Below the pieces are notes generated by a model that saw nothing but the letters and a program-made list of their open reading frames with translations, did no database searches and was not told the origin of the DNA. Shown here one piece after another: positions 1-64,000 of a stretch of DNA of 64,000 bases. Position numbers and translations under genes: made by a program. Source of the stretch: Endozoicomonas sp. G2_2 (GTDB lineage Bacteria > Pseudomonadota > Gammaproteobacteria > Nevskiales > Salinisphaeraceae). The stretch covers positions 186,001 through 250,000 of the forward strand of contig NZ_JAGHQU010000004.1 in NCBI RefSeq assembly GCF_017744135.1. The letters are read 5' to 3'. Positions within the stretch are counted from its first letter, which is position 1. Every line of letters starts with the position of its first letter.

Positions 1-89
1 AGATCGAGCGCTGCGGCCTCGATTCGTTCGCGTGCAGCCACGGCGGCAGTCGTGGTCGCCGGCCGGTATGGAATCGTTGAATCGCTCAT
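1..89 (-). CDS. N-terminus of a TetR-family regulator (partial, cut by window edge)
   Basis: A reading frame starts at the ATG complementary to 87-89 and runs leftward off the window, giving about 29 residues. It begins MSDSTIPYRP and ends in RERIEAAALDL. An R-E-R-I-x-x-A-A-L-x-L stretch is typical of the first helix of TetR-family DNA-binding domains. It is divergent from the fadI-fadJ operon, where TetR-type fatty-acid regulators of the PsrA or FadR kind are often found. That role is inferred from position only. The rest of the gene is outside the window, so the family call rests on a short segment. Confidence 0.5.
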   Translation of the reverse strand, partial: MSDSTIPYRPATTTAAVAARERIEAAALD

Positions 90-107
90 GAGACGGGCAT
101 TATCTGC

Positions 108-125
108 GTGTACATAGAATTACAC
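108..125. promoter_or_regulatory. Candidate operator GTGTA-N8-TACAC between the TetR-type gene and fadI
   Basis: An 18-bp inverted repeat with arms GTGTA and TACAC and an 8-bp spacer lies in the divergent intergenic region. A second, weaker copy with the same spacing (GTGTA-N8-TACGT) lies at 227-244, close to the fadI start. Two equally spaced palindromes next to a divergent TetR-type gene are what an autoregulated repressor would leave. Binding itself is inference. Confidence 0.35.
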
Positions 126-160
126 TACAGTAATAAAGAAAATATTGTTTTCCACAATTG

Positions 161-190
161 TTGACATCAGGCGATGACAAAGACTATCAA
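161..190 (+). promoter_or_regulatory. Candidate sigma70-type promoter for the fad operon
   Basis: A consensus -35 box TTGACA at 161-166 is followed after 18 bp by TATCAA at 185-190, in a distinctly AT-rich stretch. Transcription from here would give a leader of roughly 80 nt before the fadI ATG. The weaker palindrome at 227-244 would lie inside that leader, where a bound repressor could block elongation. Confidence 0.45.
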
Positions 191-276
191 TACGCGAAAG
201 CGCGTCGCCTTAGTGCGATGCAGCAAGTGTAAATAGTGTTACGTCACACGGTTCAAGATTCGAACAGGACAGTCTC

Positions 277-1623
277 ATGGCGGCAGAGAGCGCGAAGACC
301 CGGAGCGCGGGTCGGTCGGATTCCCAGGCGATGAAAGGCCCGGGTGGGCGTATCGCCATCGTGGCCGGCGTGCGTACGCCGTTTGCACGCATTGCCACGG
401 CGTTTCGCGATGCGGACGCCGTGGACCTGGGCGCGATGGCCGCGGCTGAAGTCCTGGCGCGCACCGGGCTCGCGGCCGGCGAGATCGAACAGGCCATTTT
501 CGGCATGACGGTCATGAAGCCGGAGGCGCCGTTCATCGGCCGCGAGATCGTGCTCGCGTCGGGCATGGACCCGCGTACCGACGCGTATTCCATCACCCGC
601 GCCTGCGCGACGAGCTTTCAGACCGCGGCCAGCGGCGCCGAGGCCATCGCCCTGGGCCACGCCAACGTGGTGATGACCGGCGGTACGGATTCCACCTCGG
701 ATATCTCGGTACCGTTGTCCAAGCGCATGGCCGATGCGCTGCGCGATGCCTCGCAGGCGAAGACCAACGGCGACCGGCTCAAGATCCTGTCGCGGCTGCG
801 CCCGAAAGACCTGGTTCCGCGCAAGCCGTCGATCACCGAGTATTCCACCGGCAAGACGATGGGCGAATCCGCCGAGCAGATGGCCAAGACCTGGGGCGTG
901 ACCCGCGCCGAGCAGGATGATCTGGCCCATGCCTCGCACAGCAATGCGGCGGCCGCGCTTGCTGACGGCCGTCTCGACGAACAGCGTATGACCGCGTTCG
1001 TGAGCGCGGGCGACAAGACCGTGCCGGTCTCCGACGACAACCTCGTGCGCAAGAACAGCCAGCGCGAAGGCTACGACAAGCTCAAGCCGGTGTTCGACAA
1101 GAAGCTCGGCAGCGTGACCGCGGCCAATTCGAGCCCGCTCACCGACGGCGCGGCGGCCATGATCCTGATGAGCGAGGCGCGTGCCAAGGCGCTCGGCTAC
1201 GAGCCGCTGGCCTATATCCGCAGCTATGCGTTTGCCGCCAAGACGCCGGAACGCGACCTGCTGATGGGGCCCGTACTTGCAGCACCCGTGGCGCTGGAGC
1301 GCGCCGGCCTGTCGCTGTCCGATCTCACGCTCATCGACATGCATGAAGCGTTCGCCGCCCAGGTCGAGGCCAATATTCGCGGCATGGAATCCCGGACCTA
1401 TCTTAAGGAGATGACCGGCCGCGGGCCGCTGGGCACGATCGACCGCGACATCCTCAACGTCAACGGCGGCTCCATCGCTTACGGCCATCCGTTCGGTGCC
1501 ACCGGCGCGCGCATCCTCATCCAGACCGCACACGAGCTCAAGCGCCGCGGCGGCGGGCTGGCGATGACCACGGCCTGCGCGGCCGGCGGGATCGGAGCCG
1601 CCATGATTCTCGAGCGCGACTAG
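277..1623 (+). CDS. fadI: Acetyl-CoA C-acyltransferase (3-ketoacyl-CoA thiolase), FadI type
   Basis: This is a thiolase catalysing the last step of beta-oxidation: CoA-dependent cleavage of 3-ketoacyl-CoA to acetyl-CoA and a shortened acyl-CoA. The 448-residue protein has the full thiolase set. The nucleophilic Cys is at about 110 in RACATSFQ, D-M-H-E-A-F lies near 356, the catalytic His is at about 404 in YGHPFGATG, and the second Cys is at about 434 in TACAAGG. The N-terminal pattern (RIAIVAGVRTPFAR, then TAF and AVDLG) is closer to E. coli FadI (436 aa) than to FadA. The chosen ATG has AGGA 8 nt upstream; an in-frame ATG at codon 19 is less well supported. fadJ follows 40 nt downstream, so the two should form a cotranscribed beta-oxidation pair. 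Confidence 0.93.
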   Translation: MAAESAKTRSAGRSDSQAMKGPGGRIAIVAGVRTPFARIATAFRDADAVDLGAMAAAEVLARTGLAAGEIEQAIFGMTVMKPEAPFIGREIVLASGMDPRTDAYSITRACATSFQTAASGAEAIALGHANVVMTGGTDSTSDISVPLSKRMADALRDASQAKTNGDRLKILSRLRPKDLVPRKPSITEYSTGKTMGESAEQMAKTWGVTRAEQDDLAHASHSNAAAALADGRLDEQRMTAFVSAGDKTVPVSDDNLVRKNSQREGYDKLKPVFDKKLGSVTAANSSPLTDGAAAMILMSEARAKALGYEPLAYIRSYAFAAKTPERDLLMGPVLAAPVALERAGLSLSDLTLIDMHEAFAAQVEANIRGMESRTYLKEMTGRGPLGTIDRDILNVNGGSIAYGHPFGATGARILIQTAHELKRRGGGLAMTTACAAGGIGAAMILERD

Positions 1624-1663
1624 GCGGCGAATTTTCTAAAGACTTGCACAGCGATACCCGAAC

Positions 1664-3907
1664 ATGAGTACAGCGACAGCAACCAGGCAGGCGCCGGCGG
1701 GCGACGATATCTTCAAGCTCGAGAAACACGCGGACGGCATCGTCGTGCTGCGCTTCGGCGTGCCGGGCGCGAGCCAGAACACGATCAAGGCGGATTTCGC
1801 GGATGCCTTCGATGATGTGCTCGAAAAACTCGAGCACGACACCGAAGTGATCGGCGTGGTGCTGATCTCGGACAAACCCGGCTCGTTCATGGCCGGCGCC
1901 GATATCGGCCTGTTCAACGGCGTGAAATCCGCCAGCGAGGTCGAAGCGTTGTCGCTGGCCGCGCAAGCGGGCTTCAAGCGCTTGTCCAGGCTGCATGTAC
2001 CGGTGGTGGCGGCGATCGCGGGCAGCTGTCTCGGCGGCGGTCTGGAAATGGCGCTGGCCTGCGATGTGCGCATCGCGGCGGATACGCCGGCGACCACGCT
2101 CGGCGTGCCGGAAGTCATGCTCGGCCTGCTGCCGGCGGCGGGCGGCACCCAGCGACTGCCGCGGCTGGTGGGCATTCAGTCCGCGCTCGACCTGATGCTC
2201 ACCGGTCGCAAGCTGCGCCCGGCCCAGGCGAAGAAGCTGGGCCTTGTCGACGGCGTCGTGGCACCGGAAGCCCTGCTCGACGAGGCCATTCGGCAGGCCC
2301 GCTCCGCGGGCAAACGCTCGCTCACGAGTTCGGCTTCGGTGATCGGCCGGGCACGCGAGCGGGTCGGCGCGGGCGTCGCCGGTCTCACCACTGCCGCACT
2401 GGAAGACACAACGCCGGGGCGGCGCGTGTTGTTCGACCAGGCCCGCAAGCAACTGCAATCGAAGACGAAAGGCCATTACCCGGCGCCCGAACGCATCATC
2501 GACGTGGTGGCGACCGGTTATGCGAAAGGTGTGAAGGCCGGCTACGCCGCGGAAGCGAAAGCCTTTGGTGATCTTGCGATGAGTGAGGTTTCGAAATCGC
2601 TGCGGCATGTCTATCACGCCACCGAGGCGCTCAAGAAAGCGACGTTCGTGGCCAAGAACGTCAAGCCACGCGAAGTCCGCCAGATCGGCGTGCTGGGCGC
2701 GGGCTTGATGGGCGCGGGCATTGCCACCGTCACTATCGACAAGGCCGGCCTGCCGGTGCGGCTCAAGGACGTGAGCGACGACGGACTGGCCCGCGGCATG
2801 CAGCACGTCAACGCGTTCTATGCCAAGCGGGTGGCGAAGAAGGCGATGACCCGGGCGCAGGCCGATCGTTGTCTGCATCAGGTCACCGGCACGACCAATT
2901 ACAGCGGCATCGGCGCCTGCGACATCGTCATCGAAGCCGTATTCGAGGATCTCGAACTCAAGCAGCAAATGCTCGCCGACGTGGAAGCCGCGGCCGACGC
3001 GCGCGGCAATACCGACTGCATTTTCGCGACCAACACCTCGTCGCTGCCGATTTCGGAGATCGCGGCGAAAGCCAAGCGCCCGGAGAACGTGATCGGGCTG
3101 CATTACTTCTCGCCGGTAGAGAAGATGCCGCTGCTGGAGATCATCGCGACCGAGAAGACCGCCAAGAAGACGATCGCCACCGCGGTCGCCTTCGGCAAGG
3201 CGCAGGGCAAGACGGTGATCGTGGTCGCCGACGGTCCGGGCTTCTATACCACCCGCGCGCTGTCGCCCTATCTCAACGAGGCGGCGCGGCTGCTCGCCGA
3301 AGGCGCAGGCGTGCGCCAGATCGACGAGGCGCTGGTCAATCACGGTTTTCCGGTCGGCCCCATGACGCTGCTCGACGAAGTCGGGGTCGACGTGGGCGTG
3401 AAAGTGGGCCCGATTCTGGAAGCGGCCTTCGGCGAGCGCATGGCCGCACCGAATGCCTCGGCGAAGATGATCGAGGCCGGCCATCTGGGCCGCAAGTCGG
3501 GCAAGGGTTTCTACGACTACACCGCGCCAAAGAAAAAAGGCGAGAAACGTCCGATCAACGCTGATCTGGACACGCTTCTTGCCGGCGAGCGCGACGGCGG
3601 CCGCGCGCCCGACGACGCCGAGATCGTCGAGCGCTGCACGCTCCTGTTCGCCAACGAAGCGGCGCACTGCCTGTCCGAAAAGATCATTCGCGAGCCCATG
3701 CATGGCGATATCGGCGCGATCTTCGGCCTGGGCTTTCTGCCGTTCACCGGCGGGCCGTTCCGCTATATCGACACGATGGGTGTGGCGCTGTTCGTGGACC
3801 GTCTGGACGCGCTGGCCGAAAAGCACGGCCCACGCTTCGAGCCGGCGCCGATTCTCAAGACGATGGCGAAAGCCACGTCCGAATCGCATCGTGGCTTCTA
3901 CCCCTGA
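1664..3907 (+). CDS. fadJ: Bifunctional enoyl-CoA hydratase / 3-hydroxyacyl-CoA dehydrogenase, FadJ-like alpha subunit
   Basis: This 747-residue multifunctional protein hydrates enoyl-CoA and oxidises the 3-hydroxyacyl-CoA with NAD+. The N-terminal crotonase domain (about 15-200) shows the oxyanion-hole segment FMAGADIGLF, the C-L-G-G-G-L-E-M-A-L-A-C-D motif and G-V-P-E-V-M-L-G-L-L-P-A-A-G-G-T-Q-R-L-P. A Rossmann domain starts near 341 with GVLGAGLMGAGIA. The dehydrogenase segment G-L-H-Y-F-S-P-V has its His at about 480, and the C-terminal 3HCDH domain contains PVGPMTLLDEVG and GRKSGKGFYDY. Length is in the FadB/FadJ range (715-730). I prefer FadJ because FadI lies immediately upstream, although thiolase-first order is the reverse of some fad operons. 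The ribosome-binding site is weak. Confidence 0.92.
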   Translation: MSTATATRQAPAGDDIFKLEKHADGIVVLRFGVPGASQNTIKADFADAFDDVLEKLEHDTEVIGVVLISDKPGSFMAGADIGLFNGVKSASEVEALSLAAQAGFKRLSRLHVPVVAAIAGSCLGGGLEMALACDVRIAADTPATTLGVPEVMLGLLPAAGGTQRLPRLVGIQSALDLMLTGRKLRPAQAKKLGLVDGVVAPEALLDEAIRQARSAGKRSLTSSASVIGRARERVGAGVAGLTTAALEDTTPGRRVLFDQARKQLQSKTKGHYPAPERIIDVVATGYAKGVKAGYAAEAKAFGDLAMSEVSKSLRHVYHATEALKKATFVAKNVKPREVRQIGVLGAGLMGAGIATVTIDKAGLPVRLKDVSDDGLARGMQHVNAFYAKRVAKKAMTRAQADRCLHQVTGTTNYSGIGACDIVIEAVFEDLELKQQMLADVEAAADARGNTDCIFATNTSSLPISEIAAKAKRPENVIGLHYFSPVEKMPLLEIIATEKTAKKTIATAVAFGKAQGKTVIVVADGPGFYTTRALSPYLNEAARLLAEGAGVRQIDEALVNHGFPVGPMTLLDEVGVDVGVKVGPILEAAFGERMAAPNASAKMIEAGHLGRKSGKGFYDYTAPKKKGEKRPINADLDTLLAGERDGGRAPDDAEIVERCTLLFANEAAHCLSEKIIREPMHGDIGAIFGLGFLPFTGGPFRYIDTMGVALFVDRLDALAEKHGPRFEPAPILKTMAKATSESHRGFYP

Positions 3908-3953
3908 TCTGACACGCGCCATCGACGCACAGCGCACCGCCCGGAGGCTAGCC

Positions 3954-6200
3954 ATGTTCGAAAAACTCATGCACTGGATGCAGACGAATAACGTCCTGCC
4001 CAACATTTCCGATACCGAGCGCCAGGCCCTGGAAGCCGGCGACGTCTGGATCGACGGCGAGTTCTTCGGCGGGCGGCCCGATTTTCGCCGCATGCTCGAC
4101 GCCCGCTATGGCCGTCTCAGCGCGGAGGAGCAGGCCTTCATGGACGGCCCGGTGAACGAACTGCTTTCGCGTGCCGATTGCAACGAGATCGCCCTGTCGC
4201 GTCGGGTGCCGCAACACATCATCGACTACATGGCCGAGCAGGGCTTTTTCGGCCTGATCATTCCGAAGGCCTATGGCGGCAAGCAGTTCTCCACGCTCGC
4301 GCGCTCCGCGATCATGGCCAAGGTCACGCCGCATTCCGGGATTCTCTCGGCGTATGTCGTCATTCCGAACACGCTCGGCGCGGCCGAACTGCTGGTGGAA
4401 TACGGCACGCCCGATCAGAAGGAGCATTATCTGCCGCGGCTGGCCCGGGGCGAGTATCTGCCGTGCTTCGGCTTGACCGAGCCGACGGCCGGTTCCGATG
4501 CCGCGTCGATCACGGCCGACGCCGAGGCCTTTCGCGATGACAACGGCGACATCTCCCTGCGGCTGAACTTTCGCAAGCGCTATATCACGCTCGGCCCGGT
4601 CGCCAACCTGATCTCGCTGGCCTGTCGCCTGCGCGACCCGGACAATCTGCTCGGCAAGGGCACCGAACCCGGCATCACCGTCGTGCTCATTCACGGCGGC
4701 ACGCCGGGGCTCACCCAGGGCGATCGTCACGAGCCGATCGGCGAGGCGTTTCCCAACGGCCCGCTGGTCGGCGAGAACGTGGTGGTCAACGCCGACAACA
4801 TTTTGGGCGGGCGCGAGCAGGCCGGCGGCGGCTGGCGCATGCTCATGGAGAGCCTGGCCGGCGGACGCATGGTGTCGCTGCCGGCGACGGCGGTGGGCGG
4901 TATCCGTACCGTGGCCGCGGCCACCGGGGCCTATTCGATGGTGCGCCAGCAGTTCGGTCTGCCGATCGGGCGCATGGAGGGCGTGGCCACGCCCATCGGT
5001 CGTCTCAACGCGCTGGCCTACATGACCGAAGGCGCGCGCGTGCTCGGCTGCACGGCGGTGGACGATGGTATCGACCCGCCGGTGGTCTCCGGTGTGATGA
5101 AGGCGTATACCACGGAGCTGGCGCGCCAGTCCGCGACGGATGCCATGGACGTGTTTTCCGGCGCCGGGGTGATGCAGGGGCCGAACAACATCATCGGCCG
5201 CGGCTATTGCAGCGCGCCGGTGGCGATCACGGTGGAAGGCGCGAACATCATGACGCGCACGCTCATGGTCTTCGGCCAGGGCGCGATCCGTTGCCACCCG
5301 CATGCGCTCAACGTGGTGCACGCGGTCGAGAACGACGATGCCAAGGCGTTCTCGAAAGGCATGCGCGGCTGGATCGGCCACTTCTTCGCAAACATGGGGC
5401 GCACTTTCGGCCACGGCCTGACGCGCGGCGCGTTCGTGCGCGTGCCGGATGTCGATCGTGCGACCCGGCGCTATTACAAGAAGCTCGGTTGGGCCGCGTC
5501 GCGTTTCGCGTTGTTCACCGATCTGGCGCTGTTCTTCGTCGGCGGCAAACTCAAGATGCGCGGCAATCTCACCGGCCGCTATGCCGATGTGCTGGCCTGG
5601 ATGCTGTTCGCGTTCACCACCCTGCGGCGATTCGAGGCCGAAGGCCGACAACAGGCGGATCTGGCGCTCGTGCATTACAGCGTGCGGTTGGCCCTGGCCA
5701 AGGTGCAGGACGCCTTCGAAGGCATCTACGAAAACTTCGACGGACCCCTCGGCAAGTTGCTGCGTGGCGTGTTCCTGCCGTTGCTGCGGGTGAATCGTCT
5801 TGCCCGGCTGCCGAACGACAGCCAGGCGATGGCCGCCGCGTCGATTTCGCAGCGCGTCGACGAACAGAGCGCGCGCCTGAACGCCGACATCTTCATGCCG
5901 GAGAACATGGATTCAGGCGTCGGCCGGCTGTTCGACGCCTTTCATCGCGTTGCCGATACCGCGCCGCTTGTCGAGCGTATCAAGGCCGCGCAGAAGGCGG
6001 GGCGACTCGAGGCCGGCGAGCCCGACGCACTGGCGCACGCCGCGCGCGAGCAGGGCATCATCGACGCCGCCGAGGCGGAGCGCGTGGATGCGGCCCGTGT
6101 CGCGCGGCTGGCGGCGATCGAAGTCGACGTGTTCAGCGAGGACGCGTTCTTCGCGCGGGCCGTGCAACAAACCGGCGCGACGAAATCCCGGGCCGCATAA
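3954..6200 (+). CDS. Acyl-CoA dehydrogenase, short FadE paralogue without N-terminal membrane segments
   Basis: This FAD-dependent enzyme introduces the trans-2 double bond in acyl-CoA. The start is fixed by GGAGG 6 nt upstream of the ATG and gives 748 residues starting MFEKLMHWMQ. The body matches FadE: W-I-D-G-E-F-F near 25, EEQAFMDGPV, GFFGLIIPKAYGG, CFGLTEPTAGSDA, KRYITLGPVA, and the C-terminal DUF1974-type region. E. coli FadE (about 814 aa) begins with two hydrophobic helices, and the second FadE of this window (43697-46168) keeps them. This copy begins at the segment after them, so it may be soluble or only peripherally attached. It follows fadJ after about 46 nt and is presumably in the same operon. 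Confidence 0.88.
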   Translation: MFEKLMHWMQTNNVLPNISDTERQALEAGDVWIDGEFFGGRPDFRRMLDARYGRLSAEEQAFMDGPVNELLSRADCNEIALSRRVPQHIIDYMAEQGFFGLIIPKAYGGKQFSTLARSAIMAKVTPHSGILSAYVVIPNTLGAAELLVEYGTPDQKEHYLPRLARGEYLPCFGLTEPTAGSDAASITADAEAFRDDNGDISLRLNFRKRYITLGPVANLISLACRLRDPDNLLGKGTEPGITVVLIHGGTPGLTQGDRHEPIGEAFPNGPLVGENVVVNADNILGGREQAGGGWRMLMESLAGGRMVSLPATAVGGIRTVAAATGAYSMVRQQFGLPIGRMEGVATPIGRLNALAYMTEGARVLGCTAVDDGIDPPVVSGVMKAYTTELARQSATDAMDVFSGAGVMQGPNNIIGRGYCSAPVAITVEGANIMTRTLMVFGQGAIRCHPHALNVVHAVENDDAKAFSKGMRGWIGHFFANMGRTFGHGLTRGAFVRVPDVDRATRRYYKKLGWAASRFALFTDLALFFVGGKLKMRGNLTGRYADVLAWMLFAFTTLRRFEAEGRQQADLALVHYSVRLALAKVQDAFEGIYENFDGPLGKLLRGVFLPLLRVNRLARLPNDSQAMAAASISQRVDEQSARLNADIFMPENMDSGVGRLFDAFHRVADTAPLVERIKAAQKAGRLEAGEPDALAHAAREQGIIDAAEAERVDAARVARLAAIEVDVFSEDAFFARAVQQTGATKSRAA

Positions 6201-6220
6201 GCCATAGGCTGGCGCGCGTC

Positions 6221-6631
6221 ATGAATGCTCTGTCCATCGTTTTCGTGTTCAAGATCGCGGCGACCGTGCTCGTCTGGTGTGCGCCGCTGATCCTGTTCCC
6301 CGCAGACTGGCTCGCGGCGGCCGGTTTTCCGGCCGTGGCCGAGCCCATGTTCGTACGCATGCTCGGCTGGGCCTATCTCGCCCTGTGCGTCGGCTATGTT
6401 TTCGGGCTGCGTGAATCGTTGCGCGGTCGTCAGGCGCCAGCTGCGATCTGGACCGGCATCGTCAGCAACGGCGGCGCCTGCGTCTATCTGCTCTATTTTG
6501 GCGTGACCGGCGCCTGGGTCGAGTGGGGCGGCTTCATTCGCTTCGTGGCCTGGAACTCGATGCTTGCCACGCTGCTGATCACGGCCGGCCTGGTCGAATA
6601 CGGTGTGCGCCGGCCGATGTCGCCGCGATGA
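6221..6631 (+). CDS. Small multi-pass membrane protein of unknown function
   Basis: The 136-residue protein has four hydrophobic stretches. They are roughly residues 3-25 (FVFKIAATVLVWCAPLILF), 42-62, 72-95 (IVSNGGACVYLLYFGVTG) and 100-122. It also has short charged loops (RESLRGRQ) and a basic C-terminus. I recognise no catalytic motif. Its stop codon overlaps the start of the following CaiB-type gene (ATGA), so the two are translationally coupled. It sits 20 nt after the short FadE gene. The context suggests a membrane accessory to acyl-CoA metabolism, but nothing in the protein shows this. Confidence 0.7.
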   Translation: MNALSIVFVFKIAATVLVWCAPLILFPADWLAAAGFPAVAEPMFVRMLGWAYLALCVGYVFGLRESLRGRQAPAAIWTGIVSNGGACVYLLYFGVTGAWVEWGGFIRFVAWNSMLATLLITAGLVEYGVRRPMSPR

Positions 6632-7824
6632 GCAATTCGTTGCTCGACGGCGTGCGCGTGCTGGATCTCACCCGGCTGTTACCCGGGCCGCACGCGACCC
6701 AGTTGCTCGCCCAGCTCGGCGCCGAAGTCATCAAGATCGAGGACCCGGACGGTGGCGACTATGCGCGATCCCTGTCGCCAGCGCTGTTCGAGCAGGTCAA
6801 TCGCGGCAAGTCGTCGATCACGCTCGACCTGCGCGCGGCTGCGGACGTCGACGCGTTCAAGCGGCTGGTTGCAGAAGCGGACGTGGTGATCGAATCCTTC
6901 CGTCCGGGTGTGATGGAACGCCTGGGCTGCGGTTACGACACGCTGGCCGCGATCAATCCGAAGCTCGTCTATGCGGCGCTGACCGGCTACGGCCAGACCG
7001 GCCCGCTGCGCGAGGCAGCCGGCCATGATCTGAATTATTTGTCGCTGTCCGGTGTGCTGGATCAGAACGGCACGGCAGGCGGGCCGCCCGGCATATCGAA
7101 CGTACAGATCGCGGATCTGGCCGGCGGCGCGCTGACCTGTGCCGTGGGCGTGCTCTCGGCGGTGATCGGTGCGCGGGCGAGCGGGCGGGGCAGTTTCGTG
7201 GATGCGGCCATGCTCGACGGTTCGCTGGCCTTGCAGTCGGTGGCGATGGCCACGCGCGCGCAGTTCGGCCGGAGCCAGCCGCGCGGCGCGGATACCCTGA
7301 CGGGCGCGTTGCCCAACTACCGGGTCTACAAGTGCCGCGATGGGCGCTATCTGGCCGTCGGCGCGCTCGAGCCGAAATTCTTCGGGCGGCTGCTCGAGGC
7401 GCTGCGCCCGTTTGCGGGCAAACCGGCGCGCGCGCCGGCACCGGCCGGGAAAACGAAACCGCCGCGCGCGATCAAGCCGGCCGCGGCGAAGCAGGGCCGG
7501 ACGTGGGCCGACCGGGTCAGCGCCGCACTGTCCGATCCGCGTCGCGCGCGACGGCTCACCAAACCGGTCCACTGGGGGCTGGGCGCGCTCTTTCGTACGC
7601 GCCCGCGCGATGCCTGGGTCGCCTTGCTCGACGGCGCCGACGCCTGCACGACGCCGGTGCTGACTCTCGAGGAGGCGCTGGCGCATCCGCAGGTGCAGGC
7701 ACGCGCCATGGCGCAGGACGATACGCTCGGCTGTCCACTGCAATTCGACGGGATCCCGCGCGATCCGCTGCCAGCCAGCCCGGCCCTGGGGGCAGACAAC
7801 CGGCGGCTGCTCGATCGCGATTAG
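6628..7824 (+). CDS. CaiB/BaiF-family CoA-transferase (alpha-methylacyl-CoA racemase-like)
   Basis: This family III CoA-transferase or racemase has 398 residues. The start ATG overlaps the upstream stop codon. The N-terminus (LLDGVRVLDLTRLLPGPHAT, LGAEVIKIEDP, FEQVNRGKSSITLDLR) is the CaiB signature. LTGYGQTGP and RPGVMERLG follow, and the Asp in GHDLNY at about 133 fits the catalytic Asp. The gene context (fadI, fadJ, acyl-CoA dehydrogenase) favours alpha-methylacyl-CoA racemase activity, which would let (R)-2-methyl-branched acyl-CoAs enter beta-oxidation. Near residues 269-290 there is a Lys/Ala/Pro-rich insertion (KTKPPRAIKPAAAKQ) that interrupts the usual family alignment and looks like a disordered linker. 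Confidence 0.85.
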   Translation: MSNSLLDGVRVLDLTRLLPGPHATQLLAQLGAEVIKIEDPDGGDYARSLSPALFEQVNRGKSSITLDLRAAADVDAFKRLVAEADVVIESFRPGVMERLGCGYDTLAAINPKLVYAALTGYGQTGPLREAAGHDLNYLSLSGVLDQNGTAGGPPGISNVQIADLAGGALTCAVGVLSAVIGARASGRGSFVDAAMLDGSLALQSVAMATRAQFGRSQPRGADTLTGALPNYRVYKCRDGRYLAVGALEPKFFGRLLEALRPFAGKPARAPAPAGKTKPPRAIKPAAAKQGRTWADRVSAALSDPRRARRLTKPVHWGLGALFRTRPRDAWVALLDGADACTTPVLTLEEALAHPQVQARAMAQDDTLGCPLQFDGIPRDPLPASPALGADNRRLLDRD

Positions 7825-7895
7825 AGCGCGATGATTTGGGGCTGTTCCAGCGGAATGGATAGACTGCGAAGCAGACCACCAGACAAGGAACGCCA

Positions 7896-8459
7896 ATGTC
7901 CCTGACCGATTCCACCATGATGCCGCTGGGCAAGAAAGCGCCCGAATTCTCGTTGCCGGATACGGTGTCCGGCCAGACCATCTCGTTTGCCGACGTCGCA
8001 GGCGAGAAGGGCACGGTGGTGATGTTCATCTGCAACCATTGCCCCTATGTGTTACACATCATCGACGAGATCGTGGCCGTGGCGAACCACTATCAGCCGC
8101 AAGGCGTGGGTTTTGTCGCGATCTCCTCCAACGATGTGGGCGAGCGTCCGGAGGACGGCCCCGAGCAGATGGAAGTCTTCGCCGAAAGCCGTGAATTCGC
8201 CTTTCCCTATCTCTACGACGAAAGCCAGGCGGTCGCCAAGGCCTACGACGCCGTCTGCACGCCCGATTTCTTCGTGTTCGATGCCCAGGGCAAGTGCGCC
8301 TATCGCGGGCAGTTCGATGAATCGCGACCGAAGAACGGGGGTGCGGTCACCGGCGCGGAACTGCGCGCGTCGCTCGATGCGCTGCTCGAGGGCGACATGA
8401 TCCCCGAAGATGTCCAGGTGCCCAGCCAGGGCTGCAGCATTAAATGGAAGGCGGCCTGA
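7896..8459 (+). CDS. Thioredoxin-family redoxin (AhpC/TSA-like)
   Basis: The 187-residue protein opens with MPLGKKAPEFSLPD, the typical start of AhpC/TSA and redoxin domains. It carries the pair of cysteines in F-I-C-N-H-C-P-Y-V (about residues 47-53), followed by the fold elements VGFVAISSNDV and CTPDFFVFD. Proteins of this group are thiol-disulfide oxidoreductases or peroxiredoxin-like; the exact substrate cannot be read from sequence. AAGGAACGCC precedes the ATG. No signal peptide is visible, so it should be cytoplasmic. It lies 71 nt after the CaiB gene on the same strand and may be the last gene of the fatty-acid operon. Confidence 0.85.
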   Translation: MSLTDSTMMPLGKKAPEFSLPDTVSGQTISFADVAGEKGTVVMFICNHCPYVLHIIDEIVAVANHYQPQGVGFVAISSNDVGERPEDGPEQMEVFAESREFAFPYLYDESQAVAKAYDAVCTPDFFVFDAQGKCAYRGQFDESRPKNGGAVTGAELRASLDALLEGDMIPEDVQVPSQGCSIKWKAA

Positions 8460-8555
8460 GCACCATCGGGAATCCACAACTGGTCTGAATGACGTTCATG
8501 CCGGCGCCGCCGAAACGGGGCGCCGGCCAGGCGTCGGGCCGCGCGAAGCCACGCC

Positions 8556-8588
8556 GGATCGACGGCGGATCGACGGCGGATCGGCGGC
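8556..8588 (+). repeat. Three tandem copies of an 11-bp unit (GGATCGACGGC)
   Basis: Copies at 8556-8566 and 8567-8577 are identical. The third (8578-8588) differs at one base. They lie in the 203-nt spacer between the redoxin and the aldehyde dehydrogenase. Nothing indicates a function; slippage is the simplest explanation. Confidence 0.8.
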
Positions 8589-8662
8589 GTGGGCGTGCCA
8601 TGCGCCGAGCGTGTATGGTTTGCACCGATTGATAACGATGCAAAGCATGACGAGGAGAACGC

Positions 8663-10114
8663 ATGACCGGTAATCCCCCCACCTATCCCGACGTATCGCT
8701 GCTGATCAACGGCGAGTGGAAAGCGGCGCAGGGCGGCGACACGCTGCCCGTGATCAACCCGGCGACGGGCGAGACCATCGGCCAGCACGCCCATGCGCGC
8801 CAGGCCGATCTGGACGCTGCACTGGAAGCGGCGGATGCCGGTTTCAAGCAGTGGCGCAGCGTGCCTGCGGTCAAGCGCGCGGCCATCCTGAACAAGGCGT
8901 CCGCCCTGTTGCGCGAGCGGGCCGACGATATCGCGCGCCTCATGGTGCTCGAGCAGGGCAAGCCTCTGGCCGAGGCACGCGGCGAAACGCTGGGCGCGGC
9001 CGGTACGCTCGACTGGTTCGCCGAGGAAGGCAAGCGGGTCTACGGCCGTGTGATTCCGGCGCGTGCGGACAACGTGCAACAGATCGCCAGCAAGCATCCG
9101 GTGGGCCCGGTTGCGGCGTTCACGCCGTGGAACTTTCCGCTCAATCAGGCGGTGCGCAAGGTGTCGATCGCGCTGGCAGCAGGCTGCTCGATCATCCTCA
9201 AGGGGCCGGAAGAAACGCCGGCCTCCGTGGCCGAACTGATCCGCTGCTACGTGGATGCCGGTGTGCCGGCCGGGGTGGTGAACCTGGTTTATGGCGTGCC
9301 CGCGGAGATCTCGGAATACCTGATTCCGCATCCCGTGATTCGCAAGATCTCGTTTACCGGCTCCACGGCCGTGGGCAAGCAGCTCGCGGCACTCGCCGGC
9401 GCGCACATGAAGCGCAACACCATGGAGCTGGGTGGCCACGCGCCGACCATGATCTTCGACGATGCCGACATGAAGAGCGCCGTGAAGATGGCCAGCATCG
9501 GCAAGTTCATGAACGCTGGGCAGGTGTGCATCGCGCCGACGCGTTTTCTGGTGCAGGAAGGCGTGTACGAGGAGTTTGTCGATCAGTTCGTCAAGGCCGC
9601 CGGTTCGATCAAGGTCGGCAACGGTCTGGAAGAAGACACCCGCATGGGCCCGCTCGTGCACGATCGCCGGCCGGGCGCGGTGGGCGACATGGTCGACGAC
9701 GCGAAGAAGCAGGGCGCCGACGTGCGTCTGGGTGGCAAGACTGCGGACGGGCCGGGCTATTTCTTCGAGCCGACCGTGCTCACCAACCTGACGCCCGAGA
9801 TGAAGATCATGAACGAGGAGCCGTTCGGCCCGGTCGCCGTGTTCAATACTTTCAAGGACACGGATGAAGCGATCGCCGAAGCCAATCGGCTGCCGTACGG
9901 GCTCGCCGCCTATGCGTTTACGTCTTCGATGAAGACCGCGCACCGGCTCGGCCAGGAGATCGAGGCCGGCATGATCTCGATCAACCATCTGGGCCTGGCC
10001 TTGCCCGAAACGCCGTTCGGCGGCGTGAAGGATTCCGGCTACGGTTCGGAAGGCGGCAGCGAGGCGATCGAGTCCTATCTCGAGACGCGTTTTGTGACCA
10101 CGGCCGCGGTCTGA
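8663..10114 (+). CDS. NAD(P)-dependent aldehyde dehydrogenase, succinate-semialdehyde dehydrogenase-like
   Basis: The 483-residue enzyme belongs to the ALDH superfamily. It oxidises an aldehyde to the acid, plausibly succinate semialdehyde given its overall GabD/Sad-like layout. Cofactor and catalytic landmarks are [36 protein letters not shown] with the general-base Glu at about 255, and [12 protein letters not shown] with the nucleophilic Cys at about 289. [10 protein letters not shown] and [11 protein letters not shown] close the domain. GAGGAG precedes the ATG. The gene is flanked by a small repeat upstream and a strong hairpin terminator downstream, so it is probably monocistronic. Aldehydes from alkane or alcohol oxidation are an alternative substrate class. 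Confidence 0.88.
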
Positions 10115-10146
10115 TTGATCGCCTGGTCGTACGGCCTATAAAAGCG

Positions 10147-10180
10147 AAAAGCCGCGCAGAGCGATCTGCGCGGCTTTTTT
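10147..10180. terminator. Rho-independent terminator between convergent aldehyde dehydrogenase and SDR genes
   Basis: The stem AAGCCGCGCAGA / TCTGCGCGGCTT with a GCGA loop is followed by a T tract on the plus strand and preceded by an A run. It can therefore serve both converging genes. Confidence 0.88.
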
Positions 10181-10207
10181 GTGCGTGTTCTCGGTGCGTG
10201 AGGGCTT

Positions 10208-11020
10208 TCAGCTCGGTATCAGGCGTCCCATGAGGCGCCAGTAGTTCACCGGCACCAGCCGTGAGACCGCCGAGATGATCTGTGCGTCCACCCCGATAAG
10301 GCAGCGGCCCTTCTTTTTTGCCAGGTCGGCTAGGATCTTGCGGGCTGCCTGATCGGGCGTCGTGCGCGCCAGCTTGTCGACGAATTCGGTGGCCGACTTG
10401 GACTGGTCGCTGCTGCCGTTGGGGCCGACATAAAAACGCGCGGCATGCGCGATGCCCGTCTTGATGCCGCCCGGGTGCACGCACATGACATGCAGGTCGG
10501 TGTCGGCCGTCTCGTGGCGCAGGGCTTCGGTAAAGCCGCGTACCGCGAACTTGGTGGCGTTGTAGGTGCCCTGGGTCGGCACGCTGATCAGCCCGAAGAC
10601 GCTAGAGATGTTGACCAGTGCGCCCCCGGGGTGCTTCTTGAGCTCGGGCAGAAACGCCTTGGTGCCGTACACCACACCCCAGAAATTGATGCCCATGATC
10701 CATTCGAAGTCTTCGTAGCTCGTGTCCTCGATGGTCTGGGAATGGGCGACGCCGGCATTGTTGATCACGAGATCCACGCGACCGTACTCGGCCACCACGG
10801 CGTCCCGAAAGCCGTCCACGGCTGCGCGGTCGGACACGTCCAGCGGCGCCGTCAATACCGACGCTTTGTCGCAGCGGGCGCGCGTTTCGGCCAGGCCCTC
10901 GACGTTCACATCGCACAGCGCGAGTTTGGCGCCGCGGCGCGCGCACTGCTCGGCCAGGCTGCGGCCGATGCCCGACCCTGCGCCGGTAATCACCACGACC
11001 TTGTCCTTGAGGTCCTTCAT
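10208..11020 (-). CDS. Short-chain dehydrogenase/reductase
   Basis: The 270-residue classical SDR has the coenzyme motif TGAGSGIG at 12-19 and NNAG at 87-90. The catalytic triad is Ser140 in NISSV, Tyr153 and Lys157 in YNATK. Asp38 (CDVNV), after the second strand, favours NAD(H) over NADP(H), as is usual for the family. The ATG at 11018-11020 is preceded by AAGGACAAGG. The substrate is unknown; the family includes hydroxysteroid, fatty alcohol and cyclohexanol dehydrogenases. It is divergent from a TetR regulator whose region contains two matched palindromes, so its expression is probably controlled by that repressor. Confidence 0.87.
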   Translation of the reverse strand: MKDLKDKVVVITGAGSGIGRSLAEQCARRGAKLALCDVNVEGLAETRARCDKASVLTAPLDVSDRAAVDGFRDAVVAEYGRVDLVINNAGVAHSQTIEDTSYEDFEWIMGINFWGVVYGTKAFLPELKKHPGGALVNISSVFGLISVPTQGTYNATKFAVRGFTEALRHETADTDLHVMCVHPGGIKTGIAHAARFYVGPNGSSDQSKSATEFVDKLARTTPDQAARKILADLAKKKGRCLIGVDAQIISAVSRLVPVNYWRLMGRLIPS

Positions 11021-11124
11021 GCCTTGTCCTTTTGTTCTGTAAATACCGGGTCGGCGGCCGGTTGGTATCGGCGGGCCGAGGCACGCGGCGAGACCCAGAG
11101 CGCGCACCATTGATAGATCGAAAC

Positions 11125-11142
11125 TGACAATGATCAATGTCA
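11125..11142. promoter_or_regulatory. TetR-type operator 1, TGACA-N8-TGTCA
   Basis: The 18-bp imperfect palindrome has arms TGACA and TGTCA and the near-symmetric core ATGATCAA. It lies in the 159-nt region between the divergent SDR and TetR genes and shares arm sequence and spacing with the site at 11152-11169. Confidence 0.6.
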
Positions 11143-11151
11143 AATTACGTT

Positions 11152-11169
11152 TGACAACGAATAATGTCA
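11152..11169. promoter_or_regulatory. TetR-type operator 2, TGACA-N8-TGTCA
   Basis: This is a second palindrome with the same arms and the same 8-bp spacer, 27 bp centre to centre from operator 1. It ends 10 bp before the TetR ATG, so occupancy should block transcription or early elongation of the regulator gene. TGTCAAA and TTTGACA between the two sites form an overlapping third dyad. Confidence 0.6.
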
Positions 11170-11179
11170 ATATGGCGGC

Positions 11180-11842
11180 ATGACGACCCGAATATCCTCC
11201 TCATCGTCCCGCGGTCGCGCGTACGGCGGCCGCAGTCTCGACGAGCGGCGCAGCAAGCGGCGCGCGCAGTTTGTCGAAGCCGGCATCGCCGTCTTCGGCC
11301 GCGACGGCTTTCGTGCCGCAACGGTCAAGTCGCTCTGCCGTGAGGCGGGCCTGACCGAGCGCTATTTCTACGAGTCGTTCGCCAACAGCGAGGCGCTGTT
11401 CGCCGAGGTCTACAAGACCCTGGTCAAGCGTCTGGAGGACGACGTGGTGGCCGCGATCGACGCTGCGCCTGCCGAGCCCGAAGCGACCGCTCGCGCGGGC
11501 CTGCATGTCTTCTTCGAGACGATGTACCGGCAGCCCGGCACGGCTCGGATCCTGCTGATCGAAATCTTCGGTATCAGCGGCGATATCGACCGCCTCTACC
11601 GCGAGACGACACAGAATTTCACGCGCATGCTGCAGGAGCTGGTCGGTAGCATCTTCGCGCTGGGCGAGGGCAGCGGTACCGATGCCCGGATTCTGTCGAC
11701 CGGCCTGGTGGGGTCGACCATCCATATCGCGATGTACTGGACGCTCAACCGCTATGGTGACCCGCTCGAGGTCGTGGTTGAATCGAGTCTCGCGCTTTAT
11801 GTCGCGATGGCGCGCCAGTCTCGGGCGCAGGACCGCGCCTAG
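11180..11842 (+). CDS. TetR-family transcriptional regulator
   Basis: The 220-residue protein has an N-terminal DNA-binding domain (about 15-70). RRAQFVEAGIAVFGRDGFRAATVKSLCREAGLTERYFYESFANSEALFAEV is covered piecewise by the TetR helix-turn-helix, with recognition helix TERYFYESF. The alpha-helical C-terminal ligand domain shows no family-specific motif that I recognise. Little ribosome-binding signal precedes the ATG, and the proposed operator 2 ends 10 bp upstream, so the transcript may have a very short leader. Its location between the SDR and the hydrolase cluster suggests it controls both, probably as a repressor released by a lipophilic substrate. Confidence 0.88.
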   Translation: MTTRISSSSSRGRAYGGRSLDERRSKRRAQFVEAGIAVFGRDGFRAATVKSLCREAGLTERYFYESFANSEALFAEVYKTLVKRLEDDVVAAIDAAPAEPEATARAGLHVFFETMYRQPGTARILLIEIFGISGDIDRLYRETTQNFTRMLQELVGSIFALGEGSGTDARILSTGLVGSTIHIAMYWTLNRYGDPLEVVVESSLALYVAMARQSRAQDRA

Positions 11843-11876
11843 CGCTTGACCGTGCGGCGGCCAGGCGTTGTGCGAT

Positions 11877-11908
11877 AAGAACGGCGCGGTGAATGCCGCG
11901 CCGTTCTT
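11877..11908. terminator. Hairpin between convergent TetR and metal-hydrolase genes
   Basis: A 13-bp perfect stem (AAGAACGGCGCGG / CCGCGCCGTTCTT) with a 6-nt loop stands between two converging genes. The T tract is short on both strands, so termination could be weak or assisted. Confidence 0.6.
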
Positions 11909-11933
11909 GCAGCGGGCAGGCGTCGGCCGCCGA

Positions 11934-12851
11934 TCAGTGATGGGTGGCGTAGGCCGCCTCGGCATCGTCGACCAGCCCGTCGATCTCGGCGAGCAGGTCG
12001 GCATTGTTCTGCTGCCACGGATGGAAGCTGTACTTGAAGTAGCTGGCGAACTCCGGAAGCATCTTGCGGATGAAGCCAGGCTTGCCGAACATGAAGTTGG
12101 CAAGCTTCAGGTGGCCGCGCCAGCCCTGCTTGCGGCAGTTCTCGTCGGCCTGGGCCATCTGCCAGTAGAAACTCATCAGTATCGGCCAGAACAAGGCGGT
12201 GGCAAGCGTCATCGCGAAGCTGCGCTCGGCCCAGTTGCGCGGGCCGCGGCCGATGCATTTCTCGTACACATCGTAGGCGACGGCCTTGTGCTCGACTTCC
12301 TCGAGCGCGTGCCAGCGCCACATACGCTCGAAGTCCTCCTGCGAGCCCTGCATCATTTCCGGATAGCGTAGCAGCATGTCGCCCATGAGCGCCGTGTAGT
12401 GCTCGAGCGCGATGGTGGCCGCCAGCGGCATCGACTTCCAGGTGCGGGCCTTGATGCCGTCGAGCAGATTCCAAGTGAAGTTATCGAGCTTGTGAGCGGG
12501 CAGGCCGGCGTTCTCGAGCAGTTCGTTGTACTCGATGTGCTCGCGCGAATGCATCGCCTCCTGACCGATGAAGGCGGTGGCCGCCTTCTTGAGATCCGGA
12601 TCCGGAATCTCATCGCGATAGCTGCGAACAGCGTCGATGAACATGCGCTCGCCGGCCGGGAAGAGCAGCGACATGGCGTTCATGAACTGGGTGACGTTCG
12701 GACCTTCCTTGTGCCAGTCGCAGATGCGATCGGCCGGCGGCAGGAAGTGCAGGTCGCGCCGCTCGGGCATGACCGTGACGTTGTCGCTGTGCGGGATCTC
12801 GCGCTCGGTGTAGCGCGTCTTCTTGTTCATGGCGGTTGCGTTCTTGCTCAT
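11934..12851 (-). CDS. Predicted metal-dependent hydrolase, ferritin-like (PF10118 type), copy 2
   Basis: The 305-residue protein belongs to the poorly characterised predicted metal-dependent hydrolase family. Helical metal-binding motifs are visible: FIGQEAMHSREHIEYN near 123-138, ALEHYTALMGD near 170-180 and WHALEEVEHKAVAYDVYEK near 202-220. The E-x-x-H arrangement resembles di-iron carboxylate proteins. The ATG has AAGGAGG upstream. The next gene upstream in the operon (12913-13809) is a clear paralogue, sharing PERRDLHFLPP, DRICxWH, GPNVTQFMNA and the long C-terminal FKYSFHPWQQNNADLLAEID. The catalysed reaction is unknown. This type of gene often travels with SDRs and alpha/beta hydrolases, as it does here. 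Confidence 0.85.
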   Translation of the reverse strand: MSKNATAMNKKTRYTEREIPHSDNVTVMPERRDLHFLPPADRICDWHKEGPNVTQFMNAMSLLFPAGERMFIDAVRSYRDEIPDPDLKKAATAFIGQEAMHSREHIEYNELLENAGLPAHKLDNFTWNLLDGIKARTWKSMPLAATIALEHYTALMGDMLLRYPEMMQGSQEDFERMWRWHALEEVEHKAVAYDVYEKCIGRGPRNWAERSFAMTLATALFWPILMSFYWQMAQADENCRKQGWRGHLKLANFMFGKPGFIRKMLPEFASYFKYSFHPWQQNNADLLAEIDGLVDDAEAAYATHH

Positions 12852-12912
12852 GTCGCCCTCCTTGGATGGGTGTCGGTTGCGCCGTGTTCGGCGCGGTGTT
12901 GGTAGTGCGTGT

Positions 12913-13809
12913 TCACGCGGCGTGGCCGGCATAGGCAGATTCCGCCTCGTCGACCAGCGTGTCGATTTCGGCGAGCAGGTCGGCGTTGTTCTGCTGCCAG
13001 GGGTGAAAGCTGTATTTGAAATAGGCCAGATACTCCGGCAACAGCTTGCGGAGATAGCCGGGCCGGCCGAGCATGAAGTTGGCCAGGTGCAGATGCCCGC
13101 GCCAGCCCGCCTTCACGCAGGCCGGGTCGGCCGCGGCCAGGCGCCGGTAGAACAGCATCACGTGCGGCCAGAAGGTGGCCGTGGTGGTGAGCATGATCGC
13201 GCTGCGCATGGCATAGGCCTTCGGTCCGCGGCCGACGCATTTTTCGTACACGTCGTAGGCCACAGCCTTGTGCTCGACTTCCTCCAGTGCGTGCCAGCGC
13301 CACATGCGCTCGTAGTCTTCCTGCGAGCCGGCCATCTGCTCGGGGTGGCGCAACAGGGTGTCGCCCATGAGCGCGGTGAAATGCTCGAGCGCGATCGTCA
13401 TCAGCAGCGGGGTCACCTTGCTGCTGTGCTTCTTCACGTACTCGGTGTGAGCCCACACCTGGGCATCCAGCTCGCAGGCCGGCAGACCGGCGGCCTCCAT
13501 GAGCTGGTTGTATTCGATGTGCTCGCGCGAGTGCATGGCTTCCTGACCGATAAACGCGGTCGCGGCCTTGCGCAGATCGGGATCCGGAATCTCGTCGCGA
13601 TAGGCGCGCACAGCATCGATGAACATGCGCTCGCCGGCCGGAAAGAACAGGCTCAGCGCGTTCATGAACTGGGTCACGTTCGGCCCGGCCTGGTGCCAGT
13701 TGCAGATGCGATCGCCCGGCGGCAGGAAATGCAGGTCACGCCGCTCGGGCATGACCGGACCGCTGTAGCCGGTGAACGCGTTGTCGATATCGGCCGTGGT
13801 CTTGCTCAT
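12913..13809 (-). CDS. Predicted metal-dependent hydrolase, ferritin-like (PF10118 type), copy 1
   Basis: The 298-residue paralogue of the adjacent downstream gene has the same metal-ligand motifs: FIGQEAMHSREHIEYN, IALEHFTALMGD and WHALEEVEHKAVAYDVYEK. The ATG at 13807-13809 is preceded by GAGGAG, and the gene starts 11 nt after the end of the alpha/beta hydrolase gene, so they are cotranscribed. The two copies diverge mainly at the N-terminus and in the 140-165 segment. Tandem duplication followed by divergence is the simplest reading. The family may represent di-metal enzymes acting on lipophilic substrates; this is inference. Confidence 0.85.
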   Translation of the reverse strand: MSKTTADIDNAFTGYSGPVMPERRDLHFLPPGDRICNWHQAGPNVTQFMNALSLFFPAGERMFIDAVRAYRDEIPDPDLRKAATAFIGQEAMHSREHIEYNQLMEAAGLPACELDAQVWAHTEYVKKHSSKVTPLLMTIALEHFTALMGDTLLRHPEQMAGSQEDYERMWRWHALEEVEHKAVAYDVYEKCVGRGPKAYAMRSAIMLTTTATFWPHVMLFYRRLAAADPACVKAGWRGHLHLANFMLGRPGYLRKLLPEYLAYFKYSFHPWQQNNADLLAEIDTLVDEAESAYAGHAA

Positions 13810-13819
13810 GAAAATCTCC

Positions 13820-14770
13820 TCAGGCGCCACTGCGTGCGCGTTCGTCTCGCGCCGGCGAGGCGGTCGCGGTCCGCGTCTTGTCGGTATGGCCCGCCACGAA
13901 CTCGCGGCAGTGCGCGGCGATCGTCTGCGGATGGGTCTGGATCGCCCAGTGCGCGGCGTCGATGGGGGTGACGGTCAACGACTCGACCCAGCGATCGAGG
14001 CCGACCACGAAACCAGGGCCGACGAATGGATCGCGCTGCGGGGTGATCACCTGCACGGGCGCCTGTGCATGGCGCGCGCGCGGGTGCCGGAGCCGTTCGA
14101 GAATGTTCGCGCGGTACAGGCGGATACCGTCCGCGCCATCGCGCGTCTGGCTCGGGTTCTCCGGCAGCGACTGGCCTTCCAGGCGGCTCGCGATGGCATG
14201 CCAGCGACGCCCAAGCACGCCGTGCCAGAGCAGTCCCGGGACGAACGGCATGTGAAACGCGAGGATGTACCAGGACTTGCGCATCTGCTTGAGCAGGCCA
14301 CTGCGGTCCGCCTGCCACTGGCTGCGCAGCCAGTGCCCGACATGGTCGAGACAGGGGCCCGAGATCGACGTGTAGCTGGCGATGCGATCGGCCATGGCAG
14401 GATCCGTGACCGACTCCCAGGTTTGGATCGAGCCCCAGTCGTGACCGATCAGATGTACCGGCGCGTTCGGGCTGGCCCAGTCGATGACGGCCTGCAGATC
14501 CGCCTGGAGGTGGTCGAGCGTATAGGCGCCGGTGTCGCTCGGGCGGCTCGACTCGCCGGCACCGCGCACGTCATAGCGCACGCAGCGATAGTGCGCGGCC
14601 AGTTCCGCCACGAGCCGGTCCCATACGCGGTGGTTGTCGGGATAGCCGTGCACGAAAACGAGCGCCGGTGCGTCCGCGGGGCCGCAGACATGACAGGCGA
14701 GATCCACCCCATCGCCGCGCACGAAGACCGTATCGTCGTGCGCCTCGGCGTTGTTGTTGGATTCACCCAT
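13820..14770 (-). CDS. Alpha/beta hydrolase, epoxide-hydrolase / haloalkane-dehalogenase-like
   Basis: The 316-residue alpha/beta hydrolase has the oxyanion motif HGYPDN at 41-46 and the DVRGAGES strand. Its nucleophile elbow GHDWGS carries Asp111 rather than Ser. An Asp nucleophile in H-D-W-G is characteristic of epoxide hydrolases and haloalkane dehalogenases, where a covalent ester intermediate forms. The candidate catalytic His lies in DAAHWAI near 284. No signal peptide is present. It is the first gene of an operon with the two ferritin-like hydrolases. A 19-bp palindrome sits 11 bp upstream of its start, pointing to MerR- or TetR-controlled expression. Confidence 0.85.
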   Translation of the reverse strand: MGESNNNAEAHDDTVFVRGDGVDLACHVCGPADAPALVFVHGYPDNHRVWDRLVAELAAHYRCVRYDVRGAGESSRPSDTGAYTLDHLQADLQAVIDWASPNAPVHLIGHDWGSIQTWESVTDPAMADRIASYTSISGPCLDHVGHWLRSQWQADRSGLLKQMRKSWYILAFHMPFVPGLLWHGVLGRRWHAIASRLEGQSLPENPSQTRDGADGIRLYRANILERLRHPRARHAQAPVQVITPQRDPFVGPGFVVGLDRWVESLTVTPIDAAHWAIQTHPQTIAAHCREFVAGHTDKTRTATASPARDERARSGA

Positions 14771-14780
14771 ATGCCATGCC

Positions 14781-14799
14781 TGATGTAATCATTACATCA
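14781..14799. promoter_or_regulatory. Operator palindrome TGATGTAAT-C-ATTACATCA
   Basis: The arms are perfect 9-bp inverted repeats around a single central C. The palindrome lies in the 121-nt gap between the MerR-type regulator and the start of the hydrolase operon, and it almost touches that operon's ATG. A further half site, GATGTCA, lies just beyond it. MerR family members bind dyads in their target promoters, so the neighbouring regulator is the leading candidate. Confidence 0.6.
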
Positions 14800-14891
14800 A
14801 ACGATGTCACAAAGAGTGATGGGACGCAACTTGATTGTTGCGCTGCGGCATCAATGCATGCCGGGCGCCGGGATTGGCGGCGATCTACGCG

Positions 14892-15701
14892 CTATCGCGC
14901 GTCGTGCAGATGCTCCATGAGCAGTGCGAGACGATCGCCAAGATGCTGGTCGGCGGCCTTGCCCATCGCGCGTGCAACCTCGGGCAGCACGGCCATCTCG
15001 ACCAGCGGACGAAAACGCCAGACCAGATCGGCCAGCTCCGGCATGTCTTCCTTGGGCGGCAGCTGGCCCTCGCCGTACTTGTCGAAGACATGAATCGCGA
15101 CCAGGCGCACCATTTCGTCGGCCGCCTGTTCGACGTTGCGGCGCAGATACGCCACCACGTCGAGCATGTCCTCAAGCGGAATGCCGACCGCCACCAGTTC
15201 TGCGCCGGCGTGCAGCATGCGCGGGCTGGGCACGCGATAACGCATGCCCTCGGGACGAATGACGTCGAGTTCGATCGCCTTGTTGAGTGCCGTGCGCGAG
15301 AACTTGCCGCCGAATTTCTTCAGCAGCTGGGGCATGGTGACGTAGTCGGGTACCTCGTCGGTCCACGGACTCGCCACCGCGGTTTCCAGGCCCAGCAGGC
15401 GACCGATATCGTTGCCGCGCTCCCAGCTTTCGATCAACTCCGAGATATTGGCGAGCGTGTAGCCGCGTTCGAGCAGCCGGTTGATGATGCGCAACCGCGA
15501 CAGGTGGGCATCGTTGTAGATGCCCTTGCGGCCACGGCGCTCCGGCGGCGGTAACAGACCGCGATCCTGATAGGCGCGAATGTTGCGCACGGTGCTGCCG
15601 GTCTCGCGCGCGAGCGCGTCGATAGAGAACTCCGGCGGCGCGGCGGCCGGGGCTTCGGTCTCGCTGACCTCGGCGGCTGATTTTCTGGAAACGCGTCTCA
15701 T
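14892..15701 (-). CDS. MerR-family transcriptional regulator
   Basis: The 269-residue protein has an N-terminal winged helix-turn-helix (about 24-92). FSIDALARETGSTVRNIRAY, QDRGLLPPPERRG and R-I-I-N-R-L-L-E-R-G-Y-T-L are in the order expected of MerR proteins. The C-terminal half is helical and lacks obvious metal-binding cysteines, so an organic ligand is more likely than a metal. The ATG is at 15699-15701; no strong ribosome-binding site is seen. It lies 73 nt after ribB and 121 nt before the hydrolase operon, all leftward. The palindrome in the latter gap makes that operon the probable target. Confidence 0.87.
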   Translation of the reverse strand: MRRVSRKSAAEVSETEAPAAAPPEFSIDALARETGSTVRNIRAYQDRGLLPPPERRGRKGIYNDAHLSRLRIINRLLERGYTLANISELIESWERGNDIGRLLGLETAVASPWTDEVPDYVTMPQLLKKFGGKFSRTALNKAIELDVIRPEGMRYRVPSPRMLHAGAELVAVGIPLEDMLDVVAYLRRNVEQAADEMVRLVAIHVFDKYGEGQLPPKEDMPELADLVWRFRPLVEMAVLPEVARAMGKAADQHLGDRLALLMEHLHDAR

Positions 15702-15774
15702 GGCCAAAGGATAGCCGGCCGCCGGGTTCGCGTCATCCGCAGGCCCGTCAGGGCGGGCCTGCGCGCGTCTCGCC

Positions 15775-16428
15775 TCAGGCGCAACGCGCGGTCCGTTCGC
15801 TGCGGTAGGCGGCGATCTCTTCGATGGTGAGCACCGGCAGGCTATGCGCTTCGGCATAGCGTTCGATGTCGTCATTGCCGGCCATGGTGCCGTCGTCGTT
15901 CATCAGTTCGCAGAGCACGGATGCAGGACGCAGTCCGGCGAGTACGGCCAGGTCGAGCGAACCCTCGGTATGACCACGGCGTTCGAGCACGCCGCCATCG
16001 CGTGCGCGCAGGGGAAAGACATGCCCCGGGCTCACGATCTGACGCGGCCCCTCGACCGAGGCCAGGGCGGCCGCGATGGTGCGCACGCGATCCGCCGCGG
16101 AGACGCCCGTGGTCACGCCGCTGGCGGCCTCGATGGATACGGTGAAACCGGTCCCGTGCCGGGCCTGGTTGTCGCGCACCATCGGTTCGAGCGCCAGGGC
16201 GTCGGCACTGGCCTGATCGAGGCACAGGCACACAATGCCGCTGCCGTTGCGGATCATGCGCACCATGGTTTCGGTCTTGAGGTTCTCCGCGGCGGCGACG
16301 ATGTCGGCCTCGTTCTCGCGGTCGGCGTCGTCGAGCAGCAGCACCGGATCGCCGGCGCGATAGGCCGCGATCGCGGCCGCGAGGCGCGGGTGATTGTTGA
16401 AGTCGTGGCTGAAATTGTGACGGGGCAT
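15775..16428 (-). CDS. ribB: 3,4-dihydroxy-2-butanone-4-phosphate synthase
   Basis: This enzyme converts ribulose 5-phosphate to L-3,4-dihydroxy-2-butanone 4-phosphate and formate, the branch that supplies the xylene ring of riboflavin. At 217 residues it equals E. coli RibB, with no fused GTP cyclohydrolase II domain. The acidic active-site loop [14 protein letters not shown] is at about 31-44. [43 protein letters not shown] and CELMNDDG follow in family order. AGAGGACG precedes the ATG. An FMN riboswitch occupies the leader, so riboflavin synthesis is shut off when FMN is plentiful. Confidence 0.94.
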
Positions 16429-16513
16429 GAAACGTCCTCTGCAATGAGTCAACGTTCCAGGGCGACAGGCGCTGAGGACGTGCACCGGAACGTGGCCCGG
16501 CTTGCCGCCATGC

Positions 16514-16654
16514 GTCTTCTTTCATCCGGACTGTAACCGTCGGCTCTGGCATCGCACCAGATCTGCGGACCCTCGAACGAAGATGCTCGAGGCGCTCGCG
16601 GGCTCGTCGTGAACGACATACCGCCGGTGGGGAATTGCACCCCGCCCTGAAGAC
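16514..16654 (-). promoter_or_regulatory. FMN riboswitch (RFN element) controlling ribB
   Basis: Read on the minus strand, the 141-nt leader contains the conserved RFN blocks. These are GGGCGGGGTGCAATTCCCC followed by ACCGGCGGTAT, then AGCCCGCGAGCG, then GATCTGGTGCGATGCCAGAG, CCGACGGTTACAGTC and CGGATGAAAGAAG. GTCTTC and GAAGAC at its ends pair to close stem P1. It ends 85 nt before the ribB ATG, room enough for an expression platform that sequesters the AGAGGACG ribosome-binding site. I see no clear terminator hairpin with a T run in that gap, so translational control is more likely. Confidence 0.93.
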
Positions 16655-16778
16655 GGCGTCGAGTATAGCCGATCGTGCACGCACCGGACAGGTCGCCGCG
16701 CTTGATGCGGCCGTGATCTCCCGGTGGCTGGCAGTTGGAGTGCTAGCATTCGGGCCTGTCTTCGGCGTCGGATTCTTC

Positions 16779-17948
16779 ATGCAGATCGAAACCAAGCTGC
16801 CGCAGGTCGGCACGACCATTTTCAGTGTGATGAGCCAGCTGGCGCAGGAATACGACGCGGTGAATCTCGGTCAGGGGTTTCCGGATTTCGAACCGCCGAT
16901 GGCGCTGCGCGACGCGCTGTCGCGCGCGGTGGCCGACGGGCGCAATCAATACCCGCCCGGGATCGGCGTTGCGGCGTTGCGGCAACAGGTGGCGAAAAAG
17001 ACCGAGTCGCTCTACGGGCGCGCGACCGATGCTGACACCGAGGTCACGATCACCTCGGGTGCCACCGAGGCCATCTTCGCGGCGATCGCGGCGACGGTTC
17101 GTGCCGGCGATGACGTGATTGTTCTCGACCCGGCCTACGACTGCTATGTCCCGGCGATCGAACTGCAACAGGCGCGCGCCATTCGCGTGCCGCTTCAGCG
17201 CCCCGGTTTCGCGATCGACTGGCAGCGCCTGGCCGACGCGATCACGTCGCGCACGCGCATGCTCATCGTGAATTCGCCGCACAATCCGACCGGCGCGGTA
17301 CTCGCCGCGGCCGACCTGCAACAACTCGCGGCCCTGCTGCGCGACACCTCGATTGTGCTGTTGTCGGACGAGGTCTACGAACACATGGTCTTCGACGGCG
17401 CGCTGCACCAGAGCGTGGCGCGCCATCCCGAACTGGCCGCGCGCAGCTTCGTGATCAGTTCGTTTGGCAAGACCTACCACTGCACGGGCTGGAAAATCGG
17501 TTACTGCGTGGCGCCGCCGGCGCTGACCGCGGAGCTTCGCAAGGTGCATCAATACCTCACCTTCGCCTCGTTCGCCCCGGCACAGTGGGCACTCGCACAG
17601 ATGCTGGAAGCAGCGCCCGAACATCACCTCGAACTGCCTGCCTTCTACCAGGCCAAGCGGGATCGCTTTCGGGCATTGCTCGCCGACACGCCGCTGATGC
17701 TGCAGGCGGTGCCGGGCGGTTATTTCCAGCTGGTCGACTATTCAGCGGTGCGTGACGTCGACGACATCGCGTTCTCGCAGTGGCTGGTACGCGAGGCCGG
17801 CGTTGCCGCCGTTCCCTTGAGCCCCTTCTTCGAAACGCCGCCCGATACGCGCCTCATCCGGCTCTGTTTCGCCAAGAGCGACGCGACGCTCGAGGCGGGC
17901 GCTAGTCGGCTAGTATCCCTCGATAATGCGCCGCGGGATCAGTGCTAG
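16779..17948 (+). CDS. Methionine-type aminotransferase (YbdL-like, PLP-dependent fold type I)
   Basis: The 389-residue class I/II aminotransferase resembles the methionine aminotransferase YbdL (386 aa). Landmarks are VNLGQGFPDFEPP at 28-40, QYPPGIGVAALR, TSGATEAIFAA, NSPHNPTGAV with the PLP-binding Asn, LSDEVYEHMVFDG and SSFGKTYHCTGWKIGY, which carries the Schiff-base Lys and phosphate-binding residues. It would transaminate methionine or aromatic amino acids with 2-oxo acids. The start was set at MQIETKLPQVG, where family homology begins; a longer in-frame extension would run back into the ribB riboswitch. The gene is divergent from ribB and looks monocistronic. Confidence 0.86.
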   Translation: MQIETKLPQVGTTIFSVMSQLAQEYDAVNLGQGFPDFEPPMALRDALSRAVADGRNQYPPGIGVAALRQQVAKKTESLYGRATDADTEVTITSGATEAIFAAIAATVRAGDDVIVLDPAYDCYVPAIELQQARAIRVPLQRPGFAIDWQRLADAITSRTRMLIVNSPHNPTGAVLAAADLQQLAALLRDTSIVLLSDEVYEHMVFDGALHQSVARHPELAARSFVISSFGKTYHCTGWKIGYCVAPPALTAELRKVHQYLTFASFAPAQWALAQMLEAAPEHHLELPAFYQAKRDRFRALLADTPLMLQAVPGGYFQLVDYSAVRDVDDIAFSQWLVREAGVAAVPLSPFFETPPDTRLIRLCFAKSDATLEAGASRLVSLDNAPRDQC

Positions 17949-18159
17949 CTATCGTTGCTCGCGCCAACACATCCTTGACCATTTGGTGCGATCGCGTCAG
18001 GCGCCGGCATAAGCAAACAGGTTCGCGCTATGTAATCGGTCGGTACGGCTCTCTCGCGTGCCTCGACGGCGAACATGCCGCGGTGCGCCGGCGCGGAGGA
18101 TCTGCAGTTTTTTAGCGGGTCGCCGTACGCGACCCGTCTGCTGCCGCGATGCATTGACC

Positions 18160-18184
18160 AAAAAAACCCCGGCCTGGGCCGGGG
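18160..18184 (-). terminator. Rho-independent terminator of the ferritin-like lipoprotein gene
   Basis: CCCCGGCC-TG-GGCCGGGG forms an 8-bp stem. On the minus strand it is followed by seven Ts. It lies about 40 nt after the stop codon of the leftward gene. The rest of the 277-nt gap from 17949 shows no gene. Confidence 0.9.
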
Positions 18185-18225
18185 CTTCGTTCGCCGTTGG
18201 CAAAACTCAAATAACAACGGCCATC

Positions 18226-19461
18226 CTAGCTGTTGCTGGCCTCTTCCATCGTGTCGGTGTCGCTATCCGGGTCGTCCATGCTCGTGTCATCTCCGCCCAT
18301 GGGAGCGCTACCGCCGCTCGTCGTCAATGAGGGCATGGCCGGAATGCGCGTTCCCTCGGGGAAGAAGCCGCCTTGCGACACCGCGTTTGGATTGAGGTAC
18401 ACGACGTTATGTACCTGCGCCGGCGTGCGAGAGAAGGTAATACCGCTATCATCGGTTGGCACGATGTTCGTCGCGTCGACGTCGGTACCATAAATATCCA
18501 CGGTCGAGTCGCTGTCGCCGATGCCTTGATCGAGATCGGTATCGCCGTCGACCAGATCGCGGGCGTCCGAAATTGCGGTAATAACCGTGTACAGCGGGAT
18601 CGGGTCGGTCGTGCCCGCATCGTTCCCGTCGCTATCCCGTAGCGGGAAAGTCACGGTTGCACCATCCTCGGCACGCGCGGTCAGGACCGTACGTACCAAG
18701 CCGGCGTGGTAACCCTCCACCGAAAGAATACCGGCGGCGGCTTCGAGGAAGTCAGGGTTGCTCAAGAATCGGGCGCCGCCTTTGTAGGCACTCACGCCAA
18801 CGTCCTCGAAAATGAACGCTCCGATCAAGAACGCCAAAGGGCTACCGTACGGATCAAACAGCGCCGTCGTATCGCTGTTGATCGCGTCGGCGTTTTGAAG
18901 CGCCACCGTCGCGGCCGCATCGAAAGAGGCCCGAAGGTTGATCGCCGGCCGGGCAATCAGCCCGCCCGCGCCCTGCAGGCCGGTGCGCAGAAACTGTACG
19001 TGATCAAGTTCGTCGGAGGCGATCTCTGCCGCGTAGCGACCGATCAAGCCTTCACTCATGAAATCGACGCTCGTGGTGCGCGGTCCAATCACGGTGCCGG
19101 GCGACATGCCGCCGTCCATGCCGGAGATCGTATCGTCCTGCAGTCCCATGCCGTTGTTCACGGCACGCAGATAGTATTCCGCTTCGAGATACTCTAGGTT
19201 CAGGGCGAACTGAAGAACGGCGGCATCGCTGACGGCATCACGTGGGTCATCATTACCCTGATCGTTATTATCCTGCGCAACCGCAACATTGCTGTCGCCG
19301 TCGCTGCATGCTGCAAGCAAAGTGCTGCCGACCAGGCCGGCCGAAAACATGCCCGCGTTGCTCAAAAAGCGCCGCCGGGAGTTGCTGATCGGCTTGCCCG
19401 TCGAGCCGCTCACGATGGCAACGCGACGTTCGCCTTCGTCTTGCTTGGTGTGATCTGCCAT
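18226..19461 (-). CDS. Tat-exported ferritin-like domain lipoprotein
   Basis: The 411-residue protein has a twin-arginine signal (SRRRFLSNAG near 28-37) followed by a hydrophobic stretch ending in the lipobox LLAAC. It is therefore predicted to be exported folded and lipidated. The mature part carries a Ferritin_2-like helical domain: F-A-L-N-L-E-Y-L-E-A-E-Y-Y-L, ASDELDHVQFLR, FIFEDVGVSAYKG and LSVEGYHAGLVR supply Glu and His residues placed as metal ligands. The C-terminal 120 residues are Asp/Ser/Thr-rich, with D-G-D-T-D-L-D and D-D-P-D-S-D-T-D runs, suggesting calcium binding or a halophilic acidic tail. Homologues include stress- or desiccation-related proteins; the true function is unknown. 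It stands alone with its own terminator. Confidence 0.8.
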   Translation of the reverse strand: MADHTKQDEGERRVAIVSGSTGKPISNSRRRFLSNAGMFSAGLVGSTLLAACSDGDSNVAVAQDNNDQGNDDPRDAVSDAAVLQFALNLEYLEAEYYLRAVNNGMGLQDDTISGMDGGMSPGTVIGPRTTSVDFMSEGLIGRYAAEIASDELDHVQFLRTGLQGAGGLIARPAINLRASFDAAATVALQNADAINSDTTALFDPYGSPLAFLIGAFIFEDVGVSAYKGGARFLSNPDFLEAAAGILSVEGYHAGLVRTVLTARAEDGATVTFPLRDSDGNDAGTTDPIPLYTVITAISDARDLVDGDTDLDQGIGDSDSTVDIYGTDVDATNIVPTDDSGITFSRTPAQVHNVVYLNPNAVSQGGFFPEGTRIPAMPSLTTSGGSAPMGGDDTSMDDPDSDTDTMEEASNS

Positions 19462-19722
19462 GACCGGATCCCTCTCATTGATTTCTTGTGTTGTGAACCT
19501 GCTCGGGTTCTCTCGGGGTGGGTTGTTGCAAACTGATTGCAGCACTTTCTGACTGCGGTGCCATATTGGCTGAATATCTTTGGTAACCCGGGTACCCGTC
19601 CATCGAACCTAGCACACGAAAATCCCGTGCCGAATGACAGTTAGCGATTGTTGCGGCGCCATATCCGCGACATTCCGGGCGGGCAATACTGTGCTGAATG
19701 GGAAAAAACACCCAATGCGTTG

Positions 19723-19772
19723 ATAACGATAATTTTTATTTCTGATTGAGCATTCGCTTTGCTTATCGTTAT
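19723..19772. promoter_or_regulatory. Spaced inverted repeat ATAACGATAA ... TTATCGTTAT in an AT-rich promoter region
   Basis: Perfect 10-bp arms at 19723-19732 and 19763-19772 are separated by 30 bp inside the 502-nt gap between the divergent ferritin-like lipoprotein and transketolase genes. The gap around 19690-19790 is much more AT-rich than the surroundings and holds no gene that I can support. The arms could be half sites bound across about three helical turns, or a cruciform or hairpin. No known operator is recognised. Confidence 0.45.
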
Positions 19773-19963
19773 TTCGTTCAGCAAAACAAAATTAAATGGC
19801 ATTCCGGTGGGGATTTCGGCGCCATCCCGGCGTCGTGGCGTACCGGGGATTCGCTGCGGAAGGGGAGCCTCTCGGCAGATCTCGGGACGCTGTTCGTGTT
19901 GCCCGGCCAATCGCTTTAATAGACAATGACCGGCCTTTGTCAAGCTGCGCCAGAGGATTATCG

Positions 19964-21967
19964 ATGCCAGCCCGTCGTGATCTCGCCAACGCCATCCGGA
20001 TTCTGTCGATGGACGCCGTCCAGCAGGCCAATTCGGGTCATCCCGGCATGCCCATGGGCATGGCCGATATCGCCGAGGTGCTCTTCAATGATCACTTGAA
20101 GATGAACCCGGCCAACCCGAACTGGGTGGACCGCGACCGCTTCATCCTGTCGAACGGGCACGGTTCCATGCTGCAGTACGCGGCGCTTCATCTGGCCGGC
20201 TATGATCTGTCGCTCGACGACATCAAGGCGTTTCGTCAGCTGCATTCGAAGACGCCGGGCCACCCCGAGAATTTCATGACCCCGGGGGTCGAGACCACGA
20301 CCGGCCCGCTCGGGCAGGGCCTTGCGAATGCCGTTGGCATGGCGCTGGCCGAAGCGGCGCTCGCCGATCGCTTCAATCACGACGACGCCACGCTGGTCGA
20401 TCACCACACCTGGTGTTTCATCGGCGACGGCTGTCTCATGGAAGGGATCTCCCATGAAGCCTGCTCGCTGGCCGGTACGCTCGGTCTGGGCAAGCTGGTT
20501 GTCTTCTATGATGACAACGGCATCTCCATCGACGGCGAGGTGCACGACTGGTTCACCGACGATACGCCGGGCCGCTTCGAGGCCTATGGCTGGCAGGTGA
20601 TTCGCAACGTCGACGGTCACGACGCGGAAGAGATCAAGACCGCGATCGACACCGCGAAGAAAGAGGCCGGTCGACCGACCCTGATCTGCTGCAAGACGGT
20701 GATCGGCTGGGGTTCGCCCAACAAGCAGGGCACTGCGGGTGTGCACGGCGCGGCCCTGGGCGACGACGAGATCGCCGCCGCGCGTCAGCAGATCGGCTGG
20801 GCCGATGAGACCCGCTTCGCCGTTCCCGACGACATCTACGCCGCGTGGAACAAGCGCGAGAAGGGCGCGGCGGCCGAAAAACAGTGGCAGGACGCGCGGG
20901 CGGCCTATGCCGCGAAGTACCCGGAGGATGCCGCCGAGTTCGAACGCCGCATGGCCGGCGACATGCCGCGCGACTGGCCGGCGCAGTGCCGCGCCTTCAT
21001 CGAGAAGGTGCAAGCCGAAGGCAAGCGTACGGCCACGCGCAAGTCGTCGAAGGCGGCGATCGAGGCCTACGCCAGCGAATTGCCGGAACTGATCGGCGGC
21101 TCCGCGGACCTGTCCGGCTCGAACGGCACCGACTTCAAGGGCCACGTGCCGATGCGGGCCGGCGACTACAGCGGCAACTATATCTATTACGGCGTACGCG
21201 AATTCGCGATGACCGCGATCACGAACGGGCTGAGCCTGCACGGCGGGTTCACGCCGTTCGGCGCGACGTTCCTGACGTTTTCGGACTATGCGCGCAACGC
21301 CGTGCGCATGGCCGCACTCATGCGCTCGCGCAATATTCTGGTCTATACCCACGACTCGATCGGCCTGGGCGAGGATGGCCCGACGCATCAGTCCGTCGAG
21401 CACATTGCCAGCCTGCGCCTGATTCCCAACCTGCATGTCTGGCGCCCGGGCGACGATGTCGAGACGGCCGTGGCCTGGCAGGCAGCGATCGAGCGGGTGA
21501 ACGGCCCGACGGCGTTGGCCTTTTCGCGTCAGGACGTCGATCACCAGCCGCGTGATGCGGCGCAGCTTGCCGCGATTGCCAACGGCGGCTACGTGCTGCG
21601 CGAGGCGCAGGGCGAACTGCAGGCAATCGTCATCGGCACCGGCTCCGAGCTCGAGCTGGCAGTCGCTGCGGCCCAGCAGCTCTACAGCGAGGGCGTGGGC
21701 GTGCGCGTGGTTTCGATGCCCTGTGTCGAGGTGTTCGATGCCCAGAGCGCCGATTATCGCGAGTCGGTACTGCCGGCTGCCGTGACCGCGCGGGTCGCGG
21801 TCGAGGCCGGCGTGAGCGATTCCTGGTACCGGTTCGTCGGCCCAGCGGGCCGGGTCGTCGGCGTCGACGACTTCGGGGCCTCCGCGCCGGCCGGCGATGT
21901 CTACGACGAGTTCGGCGTGACCGCAGACGCGGTTGCCGAGGCACTACGCGCGCAGGTGCAGGGCTAG
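19964..21967 (+). CDS. tkt: Transketolase
   Basis: This thiamine-diphosphate enzyme of the pentose phosphate pathway transfers two-carbon ketol units between ketose and aldose phosphates. The 667 residues match E. coli TktA (663). Visible motifs are [29 protein letters not shown] and GPLGQG. The thiamine-diphosphate motif is [13 protein letters not shown] through NGISIDG. The transketolase signature follows ([38 protein letters not shown]). AGAGGA precedes the ATG at 19964. gap and pgk follow closely, forming the tkt-gap-pgk order known from many proteobacteria. Confidence 0.95.
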
Positions 21968-22034
21968 CCCCACCGCAGCATTCATTCAGTACTTATCGGC
22001 CACCACGTTTGGCCAGTTCGATAGAGAGGTAGTT

Positions 22035-23042
22035 ATGGCAGTCAAAGTCGGCATCAACGGTTATGGCCGTATCGGGCGCAATGTCCTGCGTGCGCTATAT
22101 GAGTCCGGTCGCAACGGCGAGATCGAGATCGTCGCGATCAACGACCTCGGCGATGCCGAGGCCAACGCGCACCTGACCCAGTACGACACCGCGCACGGTC
22201 GCTTCCCGGGCGAGGTCTCCATCGAAGGCGATAATCTCGTCGTCAACGGCGACAAGATCAAGGTGCTCGCCGAGCGCAATCCGGCCGACCTGCCCTGGGG
22301 TGATCTCGGTGTCGACATCGTGTTCGAGTGCACCGGCCTGTTCGCCAGCAAGGACAAGGCCAGCGCGCACCTCGACGGTGGCGCCAAGAAGGTGCTGATT
22401 TCCGCGCCGGCGGGTGATATCACCACCATCGTCTACGGCGTGAACCACGACACCATCACCGCCGACGACAAGATCATCTCCAACGCGTCCTGCACCACCA
22501 ACTGCCTGGCACCGCTGGTCAAGCCGCTGCATGACGCTTTCGGCATCGAGTACGGGCTGATGAACACCATCCACTCGTACACCAACGACCAGGTGCTCAC
22601 CGACGTCTACCACAAGGATCTGCGTCGCGCGCGCAGCGCCACCCAGAGCATGATCCCGACCCAGACCGGCGCGGCGAAGGCCGTCGGCCTGGTGCTGCCG
22701 GAACTCAACGGCAAGCTCGACGGCTTTGCCGTGCGTGTGCCGACGATCAACGTGTCGATGGTCGATCTGACGGCCCAGGTCTCGAAGGAGACCAGCGTCG
22801 AGGAAGTCAACGCCGTGCTCAAGAAGGCCGCGGAAGGCGAGCTCAAGGGCGTGCTGGCCTACAGCGAAGCGCCGCTGGTCTCGCAGGACTTCAACCACGA
22901 CCCGGTGTCCTCCACGGTCGACGCGCCGCTGACCAAGGTCGCGGGCGGCAAGCTGATCAAGATCTGTGCCTGGTACGACAACGAATGGGGCTTCTCCAAC
23001 CGCATGCTCGACACCGCGCTGGCGCTGGCCAAGGCCGGCTGA
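22035..23042 (+). CDS. gap: Type I glyceraldehyde-3-phosphate dehydrogenase
   Basis: The 335-residue enzyme oxidises and phosphorylates glyceraldehyde 3-phosphate. It starts [20 protein letters not shown], the NAD-binding fold. The catalytic Cys lies in [15 protein letters not shown] near 155, the catalytic His in HSYTNDQ near 180, and [12 protein letters not shown] ends the domain. The segment [20 protein letters not shown] is typical. [13 protein letters not shown] resembles amphibolic or plastid-like forms, which can work with NADP as well. I cannot settle cofactor or direction from sequence, nor fully exclude an erythrose-4-phosphate dehydrogenase role beside tkt. GAGAGG lies upstream of the ATG. 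Confidence 0.93.
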
Positions 23043-23082
23043 TCCAGTCGCTACGTCGACAACTGCAACCGAGGAGCGCGAC

Positions 23083-24264
23083 ATGACCGCCATGCTCAAG
23101 ATGGAAGACGTGGATCTCGCCGGCAAGCGTGTGCTGATCCGTCAGGATCTGAACGTGCCGTTCGTCAACGGGGAGGTCAGTTCTGCCGGCCGCCTCAAGG
23201 CGTCGGTGCCGACAATCCGCGCCGCGCTCGATGCCGGCGCCCGCGTCATGGTCATGTCGCACCTCGGTCGCCCGAAGGAAGGCCAGCCGGACGACGAGCA
23301 CAGTCTCGCGCCGGTGGCCCGCTATCTGTCCGAGCTGTTGCGTTGCGATGTTCCGCTCGCCAAGGACTGGCTCGACGGCGTCGAGGTGGGCGAGGGCGAG
23401 ATCGTGATGTGCGAGAACGTGCGCTTCAACGTGGGCGAGAAGTCCAACGACGAAGCGCTGTCACGCCGCATGGCCGATCTCTGCGATGTGTTCGTGATGG
23501 ACGCCTTTGGTACCGCCCATCGCGCGCAGGCATCGACTGAAGGCGTAGCGCGGTTCGCGCCGGTGGCCTGCGCGGGGCCGTTGCTCTCGGCGGAAGTCGA
23601 GTCGCTGGAAGCAGCTCTCGGCGATCCCGAGCGGCCGTTGGTCGTCATCGTGGGCGGCTCCAAGGTATCGAGCAAACTCGAGCTGCTGGAGAGCCTGGCC
23701 AACGTCGCCGATCAGCTCATCGTGGGCGGCGGCATCGCCAATACCTTTCTCGCGGCAGAAGGCCATAACGTCGGCGCGTCGCTCTACGAGCCCGATCTGG
23801 TCGGCGCCGCGCGCCTGATCGATCGTGAAATCCGTTCGCGAGGCGGTTACATCCCGTTGCCGACCGACGTCATTGCCGCCACCGAAGTCTCGCCCGAGGC
23901 GCACCCCGAGGTGCGCCCGGTCGCCGAAGTCGAGGACGACGAGATGATTCTCGATGTCGGCCCGGCCACGCGCGATGCCTTCGCGGATATTCTCGTGAAC
24001 GCCGGCACCATCGTCTGGAACGGGCCGGTTGGCGTGTTCGAGATCGACCAGTTCGGCGGCGGCACGCACGTGCTCGCCCGTGCGATCGCACGCAGCGACG
24101 CGTTTTCCATCGCCGGGGGCGGCGATACGCTTGCGGCCATCGAAAAGTATCGGGTCGAGGACGACGTGTCCTATATCTCGACCGGCGGCGGCGCCTTTCT
24201 GGAATTTCTGGAAGGCAAGACCCTGCCGGCGATCGCCGTGCTCGAGCAGCGCGCAGCCGGTTGA
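23083..24264 (+). CDS. pgk: Phosphoglycerate kinase
   Basis: The 393-residue two-domain kinase interconverts 1,3-bisphosphoglycerate and ADP with 3-phosphoglycerate and ATP. Substrate-binding motifs are [12 protein letters not shown] at 18-29, SHLGRPKEG near 65 and [10 protein letters not shown]. The nucleotide-binding half has [41 protein letters not shown] and the C-terminal [15 protein letters not shown] plus [25 protein letters not shown] precedes the ATG. It is the last gene of the tkt-gap-pgk operon: a hairpin terminator follows within 10 nt of the stop. The pyk and fba genes often found next are absent here. Confidence 0.95.
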
Positions 24265-24271
24265 AGCTCGC

Positions 24272-24297
24272 GCGAGCGCGCTTGCGCTCGCTTTTTT
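24272..24297 (+). terminator. Rho-independent terminator of tkt-gap-pgk
   Basis: The 8-bp stem GCGAGCGC / GCGCTCGC with loop GCTT is followed by six Ts, eight nucleotides after the pgk stop codon. Confidence 0.92.
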
Positions 24298-24422
24298 ACA
24301 CGGCATCTGCAGCGCGTGTACCGCGTTGCGCCGTACCGGCGCTCAATTGAAAAGCCGTTTCATTTGCACGACACTAGATGTTTGCGCGCGGCGCGCGCGA
24401 ACCCCAATCCAGCGATACGCCT

Positions 24423-25265
24423 ATGACCACCCAATTCACCGGGACCGACCGTTACGTCGCGACCGATGATCTCAAGCTCGCGGTCAACGCCGCGGCCACG
24501 CTGCAGCGCCCGCTGCTGATCAAGGGCGAGCCCGGCACCGGCAAGACCATGCTCGCCGAGGAAGTTGCGGCCGCGCTCGAAAAGCCGTTCTATCAGTGGC
24601 ATATCAAGTCGACCACCAAGGCCCAGCAGGGCCTGTACGAGTACGACGCCGTGTCGCGCCTGCGCGATTCGCAGCTCGGCGACGAAAAGGTCCACGATAT
24701 CGCCAACTACATCGTGCCCGGGCCGCTGTGGGAATGCTTCACCTGTGATACCCAGCCGGTACTGCTGATCGACGAGATCGACAAGGCGGATATCGAATTC
24801 CCGAACGATCTGCTGCGCGAAATCGATCGCATGGCGTTCGACGTCTACGAAACGCATCAGACGATCGAAGCGCGTCACCGCCCGATCATCATCATCACGT
24901 CCAATAACGAGAAGGAACTGCCGGACGCCTTCCTGCGCCGCTGCTTCTTCCACTTCATCTCGTTCCCGGACAAGGACACGATGCGCGAGATCGTCGACGT
25001 GCACTTCCCGGACATCAAGAAGAACCTGCTGTCGGATGCGATGGATCTGTTCTTCGACGTGCGTGACGTGCCGGGCATCAAGAAGAAGCCCTCGACCTCG
25101 GAGTTGCTCGACTGGCTCAAGCTGTTGCTGGCCGAAGACATCCCGGCCGAGGCGCTGCACTCCGACAATGCGCGCGACGCGCTGCCGCCGCTGCATGGCG
25201 CGCTGCTCAAGAACGAGCAGGACGTGCATCTGTTCGAGCGCCTCGCGTTCATGACGCGCCGCTAG
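24423..25265 (+). CDS. MoxR-family AAA+ ATPase
   Basis: The 280-residue AAA+ protein has Walker A GEPGTGKT at 35-42 and Walker B LLIDEIDK at 114-121. Sensor-1 is in IIITSNNEKELPDAFLRRC, which also supplies the arginine finger. MoxR ATPases act as chaperones for cofactor insertion or complex maturation, typically with a vWA-domain partner encoded just downstream. Here the partner (25754-26932) is separated from this stop codon by a 473-bp inverted-repeat-bounded insert. The start at MTTQFTG was chosen because the family alignment begins there; the ribosome-binding site is poor. Confidence 0.88.
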   Translation: MTTQFTGTDRYVATDDLKLAVNAAATLQRPLLIKGEPGTGKTMLAEEVAAALEKPFYQWHIKSTTKAQQGLYEYDAVSRLRDSQLGDEKVHDIANYIVPGPLWECFTCDTQPVLLIDEIDKADIEFPNDLLREIDRMAFDVYETHQTIEARHRPIIIITSNNEKELPDAFLRRCFFHFISFPDKDTMREIVDVHFPDIKKNLLSDAMDLFFDVRDVPGIKKKPSTSELLDWLKLLLAEDIPAEALHSDNARDALPPLHGALLKNEQDVHLFERLAFMTRR

Positions 25266-25275
25266 GACAGAAGAA

Positions 25276-25298
25276 CTCACGCAAAGGCGCAAAGACGC
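25276..25298 (+). repeat. Left inverted repeat of the GxxExxY cassette
   Basis: The 23-bp repeat begins CTCACGCAAAGG and ends CAAAGACGC. It contains two CGCAAAG heptamers at an 8-bp period. Its reverse complement is exact at 25726-25748, and weaker matching continues inward with one indel and one mismatch (TAAGAAGA against TCTTCCTTG). It ends 8 nt before the GTG start of the enclosed gene. Confidence 0.9.
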
Positions 25299-25306
25299 TA
25301 AGAAGA

Positions 25307-25696
25307 GTGAGCCAAGAGAACGATATAGCCCGACGCGTCGTCGATGCTGCATACCACATCCATGTAGGCCTTGGGCCTGGTTTGCTTGAGTCAGTTTACG
25401 AAGCAGTGCTCGCACACGAGCTGAGGGCGCAACAGCTTGATGTTCGCAGGCAGGTTCCGGTACCGGTCGTGTATAAGGATCTGCGTTTCGATGAAGGGTT
25501 TCGGGCGGATCTCATCGTCCAAGACCGCGTCATTGTCGAACTGAAATCTATCGAGCAGATGGGGGCAGTCCACGCAAAACAAGTGCTGACTTATTTGCGG
25601 CTAGCCGATAAGCGACTTGGCTTGCTAATTAATTTCGGCGAGTCATTGTTCAGAGATGGCGTAAAGCGAGTCGTCAATGACCTTCAAGATAGATAG
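25307..25696 (+). CDS. GxxExxY protein (PDDEXK_3-type nuclease fold)
   Basis: The 129-residue protein has the family signature G25-x-x-E28-x-x-Y31 in GLLESVYE. It also carries a complete PD-(D/E)xK-type active-site set: Asp68 in F-R-A-D-L-I-V, Glu78 and Lys80 in VELKS, and Gln92 with Tyr96 in KQVLTYL. All residues expected of an intact nuclease-like core are present, so it is not a visible remnant. Substrate and biological role of the family are unknown to me. The start is GTG, preceded by AAGAAGA that partly derives from the adjoining repeat. GC content and codon choice (CTT, AGG, AAT, TTA-rich) differ from both neighbours, consistent with recent acquisition. Confidence 0.88.
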   Translation: MSQENDIARRVVDAAYHIHVGLGPGLLESVYEAVLAHELRAQQLDVRRQVPVPVVYKDLRFDEGFRADLIVQDRVIVELKSIEQMGAVHAKQVLTYLRLADKRLGLLINFGESLFRDGVKRVVNDLQDR

Positions 25697-25725
25697 GCTG
25701 CTTATTCCGCACTTTTTCTTCCTTG

Positions 25726-25748
25726 GCGTCTTTGCGCCTTTGCGTGAG
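25726..25748 (-). repeat. Right inverted repeat of the GxxExxY cassette
   Basis: This is the exact 23-bp reverse complement of the left repeat. It ends only 5 bp before the ATG of the vWA gene and so occupies that gene's ribosome-binding position. The only purine-rich stretch left there is GTGAGAC. Confidence 0.9.
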
Positions 25749-25753
25749 ACAAA

Positions 25754-26932
25754 ATGCTGATCGAATTCTTCTACGAGCTGCGCGAAGCGGGTCTCAAGCC
25801 GTCGGTCACCGAGTACCTGACGTTGCTTGAGGCGTTGGATCATCATGTCGGCGGCATGAGCGTGGAGAATTTCTACTATCTATCGCGCGCCACGCTGATC
25901 AAGGACGAGACCAAGTTCGATCGCTTCGACCAGGTATTCGGCCATTACTTCGACGGCATCCAGGCCGCAACCGAGGATCTCACCACCGATATTCCGGACG
26001 AATGGCTCGAGAAGATGAAGCAGCTCGAGCTGTCCGACGAGCAGAAAGCCCAGATCGAGGCCATGGGCGGCTGGGACAAGCTCATGGAAACGCTCAAGAA
26101 ACGTCTGGAAGAACAGGGCGAGCGCCACGAGGGCGGTAGCAAGTGGATCGGCACGGCCGGCACGTCGCCGTTCGGCGCCTACGGCTTCAACCCGGAAGGT
26201 ATTCGTATCGGTCAGGACGGCTCGCGGCATCGCCGGGCTGTCAAGGTTTGGGACAAGCGCGAGTTCGCCAATCTGGACGGCAGCCAGGAAATCGGTACCC
26301 GCAATATCAAGATGGCGTTGCGCAAGCTGCGCCGCTTCGCCCGCGAGGGCGCGGACGAAGAGCTGGATATGGATCGCACCATCCGGGCGACCGCGAAGAA
26401 CGCCGGCAATCTGGATCTGCACATGCGTCCGGAGCGGCGCAACGCGGTCAAGCTGCTGATCTTTTTCGATGTCGGTGGGTCGATGGACGATCACGTGGCC
26501 ACCGTCGAGTCCCTGTTCTCGGCCGCGCGCGCCGAGTTCAAGCATCTCGAGTACTACTACTTCCACAACTTCCCCTACGAAGGGCTGTGGCGTGACAACC
26601 GCCGCCGGCGCACCCAGCAGCATTCGACCTGGGACGTCTGTCATACCTATACGGCGGATTACAAGGCGATCTTCGTGGGCGATGCGACCATGAGCCCCTA
26701 CGAAATCGCCTATCCGGGCGGCGCTGTCGAACACTGGAACGCCGAGGCCGGGGCGGTCTGGCTGAAGCGCCTGCTCGACAGTTTCCCCGATGCGGTATGG
26801 CTCAATCCAGAGCCGACCCAGCGCTGGGACTACACGCCGTCGATCCAGATGACGCGCGAACTCATGGATGACCGCATGTACGCGATGACGCTCGACGGCC
26901 TCGAGGCCGCGATTGATCGGCTCGCGGACTGA
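25754..26932 (+). CDS. vWA-domain (CoxE-like) protein, MoxR partner
   Basis: The 392-residue protein has an N-terminal helical part (MLIEFFYELREAGLKPSVTEY, common in CoxE-like proteins) and a C-terminal von Willebrand A domain. The metal-ion-dependent adhesion motif is D239-V-G-G-S243-M-D-D, i.e. D-x-G-x-S rather than the classical D-x-S-x-S; this variant is common in this family. FVGDATMSPYEI and YAMTLDGLEAAIDRL end the protein. With MoxR it probably forms a chaperone pair that remodels or metallates an unidentified client. Its translation signal is probably altered by the cassette inserted immediately upstream. Confidence 0.85.
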   Translation: MLIEFFYELREAGLKPSVTEYLTLLEALDHHVGGMSVENFYYLSRATLIKDETKFDRFDQVFGHYFDGIQAATEDLTTDIPDEWLEKMKQLELSDEQKAQIEAMGGWDKLMETLKKRLEEQGERHEGGSKWIGTAGTSPFGAYGFNPEGIRIGQDGSRHRRAVKVWDKREFANLDGSQEIGTRNIKMALRKLRRFAREGADEELDMDRTIRATAKNAGNLDLHMRPERRNAVKLLIFFDVGGSMDDHVATVESLFSAARAEFKHLEYYYFHNFPYEGLWRDNRRRRTQQHSTWDVCHTYTADYKAIFVGDATMSPYEIAYPGGAVEHWNAEAGAVWLKRLLDSFPDAVWLNPEPTQRWDYTPSIQMTRELMDDRMYAMTLDGLEAAIDRLAD

Positions 26933-26996
26933 GCCGTCGGGGGTGCCGGCTGTCACCCGCATCGGGCGGCTGGCTGTTAGGATTCACCGATATTCT

Positions 26997-27012
26997 GCGT
27001 ACCGCGGTACGC
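26997..27012. promoter_or_regulatory. Perfect 16-bp palindrome before the SanA/YdcF-like gene
   Basis: GCGTACCGCGGTACGC is self-complementary over 16 bp and ends 13 bp before the next ATG. It could be an operator or a hairpin covering the ribosome-binding site. No T run follows, so it is not a terminator. Confidence 0.4.
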
Positions 27013-27025
27013 CGGTAGCGATTCC

Positions 27026-27889
27026 ATGCCCGCCTTGATTCGATCCCTGATATCGCACGGCGCGACGGTCAACCGCATCGCGCGCTTCGCGCTGACTGCC
27101 TGCGGTGCTGTGCTGCTCGTCCTGCTGGCCGCGAATGCGTGGGTGGTCACCGCGACGCGCAACCTCATCATCGACGACATGGCGCGTCTCGGCGTGCACG
27201 ACGTCGGGGTGGTGCTCGGTACGAGCCCCTATACCCGCTACGGCAACCAGAACCTGCTGTTCACGCATCGCATGATGGCCGCCGCCGAGCTCTACGCGGC
27301 GGGACGCGTTCGTCATCTGCTGGTGTCCGGTGCCAATCCGGACAAGACCTATAACGAGCCGCGCAAGATGTATCAGGCCCTCCGGCGGCTGGGCGTGCCG
27401 GATGCGGCGCTGACGCTCGATTTTGCCGGCTTCCGTACGCTCGACTCGATCGTGCGCGCGCGCCGGATCTTCGGTCTCGAGAGTTTCGTGGTGATCTCTC
27501 AGCGCTATCACGACTATCGGGCGCTGTTCATCGCGCATTACAACGGGGTGCGGGCGGTGGCCTATACCCGTCCGCAGGAAGACCGGCGTCAGCCGCTTCG
27601 GGCAGAAGCACGGGAATATCTCGCACGATTCAAGGCCGTGGTCGACCTGTTCCTGCTTTCCAAGCGTCCACGGTTTCTCGGCCCGGAACGCCCGATCGAG
27701 ATCGAGCCGGTGGCGCCGTTCGAATTTCTGGTGCGGCAGCAATTGATGGGGCCCCTCTTTCGCGCGCCGCTCGACGAACAACAGAGCACGGTACCGCCAC
27801 TGCGCGCGGCGCAAGAATCGAGCGCCGACGAACCCACCGCCGCGCTGCCGAACGCGGATGCCTCGAACGCGCCGCCAGAGACGCGTTAG
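27026..27889 (+). CDS. SanA/YdcF-like (DUF218) membrane-anchored protein
   Basis: The 287-residue protein has an N-terminal membrane anchor (about 20-40, FALTACGAVLLVLLAANAW) and a DUF218 domain. It shows VGVVLGTSPYTRYGNQN, F-T-H-R-M-M-A-A-A-E-L-Y, HLLVSGANPDKTYNEP and VVISQRYHDYRALFIA. G-T-S followed by H-R and S-G-A-N matches the SanA group, linked in Enterobacteria to envelope barrier function at high temperature. The C-terminal 60 residues (Pro/Ala/Ser-rich, after F-R-A-P-L) go beyond usual SanA length and look disordered. It ends 13 nt before the convergent TetR gene. Confidence 0.83.
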   Translation: MPALIRSLISHGATVNRIARFALTACGAVLLVLLAANAWVVTATRNLIIDDMARLGVHDVGVVLGTSPYTRYGNQNLLFTHRMMAAAELYAAGRVRHLLVSGANPDKTYNEPRKMYQALRRLGVPDAALTLDFAGFRTLDSIVRARRIFGLESFVVISQRYHDYRALFIAHYNGVRAVAYTRPQEDRRQPLRAEAREYLARFKAVVDLFLLSKRPRFLGPERPIEIEPVAPFEFLVRQQLMGPLFRAPLDEQQSTVPPLRAAQESSADEPTAALPNADASNAPPETR

Positions 27890-27902
27890 CACGTAATGCC
27901 GA

Positions 27903-28592
27903 TCACAATCCGCCGGTGCTGCGACAGACCGCTTCTCGCGCTCGGGGTGTTAGCTGCCCGTCGGGCAGGCTGGACGTGTCGAAAATCCCGCGGAGTAAGG
28001 CGTCGATGAGGGGCCTCCAGTCGCGCTCGGCGTCGTAGGTTTCCGGATGGCGCAGCACACATTCATAATTGCCGCACATGAACGCCATGATCATATGGGT
28101 GGCGTCTCGCGCATCGAGTCCGTCGCGAAGCTGGCCGAGCTCGGCGATTTCGTTGCACAATGAAAGCAGCACGGCACGCGCATCCTCGAACATCGCGCGC
28201 ATCAGCGCATCGGCCGGGTGGCCGTGTTCCGTAACTTCACAACGATGCATCACGATATGGCAGACGGTGCGGTGCTGGGCATCGTTACCCAGCCGCTCCA
28301 GACCGTGGCGCATCATTTCGCGCAGCAGCCGAAGCGGTTCGCTGCCGGGGATATGCTGACTCAGACACTGGCACAGATCGCGCAAGGGGAGGTGGGTACG
28401 CGACACCATGGCTTCGAGCAGGGCGCGCTTGTCGGCGAAATGCCAGTAGATGGCGCCACGCGTGACTTGCGCTCGCTTGGCGATGCGATCGAGCGATGTC
28501 TGCGATACGCCGCGTGCCTGCATCTCGATTTCCGCGGCATCGAGAATGCGTTCGCGCGTCTGTGCGGATTCATCCTTGGTTCGGCGTGCCAT
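27903..28592 (-). CDS. TetR-family repressor of RND efflux (AcrR/TtgR/MtrR group)
   Basis: The 229-residue protein begins MARRTKDESAQTRERILDAA, the hallmark of AcrR-group efflux repressors. Next come the helix-turn-helix with TSLDRIAKRAQVTRGAIYWHF and a C-terminal drug-binding domain (PLRLLREMMRHGLERL). It is divergent from the RND operon. An AcrR-type operator lies in between, so it presumably represses efflux and itself until an inducer binds. The ATG was chosen for MARRTK with GAAGACGGG upstream; a longer start is possible but unsupported by family alignment. Confidence 0.9.
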   Translation of the reverse strand: MARRTKDESAQTRERILDAAEIEMQARGVSQTSLDRIAKRAQVTRGAIYWHFADKRALLEAMVSRTHLPLRDLCQCLSQHIPGSEPLRLLREMMRHGLERLGNDAQHRTVCHIVMHRCEVTEHGHPADALMRAMFEDARAVLLSLCNEIAELGQLRDGLDARDATHMIMAFMCGNYECVLRHPETYDAERDWRPLIDALLRGIFDTSSLPDGQLTPRAREAVCRSTGGL

Positions 28593-28644
28593 CCCGTCTT
28601 CACTCGGCCATGCTAATGATTTCATAATAGCGCAAATTGTCACT

Positions 28645-28668
28645 TACATACATACTCGAATGTATGTA
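28645..28668. promoter_or_regulatory. AcrR-type operator TACATACAT-N6-ATGTATGTA
   Basis: Perfect 9-bp arms flank a 6-bp spacer (ACTCGA). The arms equal those of the classic E. coli acrAB operator as I remember it. The site lies between the divergent repressor and adaptor genes, where it would overlap both promoters. Confidence 0.85.
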
Positions 28669-28718
28669 TGATTAACACCATGCTCACCTGGTTTTTCGGT
28701 TTCCTAGGGAAGACCTCT

Positions 28719-30170
28719 ATGCGTCACTCGTATTCAGCGCCGGCTCGTGGCGGCTCGTTCGGTCTGCGCGCTTCATGGATGCTCGCTTTGACCGTGGCGC
28801 TCGCGGCCTGCGGCGGTGAGAGCCCGCAGGGCCAGCAACAACAGCAGCAGCCGCCCGTGCCGGTGGATGTGAAGACGGTGATTCCGCACACCGTGGATGT
28901 GATGTCGGAATATCCGGGCCGCGTGCGCGGCCGGCGGACGGTCGAAGTTCGCGCGCGCGTCGAGGGCATTCTCGAACGGCGCTTCTATAACGAAGGCGAG
29001 ATCGTCGAAAAGGGCGACATGCTCTTCACCATCGATCCCAAGCCATTCCAGGCCGTGGTCAACCAGCGCAAGGCCGAGCTGGCCAGCGCCAAGGCCAGCC
29101 TGAATCAGGCGCAGCGGACATGGAATCGCGTGCGTCGTCTCTACGAAGTCGATGCCGTGAGTGAAGCCGAGCGGGACGATTCCCTGTCGCAGCTGGAAAC
29201 GTCGCGCGCCATGGTGCAGCAGGCTCAGGCCAACCTGGACGCTGCGCAGATCGATCTCGGCTACACCAAGGTCGAAGCGCCGCTGACGGGCGTGACCAGC
29301 CTGCGCGATGTGGATGAGGGCGCGTTGGTGAGCAGCGGCACGCAGCTCACGACGATCACCCAGCTCGACCCGGTGCAGATTCTGTTCGCGCTGCCCGAAG
29401 ACGATGCGATCGCGCGTCGCACCGCGCTTGCGGCCATGGGCAACCGAAGCACCGACGAGCGTACGCGCGAAGCGACGATTATCCTGCCCGACGGCAGCGA
29501 GTTTCCGGTCAAGGGGGTCGTGGACTTCACCCAGAGCACCATCAATCCGGAAACCGGCACCGTCCAGCTGCGAGCGGTGGTCAAGAACACCAACAACGCG
29601 CTGATGCCGGGCCGGTACGTGCGGGCACGCATCCGTCTGGATACGCGCAACAACGCAATCGTGGTGCCGAACATCGCGGTTTCGGACGGCGAGCAGCAAA
29701 CACAGGTGTTCATCGTCGAAGACGGTAAGGCGAAACCGGTGTCGGTGGAGCTGGGGCCTGTGGTTGAGGAAGGCCGGCTCGTCGAATCCGGTCTGTCGGG
29801 CGGCGAGCAGGTAATCGTATCCGGCCTCGGTCAGGTCAAGCCGGGCGCATCGGTCAAGGCCGAACCTGAGAATGCGTCCAATGGCGCGGGTTCGAACCAG
29901 AGCCAGCCGAAAGGCCAGGGCGAGAGCCCCGGCCAGAAGCAGAGTGGACAGGGCGAGTCGGGCACGCAGACGACGGGCGAGTCGGCGTCCTCGGATGATG
30001 ACGACGCCGCAAGCGATGCCTTGGCCGGCATCGAAAACCCCTCGCTACGGCTTCGGCTGAGCCCGCGTGAGCCGCTACAGACAATGCAGCAGCCGCGTCT
30101 GCGCACCAGCGCGCACGGGTATCACGCCGCCGATAATGCGTATGCCGCCAACGTCGGCCGAGGCAGCTAA
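28719..30170 (+). CDS. RND efflux periplasmic adaptor lipoprotein (AcrA/MexA/TtgA type)
   Basis: The 483-residue membrane-fusion protein links the inner-membrane pump to the outer-membrane channel. The signal peptide ends in a lipobox (LALTVALAACGG), giving a lipidated N-terminus. The core shows the adaptor pattern: YPGRVRGRRTVEVRARVEG, I-D-P-K-P-F-Q, helical hairpin with A-Q-A-N-L-D-A-A-Q, LGYTKVEAPLTG and PGRYVRARI. The core ends near 395. The remaining 85-90 residues are Gly/Gln/Ser-rich, then Asp-rich, and finally basic (RLRLSPREPLQ), far beyond AcrA or MexA (about 385-397). The ATG at 28719 has AGGGAAG upstream. An in-frame ATG at 28668 lies inside the operator and is unlikely. Confidence 0.9.
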   Translation: MRHSYSAPARGGSFGLRASWMLALTVALAACGGESPQGQQQQQQPPVPVDVKTVIPHTVDVMSEYPGRVRGRRTVEVRARVEGILERRFYNEGEIVEKGDMLFTIDPKPFQAVVNQRKAELASAKASLNQAQRTWNRVRRLYEVDAVSEAERDDSLSQLETSRAMVQQAQANLDAAQIDLGYTKVEAPLTGVTSLRDVDEGALVSSGTQLTTITQLDPVQILFALPEDDAIARRTALAAMGNRSTDERTREATIILPDGSEFPVKGVVDFTQSTINPETGTVQLRAVVKNTNNALMPGRYVRARIRLDTRNNAIVVPNIAVSDGEQQTQVFIVEDGKAKPVSVELGPVVEEGRLVESGLSGGEQVIVSGLGQVKPGASVKAEPENASNGAGSNQSQPKGQGESPGQKQSGQGESGTQTTGESASSDDDDAASDALAGIENPSLRLRLSPREPLQTMQQPRLRTSAHGYHAADNAYAANVGRGS

Positions 30171-30172
30171 CC

Positions 30173-33100
30173 ATGATCTCGCGTTTCTTCATCGAACGGC
30201 CGGTATTCGCGACCGTTCTGTCGATTGTGATCACGCTCGCGGGCCTGATGGCCATGCGCGGCTTGCCGATCTCGCAGTATCCGGACGTGGTGCCGCCGGA
30301 GGTCGTCGTGCAGGCGACCTATCCGGGCGCCAGCGCGGAGGATATTGCCGAAACGGTGGCAGCGCCGATCGAGCAGGAGATCAACGGCGTCCAGGACATG
30401 CTCTACATGACCTCGACGGCCTCCGACGCCGGGACGCTGCAAATCTCCGTGACCTTCGCGATCGGTACCGATCCGGACCAGAACACGATCAACGTCAACA
30501 ACCGCGTGCAGGCGGCGCTGTCTCAGCTGCCGCAGACGGTGCGCAATACCGGCGTTCAGGTCGACAAGCGCTCGAGCAACATTCTCACCGTGCTCACGCT
30601 GTTCTCGCCGGATCAGAGCTACGACACCACCTATATCAGCAACTATGCGCTGGTGAACATCATCGACGCGCTCAAGCGTGTCGAAGGTGTGGGCGATGCG
30701 AGCCTGTTCGGTTCGCAGGATTATTCCATGCGCATCTGGCTCGACCCGAGCAAGATGGCGCGCTATGAGCTCACGCCGGCCGACGTGCAGTCCGCGCTTG
30801 CCGAGCAGAACTCGCAGTTCGCGGCCGGCAGCTTCGGCGCCATGCCCAATGCCAACGAGATCGCGTTCACCTATACGGCAAGCACCGAGGGTCGCTTCTC
30901 CAACGCCGAGCAGTTCGAGGACATCATCCTGCGCACCGAGGAAAACGGCCAGGTGCTGCGTCTGGGGGATGTGTCGCGTGTCGAGCTCGGGGCGCAGAGC
31001 TACAGCACCAGCGGCTCGTTCTCGGGTAATCCGGCGGTTCCGTTTGCGATCTACCTCGCGCCGGGCGCGAACTCGCTGGCCACCGTGGAGCGCATCCGCG
31101 CACGCATGGAAGAGCTCGGCGCGAACCTGCCCGACGGGCTGGAATACGAGATTCCGTTCGATACCACTAAGTTCGTCGATGCCTCCATCACGGACGTGGA
31201 ACACACCTTCATCGAGGCGATCATCCTCGTCGTGCTGGTGGTGTTCCTGTTCCTGCAGAACTGGCGCGCGACGCTGATTCCATTGCTGGCGATACCGGTG
31301 TCGATCATCGGCACCTTCGCGGGCATGTTCGCACTCGGATTCTCGATCAACTTGCTGACGCTGTTCGGCTTGATTCTCGCGATCGGTATCGTGGTCGACG
31401 ACGCGATCATCGTGATCGAGAACGTCGAACGCATTATGGAAGAGGAGGGCAAGTCGCCCAAGCAGGCCGCGATCAAGGCCATGGAGGAAGTCAGCGGCCC
31501 GGTGATCGCAGTCGTGCTGGTGCTTTCTGCCGTGTTCATTCCGGTCGGTTTCCTTGGCGGGCTGTCCGGCCAGATGTACCGACAGTTCGCGATCACGATC
31601 GCGGTTTCGGTGGCGATTTCTGGCCTGGTGGCACTCACGCTCACGCCGGCCTTGTGCGCGGCCTTTCTCAAGCCGCGCGAAAAGAAACCGAACTGGTTCT
31701 TCCGCAAGTTCAATGCGATGTTCGACAAGGCGACGGGGGCCTATCTCTGGGGTGTCGACCTGTTGCTCAAGCGTGTCGTGTTCGGCGTGCTTCTGTTCGT
31801 CGGCGTGCTGGTATCGACCTGGCTCGTCTCGACCCAAGTGCCGGGTGGTCTGCTGCCGCAGGAAGACCAGGGCTATATTTTCGCGACCTATACTCTGCCG
31901 CCGGGCGCGTCGCTCCAACGCACCGAAGACGTGCGCGACGATCTCATAGACCAAAGCCTTGAGGCCATGCCGGGCGTCGCCGATATTGTTGGCGTTGCCG
32001 GCTACGACTTCCTTGCCAGCGCGCGCCGGACCTATTCAGGTATTGCCTTCCTGACGCTCGAGGATTGGGGCGAGCGCACCGGTGACGGCCAGGATTCATT
32101 TTCACTCGTCGGCCAGACGTTCGGGTTGGGCGCCGGCATCCCCGATGCGCAGATCATTGCCTTCAATCCGCCGCCGATCATCGGCCTGTCCACGACCGGC
32201 GGCTTCGAGGGCTATCTACAAAGCCGTGCGGGCGCGAGCTTCAATGATATCCGCGAGGCGGCCGGACGCGTGGTGGCCGAGGCCAACAAGCGGCCCGAGC
32301 TATTGCAGGTGCGTACAACGCTCACCACGAACGTGCCGCGCTACAAGCTCGATGTCGATCGCGAGAAAGCCAAGACGCTGGGCGTGCCGATCGATCAGCT
32401 GTTCGCGACCCTGCAGGCGACGTTCGGCTCGCTCTATGTCAATCAGTTCACCTATCTGGGGCGTAACTGGCAGGTCAATATCCAGTCGGACGCGCCGTAT
32501 CGCGAGAAGCCGGAGGATCTTGCCAAGGTGTTCGTGCGTTCCACTACCACGGGCGACATGATTCCGGTCAGTTCGCTGGTGAGTACGGAGCGCCGCCTGG
32601 CCGCGGACGTGGTCGAGCGGTTCAATATCTTCCCGTCGGCCAAGATCCTGGGTTCGCCGGCCCCCGGTTACAGTTCTGGGCAGGCGAATGCGGTGATCCA
32701 GTCGGTAGTTTCCGACGTGCTGGGTGGCGAGAATTACCAGTTCAGCTTTACCGGCACCGCCTATCAGGAAGAAACCGCCGCCGGCTCGGGTGGCATTGCG
32801 GTGCTGTTCGGCATGGTGATGGTGTTCCTGATTCTCGCCGCGCAGTACGAAAAGTGGACCTTGCCGCTGGCGGTGATTACCGCGGTGCCGTTCGCGGCGC
32901 TCGGCGCGTTCGTGGCGGTGTGGCTGCGAGGCATCGACAATAACCTGTATTTCTCCGTCGGTCTGCTGGTGCTCATCGGTCTGGCGGCGAAGAACGCGAT
33001 TCTAATCGTGGAGTTCGCCGTAATCAGCCGCGATCAAGGCAAATCGCCCGCGGCTGCGGCCTACGAAGCAGCCAAGTTGCGCTTCCGGCCGATCGTGATG

Positions 33101-33364
33101 ACGTCGCTGGCGTTCATCCTCGGCTGTGTGCCGCTGGCCATCGCTTCCGGCGCATCGGCGAATAGCCGTAACGCGATCGGTACGGCGGTGATAGGCGGCA
33201 TGCTTGCCGCGACGTTCTTTGCGATTCTGTTCGTGCCGATGTTCTACGACCTTGTGGAACGTGGCAGCGCGAAGGTGTCCAGCGTGATTGGGCGTAAGAA
33301 AAAAGATGAAGACAACGGCAGGATTGCGAGCAACGCCAACAACGAGGGACATGACAATGCGTAA
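30173..33364 (+). CDS. RND multidrug efflux permease (AcrB/MexB type, HAE1)
   Basis: The 1063-residue inner-membrane proton/drug antiporter begins MISRFFIERPVFATVLSIV, characteristic of HAE1 pumps (AcrB 1049, MexB 1046). Twelve membrane segments with two large periplasmic loops are apparent. The proton-relay pair is Asp409-Asp410 in GIVVDDAIIVIENVER, matching AcrB Asp407/408. G-F-L-P-x-E/D-type and P-V-S-I-I-G-T-F segments are present. It starts 2 nt after the adaptor stop, and the outer-membrane gene overlaps its 3' end, so all three are translationally linked. Substrates are expected to be hydrophobic drugs, solvents or bile-salt-like compounds. Confidence 0.95.
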   Translation: MISRFFIERPVFATVLSIVITLAGLMAMRGLPISQYPDVVPPEVVVQATYPGASAEDIAETVAAPIEQEINGVQDMLYMTSTASDAGTLQISVTFAIGTDPDQNTINVNNRVQAALSQLPQTVRNTGVQVDKRSSNILTVLTLFSPDQSYDTTYISNYALVNIIDALKRVEGVGDASLFGSQDYSMRIWLDPSKMARYELTPADVQSALAEQNSQFAAGSFGAMPNANEIAFTYTASTEGRFSNAEQFEDIILRTEENGQVLRLGDVSRVELGAQSYSTSGSFSGNPAVPFAIYLAPGANSLATVERIRARMEELGANLPDGLEYEIPFDTTKFVDASITDVEHTFIEAIILVVLVVFLFLQNWRATLIPLLAIPVSIIGTFAGMFALGFSINLLTLFGLILAIGIVVDDAIIVIENVERIMEEEGKSPKQAAIKAMEEVSGPVIAVVLVLSAVFIPVGFLGGLSGQMYRQFAITIAVSVAISGLVALTLTPALCAAFLKPREKKPNWFFRKFNAMFDKATGAYLWGVDLLLKRVVFGVLLFVGVLVSTWLVSTQVPGGLLPQEDQGYIFATYTLPPGASLQRTEDVRDDLIDQSLEAMPGVADIVGVAGYDFLASARRTYSGIAFLTLEDWGERTGDGQDSFSLVGQTFGLGAGIPDAQIIAFNPPPIIGLSTTGGFEGYLQSRAGASFNDIREAAGRVVAEANKRPELLQVRTTLTTNVPRYKLDVDREKAKTLGVPIDQLFATLQATFGSLYVNQFTYLGRNWQVNIQSDAPYREKPEDLAKVFVRSTTTGDMIPVSSLVSTERRLAADVVERFNIFPSAKILGSPAPGYSSGQANAVIQSVVSDVLGGENYQFSFTGTAYQEETAAGSGGIAVLFGMVMVFLILAAQYEKWTLPLAVITAVPFAALGAFVAVWLRGIDNNLYFSVGLLVLIGLAAKNAILIVEFAVISRDQGKSPAAAAYEAAKLRFRPIVMTSLAFILGCVPLAIASGASANSRNAIGTAVIGGMLAATFFAILFVPMFYDLVERGSAKVSSVIGRKKKDEDNGRIASNANNEGHDNA

Positions 33365-34922
33365 GGCCATTCTGCTGCTCGCGGTGGCCGGACTGTCGGC
33401 GTGTACGCTTGGCCCGGACTACGAGCGCCCGACGATGGATCTGCCGGACTCGGCGCTCGATGCCACGCTGCTGAGCAAGACCCAGCAGGACGCCATGGCC
33501 TACTGGTGGACGCGCTATCGCGATCCGGTTCTCAACGAACTGATTGACGACGCGCTGGACGACAACCTCGACGTGGCCCTGCAGGCCGCGCGTTTCCGCG
33601 AGGCACGTGCTCAGCTGGGCCTGGCCAACGCCAACCTGTTTCCGTCGATCCAGGGCCAGGCGCAGGCGGCGCGCCAGAAGACCAGCTATCTGGGCGCGAG
33701 CAGCGGTGGCAGTGGCGGTGCAGGCGGCGGCCCATCGTCGGGCTCGGGTTCGACCCAGGCGGCCGGGCAGCGCTACAACTACTTCTCGGTCGCGGCCACT
33801 CTCAGCTACGAGCTCGATGTGTTCGGAGGGCTGCGCCGTGCCAGTGAACAGGCGCGCGCCCAGCTGCTATCGTCAGCCTATACGCAGGACTCGATCCGCC
33901 TCGGCGTGGTCAGCGACGTGGTCACCAACTACATGTCCCTGCGCGCGCTCGAGCGCCAGATCCGGGTCACCCAAGAGACGATCAAGACCCGCCAGAAGGG
34001 CCTGGAACTGGATCAGCAGCGCTACAAGTACGGTGCGATCGACAAGCTGACGCTGCTGCAAACGCGCTCCCTGCTGGAGACCGCGCAGGCGCAGCTGCCG
34101 CCGTTGCAGCAGCAGGCCAGCGAGCTGCGCTCGTCGCTCGCCGTGCTTACCGGCCATACGCCGCGCGAGATAATGGCCGGATCGAACGTGGAACCGGGTT
34201 CGTTCGAGGACGTGCACCTGCCAGAAGACCTGCCGGTCGTCATGCCCTCGTTGCTGGTCGAGCGCCGGCCGGACATCCGAGCCGCGGAGGCGTCCCTGAT
34301 CGCGGCCAACGCCAGCATCGGGGTCGCCAAGGCGCGGTTCTTTCCGACCTTCGATCTCACGGCGATGATCGGTACCGAAGCGCTCGATGTGGACGATCTG
34401 TTCGAGCCGTACTCCGAAACGCAGAGCATTTCCGGTGCGATCACCGCGCCGATCTTCGATTTCGGGCGGCGACAGGCCAACTACGACACCGCGATCGCGC
34501 AGAAGGATGCGGCCGAGATCATGTATCGGCAGACGGTGCGCCAGGCATTTTCGGAAGTGCGCGATGCGCTGGTGGCGGTGAACCTCACGGATCGTCGGCT
34601 GGAGTCGGTGCAGCGACAGGTCGATGCCTACCGCGAGACGCTGGAACTCGCCAACGTGCGTTATGACGTGGGCCGTACCGCCTATTTCGAGGTGCTTGAC
34701 GCGCAGCGTCAGCTGTTCAACAGTCAGCTCGACCTGGCGGAGGCAATCCGGGATCGCTTCACCGCGACCGCGAATCTGTTCAAGGCGCTCGGCGGTGGCT
34801 GGACAGAAAACAGCGACTCGCTGAACGATGAACTCGAAGCCGCCCGAGACGTGTACCGCAGCGACGAAGACACGCCGCGGGAGGCGTCGGAAGAACCGGC
34901 CGCGCAGCCCGTGTCAGAATAG
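33357..34922 (+). CDS. RND efflux outer-membrane channel lipoprotein (OprM/TtgC/NodT type)
   Basis: The 521-residue TolC-like protein begins MRKAILLLAVAGLSACTLGPDYERP. The lipobox is LSAC and the NodT-family GPDYxRP follows directly. Two structural repeats show the coiled-coil hairpins: L-Q-A-A-R-F-R-E-A-R-A-Q-L-G near 80 and V-R-Y-D-V-G-R-T-A-Y-F-E-V-L-D-A-Q-R near 450. A Gly/Ser-rich insert (GASSGGSGGAGGGPSSGSGS) lies near 110-130. The ATG at 33357 overlaps the permease stop and is 9 nt from GAGG; the alternative ATG at 33351 is too close to it. The acidic C-terminal 35 residues are probably disordered. Confidence 0.9.
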   Translation: MRKAILLLAVAGLSACTLGPDYERPTMDLPDSALDATLLSKTQQDAMAYWWTRYRDPVLNELIDDALDDNLDVALQAARFREARAQLGLANANLFPSIQGQAQAARQKTSYLGASSGGSGGAGGGPSSGSGSTQAAGQRYNYFSVAATLSYELDVFGGLRRASEQARAQLLSSAYTQDSIRLGVVSDVVTNYMSLRALERQIRVTQETIKTRQKGLELDQQRYKYGAIDKLTLLQTRSLLETAQAQLPPLQQQASELRSSLAVLTGHTPREIMAGSNVEPGSFEDVHLPEDLPVVMPSLLVERRPDIRAAEASLIAANASIGVAKARFFPTFDLTAMIGTEALDVDDLFEPYSETQSISGAITAPIFDFGRRQANYDTAIAQKDAAEIMYRQTVRQAFSEVRDALVAVNLTDRRLESVQRQVDAYRETLELANVRYDVGRTAYFEVLDAQRQLFNSQLDLAEAIRDRFTATANLFKALGGGWTENSDSLNDELEAARDVYRSDEDTPREASEEPAAQPVSE

Positions 34923-34953
34923 CGGTATCCGCTTCGAGATCTCGCGAGCATCC

Positions 34954-36093
34954 GTGCCGCAAAGCGCGTCGCACAGCCAACTCTATCGTATCGAATCCCG
35001 GAACGGCGCCGCGGCTCTCGTGCTGGGCGGCGACTGGGGAGGCGCGTCGCGATTGCCGACGTCGCAGCGTCTGGTCGCCGAGCTGGTCGCCGCGCGTGGG
35101 GACAGTGAAGCGCCTATAACCATCGAGGGGCACGATCTGGAGAGCGCGCACCCGCGCGTGGCCGCGCTCGTCTATGCCGTGAGTCAGGGGTTGCGCAGCC
35201 GCGAGATTGCGGTGGCGTTCACCGGCTTGCCGGCAAGCGTGTCGTCTCTGGTCGCGCTTGCGCGCCCACCCGCGGCGGACGCGGCGCCGGGCAGTCGTGC
35301 GCACTGGCTCACGCGGCTGGGCGCGGTGGGGCGCAACCGTATGGAAGCGTTCACGCGGGCCGCCGAGATGGTCGGGAACGCCTTCGTGGCCACGCCGCGG
35401 CTCAGCGTCGGCAAAGCGCAGGCCCGGTGGGTGGACTTCATGGCGCTGCTGCGCGAGACGGGCGCGTCTTCGTTGCCGGTGGTCACGGTTGTGAATCTGC
35501 TGATCGGCGCCGTGCTCGGTTTCGTCGGCGCGGTACAGCTCGCGGCGTTCGGGGCGGGCCTTTATCTGGCTGATCTCGTCGGGATCGCGGTGGCGCGCGA
35601 GATGGCGGCGATCATGACAGCGTTCATCATGGCCGGGCGTATCGGGGCGACGTTCGCGGCGCATCTGGCGACCATGGAGGCCAACGAGGAAATCGATGCG
35701 CTACGCATGATCGGCGTCTCGCCCTTCGAGTTTCTGGTATTGCCGCGGCTCACAGCGCTTACCCTGATGATGCCGCTGCTGTTTCTCTACGCCGCCGCGC
35801 TCGGCATCGGCGGCGGCATGATCGTCGCCGATCTGGTGCTGGATACCTCGCCGGCGAGTTTTCTCGGCCGTCTGCAGGACGCCGTCGCCGCGCGCCACTT
35901 CGTGATCGGTTTCGTGAAGGCGGTCTGCTTCGGCATTCTCATCGCGCTCGCCAGCTGTTATCTGGGCATGCGCGCGGGACGCAACGCGGCCGAGGTGGGC
36001 CGCGCCGCCACGCGTACCGTTGTGGTGTCGATCATCGGGATCATCGTGATCGACGCCATCTTTGCCTTGTGTACCAACGCGTTGGGGGTCTAG
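34954..36093 (+). CDS. MlaE-family ABC permease with N-terminal STAS-like domain
   Basis: The 379-residue fusion has an N-terminal 110-residue STAS/MlaB-like domain (L-G-G-D-W-G-G-A-S-R-L-P, ITIEGHDLES, residues 1-95). A MlaE permease domain starts near 150 (LLRETGASSLPVVTVVNLLIG). EANEEIDALRMIGVSPFEFLVLPR is the MlaE signature that contacts the ATPase. Five membrane helices are visible. The start is a GTG with no clear ribosome-binding site, 31 nt after the efflux channel gene. It is chosen because it includes the whole STAS-like domain. It should move phospholipids or other lipids with the downstream ATPase and MCE protein. Confidence 0.87.
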   Translation: MPQSASHSQLYRIESRNGAAALVLGGDWGGASRLPTSQRLVAELVAARGDSEAPITIEGHDLESAHPRVAALVYAVSQGLRSREIAVAFTGLPASVSSLVALARPPAADAAPGSRAHWLTRLGAVGRNRMEAFTRAAEMVGNAFVATPRLSVGKAQARWVDFMALLRETGASSLPVVTVVNLLIGAVLGFVGAVQLAAFGAGLYLADLVGIAVAREMAAIMTAFIMAGRIGATFAAHLATMEANEEIDALRMIGVSPFEFLVLPRLTALTLMMPLLFLYAAALGIGGGMIVADLVLDTSPASFLGRLQDAVAARHFVIGFVKAVCFGILIALASCYLGMRAGRNAAEVGRAATRTVVVSIIGIIVIDAIFALCTNALGV

Positions 36094-36095
36094 CG

Positions 36096-36929
36096 ATGGC
36101 GGTTCTGGATCGAACGCGCCCGCCGGATTCCGGTGTGGTCGTGCGCGACCTCACGCTGGCGTACGGCTCGACGGTCGTTCAGCATGAACTGTCGTTTCAT
36201 GTGCGCCCGGCAAGCATCTTCGTGATCATGGGCGTGTCGGGCTGCGGCAAGAGTACGTTGCTGCGGCACATGATCGATCTCGAACAGGCGGCGCAGGGCG
36301 ACATCACCTTCGACGGCCAGCGGCTCTGGACCGAAAACGTCGCCGAGCGCCGGGCGTTGCAACGACGTATCGGTGTGCTGTTCCAGAGCACTGCACTCTG
36401 GAGTTCGATGACGGTCGGCGAAAACGTGGGTCTGCCGCTACAGCTGCATACACGCCTGAGCGCTGCGGAAATCCGCGACCAGGTAGCGTTCAAGCTCGCG
36501 CTGGTAGGATTGGCCGGCCAGGAGTCGCGCATGCCGAGCGAACTGTCCGGCGGCATGCAGAAGCGGGCCGGCCTGGCCCGTGCGATCGCGTTGGACCCGG
36601 ACTATCTGTTCCTCGACGAGCCCAGCGCGGGCCTCGACCCGATCACGTCGCAGCGGCTGGATTCGCTGATCATGAATCTGCGCGACGCGCTGCAGCTGAG
36701 CGTGATCGCCGTGACCCACGAGCTGCCGAGCATCTTCACGATTGCCGACGACAGTATCTATCTCGACAATGAAAGCCGCCGCGCGATCGCCCACGGCGAT
36801 CCGCGCGCACTGGCGGCCGACGCGGAACACGCGCGTGTGCGCGCCTTTCTCAATCGCCAGTCGGTGGACGCCAGCACGCGTGCCGAGGGCGACGGTCCGG
36901 AGTCTCCGGCCAGATCAGAGGTTCTCTAG
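36096..36929 (+). CDS. MlaF-like ABC transporter ATP-binding protein
   Basis: The 277-residue ATPase has Walker A GVSGCGKST at 46-54, a Q-loop in L-F-Q-S-T-A-L-W-S-S-M-T-V, signature LSGGMQKRAGLARAIA, Walker B YLFLDEPSAGLDP and switch His in VTHELPSIF. M-x-K-R-A-G-L-A-R-A in the signature is typical of the Mla/MCE lineage. It begins 2 nt after the permease stop and ends directly at the MCE ATG. It energises lipid transport across the inner membrane. The C-terminal 30 residues past the ABC fold are polar and probably unstructured. Confidence 0.92.
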   Translation: MAVLDRTRPPDSGVVVRDLTLAYGSTVVQHELSFHVRPASIFVIMGVSGCGKSTLLRHMIDLEQAAQGDITFDGQRLWTENVAERRALQRRIGVLFQSTALWSSMTVGENVGLPLQLHTRLSAAEIRDQVAFKLALVGLAGQESRMPSELSGGMQKRAGLARAIALDPDYLFLDEPSAGLDPITSQRLDSLIMNLRDALQLSVIAVTHELPSIFTIADDSIYLDNESRRAIAHGDPRALAADAEHARVRAFLNRQSVDASTRAEGDGPESPARSEVL

Positions 36930-37913
36930 ATGGCAAGCAATCGCAGCTACACCGTAATCGGGCTGTTCATGTTCGGCGCGATCGCGCTGGTCGTCGTGGG
37001 CGTGCTCGCCCTCGGCGGCAATCGTCTGCTGTCCAACAGCCGTCAGGCGATCATCTTCTTCGACCAGTCCGTGCTCGGTCTGAGCAATGGTTCGAAAGTG
37101 CTGTTTCGCGGCGTGCAGGTCGGCACGGTCAAGAACGTGCAGCTGCGGCTCGATCCGAACGTGGGCAAGGCGCGTATCGGCGTCACGATCGAGATGGCCG
37201 GCAACAACACGGTCATGATGAACGGCTCGCCGACGAGCTCGGACGTGACCACCGAGGAGTTGGTGCGTCGCGGCCTGCGCGCGCAACTCGTCGTCTGGAG
37301 TTACGTGACCTCGCAATTGGCCGTGAACCTGGATTTTCAACCCGATACGAAGCCGCGGTTTGTTGCCAACCGCGACGACATGGAGTTGACGGAAATCCCG
37401 GCGGTACCCTCCGAGATCGAGCAGCTGAAGGATACGGTGACCGGGCTGCCGTGGAAGGAAACGCTCGAAACGGTGAACGAGACCATGGAATCGGTGGTCA
37501 CTCTGGCCAACGACATGGATCAGTTGCTCAACCGCATGGGCCCGAATCTCGAAAAGACCACGACGACCACGCGCGAAGCGATCGCGGCCGCGCGTGATGC
37601 CGTGTACATGAACAGTCGCCAGTTCGAAAAGACGCTGGAAAGCGTGCGTGCACTTACCGATAACGTGAATACGCAGATCGAATCGCGTGACGAACAGCTC
37701 ACGCGGCTGCTCGACAATGCCGAAGCGACCAGCGCCAATCTGCAACAGCTCTCGGAGAATCTGGAGGATCTGACCGACCCCAATTCGGGTACGCGCCAGG
37801 ACGTGGAAAGCGCGATCCGGGATCTGTCGGCCGGTGCGTCCTCCATGCGGCGATTTGCCGAAACACTCGAACGTGATCCCAACGCTTTGCTCTTCGGTGG
37901 AGGCCAGCGATGA
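36930..37913 (+). CDS. MCE-domain (MlaD-like) lipid-transport protein
   Basis: The 327-residue protein has one N-terminal membrane helix (about 8-28, VIGLFMFGAIALVVVGVLAL) and a periplasmic MCE domain (about 38-115). The domain contains VLGLSNGSKVLFRGVQVGTVKNV, the core MCE pattern. The C-terminal half is a long helical region (residues 165-310) rich in Glu, Thr, Asn and Leu, probably a coiled coil extending across the periplasm. It would collect or deliver lipids to the MlaE/MlaF transporter. Its last four bases overlap the start of the lipoprotein gene. Confidence 0.91.
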   Translation: MASNRSYTVIGLFMFGAIALVVVGVLALGGNRLLSNSRQAIIFFDQSVLGLSNGSKVLFRGVQVGTVKNVQLRLDPNVGKARIGVTIEMAGNNTVMMNGSPTSSDVTTEELVRRGLRAQLVVWSYVTSQLAVNLDFQPDTKPRFVANRDDMELTEIPAVPSEIEQLKDTVTGLPWKETLETVNETMESVVTLANDMDQLLNRMGPNLEKTTTTTREAIAAARDAVYMNSRQFEKTLESVRALTDNVNTQIESRDEQLTRLLDNAEATSANLQQLSENLEDLTDPNSGTRQDVESAIRDLSAGASSMRRFAETLERDPNALLFGGGQR

Positions 37914-38461
37914 TGACAAGACTAGTGCGTGGCGGTGTGACTGCGCTGTTCGTGGCGACCACTGCGGCCTGTAGTGGTGTACCGCCGTTACAACAGGTTT
38001 TGCTATCACCGCCGCAGACCGCCCGCGCGAACAGTCAGGCGAGCAGTTGGCAGGTGCGCCGGGTACGTGTACCGGAATATCTGGACAACTATGATATTCA
38101 GCTGCGTACCGATGAGTACGTGCTTACGCGTATGCCGAATGCAAAATGGGCGGAGCGGTTGCCGGTGGCTATGACACGGCTGCTGCAGCAGACCATCGAC
38201 GAAAAACTCGTTGGCAATCGGGGGCGCGACTACGAAGTGGATGTCGTGGTCGATGCCTTCGAGCCACAGCCGTCCGGGCAGGTGGTGCTTGCTGCGCGCT
38301 GGAAGGTCACCCAATCGAAATCCGAAACCGTGGTCGCTCGCGATAACACCGTGATCCAGCAGGCATTGCCGGCCAGGCCACGCGATGCGGCGGCGATTGG
38401 TCAGGCTATGTCGGATGCGGTCCGGGAACTTGCATTCGAAATTGTCGCCAAGGCGGGCTGA
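37910..38461 (+). CDS. ABC-type transport auxiliary lipoprotein (PqiC-like)
   Basis: The 183-residue lipoprotein has an N-terminal signal (MMTRLVRGGVTALFVATTAAC) with an A-A-C lipobox. The ABC_trans_aux/PqiC-type domain includes WQVRRVRVPEYLDNYDIQLRT, LPVAMTRLLQQTI and RDYEVDVVVDAFEP. PqiC partners sit in the outer membrane and receive the MCE tunnel. The gene overlaps the MCE gene by ATGA, so the four-gene operon is permease, ATPase, MCE, auxiliary lipoprotein. No MlaC-like soluble carrier is encoded, supporting a tunnel rather than a shuttle mode (inference). Confidence 0.86.
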   Translation: MMTRLVRGGVTALFVATTAACSGVPPLQQVLLSPPQTARANSQASSWQVRRVRVPEYLDNYDIQLRTDEYVLTRMPNAKWAERLPVAMTRLLQQTIDEKLVGNRGRDYEVDVVVDAFEPQPSGQVVLAARWKVTQSKSETVVARDNTVIQQALPARPRDAAAIGQAMSDAVRELAFEIVAKAG

Positions 38462-38540
38462 TACGGCGGGCGTCGCGGATCGCCCATCTGCGTTGAGTCG
38501 AGAAACTCGATAGTCGCGTTATTCGGCAGGAGCGCACACA

Positions 38541-38571
38541 AAAAAGGCCGCCCAACTGGGCGGCCTTTTTC
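38541..38571. terminator. Bidirectional terminator between the MCE operon and the OmpW gene
   Basis: AAAAAGGCCGCCCA and TGGGCGGCCTTTTT form a long perfect stem with an A run on one side and a T run on the other, between converging genes. Confidence 0.93.
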
Positions 38572-38601
38572 TTTATGGCCTCGCTACAGGCTAGGCCAGC
38601 G

Positions 38602-39534
38602 TTAGAAATGCATGCCGAACGACAGCTGATAGAGCACGGCCTTGAAGTCGTTCGTGGAGCTTACGGTACCCACATTGATCGGCCCGACCGTCGGGCTAAG
38701 ATTGGGCGCGTTGACCACGATATTGTTCACCTTGGCTTCCACCTCGGCACAACCGACGTACTTCACATCGGCCGTCAGGAACATCTTCTCGGTCAGCTTC
38801 ATGTCCATGCCGAGCTGGCCCACACAGGCGACCGGCTTGGTCAGGTTCAGCGTCGGCTCGTTGCCATAGGCGTTGAGCACTTCGTTGTTCACGTCGGTGT
38901 CATAGGTGTAGAGATACATCGCGCCGGCGCCGATATAGGGCTGGAACATCGTGTCCACCCACGGCCGGTAGACGATGGTCAGGTTGGGCGGCAGCGCCTT
39001 GAGGGTACCGATGGACTGACCCAGCGGTGGAATCCCTGTTTGCAGGCCGCCATTCGTTTCGGGCGCGAGCGATTCGTCGATCGCATTCTTGCTGACTTCG
39101 AAGTCCAGCTTGAGCGGCGGCGCGAGTGTGACTTCCATGGCCAGATGCTTGCCGGTCTTCGGAATATACATACCGAAGGTGCCGCCGAGCGTGGTGAGGT
39201 TGCCGGTGGACGAGCCCGTGTGGTCCAGGCGGCTTTCACCGGACCCGAAGCCCTGGGCTGCCAGGCCCTGGGCGTTTTCGACCTTGAGTCGTGAGCTGGT
39301 GCCGTAGTACTGGAAGTGCAGTACGCCGACACGGAAATAGCTGTTGTTCTTCGTATATTCAAAGACCTGGTGCAGCAGGCTGCCCTTGTCCTCGACGGTA
39401 TCGGACGAATCGTCGTCGCGCATCTGGCCTTGAGCGAGGGCACTGCCCGCGGCAAGCAGGCTGGCGCAGCCCAGAATCGCAACGGCCGCTCGCTTCCCCA
39501 GCGCACGACGTACGGACATGTTGTCCTGAATCAT
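38602..39534 (-). CDS. OmpW-family outer-membrane beta-barrel protein
   Basis: The 310-residue protein has a signal peptide (residues 1-35, ending SALAQG) and a barrel with alternating hydrophobic strands. Landmarks are YFRVGVLHFQ near the start, TFGMYIPKTGKHLAMEVTLAPPLKLDF, LPPNLTIVYRPW, F-Q-P-Y-I-G-A-G-A-M-Y and a C-terminal aromatic F in LSFGMHF, the BAM-recognition end. OmpW proteins are eight-stranded channels for small hydrophobic molecules. At 310 residues it is larger than OmpW (about 212), with inserted loops. AGGAG lies upstream of the chosen ATG; an ATG 15 nt later is also possible. It follows the giant Ig-like lipoprotein gene after 87 nt, suggesting a shared operon. Confidence 0.83.
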   Translation of the reverse strand: MIQDNMSVRRALGKRAAVAILGCASLLAAGSALAQGQMRDDDSSDTVEDKGSLLHQVFEYTKNNSYFRVGVLHFQYYGTSSRLKVENAQGLAAQGFGSGESRLDHTGSSTGNLTTLGGTFGMYIPKTGKHLAMEVTLAPPLKLDFEVSKNAIDESLAPETNGGLQTGIPPLGQSIGTLKALPPNLTIVYRPWVDTMFQPYIGAGAMYLYTYDTDVNNEVLNAYGNEPTLNLTKPVACVGQLGMDMKLTEKMFLTADVKYVGCAEVEAKVNNIVVNAPNLSPTVGPINVGTVSSTNDFKAVLYQLSFGMHF

Positions 39535-39621
39535 CTCCCTTCTCCTTGTCTCGTTTGTCTTGTAGAGAGTCAGGATCCCGGCCGCTCCCCGCGGCCGGGA
39601 TCGATCATCGAGCGCTAGCGG

Positions 39622-42600
39622 TTAGCGATCCGGGAATTCCCGGCCGCCGTGGGTGGGTGAACCTGCCAGCTGGAAGTTCAGGTTGCCCGGATCAATCGTG
39701 GCTGTAACCGGCAGCAACCCCAGCGCGGTGGCTTCGAGTTCGATCGTGTTCGTGTTCTTCAGCGAGATCACGAGACGGCCGTTCTGCTCGAACGTTACAG
39801 GGCCGACGATATTCGCCGGGAACGACTGTTGATCGACGCTTGCGCCTTGGCCGTCGGGGGCATTCGCGACCAACGACAACGACGCGACGAAGCAGGGTTC
39901 GAAGTCGTAAGGCAGGCCAGCGATAGAACCGCGGCATTTTTCGACGATATACCCAGTCTGTGCGACGCCGTCTGCAACATCCTCGCCGGAATCGTTCGGG
40001 AATCGAAGCAGAATGCGTCCCGTTTGTACGGGCTCCAGCAGGCCGTCGAGGCCGGCTTGAGCCAGAATGCCATCGACGATACTGCCAACGCCTGCGAGTG
40101 CATCGCCTATCGTGCCGGTGCCTTGCCCGCCGGTCAGGATTGTGTCGGCGAGATTGCCGAGCGAACCCAGCGTGCTACCCAGTAAGCCTAGGTCAGCCAA
40201 GTTGGCTGTGTCGCCGCCAAGCGCTTCGCTAGCACCATCCAACACTTCGGTGAGCGGATTGGTCAGGGCGCTGACACCGATATTGACGCTGGTCAGCGAA
40301 TTGATGCCACCCGGCAACAACTCCACCTGAATGCACGCATCAGTTTCGACTGAGAGCGTGCCGGTCGCGAAGTTGCTTAGCTCCTCCTGGCAGCTGTCCT
40401 GAGAGTCGCCGATGATGATCGGCCGGGTCAGGGACAGGTAGGAGTTGTAGTCCGAGCCAAGGATGGTAACGATGCTCCGGTTGCCCGGTTGTGCATTCTC
40501 TCCATCGTCAAACTGGCCGTTACCGTTGGTATCGGCTTCCGGCAGGGTGAACTGGTTCGCGTAGTATTTCTGGGTCGGGGCCACGGCATCGAACGGCATC
40601 ACGATGCTCGGGCCGCCGGCGGCAGGTGTCAGAGCTGATGCGGTCGTAGAACCGGTGCCGTTCAACGGATCGGTATTCAGCGCCGCGCCGTCCGCATCCT
40701 GAATCTGGTTGACACCGGTACATACCGTACCGTCGGTACCGCAGATCACGATCCAGTAACGCGTGCCCTCTTCGAAGGGCGAACTCGGCCGGAACGAGAA
40801 CGAGCGGGTATAAATGCCGTTGCCGCCCAGATCGCCGCTGCTGCCGGTGCTATTGCCAAACGCCAGTTCGCCGGGAACCACCCCTTCGCACTGCGTGCCG
40901 TTCATGCGCTGAACGGCCATGGTTGCCGTAGCGCTGTTACCCGCCGGCGGGCCATTGCCAGCCAGACAACCGTCGGCAAGAACGATCGAGTCGGTTCTGA
41001 CGAACTTCGAGAAGAAACCGTCGATCGCGACATTGGCTGGATTTTCGAATACCGGGAAGTTGGTCGATTCGGAACCGTCGGCCGGATCGTCGCCGACGCA
41101 ATGCCCGGCAGTTGCGCCGTCTGCCTGCGTCTGGAAGTTGCCGCCTTCCAGTGCGCAAGGAACGCCGGGTGAAAGCGTGCCCAGCAGTGGCGGTGTCGAG
41201 TCGGTCAACACCTGCGGTTCGGTAGTGAAGGCAATCGTCTGACCGGGGCCGAGCGTGTTTTCGAAACTCACCGGGTTACCGGCCAGGTCCTTGGGCCGAC
41301 TCTCCTCAATCTGGTTGATGACGAGCCGGTATTGGCTGTCCGGTGTGAGCAGGTCTGCGGGATCGATGACCACGCTGAAGCCTTCCACTCGGTAGGTGGC
41401 CGCGACGCGCTCGCCATTTTCATCCTGTAGTTCGATGCTGTCGGCAGTCACTGTAGCCGGATTCAGCGGCTCGCTGAACGTAATCGCGGGACTCGAGTCG
41501 ATCGGAAAGCTGTTGACCGAGACACCCAGACCACCGTTGGGTGGCGGATTACCAGTCAAGGTTGCTTGGCAGAAGGCTTCCGGGAAGGACGTGGGATTCG
41601 CGGGCGCGGGATTCGTCTGCGTGGGCGTGTAGAAACCCGTATAACCCGGTGAGCCGAACGCATACAGACAGGCGCTGGGCGACTGGGCTGTCACGATCGG
41701 GGCGATCGTATCGGCCACCAATTTATCCTGCTGTTCGAAGGCCTCGTTGGGCAGCAACAACGTGAGTTCGAGATCCACGGTTGCATTGTCGGTACGGTTT
41801 ACGTTGATTGGAAAAGTACCCAGGGTGGCAATCTTGAGATCGCCATTCGGCATGGGGGTCGCCAGACCGGCCGCTTGGATGTTCAGCGCGCTCTGGTTGA
41901 AGACACCGTTGGCGAGCGACTGCCTGATGTTTTCAGGCGTGCCGGCAGCTTCCGTGATGAGCGTGCCAATGCCGAGGTCGAAACGCAGACGAACAGCCGT
42001 GGGCGCTTCGATATTGCGGTAGTCGTTCGACATGAGGGTCACGTCGACGTCGCTGATGAAGTTGACATCGATCGGGCCACTCGGGTTAATCGAGGTTTCC
42101 ACATCGCCGTTCAAAAACAGACGAAGTCCGGTCAGCTGAATCTTCTGGCCGGCGCGGATGGTGGCCGGGATGACATCGCCGAAGCCCTGCGCGCCGGATT
42201 TCGGAAGCTCGGTCTGAACGGTATTACGCTGGGGAGAAGCGCTTGCCGGCTGGTCGTTAGAGCCGATCAGCTGGGAGTCGATGTTGACGTTGTTGATCGC
42301 CAGACCGTTAAGGCTGTTGGCTGGCAGATCGCCGACGTTATCCTCCGAAGGGGTGAGCTCAAGGTTGGCCTTGATCAGCTCCCCCGGATCGATAACGCTA
42401 CGCGTTGCCGTATAGGCGCTGGTCAGGGTCTTGCCGAACTGCGACGTGACGGAGGGGGCGACCGTGATCGTGTAGTTGCCGGCTTCCAGATCGTCGATCG
42501 GGTCGAATACCAGATAACGACCCAGCGCAGTAATACGGCCTTCCACAGGACCGTTGTCGCCGGTGACGGTGAAGCTCTCGGCATCCACGGTTGCCGGGTC

Positions 42601-43203
42601 GACCGGTTCGTTCAGAATGACGCGGAACGTACTGAACGTCGTGACAATCGACGTACGATCAGTGACCGGATTGGTGTCGCCCGGGGTCGTGCTCACAACC
42701 TCGAGGTTGTCGCTGTCGGCCGGGCGCCCTTCGGCAGGACGCGTGGTGAACTGGAACAATGTGTCGCCGTCGGCGAACGCGGTGTTGCCGCCGGAAAGGC
42801 TGCGCGTAGCAACGACCGAATAGGTCTGAGCCGGCTGCAGGTCGCCTGTGTAGGTCAAACGCAGGATATTCGGCTGATCTTCATCCTGCTCGACCGCGAT
42901 CTGCGGCTGCGCAGTCTCACCATCGATTTGTAGTTCCAGCGCGTTTTCGGTGCGGCCGGAGACTTCGCCATCGAAGTTCACGACCATCTGGGTATCGAGT
43001 ACGACATCCTGCTGGCCGTTGAACGGGTAGGTAAAGTTCAGTCCGCTTGCGGTGACTTCGTCACGCGGGTTCGGCTCACCATTGTCGCCGCCGCCGCCGC
43101 TGGAACAGGCGGGCAGAACGGCCGCTGCCGCGATGAGAAGTGCTGCGACCGCGAGGCGGCCGGAGCGCGGATGGCGCGCGGTGTAGGCGCGGGCGAGCGT
43201 CAT
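39622..43203 (-). CDS. Giant Ig-like-domain surface lipoprotein
   Basis: The protein has about 1193 residues. A hydrophobic signal with lipobox VLPACSSGGGGDNG is followed by at least three SbsA/Big_5-type Ig-like domains. These are YPFNGQQDVVLDTQMVVNFDGEV, VILNEPVDPATVDAESFTVTG and ITFSEPLNPATVTADSIELQD (pieces shortened). P-A-T-V-x-A-x-S repeats precede each domain. The middle and C-terminal parts are Asn/Gly/Asp-rich with few Lys, in keeping with a secreted, acidic protein. The function is unknown; adhesion, or gating of the neighbouring OmpW channel, are possible. Start choice: the ATG at 43203 gives a normal signal. ATG at 43254 or GTG at 43263, which has AAGGGAG 8 nt upstream, would add 17-20 residues. 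Confidence 0.78.
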   Translation of the reverse strand: MTLARAYTARHPRSGRLAVAALLIAAAAVLPACSSGGGGDNGEPNPRDEVTASGLNFTYPFNGQQDVVLDTQMVVNFDGEVSGRTENALELQIDGETAQPQIAVEQDEDQPNILRLTYTGDLQPAQTYSVVATRSLSGGNTAFADGDTLFQFTTRPAEGRPADSDNLEVVSTTPGDTNPVTDRTSIVTTFSTFRVILNEPVDPATVDAESFTVTGDNGPVEGRITALGRYLVFDPIDDLEAGNYTITVAPSVTSQFGKTLTSAYTATRSVIDPGELIKANLELTPSEDNVGDLPANSLNGLAINNVNIDSQLIGSNDQPASASPQRNTVQTELPKSGAQGFGDVIPATIRAGQKIQLTGLRLFLNGDVETSINPSGPIDVNFISDVDVTLMSNDYRNIEAPTAVRLRFDLGIGTLITEAAGTPENIRQSLANGVFNQSALNIQAAGLATPMPNGDLKIATLGTFPINVNRTDNATVDLELTLLLPNEAFEQQDKLVADTIAPIVTAQSPSACLYAFGSPGYTGFYTPTQTNPAPANPTSFPEAFCQATLTGNPPPNGGLGVSVNSFPIDSSPAITFSEPLNPATVTADSIELQDENGERVAATYRVEGFSVVIDPADLLTPDSQYRLVINQIEESRPKDLAGNPVSFENTLGPGQTIAFTTEPQVLTDSTPPLLGTLSPGVPCALEGGNFQTQADGATAGHCVGDDPADGSESTNFPVFENPANVAIDGFFSKFVRTDSIVLADGCLAGNGPPAGNSATATMAVQRMNGTQCEGVVPGELAFGNSTGSSGDLGGNGIYTRSFSFRPSSPFEEGTRYWIVICGTDGTVCTGVNQIQDADGAALNTDPLNGTGSTTASALTPAAGGPSIVMPFDAVAPTQKYYANQFTLPEADTNGNGQFDDGENAQPGNRSIVTILGSDYNSYLSLTRPIIIGDSQDSCQEELSNFATGTLSVETDACIQVELLPGGINSLTSVNIGVSALTNPLTEVLDGASEALGGDTANLADLGLLGSTLGSLGNLADTILTGGQGTGTIGDALAGVGSIVDGILAQAGLDGLLEPVQTGRILLRFPNDSGEDVADGVAQTGYIVEKCRGSIAGLPYDFEPCFVASLSLVANAPDGQGASVDQQSFPANIVGPVTFEQNGRLVISLKNTNTIELEATALGLLPVTATIDPGNLNFQLAGSPTHGGREFPDR

Positions 43204-43286
43204 GGTGTCCGAATTCTGAGCAGAATCGGCACAACGCATCCGACGGGAATGCATCGATAGCACGGCTTTGTCTCCCTTGCTGTGTG

Positions 43287-43306
43287 GCGTGTCAATTGCG
43301 ACACGC
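43287..43306. other. Inverted repeat GCGTGTC-N6-GACACGC upstream of the Ig-like lipoprotein
   Basis: The 7-bp arms lie in the roughly 430-nt gap between the lipoprotein and FadE genes, about 25 bp upstream of the strong ribosome-binding site. It could be an operator or a leader hairpin. The rest of the gap is AT-rich and shows no gene that I can support. Confidence 0.4.
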
Positions 43307-43696
43307 GTTCTTTTTAGAATACCCCGAAAGCGACAATAAACTAGATTCGAACTGCACGCCACCCGTGCCGGGAAAATATTGAATGCAATAGAATTTGTCG
43401 CATTGCAGCAATCGGGCAGGGAGGTCTCGCCACGTGTTCGGCGGCCCGTAATTAAAGGATTTCGGGGACGGTTTTCCCTGCGAGACCCTGTCATCGGTTC
43501 GTTGCTGCGGTCGGCATTACGAACGCCGTTGATGCGGCGGTGCGCTTGTGCACGCATCGCTGCGCGCAAACTTTTTCGCAATAGCGGCTTTCGCGACCTG
43601 GCTCAGACGTTTTTCGAAAGGCCCGCCAAGACGTTGATTCACGATCGATTCCGCGGCCCTGATGCCGCGGGGCGAGATCGCGTAGCCCTGCTTTTA

Positions 43697-46168
43697 TCAG
43701 GCCGCGCGCGAGCTGTCGTCGTTGTTTTTCTTGCGCACGGACCGCATTTCGGCGGGATCGAAATCATCCACGCTTATGACGGCCATTTGCAGCGCGTAGA
43801 GTTCGCGCATGCGTTCGGTCTCGCTTTCGTCGAACACATGGGCCGCCAGCGCTTGCTCGATCTGATCGCGGGGGTGGTCGGCGGTGATGCGGCCGTCCTT
43901 GCCGGCTTTGGTCATTTCCCCGAGGAGATCCGAGCAGCCGATCGTGGCCTGCATGGCGCGCTCGAACAGAGCGATACCCTCGGATTCGTTCTGCGAGATA
44001 TAGCAGCGGGGTGTCAGGCGATCGCGGGTCTTGCCGGGCGTCTGCAACAGCTGCGCGATGCGCTGACCAAGCGCGTCGCCGGGCACACGCGCATGCAGGC
44101 CGAGCGGGAATATGAGAAAGCCCGCGAGCCAGGCGGCGGGCCGGTTCGGCAGATGCCGTATCACGCCCGCCATGCGTGATTCGATGGTGGCAAAGGCGTC
44201 TTCGCACACCCATTGCACCAGCGCCAGGTCCTCGGCGTGGGCGCCGTCTTCGGCGTACCGTTTGAGTGTGGCGCTGGCGATATACAGTTGTGACAGCACG
44301 TCGCCCAGACGTGCGGACAACGCTTCCCGAAACTTCAGGCTGCCGCCCAGCGTGGCCATCGCGATATCCGAAAGCAGGGCGAGGTTGGCCGAGTAGCGAT
44401 TCATGGCCCGGTAATAGGGCGCGAGTTCGGCGACCTTGCCCGCGGTCGTGCCGCGACCGCCGGTGAACCCCATGACGAGCGATCGTGCCGCGGCGGCAAG
44501 GTCATGGCCGATGTGGCTGTAGAAGATGTCGTCGAAATCGGCGAGTGCGGCGTCGCGATCCGGGTTGTTGGCGGCCTCGATCTCGTCGAGCACGTAGGGA
44601 TGACAGCGGATCGCGCCCTGGCCGTAGATCATCATGCTGCGCGTGAGGATGTTGGCGCCTTCGACGGTGATGTTGACCGGCGCGGCCTGGAAGCTGCGTG
44701 CTACCGGATTGCCGGGCCCGAGCATGACGGCCTTGCCGGCGTGGACATCCATCGCATCCTTGGCGACGTCCTGGGCCATAGTGGTCACGTGATATTTGGC
44801 GATCGCGGAGGCCACGGACGGTTTCTCGCCCAGATCGACCGCGTTCGACGTGAACCGGCGCACGGATTCGCAGGCATAGGTCTTGCCGCCGATCCGTGCG
44901 AGTGCTTCCTGAATGCCCTCGAACGCGCCGATGGAGACATTGAACTGGCGGCGCACGACCGCGTAGGCGCCGGTCAGGCGCGCGTTGGAGATCGCATCGC
45001 CGGTCGAGCCGGACGGCAACGAGATGGAACGGCCGACCGACAGGCACTCCATGAGCATCCGCCAGCCCTGGCCGATCATGTCCGGGCCGCCGATGATGGT
45101 GTCGAGCGGCACGAACACGTCGGTACCCCAGGTCGGGCCGTTCTGGAACGGCGCGCTGGCGGGGAAATGCCGGCGCCCGCTATGCACGCCGGGGGTGTCG
45201 GTTGGAACCAGTGCACAGGTCACCCCGAGTTCGGTCTCGCCGCCGAGCAGTCCGTCCGGGTCGTACATCTTGAAGGCCAGCCCGAGCACGGTCGCTACCG
45301 GCGCGAGCGTGATATAGCGTTTCTCCCAGGTGAGTTTCATGCCCAGGATCTCTTCGCCGTTCCATTCGCCCTTGCAGACGACGCCCCGGTCGGGAATCGC
45401 GCCCGCGTCGGAGCCCGCATGGGGGCTGGTCAAGCCGAAACAGGGAATTTCGTCGCCCACGGCGAGTCGCGGCAGGTAGTGGTCTTTCTGCGATTCGGTG
45501 CCGTAGTGCATCAGCAGTTCGGCCGGCCCCAGCGAGTTGGGTACTGCCACGATCGGCCCGACGGTGCCGCCGGCCGGACCGCTACCGACCTTGGCCAGCA
45601 CGCAGGAATGCGCATACGCCGAGAATTCCAGACCGCCATAGCGCTTGGGGATGATCATGCCCCAGAACCGGTTTTCCTTGATGAACTGCCAGGCCTCGGG
45701 CGAAAGATCGGCGTCTTCGTGCGTGATCTGCCATTCGTCGCACAGGTCCAGCAGCTGCTGGACCGGGCCGTCGAGAAACGCCTGTTCTTCTGCGGAAAGT
45801 TCGGCCGCGGGCAGGCGCTCGAGCCGACGCCAGTTCGGCGCGCCGGAGAACATCTCGCCTTCCCACCAGACGGTGCCGGCATCCAGCGCGGTGCGTTCGG
45901 TGGCCGAGAGCGTCGGCAGTACCTTGCGAAAGATATCGAGCACCGGACGTGTGATGTAGGGCCGGCGTATTGCGGTCACGTTGAGCGGAACCGCGACGGC
46001 GAGAAACACCAGCCAGAGCACGAGGCCTCCGGCCCAGCCGGTGCTGGTGAGCGTGCAGGCGGCCAGCAGCAGGGCGGTTACGGCCGTGGCGGTCTTGAGC
46101 CCCACGCGGTTGTAGGCCAGCGCGACGAATGCGCCAAGGAACACGACGATCCAGACGATTGCGGTCAT
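43697..46168 (-). CDS. fadE: Acyl-CoA dehydrogenase FadE, full-length membrane-associated form
   Basis: The 823-residue protein closely follows E. coli FadE (814). Two N-terminal hydrophobic helices (MTAIVWIVVFLGAFVALAY and a second at about 25-55) precede P-Y-I-T-R-P-V-L-D-I-F-R-K-V-L-P, T-V-W-W-E-G-E-M-F and EEQAFLDGPVQQLLDLCDEW. FAD/acyl-CoA segments are FWGMIIPKRYGGLEFSA, CFGLTSPHAGSDAGA and KRYITLAPVATV, with the DUF1974-type C-terminus. It catalyses the first, committed step of beta-oxidation at the membrane. GGAG lies 7 nt upstream of the ATG. It is paralogous to the shorter copy at 3954-6200. No other fad gene is adjacent; it is monocistronic or leads into the gap. Confidence 0.92.
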   Translation of the reverse strand: MTAIVWIVVFLGAFVALAYNRVGLKTATAVTALLLAACTLTSTGWAGGLVLWLVFLAVAVPLNVTAIRRPYITRPVLDIFRKVLPTLSATERTALDAGTVWWEGEMFSGAPNWRRLERLPAAELSAEEQAFLDGPVQQLLDLCDEWQITHEDADLSPEAWQFIKENRFWGMIIPKRYGGLEFSAYAHSCVLAKVGSGPAGGTVGPIVAVPNSLGPAELLMHYGTESQKDHYLPRLAVGDEIPCFGLTSPHAGSDAGAIPDRGVVCKGEWNGEEILGMKLTWEKRYITLAPVATVLGLAFKMYDPDGLLGGETELGVTCALVPTDTPGVHSGRRHFPASAPFQNGPTWGTDVFVPLDTIIGGPDMIGQGWRMLMECLSVGRSISLPSGSTGDAISNARLTGAYAVVRRQFNVSIGAFEGIQEALARIGGKTYACESVRRFTSNAVDLGEKPSVASAIAKYHVTTMAQDVAKDAMDVHAGKAVMLGPGNPVARSFQAAPVNITVEGANILTRSMMIYGQGAIRCHPYVLDEIEAANNPDRDAALADFDDIFYSHIGHDLAAAARSLVMGFTGGRGTTAGKVAELAPYYRAMNRYSANLALLSDIAMATLGGSLKFREALSARLGDVLSQLYIASATLKRYAEDGAHAEDLALVQWVCEDAFATIESRMAGVIRHLPNRPAAWLAGFLIFPLGLHARVPGDALGQRIAQLLQTPGKTRDRLTPRCYISQNESEGIALFERAMQATIGCSDLLGEMTKAGKDGRITADHPRDQIEQALAAHVFDESETERMRELYALQMAVISVDDFDPAEMRSVRKKNNDDSSRAA

Positions 46169-46279
46169 GACAAGGCTCCAGGGCCGGGCCAAACCGGCCT
46201 GCATCGGACTTTAACCGCAGCCTAGGCCAAGCGCGGAGCCCCGGCAAACTGCGCTGTGCTGGGGCGGCGGCGCGGCCGC

Positions 46280-47173
46280 TCAGGGATGTGCGTCGACAAA
46301 CGCGCAGATTTCCGCGGCCACGGCCTCGGGTTTCTGAAGGTGCAGCATATGGCCGCATCCGTCGACCACCACGCGCGTGACATTCGCGAAACAGGCGCGG
46401 CGGCGCTGCATTTCCGCGTCGTCGCAGAAATAGCGTGCCGGCGAGTCGCCCCCGTCGATACACAGCACCGCCGCCGTGACTTCACGCCAGAGCGCCATCG
46501 CCTCGCTGGCGCGAAACGCGTAGGGCAATGCGACCCGGTGCCAGGGATCGACACGCATCTGCCGGCGTCCCGTCTCGTTCTCCTCGGCCGTCCATTGGCG
46601 TGCGAGAAAATCGGTCTGTTCGGCGCTGAGTTCGGGGTAGCGACGGCCGATGCGCGAGATCGCGGTTTCGAGATCCTCGTAGACCTTCGTGATTGGCGGG
46701 TTGGCATGGGCGTCGAGCCAGCCGCGATAGCGGTCGGGCACGTTCGCCGGGTCGCTGTCGGGCACGTTCAGGCTATCGAGCGTGATCAGGCGTGCCACGC
46801 GTTCGGGCCGGGTGCCGGCATAGAGGCTTGCGATCTGTCCGCCCATGCTGTGTGCAACGAGCGTGACCGGGTTGGCGCTGCCGCGGCCGGTCAGCTTGTC
46901 GAGCAGGCGTTCGAGATCCAGCAGATAGTCGGGAAACCAGTAGCTGTCGTGTATCGCCTCGGTGGCGCCGTGACCGCGCCAGTCCGGCGCGATGAAACGA
47001 TAGCGTTCGGGCGATCGCTTCTCGATCGCGGCCACCAGGGCGTCGAACCCGGCGCCCGTATCCATGAGGCCGTGCAACAGCAGGACCGGTTCGCCCTCGG
47101 GATTGCCGGCCTCGCGTACCGCATAATGCAGCGGGCCGAGCGTGTGAAAGGTGATGTTGTCGATCAGGCTCAT
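46280..47173 (-). CDS. Alpha/beta hydrolase (serine nucleophile)
   Basis: The 297-residue alpha/beta hydrolase has the oxyanion strand LLLHGLMDTG, D-W-R-G-H-G near 71 and the nucleophile elbow V-A-H-S-M-G-G-Q with Ser near 118. The C-terminal His lies in DGCGHMLHLQKPE. The family covers esterases, lactonases and thioesterases; nothing points to a specific substrate. Its ATG overlaps the stop codon of the EamA gene (ATGA on the minus strand), so the two are translationally coupled. It ends 111 bp from the FadE start. Confidence 0.86.
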   Translation of the reverse strand: MSLIDNITFHTLGPLHYAVREAGNPEGEPVLLLHGLMDTGAGFDALVAAIEKRSPERYRFIAPDWRGHGATEAIHDSYWFPDYLLDLERLLDKLTGRGSANPVTLVAHSMGGQIASLYAGTRPERVARLITLDSLNVPDSDPANVPDRYRGWLDAHANPPITKVYEDLETAISRIGRRYPELSAEQTDFLARQWTAEENETGRRQMRVDPWHRVALPYAFRASEAMALWREVTAAVLCIDGGDSPARYFCDDAEMQRRRACFANVTRVVVDGCGHMLHLQKPEAVAAEICAFVDAHP

Positions 47174-48018
47174 GGGGCGATTCCCTGCGGGCGACGCGCG
47201 GCAACCGCCTCGCGCCAGTAGAATAATGTGAGTGCGACGAGAATGATGGCCACGGCGAACAGCGTCGGCCGGCTCGGCACTTCCGCCAGCCAAAGCCAGG
47301 CCCAGATCGTGCCGAACACCGTTTCCAGCAACATCAGCAGACTGACCTCCGGCGCTGGCAGATAGCGCGGGCCCTGGCCGATCAGGGCGAACGCGGTGGG
47401 CAGCACGAGGGCGAGGCCGGCGAGCGCGGCGAATCCCGATGCGGAAAGTGAGAATGGCGTGGCGAATACGGCCGTGGTCGCCGCGATCAGCGCGCCGCCC
47501 AGGGCCAGGCCCGGCAGGGTGTCGCCGTGTCCGGTGGCGCGCATGACCACGAAGGTGGCCCCGAACACGATCGCCGTCGCGATGCCGCTGACACGCCCGA
47601 TCGCGCTGCCGGCACCGTCGAGTGCGATCAGGAGCAGGCCGCCGGCAATGGCGGCGGCCGCGATCCATGTACGCCGCGGTGCGCGCTCGCCGAGAAAGAT
47701 CACGCTGAACAGCGCAGCGAAGATCGACGCGGTGGCCAGGCAGCCGAGCGTATCTGCAATGGTCGTGTGCTCGACGGTGAAAACGAACAGGATATTGCTC
47801 ATCGCGAACAGCAAGGCCAGCCCGCAGCCGAGTGGGCTGCGTATCTGCGCGGCAATGGCGCACGTGCGCCCGCGCTCGCGCACGAGAAGAAATCCGCCCA
47901 GGCCGATAGCCATGGCGATGCCGCGCCAGAACAGCGTCGTCGCCACGTCGGCATCGAGCAGCCGGATCAGGATGGAGTCCGGGCTGAGGACGAGCACGCC
48001 CGTGCCGGTCAGCGCCAT
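47170..48018 (-). CDS. EamA/DMT-family membrane transporter
   Basis: The 282-residue protein has ten predicted membrane helices arranged in two EamA repeats. The first repeat has ILIRLLDADVATTLFWRG; the second begins near TLPGLALGGALIAATTAVFA and contains VLPTAFALIGQGPRYLPAPEVSLLMLLETVFGTIWAWLWL, the usual EamA closing block. Such transporters export amino acids, nucleotides or other metabolites. The ATG at 48018 is a conservative start; a TTG seven codons upstream is also possible. It is coupled to the downstream alpha/beta hydrolase. Confidence 0.86.
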   Translation of the reverse strand: MALTGTGVLVLSPDSILIRLLDADVATTLFWRGIAMAIGLGGFLLVRERGRTCAIAAQIRSPLGCGLALLFAMSNILFVFTVEHTTIADTLGCLATASIFAALFSVIFLGERAPRRTWIAAAAIAGGLLLIALDGAGSAIGRVSGIATAIVFGATFVVMRATGHGDTLPGLALGGALIAATTAVFATPFSLSASGFAALAGLALVLPTAFALIGQGPRYLPAPEVSLLMLLETVFGTIWAWLWLAEVPSRPTLFAVAIILVALTLFYWREAVAARRPQGIAP

Positions 48019-48088
48019 GCCGACAATGCGCGGGCTCAAGACAGCGCGCCCGAATGCAGTGTTGCCCGCGTGGTGTCGGCGCGGTCGG

Positions 48089-49150
48089 TCAGGCGGTCTC
48101 GAAGGGCTCGATCACGCGGTGAATGAACTCGAGCTTGGCGCGGGCGCCGGCATTGAGCACGAACGGGTAGGCGTCGGCCAGGCCCATGCTGCGGTTGACC
48201 GCGTTCATGCCGATCGCCAGATGTGTCCATCGGTGCATGAGGGCGTCGAAGTCGCGCGGATTCTGCTGCCACGGCGGTGAGCGTACGAGCTGGTACTCGG
48301 TTGCGGTGTCCAGCGTGTCGCGTATGTGCAGATAGTGTGCCCACGATTCGGCCCAGTCCTCCCAAGGGTGGGCCGAAGCATAGGGGGTGACGAAGCGATC
48401 CTGCCAGTCGGGCGGCGCGCCGTTGGCGTAGTGGGCCTGCAGAGACGCGCTGTAATCGGCGCGCTCGTCGCCGAACATCGTGCGGTATTCGTCGATCCAG
48501 GCGCGGCCGTCGATCAGCCGTGCCCAGTAGTAGTGCCCGATTTCGTGACGGAAATGACCGATCAGGGTGCGGTAGTGCTCGCCCATCTGCTCGCGCATGC
48601 GCGCCCGCGCCACGTCGTCGGCTTCGGCGATGTTGATCGTGATCACGCCATTGGCGTGGCCGGTGGTGACCTGCGCGCGCCCGGCCAGCGGCTCGGTGAA
48701 CTCGGTCTCGGCGTCCGCGTCGGCAAGGAAATCGAAAGCCAGGCCGAAATCGGGGTCTGCGTCACGGCCCACGATCGGCAGCCTCAGCTGATGCAGATTG
48801 AAGATCAGGTGCCGCTTGGCGTTCTCGAGTCGGCTCCAGAGTTCGATGTGTCTTGGTGCATCAAGGTCCGGAATGGTGCGGGTCAATCGGCACGACGGGC
48901 AGAAATGGTGCGTCGACTCGGCCGGGATGAGCCAGTTACAGACATCGTACTGGGTGTCGTTCCGACAGCGACGATAGATGCGGCCCTCGATTCGACCCGA
49001 GGCGGGCACCTGCCACCGCGCGTCGTCGAGTGCGTCGAGCGCGGTCATGATGCCGGCCTCCGGCGCGAAGCCGAGTCTGCGGCGACACACCAGGCACTGG
49101 GTATTGCGAAAGAAGATCGAGTTGCCGCATTGGCAATAGAAGTCGCGCAT
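48089..49150 (-). CDS. Putative zinc-binding metallopeptidase with N-terminal zinc ribbon
   Basis: The 353-residue protein has an N-terminal zinc-ribbon-like region with pairs C-x-C, C-x-x-C (CQCGN, CLVCRRRLG) and later C-x-x-C in HFCPSCRL. The peptidase part carries HExxH in FRHEIGHYYW near 203-212. The third ligand region is probably HPWEDWAESWAHY, where Glu or Asp and His are available. The family is annotated as putative zinc-binding metallopeptidase (Peptidase_Mx type). It lies 51 nt downstream of the alpha-E gene on the same strand, so it is likely part of the ATP-grasp/alpha-E cluster and may process the peptide product. Confidence 0.85.
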   Translation of the reverse strand: MRDFYCQCGNSIFFRNTQCLVCRRRLGFAPEAGIMTALDALDDARWQVPASGRIEGRIYRRCRNDTQYDVCNWLIPAESTHHFCPSCRLTRTIPDLDAPRHIELWSRLENAKRHLIFNLHQLRLPIVGRDADPDFGLAFDFLADADAETEFTEPLAGRAQVTTGHANGVITINIAEADDVARARMREQMGEHYRTLIGHFRHEIGHYYWARLIDGRAWIDEYRTMFGDERADYSASLQAHYANGAPPDWQDRFVTPYASAHPWEDWAESWAHYLHIRDTLDTATEYQLVRSPPWQQNPRDFDALMHRWTHLAIGMNAVNRSMGLADAYPFVLNAGARAKLEFIHRVIEPFETA

Positions 49151-49201
49151 GGCGTGTGTTCGAAGCCCCTGAATTCGAGCGGATCGTGATGATGGTCGGG
49201 T

Positions 49202-50128
49202 TCAATGCTGGAAGTAGCGATCCTGAATGGCGTTGTTGATGCCGTTGAGCTCGATCTGAATGCGGTCGAGAAACTCGCTCAGCCGGTGGCCCTTGAGCGT
49301 GCTCAGGTCGGCATCGCCAAGCACGTGCATGGCCGCGTCGATCGACGCACTGCAACGCCCGGGTGCCGGCAGGCGCGACAGACGCTGGCTCGCCCGTTGC
49401 AGACAGAAGCGCACCGAGCGCGGAAAGGCGGTGTCGGCGAGAAGAAAACGCACCACGCCGGGGCCGGTGACGCGTACCCGCACGTGCCGCCGATACATCT
49501 GGAACGCGCTGAGCGACTTGAGCACGCTGATCCATTGCACCGTCTGGTACGGACGCAGATCGCTGTTTTCGTCGACCAGCAGGTCGCTGCTGCGCACGTC
49601 GATGATGCGGGTGGTCATGTCCGCCCGCTCCAGCGACAGCCCCAGCGTGAGCATGTCGTAGGCCGCATCCCGGCTCATGCCGGATTCGATCATGCCCGCG
49701 ATCTGGCGCGCGCTGTGGACCACGCGCTCCATGACCCGCGATCGGGCCAGTCGCCGTTCGATGTGCTGGCCTTCATCGGCAATGAACAGGTGCAGGCCGT
49801 TGATTTCTTCCCACACCTCGCGCGGGACCAGGTCACGCGCGCTGCGCAGGTTTTCGCGGGCCATCGCCAGCGCGCTGGCGATCGAGCTGGGGTGCATGCG
49901 ATCGGCGACGAGAAACCGCATCACGCTGGCTTCGCTGTCGTCCGGATAGCGCTGCGCGAACGCATCGTCCGCGCCGACGATCTCGACCAGCGCACGCCAG
50001 TCGAATTCGGTCTGACGCGGCATGTCGAGCAGCAACAGCGTGGTCGCGTTGATGAGCCGGGCGGTCGATTCGGCGCGCTCTAAATAACGGCCGGTCCAGA
50101 ACAGGTTCTGTGCGAGTCTTGAAAGCAT
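49202..50128 (-). CDS. Alpha-E domain protein (DUF403, COG2307 type)
   Basis: The 308-residue helical protein begins MLSRLAQNLFWTGRYLERAEST, the hallmark of alpha-E proteins. A-D-M-T-T-R-I-I-D-V-R-S and a C-terminal F-L-D-R-I-Q-I-E-L-N-G-I follow. The biochemistry is unknown. The gene begins 4 nt after the ATP-grasp stop. The ATP-grasp/alpha-E pair is conserved in many bacteria and was proposed from gene neighbourhoods to make or attach peptides. The partner transglutaminase that often accompanies the pair is not present within the window. Confidence 0.9.
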   Translation of the reverse strand: MLSRLAQNLFWTGRYLERAESTARLINATTLLLLDMPRQTEFDWRALVEIVGADDAFAQRYPDDSEASVMRFLVADRMHPSSIASALAMARENLRSARDLVPREVWEEINGLHLFIADEGQHIERRLARSRVMERVVHSARQIAGMIESGMSRDAAYDMLTLGLSLERADMTTRIIDVRSSDLLVDENSDLRPYQTVQWISVLKSLSAFQMYRRHVRVRVTGPGVVRFLLADTAFPRSVRFCLQRASQRLSRLPAPGRCSASIDAAMHVLGDADLSTLKGHRLSEFLDRIQIELNGINNAIQDRYFQH

Positions 50129-50132
50129 CGTC

Positions 50133-51602
50133 CTAGCCCTCGTTGCCGCCGAGATCGTCCTCGACGATCCAGGTGTCCTTGCTGCCGCCGCCCTGGGAGC
50201 TGTTCACCACCAGCGAGCCCTCGCGCAACGCGACGCGGGTCAGCCCGCCCATGGTCACGAAGGCGTCGTTGTGCGGACGCGAGACGATGAACGGCCGTAG
50301 ATCGACATGCCGTGGCCGTGCCGTGTTCTCGATCAGTGTCGGTGCGGTGGACAGCGCCAGGGTGGGTTGGGCGATGTAGTTGCGCGGGTTGCGGCGAATG
50401 AGCTGGGCGAACTGGTCGCGCTCGCCTGGCGTGGCGCGCGGGCCGATGAGCATGCCGTAGCCGCCGGATTCGTTGGCGGGTTTGACCACCAGCGAATCCA
50501 GATTGGCGAGCACGTGATCGCGCTGCGTGTCCTCCATGCACAGCCAGGAGGGCACGTTCGGGAGTTTCGCGTCCTGATCCAGATAGTAGCGGATGATCTG
50601 TGGCACGAAAGCGTAGACCACCTTGTCGTCCGCCACGCCCGCCCCGGGCGCATTGGCGATGGCCACATTGCCGGCGCGCCAGGCCCGCATGAGCCCGGGC
50701 GTGCCGAGCACCGAGTCGGCACGAAAGACCTCCGGGTCGATGAATGCGTCGTCCACGCGCCGATAGATCACGTCGACCCGCTGCGGGCCGAAGATGGTGC
50801 GCGAATACACGCAGTCGTCGCTGTCCACGTAGAGATCGCTGCCCTGGACCAGCTCGGCGCCCATCTGGCCGGCCAGCCAGACGTGCTCGAAAAAAGCGGA
50901 ATTGAACACGCCCGGCGTGAGCAGCGCGACGTTGGGCGTGACGTCCTGGCGCGGCGACAGGGCGTTGAGCGAATCCAGCAATTCACTGGCGTAGTCATCC
51001 ACCGGCAGGATATCGCTCTGCGCGAACAGCTCGGGGAACACGCGCTTGGACACCAGTCGGTTCTCGACCATGTACGACACGCCGGAGGGCACGCGCAGGT
51101 TGTCCTCGAGCACATAGAAATCGCCGGCGCCATCGCGCACCAGGTCCGAGCCGCAGATATGCGCCCAGATATCGCCGGGCGGACGCACGCCGACACATTC
51201 GGGCCGAAAGTTCACCGACTGCGCGAGCACTTCGCGCGGGAACACGCCGTCCTTGATGATCTGCTGTTTACCATAGAGATCGGCGATGAACAGATTGAGC
51301 GCAGTCACCCGCTGTTGCAGCCCCTCGCGAACGCGATCCCACTCGCGGCGCCCGATCGTGCGTGGGAGCACGTCGAACGGCCAGGCGCGGTCGATCATCC
51401 CGGCGTCGGAGTAGACGGTGAAGGTGATGCCCATCGACTTGATCGACAGATCGGCCGCCATCCGGCGACTGTCGATCTCCTGTGTACTGAACTCGCCGAG
51501 GTAGCGCACGAGTGCGTTGGCGGCGGGCCGCGGTTGCCCCGAGTCGTCGAAGACTTCGTCGAAGAAGCCGGGACTGCGATAGTCCTGCCAGAGTTGATTC
51601 AT
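50133..51602 (-). CDS. Circularly permuted ATP-grasp protein (DUF404/DUF407)
   Basis: The 489-residue protein shows P-R-T-I-G-R-R-E-W, N-L-F-I-A-D-L-Y, FYVLEDNLRVPSGVSYM, the ATP-grasp segment VKPANESGGYGMLIG and QPTLALSTAPT. These are typical of the circularly permuted type 2 ATP-grasp proteins. ATP-grasp ligases join a carboxylate to an amine via acylphosphate. The C-terminal SSQGGGSKDTWIVEDDL fits the family end. Substrate and product are unknown. GGAAGAAG precedes the ATG. It is first in the leftward cluster with alpha-E and the metallopeptidase and divergent from minC. Confidence 0.9.
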   Translation of the reverse strand: MNQLWQDYRSPGFFDEVFDDSGQPRPAANALVRYLGEFSTQEIDSRRMAADLSIKSMGITFTVYSDAGMIDRAWPFDVLPRTIGRREWDRVREGLQQRVTALNLFIADLYGKQQIIKDGVFPREVLAQSVNFRPECVGVRPPGDIWAHICGSDLVRDGAGDFYVLEDNLRVPSGVSYMVENRLVSKRVFPELFAQSDILPVDDYASELLDSLNALSPRQDVTPNVALLTPGVFNSAFFEHVWLAGQMGAELVQGSDLYVDSDDCVYSRTIFGPQRVDVIYRRVDDAFIDPEVFRADSVLGTPGLMRAWRAGNVAIANAPGAGVADDKVVYAFVPQIIRYYLDQDAKLPNVPSWLCMEDTQRDHVLANLDSLVVKPANESGGYGMLIGPRATPGERDQFAQLIRRNPRNYIAQPTLALSTAPTLIENTARPRHVDLRPFIVSRPHNDAFVTMGGLTRVALREGSLVVNSSQGGGSKDTWIVEDDLGGNEG

Positions 51603-51720
51603 GAATAGCTTCTTCCAATCGTTGAGAGGGCGGTTTGGCGCCTATTTCTATGCAAGAGGCAGACCGTAATGCGCAAGCAGCATGCTAGACTCGCCGGCTT
51701 GTTTTCAGAGTAGTTCGGGC

Positions 51721-52488
51721 ATGGCGGACACAACCACCGCGGCCGGTACCGGCGTCGTGTTCAAGGGTCGCATGATGACCCTTACAGTACTCGAAGTCCG
51801 TGAAACAGACGGCAGCCGCATCGCCAGTCAGATCGAGGCGCAGCTCGCACGCGCCCCCGGTTTCTTCGAGCAGATGCCGGTGCTGCTGTCGATTCCGGAC
51901 GCGGTGCCGGATCTGGCCGAAGTCAGCGAGATCGTGCGCCAGGCGGGCATGGTTCCGGTGGGTATTCTCGATCCCGGTCCGCAGGCGCGCACGGCGGCCG
52001 AGGCCGCCGGTCTGGGCGTCATGGCCTCGCCGGCCCGTGGCGGTAGCGGCGCAGATGCCGCGAAGACGCGCGAGCCGGAAGCGGCCAGCGCCGATGCCGA
52101 CAAAAAGGCGTCTGCGGAGGCACAGGCCGCCCCGGTCGCGCGCGAAGAGCCGCCGCGTACGCCGACCCGGCTCGTGACCAAGCCCGTACGTTCCGGCCAG
52201 CAGATTTACGCGCGCGGCGGCGACCTCGTTATCGCCACGTCGGTGAGCGAAGGTGCGGAAGTACTGGCGGACGGCCACATACATATTTATGGTGCACTGC
52301 GAGGGCGCGCGCTGGCGGGCGCCACCGGAGACACCGAAGCGCGGATCTACTGCCGCCGTTTCGAACCCGATCTGGTCGCGATCGCGGGCTGCTACAAGGT
52401 GGCCGATGCGATAGAAGAGGGGGTACGTTCCAGGGCCGTTGCGGTTCGCCTGGACAACGATAACTTGAGCATCGAATTGCAGGAGTAA
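51721..52488 (+). CDS. minC: Septum-site determining protein MinC
   Basis: The 255-residue inhibitor of FtsZ ring assembly has an N-terminal domain (VVFKGRMMTLTVLEVRETD, 10-105) and a C-terminal beta-helical MinD-binding domain from about 152. The latter shows K-P-V-R-S-G-Q-Q-I-Y-A-R, G-G-D-L-V-I, V-L-A-D-G-H-I-H-I-Y-G and LRGRALAGATGD. The linker at about 105-150 is long and Ala/Glu/Lys-rich. The ATG at 51721 starts MADTTTAAGTG. minD begins 3 nt after the stop and minE 3 nt after minD, so the three are one operon. Confidence 0.94.
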   Translation: MADTTTAAGTGVVFKGRMMTLTVLEVRETDGSRIASQIEAQLARAPGFFEQMPVLLSIPDAVPDLAEVSEIVRQAGMVPVGILDPGPQARTAAEAAGLGVMASPARGGSGADAAKTREPEAASADADKKASAEAQAAPVAREEPPRTPTRLVTKPVRSGQQIYARGGDLVIATSVSEGAEVLADGHIHIYGALRGRALAGATGDTEARIYCRRFEPDLVAIAGCYKVADAIEEGVRSRAVAVRLDNDNLSIELQE

Positions 52489-52491
52489 AGA

Positions 52492-53298
52492 GTGGCAAAG
52501 ATCATCGTCGTCACGTCCGGCAAGGGTGGGGTCGGCAAGACCACGACCGCCGCCTCTTTCGCAGCCGGGCTTGCCATGCGGGGGCACAAGACCGTCGTCA
52601 TCGATTTCGATGTCGGTCTGCGTAACCTCGACCTGATCATGGGGTGCGAGCGCCGGGTGGTGTTCGACTTCATCAACGTGATCAGCGGCGAGGCCAACCT
52701 CAAGCAGGCCCTTATCCGCGACAAGCGGCACGAGAATCTTTATATCCTCGCCGCCTCGCAGACACGCGACAAGGACGCGCTCAACCAGGAAGGTGTCGAG
52801 CGCACGCTCAACAAGCTCGCCGAGGATTTCGACTACATCATCTGTGATTCGCCGGCCGGCATCGAAACCGGCGCGATCATGGCGATGTACTACGCCGACG
52901 AGGCACTGGTGGTCACCAATCCCGAGGTGTCCTCGGTGCGCGACTCCGACCGCGTGCTCGGCATGCTGTCGAGCAAGACCAAGCGCGCCAAGGAAGGCGG
53001 CGAGCCGGTCAAGGAGCATCTCGTGGTCACGCGCTACGCGCCAAACCGTGTGGGCAAGGGCGAGATGCTGTCGCTGGACGACATCAACGACATTCTCGGC
53101 ATTCCACTGCTCGGCGTGATTCCGGAGTCCGAGAAGGTGCTCAACGCGTCCAACTCGGGCATGCCGGTTGCCATGGAAGAGAACGCGGACGCGGGCCAGG
53201 CGTATCTGGATCTGGTGGCGCGTTTTCTCGGCGAGAACCGGCCGATGCGGTTCACCGAGGCCAAGAAGAAGTTTCTCGACCGGCTGATGGGGAGGTAA
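52492..53298 (+). CDS. minD: Septum-site determining ATPase MinD
   Basis: The 268-residue ParA/MinD ATPase has a deviant Walker A KGGVGKTTT at 11-19, IDFDVGLRNLDLIMG, D-S-P-A-G-I-E near 120 and NRVGKGEMLSLDDI. The C-terminal amphipathic helix (FTEAKKKFLDRLMGR) binds the membrane. It recruits MinC and is released by MinE, generating pole-to-pole oscillation. The start is GTG, with AGGAG inside the minC end. Confidence 0.96.
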   Translation: MAKIIVVTSGKGGVGKTTTAASFAAGLAMRGHKTVVIDFDVGLRNLDLIMGCERRVVFDFINVISGEANLKQALIRDKRHENLYILAASQTRDKDALNQEGVERTLNKLAEDFDYIICDSPAGIETGAIMAMYYADEALVVTNPEVSSVRDSDRVLGMLSSKTKRAKEGGEPVKEHLVVTRYAPNRVGKGEMLSLDDINDILGIPLLGVIPESEKVLNASNSGMPVAMEENADAGQAYLDLVARFLGENRPMRFTEAKKKFLDRLMGR

Positions 53299-53301
53299 AC
53301 C

Positions 53302-53568
53302 ATGGGTTGGCTCGACGTATTTCGTAACAACGAGAAGAAGACCTCGGCCCAGATGGCCAAGGAACGGCTTCAGGTCGTGGTGGCCCACCGTCGTACCGGG
53401 GGTGGCGATCATCCGGCGTACTTCCCGCAGCTGCAACAGGATCTGCTGGCCGTGCTGCGCAAGTATGTGCAGGTCGGCGACGATGCCGTGCAGATGGAGA
53501 TCGAGCGCGAGGGCGATCTCGAGGTGCTGGAACTCAATATCACGCTGCCTGAAGACGCCCGTCACTAA
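53302..53568 (+). CDS. minE: Cell division topological specificity factor MinE
   Basis: The 88-residue protein equals E. coli MinE in length. The membrane/MinD-binding segment is ARMAK-like (SAQMAKERLQVVVAHRR) and the dimerisation part contains FPQLQQDLLAVLRKYV and LELNITLPE. It stimulates MinD ATPase activity. GGGGAGG precedes the ATG. Confidence 0.95.
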   Translation: MGWLDVFRNNEKKTSAQMAKERLQVVVAHRRTGGGDHPAYFPQLQQDLLAVLRKYVQVGDDAVQMEIEREGDLEVLELNITLPEDARH

Positions 53569-53603
53569 AACATAAAAGACAACACGAACCAGGAGGAGCC
53601 GCG

Positions 53604-55232
53604 ATGCCCACGGAAGAGCAGACGTTCGACTACATCATCGTGGGGGGCGGCTCCGCTGGTTGTGTACTGGCCAACCGGCTGAGCGCGGATCCGAACGTGT
53701 CCGTGTGTCTGCTCGAAGCCGGGCCCGGTGACTGGAATCCGCTGATCCATATCCCGATCGGCATCATCGGCCTGATGTGGTCGAAGATGTTCAACTGGGC
53801 GTACTACACCGCGCCGCAGAAGCACATGAACGGGCGTGAGATGTTCTGGCCGCGCGGCAAGACGCTGGGCGGCTCCAGCTCGATCAATGCCCAGTGCTAC
53901 ACCCGTGGCAACGCCTGGGATTACGATCACTGGGCCGAGCTCGGCAACCGCGGCTGGGGGTTTCGCGACATGCTGGGCTATTTCCGCAAGTCGGAAAAGC
54001 ACGAGGGCGGCGAGAGCGAGTACCACGGCGCCAGTGGCGGCTATTGCGTCAGTGCGCTGCGCCACGTTAACCCGCTCAGCCATGCCTTTGTCGATGCCGC
54101 CGTCGGCTGCGGCTATCCGCGCAACGATGACTTCGGCGGCGCCACCGAGGAAGGTTTCGGTCTCTACAGTGTCGCCCAAGACAACGGCCGTCGCTGCAGC
54201 AACGCCGACGCTTTCCTGCACCCGGTACGCCACCGCGACAACCTGACGGTCATTACCCGTGCGCGCGCCAAGAAAATCCTCGTCGAAGGCAAGCGCGCGA
54301 CCGGCGTGACCTACAAAAAAGGGTGGTTCGGCGGCGATCGCACACTGACCGCACGGCGCGAGGTGCTGCTGTCTGGCGGAGCGATCAATTCGCCGCAGCT
54401 TTTGCTGCTGTCGGGCATTGGCCCGGCCGCAGAGATCGAGCCGCACGGCATTCCGCTGATCCACGAGCTCAAGGGCGTGGGGCGCAATCTCCAGGACCAT
54501 CTCGATGTCAGCGTTATCGAACTGGAAAAAACGAAGATCAGCCTGCGCCTGAGCCCGAAATTCCTGCTCATCGATGCGCCCAAGGCGGCCTACGAGTATT
54601 TCGTGCACGGCCGTGGCCAGCTGGTCAGCAACGTCGCCGAGGCGGGCGGTTTCGCCAAGAGTGACCCCTCGAACGCGCTGGCCGATCTGCAGCTGCATTT
54701 CATTGCGACGATCGAGCAGGATCACGGCCACAACCTCTGGAACACGATCAAGCATCACGGTTACACGCTGCGTGTCTGTGATCTGCGGCCGAAATCCCGC
54801 GGGCATATCGGCCTGAAGAGCGCAGATCCCATGGCCGATGCGTTGATCGATCCCAACTATCTCGACCATCCGGACGACCTCGCCCAGCTGGTGAAAGCCG
54901 TGAAGGTCGGTCGCCAGATCATGCGGGCCGAGCCCCTGGCGCGACATCGTGAGCGGGAGTTCGAGCCGGGGGAGGGCGTCGACGACGATGCAGCCATCGA
55001 AGCCTTCATCCGTGAGCGTGCCGAAACCATCTATCATCCGGTAGGCACCTGCCGTATGGGACACGACGACGAGGCCGTCGTGGACGACCGGCTGCGGGTT
55101 CACGGCATGCAGGGGCTGCGCGTGGTCGATGCATCGATCATGCCCACGCTCGTGGGCGGCAACACCAATGCGCCCACCACCGCGATCGCCGAAAAGGCAG
55201 CGGACATGATTCTGGAAGACGCCGCCGCCTAG
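53604..55232 (+). CDS. GMC-family FAD-dependent alcohol/choline dehydrogenase
   Basis: The 542-residue flavoenzyme has the FAD motif DYIIVGGGSAGCVLANRLS at 9-27, GGSSSINAQCYTRGN (GMC signature 1) near 90, and SGGAINSPQLLLLSGIGP (signature 2). The C-terminal catalytic pair is His in Y-H-P-V-G-T-C-R-M-G and Asn in GGNTNAPTTAIAEKAADMI. The group includes choline dehydrogenase and the alkane-pathway alcohol dehydrogenase AlkJ; given the lipid-related neighbours, the latter kind of substrate is plausible. AGGAGGAG precedes the ATG. It starts 35 nt after minE, possibly sharing transcripts, and ends in a hairpin that overlaps its stop codon. Confidence 0.9.
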   Translation: MPTEEQTFDYIIVGGGSAGCVLANRLSADPNVSVCLLEAGPGDWNPLIHIPIGIIGLMWSKMFNWAYYTAPQKHMNGREMFWPRGKTLGGSSSINAQCYTRGNAWDYDHWAELGNRGWGFRDMLGYFRKSEKHEGGESEYHGASGGYCVSALRHVNPLSHAFVDAAVGCGYPRNDDFGGATEEGFGLYSVAQDNGRRCSNADAFLHPVRHRDNLTVITRARAKKILVEGKRATGVTYKKGWFGGDRTLTARREVLLSGGAINSPQLLLLSGIGPAAEIEPHGIPLIHELKGVGRNLQDHLDVSVIELEKTKISLRLSPKFLLIDAPKAAYEYFVHGRGQLVSNVAEAGGFAKSDPSNALADLQLHFIATIEQDHGHNLWNTIKHHGYTLRVCDLRPKSRGHIGLKSADPMADALIDPNYLDHPDDLAQLVKAVKVGRQIMRAEPLARHREREFEPGEGVDDDAAIEAFIRERAETIYHPVGTCRMGHDDEAVVDDRLRVHGMQGLRVVDASIMPTLVGGNTNAPTTAIAEKAADMILEDAAA

Positions 55233-55242
55233 CGGCGTTTTT
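55219..55242 (+). terminator. Terminator overlapping the GMC oxidoreductase stop codon
   Basis: The 7-bp stem ACGCCGC / GCGGCGT with a 6-nt loop contains the last codons and TAG of the gene, and is followed by five Ts. Confidence 0.8.
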
Positions 55243-55316
55243 CTCGGTCGAAAAAAATCGGCGCGGCGCTTGTCAGGCGCTGGGCGATCGTATAGCTTTG
55301 GCTTCAGGAATTAGCC

Positions 55317-56594
55317 ATGGCTAAACTTGAGCCGCCCATGAAAGAAATGACGCAGGCTGCCATATTCACCGCGCGCCGACGCCTGCCGGCGCTGTTCGGC
55401 CGTGATGGTCTGCGCTGGGGCGTGCCGGTGCTCATCCTGGCCGTCGTATTCAGTGGCAGCGATATCGGGCTCCTCGTGCGCGACACCCTGGCCGAGGCCT
55501 ATCTCCAGGTCAGCGTCTTCGTGGCCGCGACGCTGATCCTGCTCTACGCGCTGGAACAGCGCTTCGCCATCGATCTCGACACCCGGCTGGCCAACGCCGG
55601 GCGCGCCCAGGTGCCGATCGCGGCGTTGCTCGGCATGCTGCCGGGTTGCGGCGGCGCTATCGTGGTGGTGACCCAGTTCGTCAACGGGCGTATTGGTTTT
55701 GGCGCGCTGGTGGCCGTGCTGGTCGCGACCATGGGCGATGCGGCGTTTCTGCTGATCGCGGCGGCGCCGCAAACGGCGGGCGTGGTGCTGGGTATCAGTC
55801 TTGTGGCCGCAATCGTTTGTGGCTGGGTGGTCGACGCCGTACATGGTCCTGGCTTCATGCGTCACGAGGCCGCGCCGTCGGGCCAGCCCGCAACGCGTGG
55901 GCCGGATGCGCTCGCTTCGGGACGAGAGGCGCCGGCCTGGCTGGATCGCGGCTGGATGCTGGTGTGGGCGATGGGCGTGCCCTTCGCGCTGGCGATTGCC
56001 TTCCAGCAGGAACCGAACGACTGGTTTGGTACGTGGGCCGGCTACGAGCCGGTGACCTGGCTGGGCTTTGGCGGCGCCATGCTGGCCATGGGCATGTGGG
56101 CCGCGCGGATCGGCGGCAACGGCCCGGGCGATATCCACGATTCGGCGTTCAAGGTCTCGGCGCTGACCAACCCAGGCCACGATACGCGCGACGACAAGCC
56201 CGCCGGTGGTCTCATGGCCTGGGGGCGACGCGCGCGCACCGACACCAATTTCGTGACCGTGTGGGTGATCGCGGCTTTTCTGGTATTCGAGCTTGGTGTC
56301 GCGCTGACGGGCGCTGAGCCGGAAAGCTGGTTCAATATTGCGGGCCCCTTGATGCCGCTCGCCGGCGTCCTGGTTGGATTCATTCCGGGCTGCGGGCCGC
56401 AGATCCTGTTGACCACGCTCTATCTGAGCGGTGCAGTGCCGATGTCGGCGCTGCTTGCCAACGCCATCAGCAACGACGGCGACGCGCTGTTCCCGGCGAT
56501 CGCACTGACGCCGAAGGCCGCCATCCTCGCGACCGCTTACTCGGCCGTTCCGGCGTTGCTGGTCGGCTACACCGCCTTCGCGCTCGGCTACTAG
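55317..56594 (+). CDS. Putative manganese transporter (ArsP_2-like permease)
   Basis: The 425-residue polytopic protein has about ten hydrophobic helices. Two related motifs, ALLGMLPGCGGAIVVVTQF near 105-120 and VLVGFIPGCGPQILLTTLYL near 355-375, suggest an internal duplication with paired Cys-Gly-containing half helices. ATMGDAAFLLIAAAP and ISNDGDALFPAIAL contain conserved Asp residues facing the membrane. This matches what I know as the putative manganese transporter family. The transported ion is not proven by sequence. AGGA lies 8 nt upstream of the ATG. No manganese riboswitch is visible in the short leader. Confidence 0.8.
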   Translation: MAKLEPPMKEMTQAAIFTARRRLPALFGRDGLRWGVPVLILAVVFSGSDIGLLVRDTLAEAYLQVSVFVAATLILLYALEQRFAIDLDTRLANAGRAQVPIAALLGMLPGCGGAIVVVTQFVNGRIGFGALVAVLVATMGDAAFLLIAAAPQTAGVVLGISLVAAIVCGWVVDAVHGPGFMRHEAAPSGQPATRGPDALASGREAPAWLDRGWMLVWAMGVPFALAIAFQQEPNDWFGTWAGYEPVTWLGFGGAMLAMGMWAARIGGNGPGDIHDSAFKVSALTNPGHDTRDDKPAGGLMAWGRRARTDTNFVTVWVIAAFLVFELGVALTGAEPESWFNIAGPLMPLAGVLVGFIPGCGPQILLTTLYLSGAVPMSALLANAISNDGDALFPAIALTPKAAILATAYSAVPALLVGYTAFALGY

Positions 56595-56600
56595 CCCCCC

Positions 56601-56636
56601 AAAAAAAGCCGCCGGCCCGTGCGGACCGGCGGCTTT
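56601..56636. terminator. Bidirectional terminator between the manganese transporter and fadD1
   Basis: AAAGCCGCCGG and CCGGCGGCTTT form an 11-bp stem. Seven As on the plus side give a T run for the leftward ligase gene; the rightward side has a short T run. Confidence 0.85.
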
Positions 56637-56654
56637 GTCGCCACGAAGGCGGCT

Positions 56655-58316
56655 TTACTTGCCGCGCAGATCCTTGCGCAGAATCTTGCCGACGTTGGAT
56701 TTCGGCAGTTCATCGATGAAGGCCACCTGCTTGGGCACCTTGTAGCCGGTCAACTGCTCGCGGCAGAAGTCGATGAGCTCCTTGTCGGTCAGGCTGTCGT
56801 CCTTCTTGACCACGAAGATCTTCACGGCCTCGCCGGATTTTTCGTCGTCGACGCCGATACAGGCCGCTTCGAGCACCTTCGGGTGCTGGGCAACAACGTC
56901 CTCGATCTCGTTCGGGTACACGTTGAAGCCGGACACCAGGATCATGTCCTTCTTGCGGTCGACGATGTAGCAGAAGCCCTTGTCGTCCATTTTCGCGACG
57001 TCGCCGGTGCGCAGGAAGCCGTCCGGGAAGAAGGTCTTTTCGTTCTCTTCGGGCTTGTTCCAGTAACCATGCATGACCTGCGGCCCACGGATGCACAGCT
57101 CGCCGGGTTCGCCGAGGGGCAGGTCATTGCCCTCGTCGTCGCGGATGACGACTTCCGTGGAGGGAATCGGCAGGCCGATCGAACCGTTGTAATCCTCGAG
57201 ATCCAGCGGATTGATGCAGGCCGCGGGCGATGTCTCGGTCAGACCGTAGGCCTCGATCAACGGGATGCCGGTGATCTTCTTCCACTTCTCGGCCACCGCC
57301 TTCTGCACGGCGGCCCCGCCGCCGAGGGTGAGCTTGAGACGCGAAAAGTCGAGCTTGGCGAAGTGTTCGTCGTTGACCAGCGCGTTGAACAGCGTGTTCA
57401 CGCCGGTGAAGGCGGTCGGCTGGTGCTTTTCGAATTCCTTGGCCAGCGCCGGGATGTCACGCGGGTTGGTGATCAGCACGTTCTTGCCGCCTTGCTGCAA
57501 GAACACCAGGCAGTTCGCGGTCAACGCGAACACGTGATAGAGCGGCAGCGGCGTGATGATCAGCTCCTTACCACGCTCGGTCCACGGGTCCAGCCATGTG
57601 CTGGCCTGGGCGATATTGGCCACCATGTTCCGGTGCAGCAGGGTCGCGCCCTTGGCGAGGCCCGTGGTGCCGCCGGTGTACTGCAGGAAGGCGATGTCGT
57701 CGGGCTTGACGTCCGCCGGCTTGAACGTCTGGCTCGCGCCTTTCTTGAGCGCATCGTTGAACGTCGTGGCGCCGGGCAGGTTGAAGCTTGGCACCATCCG
57801 CTTGACGCGCTTGACCACGAAGTTGACCAGCGTGCGCTTGACCGTGGGCAGGCAATCGCCAATCTGCGTGGTGATGATCGCCTCGAGGGCGACCTTGTCC
57901 GCCACCTGCTCGAGGGTGGCGGCGAAGTTCTCGACGATCACGATCGCGCGGGCGCCGGCGTCGGTGAGCTGGTGCTCGAGTTCGCGAGCGGTATAGAGCG
58001 GGTTGACGTTCACCGCGACCATGCCGGCCCGCAGAATGCCGAACAGCGCAATGGGGTATTGCAGCAGGTTGGGCATCATGATCGCGACACGATCGCCCTT
58101 GGCGAAGCCGAGATCGTTCTGGAGATAGGCGGCGAAATCGCGGCTGCGCCGTTCCAGTTCGGCGTAGGTGATGTCGCAGTCCATGTTGCTGAACGCGACC
58201 TGGTCGCTGAAGTTCCGGCAACCGTCCTCGATGATGTCGACGAGCGTCTCGCTCGCGTTTGCATCGATTTCGGCGGCGACGCCCTTGGGGTAACGGTCTA
58301 GCCAGATTTTATCCAC
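56655..58316 (-). CDS. fadD: Long-chain-fatty-acid-CoA ligase FadD, copy 1
   Basis: This 553-residue adenylate-forming enzyme activates fatty acids to acyl-CoA via acyl-AMP. It has the P-loop [14 protein letters not shown] near 205-218 and YGLTETSPA. The FACS signature runs [17 protein letters not shown] and [18 protein letters not shown]. The C-terminal Lys lies in [12 protein letters not shown]. The start codon is GTG ([13 protein letters not shown]), with GAGGAG 6 nt upstream. A paralogue of similar length lies just upstream (58449-60104), as in the fadD1-fadD2 pair of pseudomonads. Specificity for chain length cannot be assigned from sequence. Confidence 0.94.
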
Positions 58317-58393
58317 GAATTCTCCTCATGATCGGCAAGATTGGTCCGCACGACTTGGGTGCGAACGCTTGGGAAAAGTATATCAGCCACACA

Positions 58394-58422
58394 CGCGATC
58401 CCGCCGCAGCAGCGGGATCGCG
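58394..58422. other. Hairpin between the tandem fadD genes
   Basis: An 11-bp perfect stem (CGCGATCCCGC / GCGGGATCGCG) with a 7-nt loop follows the upstream fadD stop by 26 nt. There is no T run, so partial termination or mRNA processing is more likely than a full terminator. Confidence 0.55.
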
Positions 58423-58448
58423 GCCTGTTCGCTGCCAATGGCAGCCGG

Positions 58449-60104
58449 TTAACGCAGTTCCTTGCGAAGAATCTTGCCGACATTGGATTTCGGCACTTCG
58501 TCGATGAACTCGTAGTGTTTGGGCACCTTGTAGCCGGTGAGATTTTCACGACAGTAGTCGCGCACCGTATCGGCGGTGAGACCGGGGTTTTTCTTCACCA
58601 CGAACAGCTTCACCGCTTCGCCCGATTTCTCGTCCGGTACGCCCACGGCGGCGGCCTCAAGAATGTCGGGATGGCCGGCGACGACGTCCTCGATCTCGTT
58701 CGGATACACGTTGAAGCCGGACACAAGGATCATGTCCTTCTTGCGGTCGACGATATAGAACAGCCCGTTCTCGTCCTGGCGCGCGACGTCGCCGGTGCGA
58801 AAGAAGCCGTCGTCGGTGAAGGCTTCCGCGTTGACATCGGGCTTGTTCCAGTAGCCCTGCATGACTTGCGGGCCGCGCACGCACAGCTCGCCCGGCTCGC
58901 CAAGGGCCAGCGAATTGCCGTCGTCGTCGCGGATATCGACATCCGTGGAAGGCATGGGCATGCCGATCGAGTGGTTGAAACTCTTGATACTGAGCGCGTT
59001 GCAGGTGGCCACCGGCGAGGTTTCGGACAGACCGTACCCTTCGATGATCGGCTTGCCGGTCGTCTGCGCCCAGCGCTCGGCGACCGGCTGCTGGGTGGCC
59101 ATGCCACCCGACATCGAGAACTTCAGCGTGGAAAAATCCAGGTCGGCGAAACCGTCGGTGTTCATCAGCCCGTTATAGAGCGTGTTCACGCCGGTGATCG
59201 CCGAGAAGGGGTACTGGCTGAGCGTCTTCACGAACGCCGGCATGTCCCGCGGGTTGGTGATCATCACGTTGTGGCCGCCGACCGAGAAATAGACCAGCGT
59301 GTTCACCGTGAGCGCGAAGATGTGATACATCGGCAGCGCCGTGATGATCAGCTCGCCCTCGGCACTCATTTCGGGCTTGAACCATTCCTGGCACTGGAGC
59401 ACGTTGGCGACCACGTTGCCGTGGCTGAGCATCGCGCCCTTGGCCGGGCCCGTGGTGCCCCCGGTGTACTGCAGGAAGGCGAGATCGTCCCGGTTGATGT
59501 CCACCGGCTCGAACTGCTGGCGCCGGCCGCTGGCCAAGGCGGTGTTGAAATCGGTCGCGCCCGGCAGATTCCAGCTCGGCACCATCTTCTTGACGCGCTT
59601 GACCACGAAATTGGTCAGTAACCGCTTGATCGGCGACAGCATGTCGCCCAGCTGGGTGGTGATGACCGTCTCGACCGGGACGTTGTCGTAGATCTTTTCC
59701 AGAGTGGCCGCGAAGTTTTCCATCACGACCAGCGTCTTGACCTCGGCATCCGACAGCTGGTGTTCGAGTTCGCGCGCGGTGTAGAGCGGGTTGACGTTGA
59801 CCACGATCAGCCCGGCGCGCAGGGCGCCGAACAGGGCGGTCGCGTACTGCAGGCAGTTGGGCATCATGATCGCGATGCGCTCGCCCTTGCGCATGCCCAG
59901 CGTCTGCTGCAGGTAGGCCGCGAACGCCTCCGACTCGGCCGCAATCTCGGCGTAAGTCAGCGTGGTGCCCATGTTCGAGAACGCATTGCGATCGGCGTAC
60001 TCGCGACAGCTTTTGTCGATAATTTCCGCCACCGACGCGAAAGCCTCGGTATCGATAGTGTTCCGAACCCCAATCGGATAGTTTTCGAACCAGTTCTTTT
60101 CCAT
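58449..60104 (-). CDS. fadD: Long-chain-fatty-acid-CoA ligase FadD, copy 2
   Basis: This 551-residue paralogue of the neighbouring ligase starts MEKNWFENYPIGV. It has the P-loop [59 protein letters not shown] and the catalytic Lys in [21 protein letters not shown] precedes the ATG at 60102-60104. The two copies share most motif blocks but differ in the N-terminal 60 residues and near the acyl pocket, suggesting different chain-length preferences. It is 132 nt upstream of copy 1 on the same strand. Confidence 0.94.
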   Translation of the reverse strand: MEKNWFENYPIGVRNTIDTEAFASVAEIIDKSCREYADRNAFSNMGTTLTYAEIAAESEAFAAYLQQTLGMRKGERIAIMMPNCLQYATALFGALRAGLIVVNVNPLYTARELEHQLSDAEVKTLVVMENFAATLEKIYDNVPVETVITTQLGDMLSPIKRLLTNFVVKRVKKMVPSWNLPGATDFNTALASGRRQQFEPVDINRDDLAFLQYTGGTTGPAKGAMLSHGNVVANVLQCQEWFKPEMSAEGELIITALPMYHIFALTVNTLVYFSVGGHNVMITNPRDMPAFVKTLSQYPFSAITGVNTLYNGLMNTDGFADLDFSTLKFSMSGGMATQQPVAERWAQTTGKPIIEGYGLSETSPVATCNALSIKSFNHSIGMPMPSTDVDIRDDDGNSLALGEPGELCVRGPQVMQGYWNKPDVNAEAFTDDGFFRTGDVARQDENGLFYIVDRKKDMILVSGFNVYPNEIEDVVAGHPDILEAAAVGVPDEKSGEAVKLFVVKKNPGLTADTVRDYCRENLTGYKVPKHYEFIDEVPKSNVGKILRKELR

Positions 60105-60148
60105 GTGCCCTCCCTTCGGCATCTGGTTCAGCCGGATACGGATCCCCG

Positions 60149-61519
60149 TCAGCGCACCGGCTGTGCCCCCTTGGCTGCATCGTCAATCTCGCCGTCGCGC
60201 ATGGTCTCGATCACCAGTTCCCTGAGCGACAGCGTCCCGAATGTCTGGGCCCGCGCCTGCGCATTGCGCTCGACCCACCGACCCACTTCGCGGTGGAGCC
60301 GGTCATCGCGCGGGCCTGGCGCCGCGGCGGCGTCGCCGCTGCGTACCGCTTCGATGATGTCCCTGACCTTCAGGCATTCAATGTCCTGGCGCGGCAGCAA
60401 CGTCACGCTCGTGTCCCCACTTTCTATCAGCATGTTCTTCGCGACAAGCTGGTCGACAATCGCGTAGACATGGTCCGGTGCCGTGCGCAGGTAGCGCGAC
60501 AGCCGCGCCACCTGCCACGGCGGATTGCCCTGCATGAAGTTATAGCCGATCAGGCCCATCATCAGAAGCGCGATCTGCTCGCGATCGGCCGCACCGAGGC
60601 GTGGCGGGTAGGGTTTGCGGGTCAGCTGTTCGGTGTGTTGAAGCAGAAACGACACGCGACAGCCGGTGAGCATGATCAGCCACGAGACATACAGCCAGAC
60701 CAGCAGCAGGATGATGATGGCGAAACTCGAGTAGATGGCGTTGTAGTTGCTCGAATTGGCCGCGAACACGGCGAACCCGAGGCTGGCGGTCTGCCAGAGC
60801 ACGCCGGCGAACACCCCGCCGCCGATTGCGGGCAGCAGGTTCACGCGCGTGTTCGGCATGAACGCGAACAGGAACGTGAAGCCGATGCTGTAGAGGAAAT
60901 AGGGCACGAGCCGCCCGGCCACGTACAACGACGTACCGAACGGCTCGATGGTGCTCAGATACGACACCACCGTGTTGCTCGACAGCGAGGCGGTCATGCT
61001 GCTGGCTGCGAGCACGACGATCGGCCCCACGATGAGCACACTCAGATATTCAGTGAAACGACGTCCGAGCGAACGCGGCTTGCGGACCTGCCAGATGTAG
61101 TTGCAGCCGTTCTCCACCTTCTGGATCAGCGAAATCACGGAATACATCAGCAGTACAACGCCGATGGCCCCAAGCACGCCGACCTGCACGTTCTCGACGA
61201 AGCCGACCACCTTGTCGATGATGTCGTCGGCCTGCGGCCCGAGCGGCGCGAGAAACCGATGCAGCACCGGGCGCAGCGCGTTGTCGACGCCGAACGCCTT
61301 GAGCATGGAAAAGGCAAGAGCGAGCAGCGGCACCAGCGACAGCAGGGTGGTGTAAACCAGCCCCATAGCCCGCATGGTAATCTCGCCGTTCTGGATATCG
61401 CGCAGCAGGACCTGGCCAAGACGCACGGCCGTCACGCCCCAGCGCCTGGGCGCCTTCATGTTCTCGAGCTCGGGCTCCCAGATGGCGGCGTTGAAACGGG
61501 TGCTTATCCCACTGAGCAT
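60149..61519 (-). CDS. YihY/UPF0761-family inner-membrane protein with C-terminal cytoplasmic domain
   Basis: The 456-residue protein has an N-terminal YihY/BrkB membrane domain of about six helices (LVYTTLLSLVPLLALAFSMLKAF, GAIGVVLLMYSVISLIQKVE, NAIYSSFAIIILLLVWLYVSW), residues 40-290. The C-terminal 165 residues look cytoplasmic. A segment with REQIALLMMGLIGYNF and YLRTAPDHVYAIVDQLVAKNMLIESG is reminiscent of winged-helix proteins, and RDDRLHREVGRW follows. E. coli YihY is about 290 residues and lacks this tail. The protein is not RNase BN, as older annotations suggested; its function is unknown. It lies 44 nt downstream of the fadD copy 2 start and is oriented leftward. Confidence 0.84.
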   Translation of the reverse strand: MLSGISTRFNAAIWEPELENMKAPRRWGVTAVRLGQVLLRDIQNGEITMRAMGLVYTTLLSLVPLLALAFSMLKAFGVDNALRPVLHRFLAPLGPQADDIIDKVVGFVENVQVGVLGAIGVVLLMYSVISLIQKVENGCNYIWQVRKPRSLGRRFTEYLSVLIVGPIVVLAASSMTASLSSNTVVSYLSTIEPFGTSLYVAGRLVPYFLYSIGFTFLFAFMPNTRVNLLPAIGGGVFAGVLWQTASLGFAVFAANSSNYNAIYSSFAIIILLLVWLYVSWLIMLTGCRVSFLLQHTEQLTRKPYPPRLGAADREQIALLMMGLIGYNFMQGNPPWQVARLSRYLRTAPDHVYAIVDQLVAKNMLIESGDTSVTLLPRQDIECLKVRDIIEAVRSGDAAAAPGPRDDRLHREVGRWVERNAQARAQTFGTLSLRELVIETMRDGEIDDAAKGAQPVR

Positions 61520-61568
61520 GCGTCGAGTTGCCCTTGAAGTCGGTCAAGCGGCATTGTAACCATGTCTG

Positions 61569-61586
61569 CCATACCATTTCGTATGG
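61569..61586. promoter_or_regulatory. Inverted repeat CCATAC-N6-GTATGG in the YihY/phaC divergent region
   Basis: The arms are perfect 6-bp inverted repeats and overlap a second dyad, ACCAT/ATGGT. It lies midway in the 133-nt gap between divergent genes, an operator-like position. No regulator gene is adjacent. Confidence 0.35.
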
Positions 61587-61652
61587 TCCACGCCCGGATT
61601 TCGCTTCGCCGTCGCCGAGACCGCCCGGCGGCCACTGGATACCCGACCCGCC

Positions 61653-63359
61653 ATGAATGCAGTCGCTTCGGATCAGGATATTACCCGCAGCGGTGACAGC
61701 TCGCCGCGCGCGCTGCGCGATCTCACCGGCGCCTACGCGTTCGTGGGTTCGCGCTGGGGCGAGGCGCTTTCCTCCGGGGGCGAGTTGCTCAAGGTGCTGG
61801 CCTCGCATCCGGTGGCGCTGGCACGGGCCCAGGCCAGTCTGTCGCTGGAGATGACGCGCATCACCCTCGGGCGCTCACGTCTGCGTCCGGACCCGGAGGA
61901 CCGCCGCTTCACCGACCCCGCCTGGCGCGACAATCCGGTATTTCGCCGGCTTTTGCAGGGTTATCTGGCCTGGTCGAGCGCGCTGCTCGAGCTGGTGCAT
62001 GGCCTGCGTATCGGCGCCGATCAGCGCCGGCGGCTGTTGTTCGTGGCCGAACATCTGGTGGCCGCGGGCGCACCGACCAATCTGTTCGTGACCCATCCCG
62101 GTTTTTACGATGCGGCCGCGCGCTCGCGCGGCGGTTCGATTCTGGCCGGCGTGCGTCATCTGATCGAGGATCTGCGTCACAACCGCGGATTGCCGCGGCA
62201 GGTGGACAAGAGCGCTTTTCGGGTCGGCCGTAATCTGGCCACGACCGAAGGGGCGGTGATTTTTCGCAACGAGGTGTTCGAGCTCATCCAGTACAGCCCG
62301 CGCACCGCGACCGTGGATGCGCAGCCGGTGCTGGTGTGTCCGCCACAGATCAACAAGTATTACGTGCTCGATCTGTCGCCGGAAAAGAGTTTCATACGCC
62401 ACGCCCTGGAGGCCGGCCAGCAGGTTTTCGCGATTTCCTGGCGCAACCCCACCGCGACCAAGCGCGACTGGGATCTGGCGACCTATGTGCGTTCCACCGC
62501 GCGGGCGATCGACGTCGTGCGCGATATCAGCGGCGACCAGCCGGTGAAACTGCTCGGCGCCTGCGCGGGTGGTCTTACCGCGGCGGTCACCGCGGCCTGG
62601 CTGGCCGGTCGCGGCGAGCAATCGAAACTGTCGTGCCTGTCGCTTCTGGTGACCATGCTCGACTCGCCGCGCAGCCGCCGGCTGGCGCGGGTGGCCGACG
62701 ACACGGCCGTGACCGCCGCGCTCGCGCGCTCCCAGTTCTCCGGCGTGCTCGACGGGGGCGACATGGCGCGCACCTTCGCTTGGCTGCGGCCCAACGAGCT
62801 GATCTGGCATTTCGTGGTCAACAATTACGTGCTGGGCAACGAACCGCCTGCCTTCGACGTGCTTTACTGGAACAGCGACACGACCCGCCTGCCGGCCGCG
62901 CTGCACGCCGATCTGCTGATGATCTATCGCAACAATCGGCTGCGCAGCGGGGGCGACTTCGCCATCGACGGGGTGGAAATCGATATCCGTCGTATCGACC
63001 GTGACGTGTTCGTGGTTGCCGGCGCGCGCGATCACATCACGCCCTGGCAGGCGTGTTACCGCTCGATGCAGATGTTTCGCGCGAACATGCGGTTCGTGCT
63101 CGGTGCGGCAGGCCATGTGCAGTCGATCCTGTGTCCGCCGGATGACGACAGCGCACGTTTTTACGTGAACGACGACTACAGCCTCGATCCGGCGGCCTGG
63201 CGCCGTGGCGCGCGCGAGCAGCGGGGATCCTGGTGGCCGGCGTGGGTCCGCTGGTGCGAAAGCCACGGCGGCGAACGTATCCCGGCGCCCGAGGTCTACG
63301 GCAACGATGACTACGGTCCCGTCGAACCGGCCCCCGGGCGCTATGTCCGCCAGATCTGA
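61653..63359 (+). CDS. phaC: Polyhydroxyalkanoate synthase, class II-like
   Basis: The 568-residue enzyme polymerises (R)-3-hydroxyacyl-CoA into PHA granules. The catalytic triad is visible: Cys304 in the lipase-like box L-G-A-C-A-G-G, Asp460 in AGARDHITPW and His488 in G-A-A-G-H-V-Q. All are offset by 8-9 from Pseudomonas PhaC1 (Cys296, Asp451, His479). VCPPQINKYYVLDLSPEKSF and FAISWRNPT are standard synthase blocks. A single subunit of this size without phaE or phaR fits a medium-chain-length enzyme, in line with a beta-oxidation-rich genome. The following PhaZ-like gene overlaps its last 17 nt, as expected in a pha operon. Confidence 0.93.
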   Translation: MNAVASDQDITRSGDSSPRALRDLTGAYAFVGSRWGEALSSGGELLKVLASHPVALARAQASLSLEMTRITLGRSRLRPDPEDRRFTDPAWRDNPVFRRLLQGYLAWSSALLELVHGLRIGADQRRRLLFVAEHLVAAGAPTNLFVTHPGFYDAAARSRGGSILAGVRHLIEDLRHNRGLPRQVDKSAFRVGRNLATTEGAVIFRNEVFELIQYSPRTATVDAQPVLVCPPQINKYYVLDLSPEKSFIRHALEAGQQVFAISWRNPTATKRDWDLATYVRSTARAIDVVRDISGDQPVKLLGACAGGLTAAVTAAWLAGRGEQSKLSCLSLLVTMLDSPRSRRLARVADDTAVTAALARSQFSGVLDGGDMARTFAWLRPNELIWHFVVNNYVLGNEPPAFDVLYWNSDTTRLPAALHADLLMIYRNNRLRSGGDFAIDGVEIDIRRIDRDVFVVAGARDHITPWQACYRSMQMFRANMRFVLGAAGHVQSILCPPDDDSARFYVNDDYSLDPAAWRRGAREQRGSWWPAWVRWCESHGGERIPAPEVYGNDDYGPVEPAPGRYVRQI

Positions 63360-64000
63360 GCCGCGTCTGCTCGAGCACGTGGCGCTCGACGGCGAGCGTC
63401 TGCATACGGTGTTCACGCCCGGTCGCGGCACGCCGCTGCTGCTGTGCAACGACTTCATCGCCAATCTCGACGTGCTCGACGAGTTCGTCGCCGCGCTCGA
63501 TCGGCCGGTGCTGTGTTTCGATCTGCCCGGTATCGGCACGTCGGCGGATGTCAGCCGCTTTCGGCGCATGTCCGCTCTTACCCGTCTGCTGGCGAGGCTG
63601 CTCGATCATTATCGGCTCGACACGCCGGTGGACGTCATGGGTATCGGCTGGGGCGGGCTGCTCGCCCAGCAGTTCGCGCACGGGCATCGCGATCGGGTGC
63701 GGCGCCTGGTGCTTGCGGGAACCTCGAGCGGGCAGCTTATGTTTCCGGGCCGGCTAGCGAGCCTCATGCGGCTCGCGCGTCCGGGCGCACTGGGCGCGAT
63801 CGCGCCGGATGGCCAGAATGCCCGAAGCGTCTTCGGTGGTCGGCGCAACGACGAATGCGGCGCGATCGCGCAGGCCATGGCGCGCGCAACCGCGCCAACC
63901 AATCGCGGCTATGCGGCCCAGCTCTATGCGTTGGCCGGTTACAGCAGCCTGCCGTGGCTACACCGGCTGAACGTGCCCACGCTGATCATGGCGGGCGACG
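63343..64000 (+). CDS. PhaZ-like alpha/beta hydrolase with glycine at the catalytic Ser102 position (partial)
   Basis: A frame from the ATG at 63343 runs to the window edge (about 219 codons). It overlaps the end of phaC. The sequence follows intracellular PHA depolymerase PhaZ: L-E-H-V-A-L-D-G-E-R-L-H-T, P-L-L-L-C-N-D-F-I-A-N-L-D-V, FDLPGIGTS, LLAQQFAHGHRDRVRRLVLAGTSSG, LYALAGYSSLPWLHRLNVPTL and A-G-D. In pseudomonad PhaZ the nucleophile is Ser102 in G-V-S-W-G-G. Here residue 102 is Gly (GGC) in G-I-G-W-G-G. The catalytic Asp and His would lie at or just beyond the window end. Either the protein is inactive as a depolymerase or it works differently. Confidence 0.8.
   Translation, partial: MSARSEPRLLEHVALDGERLHTVFTPGRGTPLLLCNDFIANLDVLDEFVAALDRPVLCFDLPGIGTSADVSRFRRMSALTRLLARLLDHYRLDTPVDVMGIGWGGLLAQQFAHGHRDRVRRLVLAGTSSGQLMFPGRLASLMRLARPGALGAIAPDGQNARSVFGGRRNDECGAIAQAMARATAPTNRGYAAQLYALAGYSSLPWLHRLNVPTLIMAGD

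Follow-up and report, generated by a model that had tools for sequence, protein, structure and literature searches.

Several described systems have features in common with the cassette reported here. In REPIN-RAYT systems, gene and repeat types have been proposed or shown to co-evolve, and a genome can contain several types, each with its own gene (accessible parts of PMC3116915 and PMC8266576). The intervening sequence (IVS) of the Coxiella 23S rRNA gene is bounded by a 28-bp terminal inverted repeat and has three tandem heptamers ahead of its S23 gene, according to the accessible text of PMC4990558. In a 2009 paper on Geobacter metallireducens, paired repeats of three or four units on opposite strands were read as sites of a global regulator of the IHF/HU type; the class 2 consensus, TCTCCGTS, is the complement of a unit like CACGGAG (accessible part of PMC2700814). 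Gene-less MITEs of PD-(D/E)XK_2 (YhgA-like) elements have been proposed in Thiomargarita (PMC4853749, in its accessible part). The GxxExxY family is named in PMC8934634 and PMC12085832, and the accessible text of PMC8934634 assigns it no role. Our search of the open literature, with subscription papers and preprints outside its scope, found no paper linking GxxExxY/PDDEXK_3 to repeats of the kind described below.

We analysed a 64,000-nucleotide stretch of DNA from Endozoicomonas sp. G2_2 (hereafter the window), in which a preliminary description made from the sequence alone had noted a GxxExxY gene between inverted repeats. We report that this cassette is real, that it was inserted, and that it is one case of a wide rule.

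The cassette and its insertion site

The cassette occupies positions 25276-25748 of the window and is 473 bp long (Table 1). Its 27-nt arms pair at 26 of 27 positions (96% complementary) and are perfect over the outer 23 bp; the 23-bp perfect repeats of 8-bp period first described were thus confirmed and extended. The best inverted-repeat score of the arms was 24.5, whereas none of 300 dinucleotide-preserving shuffles of the flanks exceeded 13.5. The ORF is intact, and its product scored 140.2 bits with TIGR04256 (cut-off 35) and 138.3 bits with PF13366 (cut-off 22), which was its sole Pfam match at E<=0.001. The PD-(D/E)XK residues D68, E78 and K80, which the preliminary description had also found complete, are present together with the family's E28. 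No further ORF of at least 80 aa lies wholly within the cassette. The GC content is 52.0% in the cassette, 61.7% in moxR, 61.5% in the vWA gene and 64.0% in the window, and just 0.55% of the window's 473-bp stretches are as AT-rich as the cassette. The AT-richness claimed at first therefore stands, but the value of 68-77% given for the flanking genes was wrong (nearby 250-bp segments range from 49% to 70%).

Table 1. Features of the cassette and the adjoining genes (positions in the window)
Feature	Position	Strand	Description
moxR-type AAA ATPase gene	24423..25265	+	Left neighbour; Pfam AAA/AAA_5; same neighbour in 13 same-genus genomes
Left arm	25276..25302	+	CTCA, then three CGCNAAG units (25280-25286, 25288-25294, 25296-25302); 8-bp period
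GxxExxY gene	25307..25696	+	129 aa, GTG start; PD-(D/E)XK nuclease fold; TIGR04256/PF13366
Right arm	25722..25748	-	Mirror image: CGCNAAG units 25738-25744, 25730-25736 and 25722-25728 on the minus strand, then TGAG on the plus strand
vWA (CoxE-like) gene	25754..26932	+	Right neighbour; PF05762; matches in 29 of 31 genomes, this one included

The gap between moxR and the vWA gene was 6-43 bp in 12 of the 13 other same-genus genomes searched. The cassette is thus not common to its genus, and its description as a unit inserted between moxR and its vWA partner is upheld by the near-empty gap. The most parsimonious reading is that the cassette with its gene arrived in the gap once this lineage had separated from its sister species. 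In the thirteenth genome (G003) the gap is 433 bp long and contains arms of a different spelling that start GTCCGCAAATAAACGCCAATGCGCGCAAAT (L093). A genome of the same family (G015) has a 172-bp gap with a CACAAAG-type palindrome nested beside CAGAG-type units (L100). Because three different spellings occur in this gap, it has been filled at least three times, which may reflect either target choice or tolerance. The idea of a homing-type system, raised in the preliminary description, found no support, as the insertion is intergenic, in a gap that varies in length and sequence, and not in a conserved recognition site inside a gene or intron.

Arms at GxxExxY loci in other genomes

We gathered 179 GxxExxY loci, of which 29 came from 61 related genomes including this one, 70 from a phylum sample and 80 from a species scan. 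The phylum loci came from a listing that covered 398 sampled genomes, and comprise 30 loci and 40 further ones that we picked by hand with longer matches first. The species-scan loci were the best 80 of at least 570 matches, with one genome per species. Loci with short flanks were dropped, 10 of 179 from the inverted-repeat test (leaving 169) and 11 of 179 from the unit test (leaving 168). L128 and L227 are one locus (100% over the whole stretch), and both are in the counts.

The best inverted repeat between the flanks scored at least 14 at 125 of 169 loci, as compared to 1 of 148 controls with flanks shifted 700 bp outwards. Our unit detector required each of the two flanks to hold at least two C[AG]CN[AG]A[AGT] units, spaced by 8-11 bp and pointing inward. 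Such inward units were detected at 111 of 168 loci and in none of the 148 shifted controls; outward units were detected at 13 of 168. By either test 139 of 168 loci have arms; of the 29 without, many carry units in a single flank. The link of gene and repeats proposed for a single locus thus extends far beyond it. In the species scan, arms were found at 58 of 74 testable loci, in 16 named phyla and three records not assigned to a phylum, where single-record phyla may be misassigned because many of the records are metagenome-assembled. Among these best 80 of at least 570 matches, the armed loci were from Bacteroidota (18 of 25), Verrucomicrobiota (8 of 9), Acidobacteriota (4 of 4), Cyanobacteriota (3 of 3) and others, and the armless ones include one each from Methanobacteriota and Caldifarciminota.

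D, E, K and E28 are complete in 156 of 168 proteins. Five of the 12 proteins with an incomplete set are armless, as compared to 24 of the other 156 (Fisher p 0.036), a weak contrast because the 12 include truncated proteins. At L127 the gene is accompanied by a partial second copy in tandem.

In the predicted RNA fold of the cassette the arms are paired; this fold beats shuffles with z -4.8, as is expected of any long inverted repeat. Of the two terminator-like matches detected (1.0 expected), one overlaps the left arm. These two points would fit an ordinary gene flanked by terminator-like hairpins that lies by chance in an intergenic gap. We consider this explanation most improbable, as it leaves unexplained the matching dispersed copies described below and the near-empty gap in relatives; the survey, with arms at 139 of 168 loci and in none of the controls by the unit test, speaks against it as a whole explanation. 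Rfam gave no match at the cassette up to E 1, and at eight other loci it gave one sub-threshold miRNA match.

Unit spelling and the protein tree

The general unit is C[G/A]CN[A/G]A[G/T/A] with a period of 8-11, and its spelling varies between loci. We found CGCNAAG, CACNAAG, CGCNGAG, CACNGAG, CGCNGAT, CACNGAT, CGCNAAT, CACNAAT, CACNGAA and a few others. The periods, mostly 8 to 11, are usually mirrored in both arms. Four of 125 armed loci fell outside the unit pattern and six read outward.

The code was compared with a tree of 125 proteins (n=112; n=105 for the period), a quick tree built from few columns, with 49 of its 121 inner branches open. Position 7 of the unit required 3 changes on this tree, as compared to a shuffled mean of 27.4 and a minimum of 22 in 300 shuffles. 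Position 2 required 16 changes (shuffled mean 35.6) and position 5 required 19 (36.6). The whole unit required 29 changes (shuffled mean 69.5, minimum 63), and the period 18 (47.4, minimum 38). Unit spelling and spacing thus differ between clades and follow the protein tree. Because gene and arms are linked, joint inheritance could produce this association, which alone is no proof of recognition.

The CGCNAAG palindromes of several genomes showed 3.4% mismatch at the fixed positions in the arm opposite an exact arm, a value that is a floor because the search tolerated no more than 2 mismatches per arm. The N position of these palindromes was A in 78, C in 29, G in 22 and T in 9 cases, and N letters matched across the two arms with a frequency of 0.35, as compared to 0.39 in shuffles. 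A free N without cross-arm matching points to unit-by-unit reading on duplex DNA rather than a hairpin. This point is not general, because some excess of cross-arm matching was found in CGCNAAT (0.53 vs 0.40) and in CRCAGATT (0.90 vs 0.77, n=7). An RNA hairpin as the selected feature was rejected on the unmatched N letters of the CGCNAAG arms, with the same reservation for CGCNAAT and CRCAGATT. Avoidance of the same code within a genome was not significant (1 of 19 pairs shared a unit, where 2.0 were expected by chance). Protein residues that change together with the code were sought without result, there being few independent pairs among those listed.

Dispersed palindromes without the gene

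This genome contains one GxxExxY gene and 12 exact triple CGCNAAG arrays, two of which are the cassette's own arms; the backward-read pattern is absent. Fourteen places in the genome were read by eye, and 12 of them are short two-arm palindromes without a gene. A strict two-arm search recovered 8 of those 12, with interiors of 17-117 nt that look unrelated by eye. The preliminary description gave GxxExxY genes as multi-copy in environmental genomes, which is not true of this genome, where the multi-copy part is the repeats.

Exact triple CGCNAAG arrays were found in none of the 13 same-genus genomes. Three gene-less sites could be aligned with 5 or 6 relatives each, and the palindrome is absent from the relatives at all three. 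Further DNA that surrounds the arms in this genome is likewise absent from the relatives, at a resolution short of exact junctions because the close relatives are too diverged. At a fourth queried site the relatives' spacers range from 42 to about 607 bp and were left unaligned, so the site was not counted as empty.

Two candidate origins of the palindrome interiors were rejected. Interiors made of native target DNA were not seen at the three aligned sites, where the relatives' spacers are shorter. Interiors copied as part of a MITE were looked for by BLAST among 40 palindromes, and the short interiors of G053 are not homologous, in which they differ from ordinary copied elements. The BLAST matches in G053 come from a nested repeat in five long interiors only. 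This separate repeat, of about 32-57 bp, lies inside the longer interiors of L341, L344, L346, L351 and L357. In G013, some interiors have ends in common and nested iteron elements by BLAST. There the CGCNAAT palindromes L366, L367, L368 and L372 have a common inner GAATACAGAC-type extension, and several hold nested CGCAGAT-type elements. At G013:C12:87339-87409, consecutive CGCAGATT units of 9-bp period give six exact triples that overlap, as though single units were able to duplicate. For the 23 palindromes from the strict two-arm search, interiors were compared by eye only.

The terminal bases are nearly fixed by group, with [T/C]GAG outside the CGCNAAG arms and GACC in G053. A target-site duplication was sought at 63 palindromes and 112 cassettes and no convincing direct repeat was found. 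The largest deviation, with z 6.3 for palindromes at offset 0 and length 3, comes from a mixture of groups with different fixed end bases, which confounds it.

Association of gene and palindromes in trans

Exact triple arrays were counted in each genome after the gene's own arms had been taken off, with the backward-read pattern as control. A carrier was a genome with a typed arm pair, and genomes with truncated or untyped genes counted as non-carriers. These statistics ignore the relatedness of the genomes. CGCNAAT arrays were found in all five carriers (24, 8, 19, 8 and 68) and in 8 of 56 others (MWU p=6e-7), and the contrast also holds within the genus alone (MWU p 0.0015). CRCAGATT arrays were found in 6 of 6 carriers and 7 of 55 others (MWU p=2e-7). 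CGCNAAG arrays were found in 4 of 8 carriers and 3 of 53 others (MWU p=3e-4); all 8 labelled carriers were kept in this test, including 5 without three adjacent units in the arm layout. In the second family, CACNAAG arrays were found in 5 of 6 carriers and 15 of 39 others (Fisher p=0.052, MWU p=0.003), and CGCNGAG showed no association (2 of 7 carriers vs 17 of 38 others, MWU p=0.71). The backward-read control patterns were zero in nearly every genome. Thus, for four of five codes, gene-less palindromes are commoner where a gene of the matching code is present. Such unlinked palindromes are a stronger test of a cognate link than the agreement of tree and code.

Some genomes have arrays and no detected GxxExxY gene, namely G035 (13), G043 (31) and G059 (8) with CGCNAAG and G053 (76) with CGCNAAT. 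The preliminary description would have given up its claim if repeats of this type occurred without any link to GxxExxY genes, and these four genomes count in part against it. G053 (25 palindromes, L340-L364) and G043 have dozens of arrays of one code and no GxxExxY match; a lost gene, a missing contig or another mover could account for them.

We also examined genes of the S23 family. PF05635 had no match in this genome. In relatives, 10 of 11 S23-family loci were located, and 6 of the 10 passed a threshold score of 16, with inverted repeats scoring 17 to 32.5, as compared to 9.5 to 11.5 in the control. The boxed loci are L387, L389-L392 and L395 (in G052, G025, G056, G054, G002 and G035), and the repeats of five of the six are iteron-like by eye, for example GATAGTA, GTGAGGC and CGGGACT.

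These boxed S23 genes, the Coxiella intervening sequence with its 28-bp terminal inverted repeat and three heptamers (accessible text of PMC4990558), and the arrays in genomes without a detected GxxExxY gene would all fit a reading in which other machinery moves the arms. GxxExxY would then be a cargo and S23 a second cargo, perhaps of machinery acting on RNA or via a reverse transcriptase. We regard this as quite unlikely, given that arm spelling follows the GxxExxY tree, that palindromes go with the gene of the same code for four of five codes, and that the S23 arm units differ from those of GxxExxY.

Maintenance and carriage of the gene

GxxExxY homologues of at least 75% identity frequently share a locus between related species; elsewhere only the cassette is in common. 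In 17 of 25 same-locus pairs dN/dS was 0.03 to 0.28, and dS was saturated in the other 8. These values indicate purifying selection on the gene at shared loci. L047 and L048 (in G005 and G007) represent one locus at which the catalytic K is replaced by R and no arms are detectable; this pair has a dN/dS of 0.16. The exceptions to a single copy per code are two CACNGAA genes in G089 and the tandem partial copy at L127.

Carriage by phages or plasmids was considered and rejected; tblastn matched none of 50,697 phage records, and plasmid carriage was rare, at 8 of 72,556 records. A scan of viral contigs with the patterns of this clade matched 39 stretches, and none of them encodes a relative. Gene-less CGCNAAG palindromes were seen in six viral contigs (L380-L385), in four of them at one and the same site, next to CACAGAG-type units. 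An empty counterpart of these viral palindromes was sought in two flank searches and not found.

An AlphaFold2 model from 41 sequences had a pLDDT of 94.5 and showed two helices and a sheet in an arrangement of the PD-(D/E)XK kind. Foldseek alone found no PDB match at E<=0.001. After realignment, the best matches were SSO0001 (Z 9.3, rmsd 4.4, 101 aligned) and a restriction-endonuclease-like protein (Z 8.4), and Holliday-junction resolvases gave Z 5.6 to 6.6. These modest matches of a predicted model show the fold, not the function.

The purifying selection at shared loci, even in the L047/L048 pair without the catalytic K, could also be read in terms of a host function. The palindromes would then be binding sites of GxxExxY or of another protein, a host regulator or chromosome organiser, and nothing would move now. 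Constrained units with a free N would fit such sites, as would the similar paired repeats of G. metallireducens with their class 2 consensus TCTCCGTS (PMC2700814, accessible part). We find this reading unlikely. The three aligned sites without a palindrome and the lack of exact CGCNAAG triples in 13 of 13 same-genus genomes indicate rapid gain or loss of the sites. In addition, 156 of 168 proteins retain all catalytic residues and E28, and the gene-bearing copy was itself inserted at moxR-vWA.

Discussion

Taken together, the sequence comparisons suggest a mobile or once-mobile system whose protein may read its own DNA code. The GxxExxY protein probably reads its own unit spelling. With moderate confidence we also favour the view that the cassette belongs to a repeat family, as the member that bears the gene, and that its protein would move or maintain the palindromes as well. 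Against this view count the CGCNGAG code with its lack of association, the genomes that have many arrays and no detected gene, the unrelated short interiors of G053, the L047/L048 pair and the search for a target-site duplication, which yielded no convincing one. In the mechanism that we envisage, the protein would bind units of its own spelling on duplex DNA and would bridge or cut the two arms, and this bridging or cutting would copy or maintain the gene-less palindromes in trans. The gene itself is mostly single-copy per code and often keeps its locus, with purifying selection acting on it, much like a RAYT in relation to its REPINs.

A broader proposal is more tentative. GxxExxY clades may be readers of a diversifying code, each with its own spelling and period, which spread and keep iteron palindromes in trans. 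They could then form a domesticated PD-(D/E)XK class parallel and unrelated to REPIN-RAYT, with S23/IVS as a third independent realisation.

Inspection of the arms alone points to the protein's likely DNA substrate, so that its binding and cleavage are accessible to direct tests. If the proposal is true, it would account for families of iteron palindromes in intergenic DNA, some of them perhaps described as regulator sites, and would provide many natural protein-code pairs from which to learn how a small nuclease fold reads DNA.

Among known systems, the Thiomargarita MITEs are similar in that they are proposed to be gene-less elements of a PD-(D/E)XK family. They differ from GxxExxY in the family (PF12784) and in having 10-bp direct repeats and a 19-bp inverted repeat, with iteron arms undescribed in the accessible part of the source. 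The G. metallireducens repeats resemble the palindromes in their tandem units of about 8 nt, opposite-strand pairs, variable distance and dozens of sites; unlike the GxxExxY arms, they are linked to no gene in the accessible text of PMC2700814.

The S23/IVS cassettes are similar in build: they measure about 430-470 bp, encode a single small protein (predicted at 14.2 kDa in Coxiella) and have terminal inverted repeats of 27-28 bp, as far as the accessible description goes. However, the S23 protein is a four-helix bundle and not a nuclease, the units are spelled differently, and the known S23p examples in the accessible sources are located in rRNA genes, from which RNase III excises them.

The likeness to a RAYT-type system put forward in the preliminary description has held up, with a single-copy gene, many gene-less palindromes and matching codes. 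As in the accessible accounts of REPIN-RAYT, a single-copy gene of nuclease type stands beside inverted repeats and many matching palindromes lack the gene. The single-copy, vertically kept gene of that system is also found here (one copy; same-locus dN/dS 0.03-0.28), though the cassette is not genus-wide. The two differ in the protein, GxxExxY having the PD-(D/E)XK fold (PF13366) whereas RAYT is a Y1 HUH transposase and a relative of IS200/IS605. They also differ in the DNA, as the GxxExxY arm is an array of 7-nt units with an 8-11 bp period and not a REP hairpin, and the N letters of CGCNAAG palindromes lack hairpin-like co-variation. By analogy, REPIN-RAYT is the nearest working parallel to the GxxExxY cassette, and the S23/IVS cassette is the nearest anatomical one.
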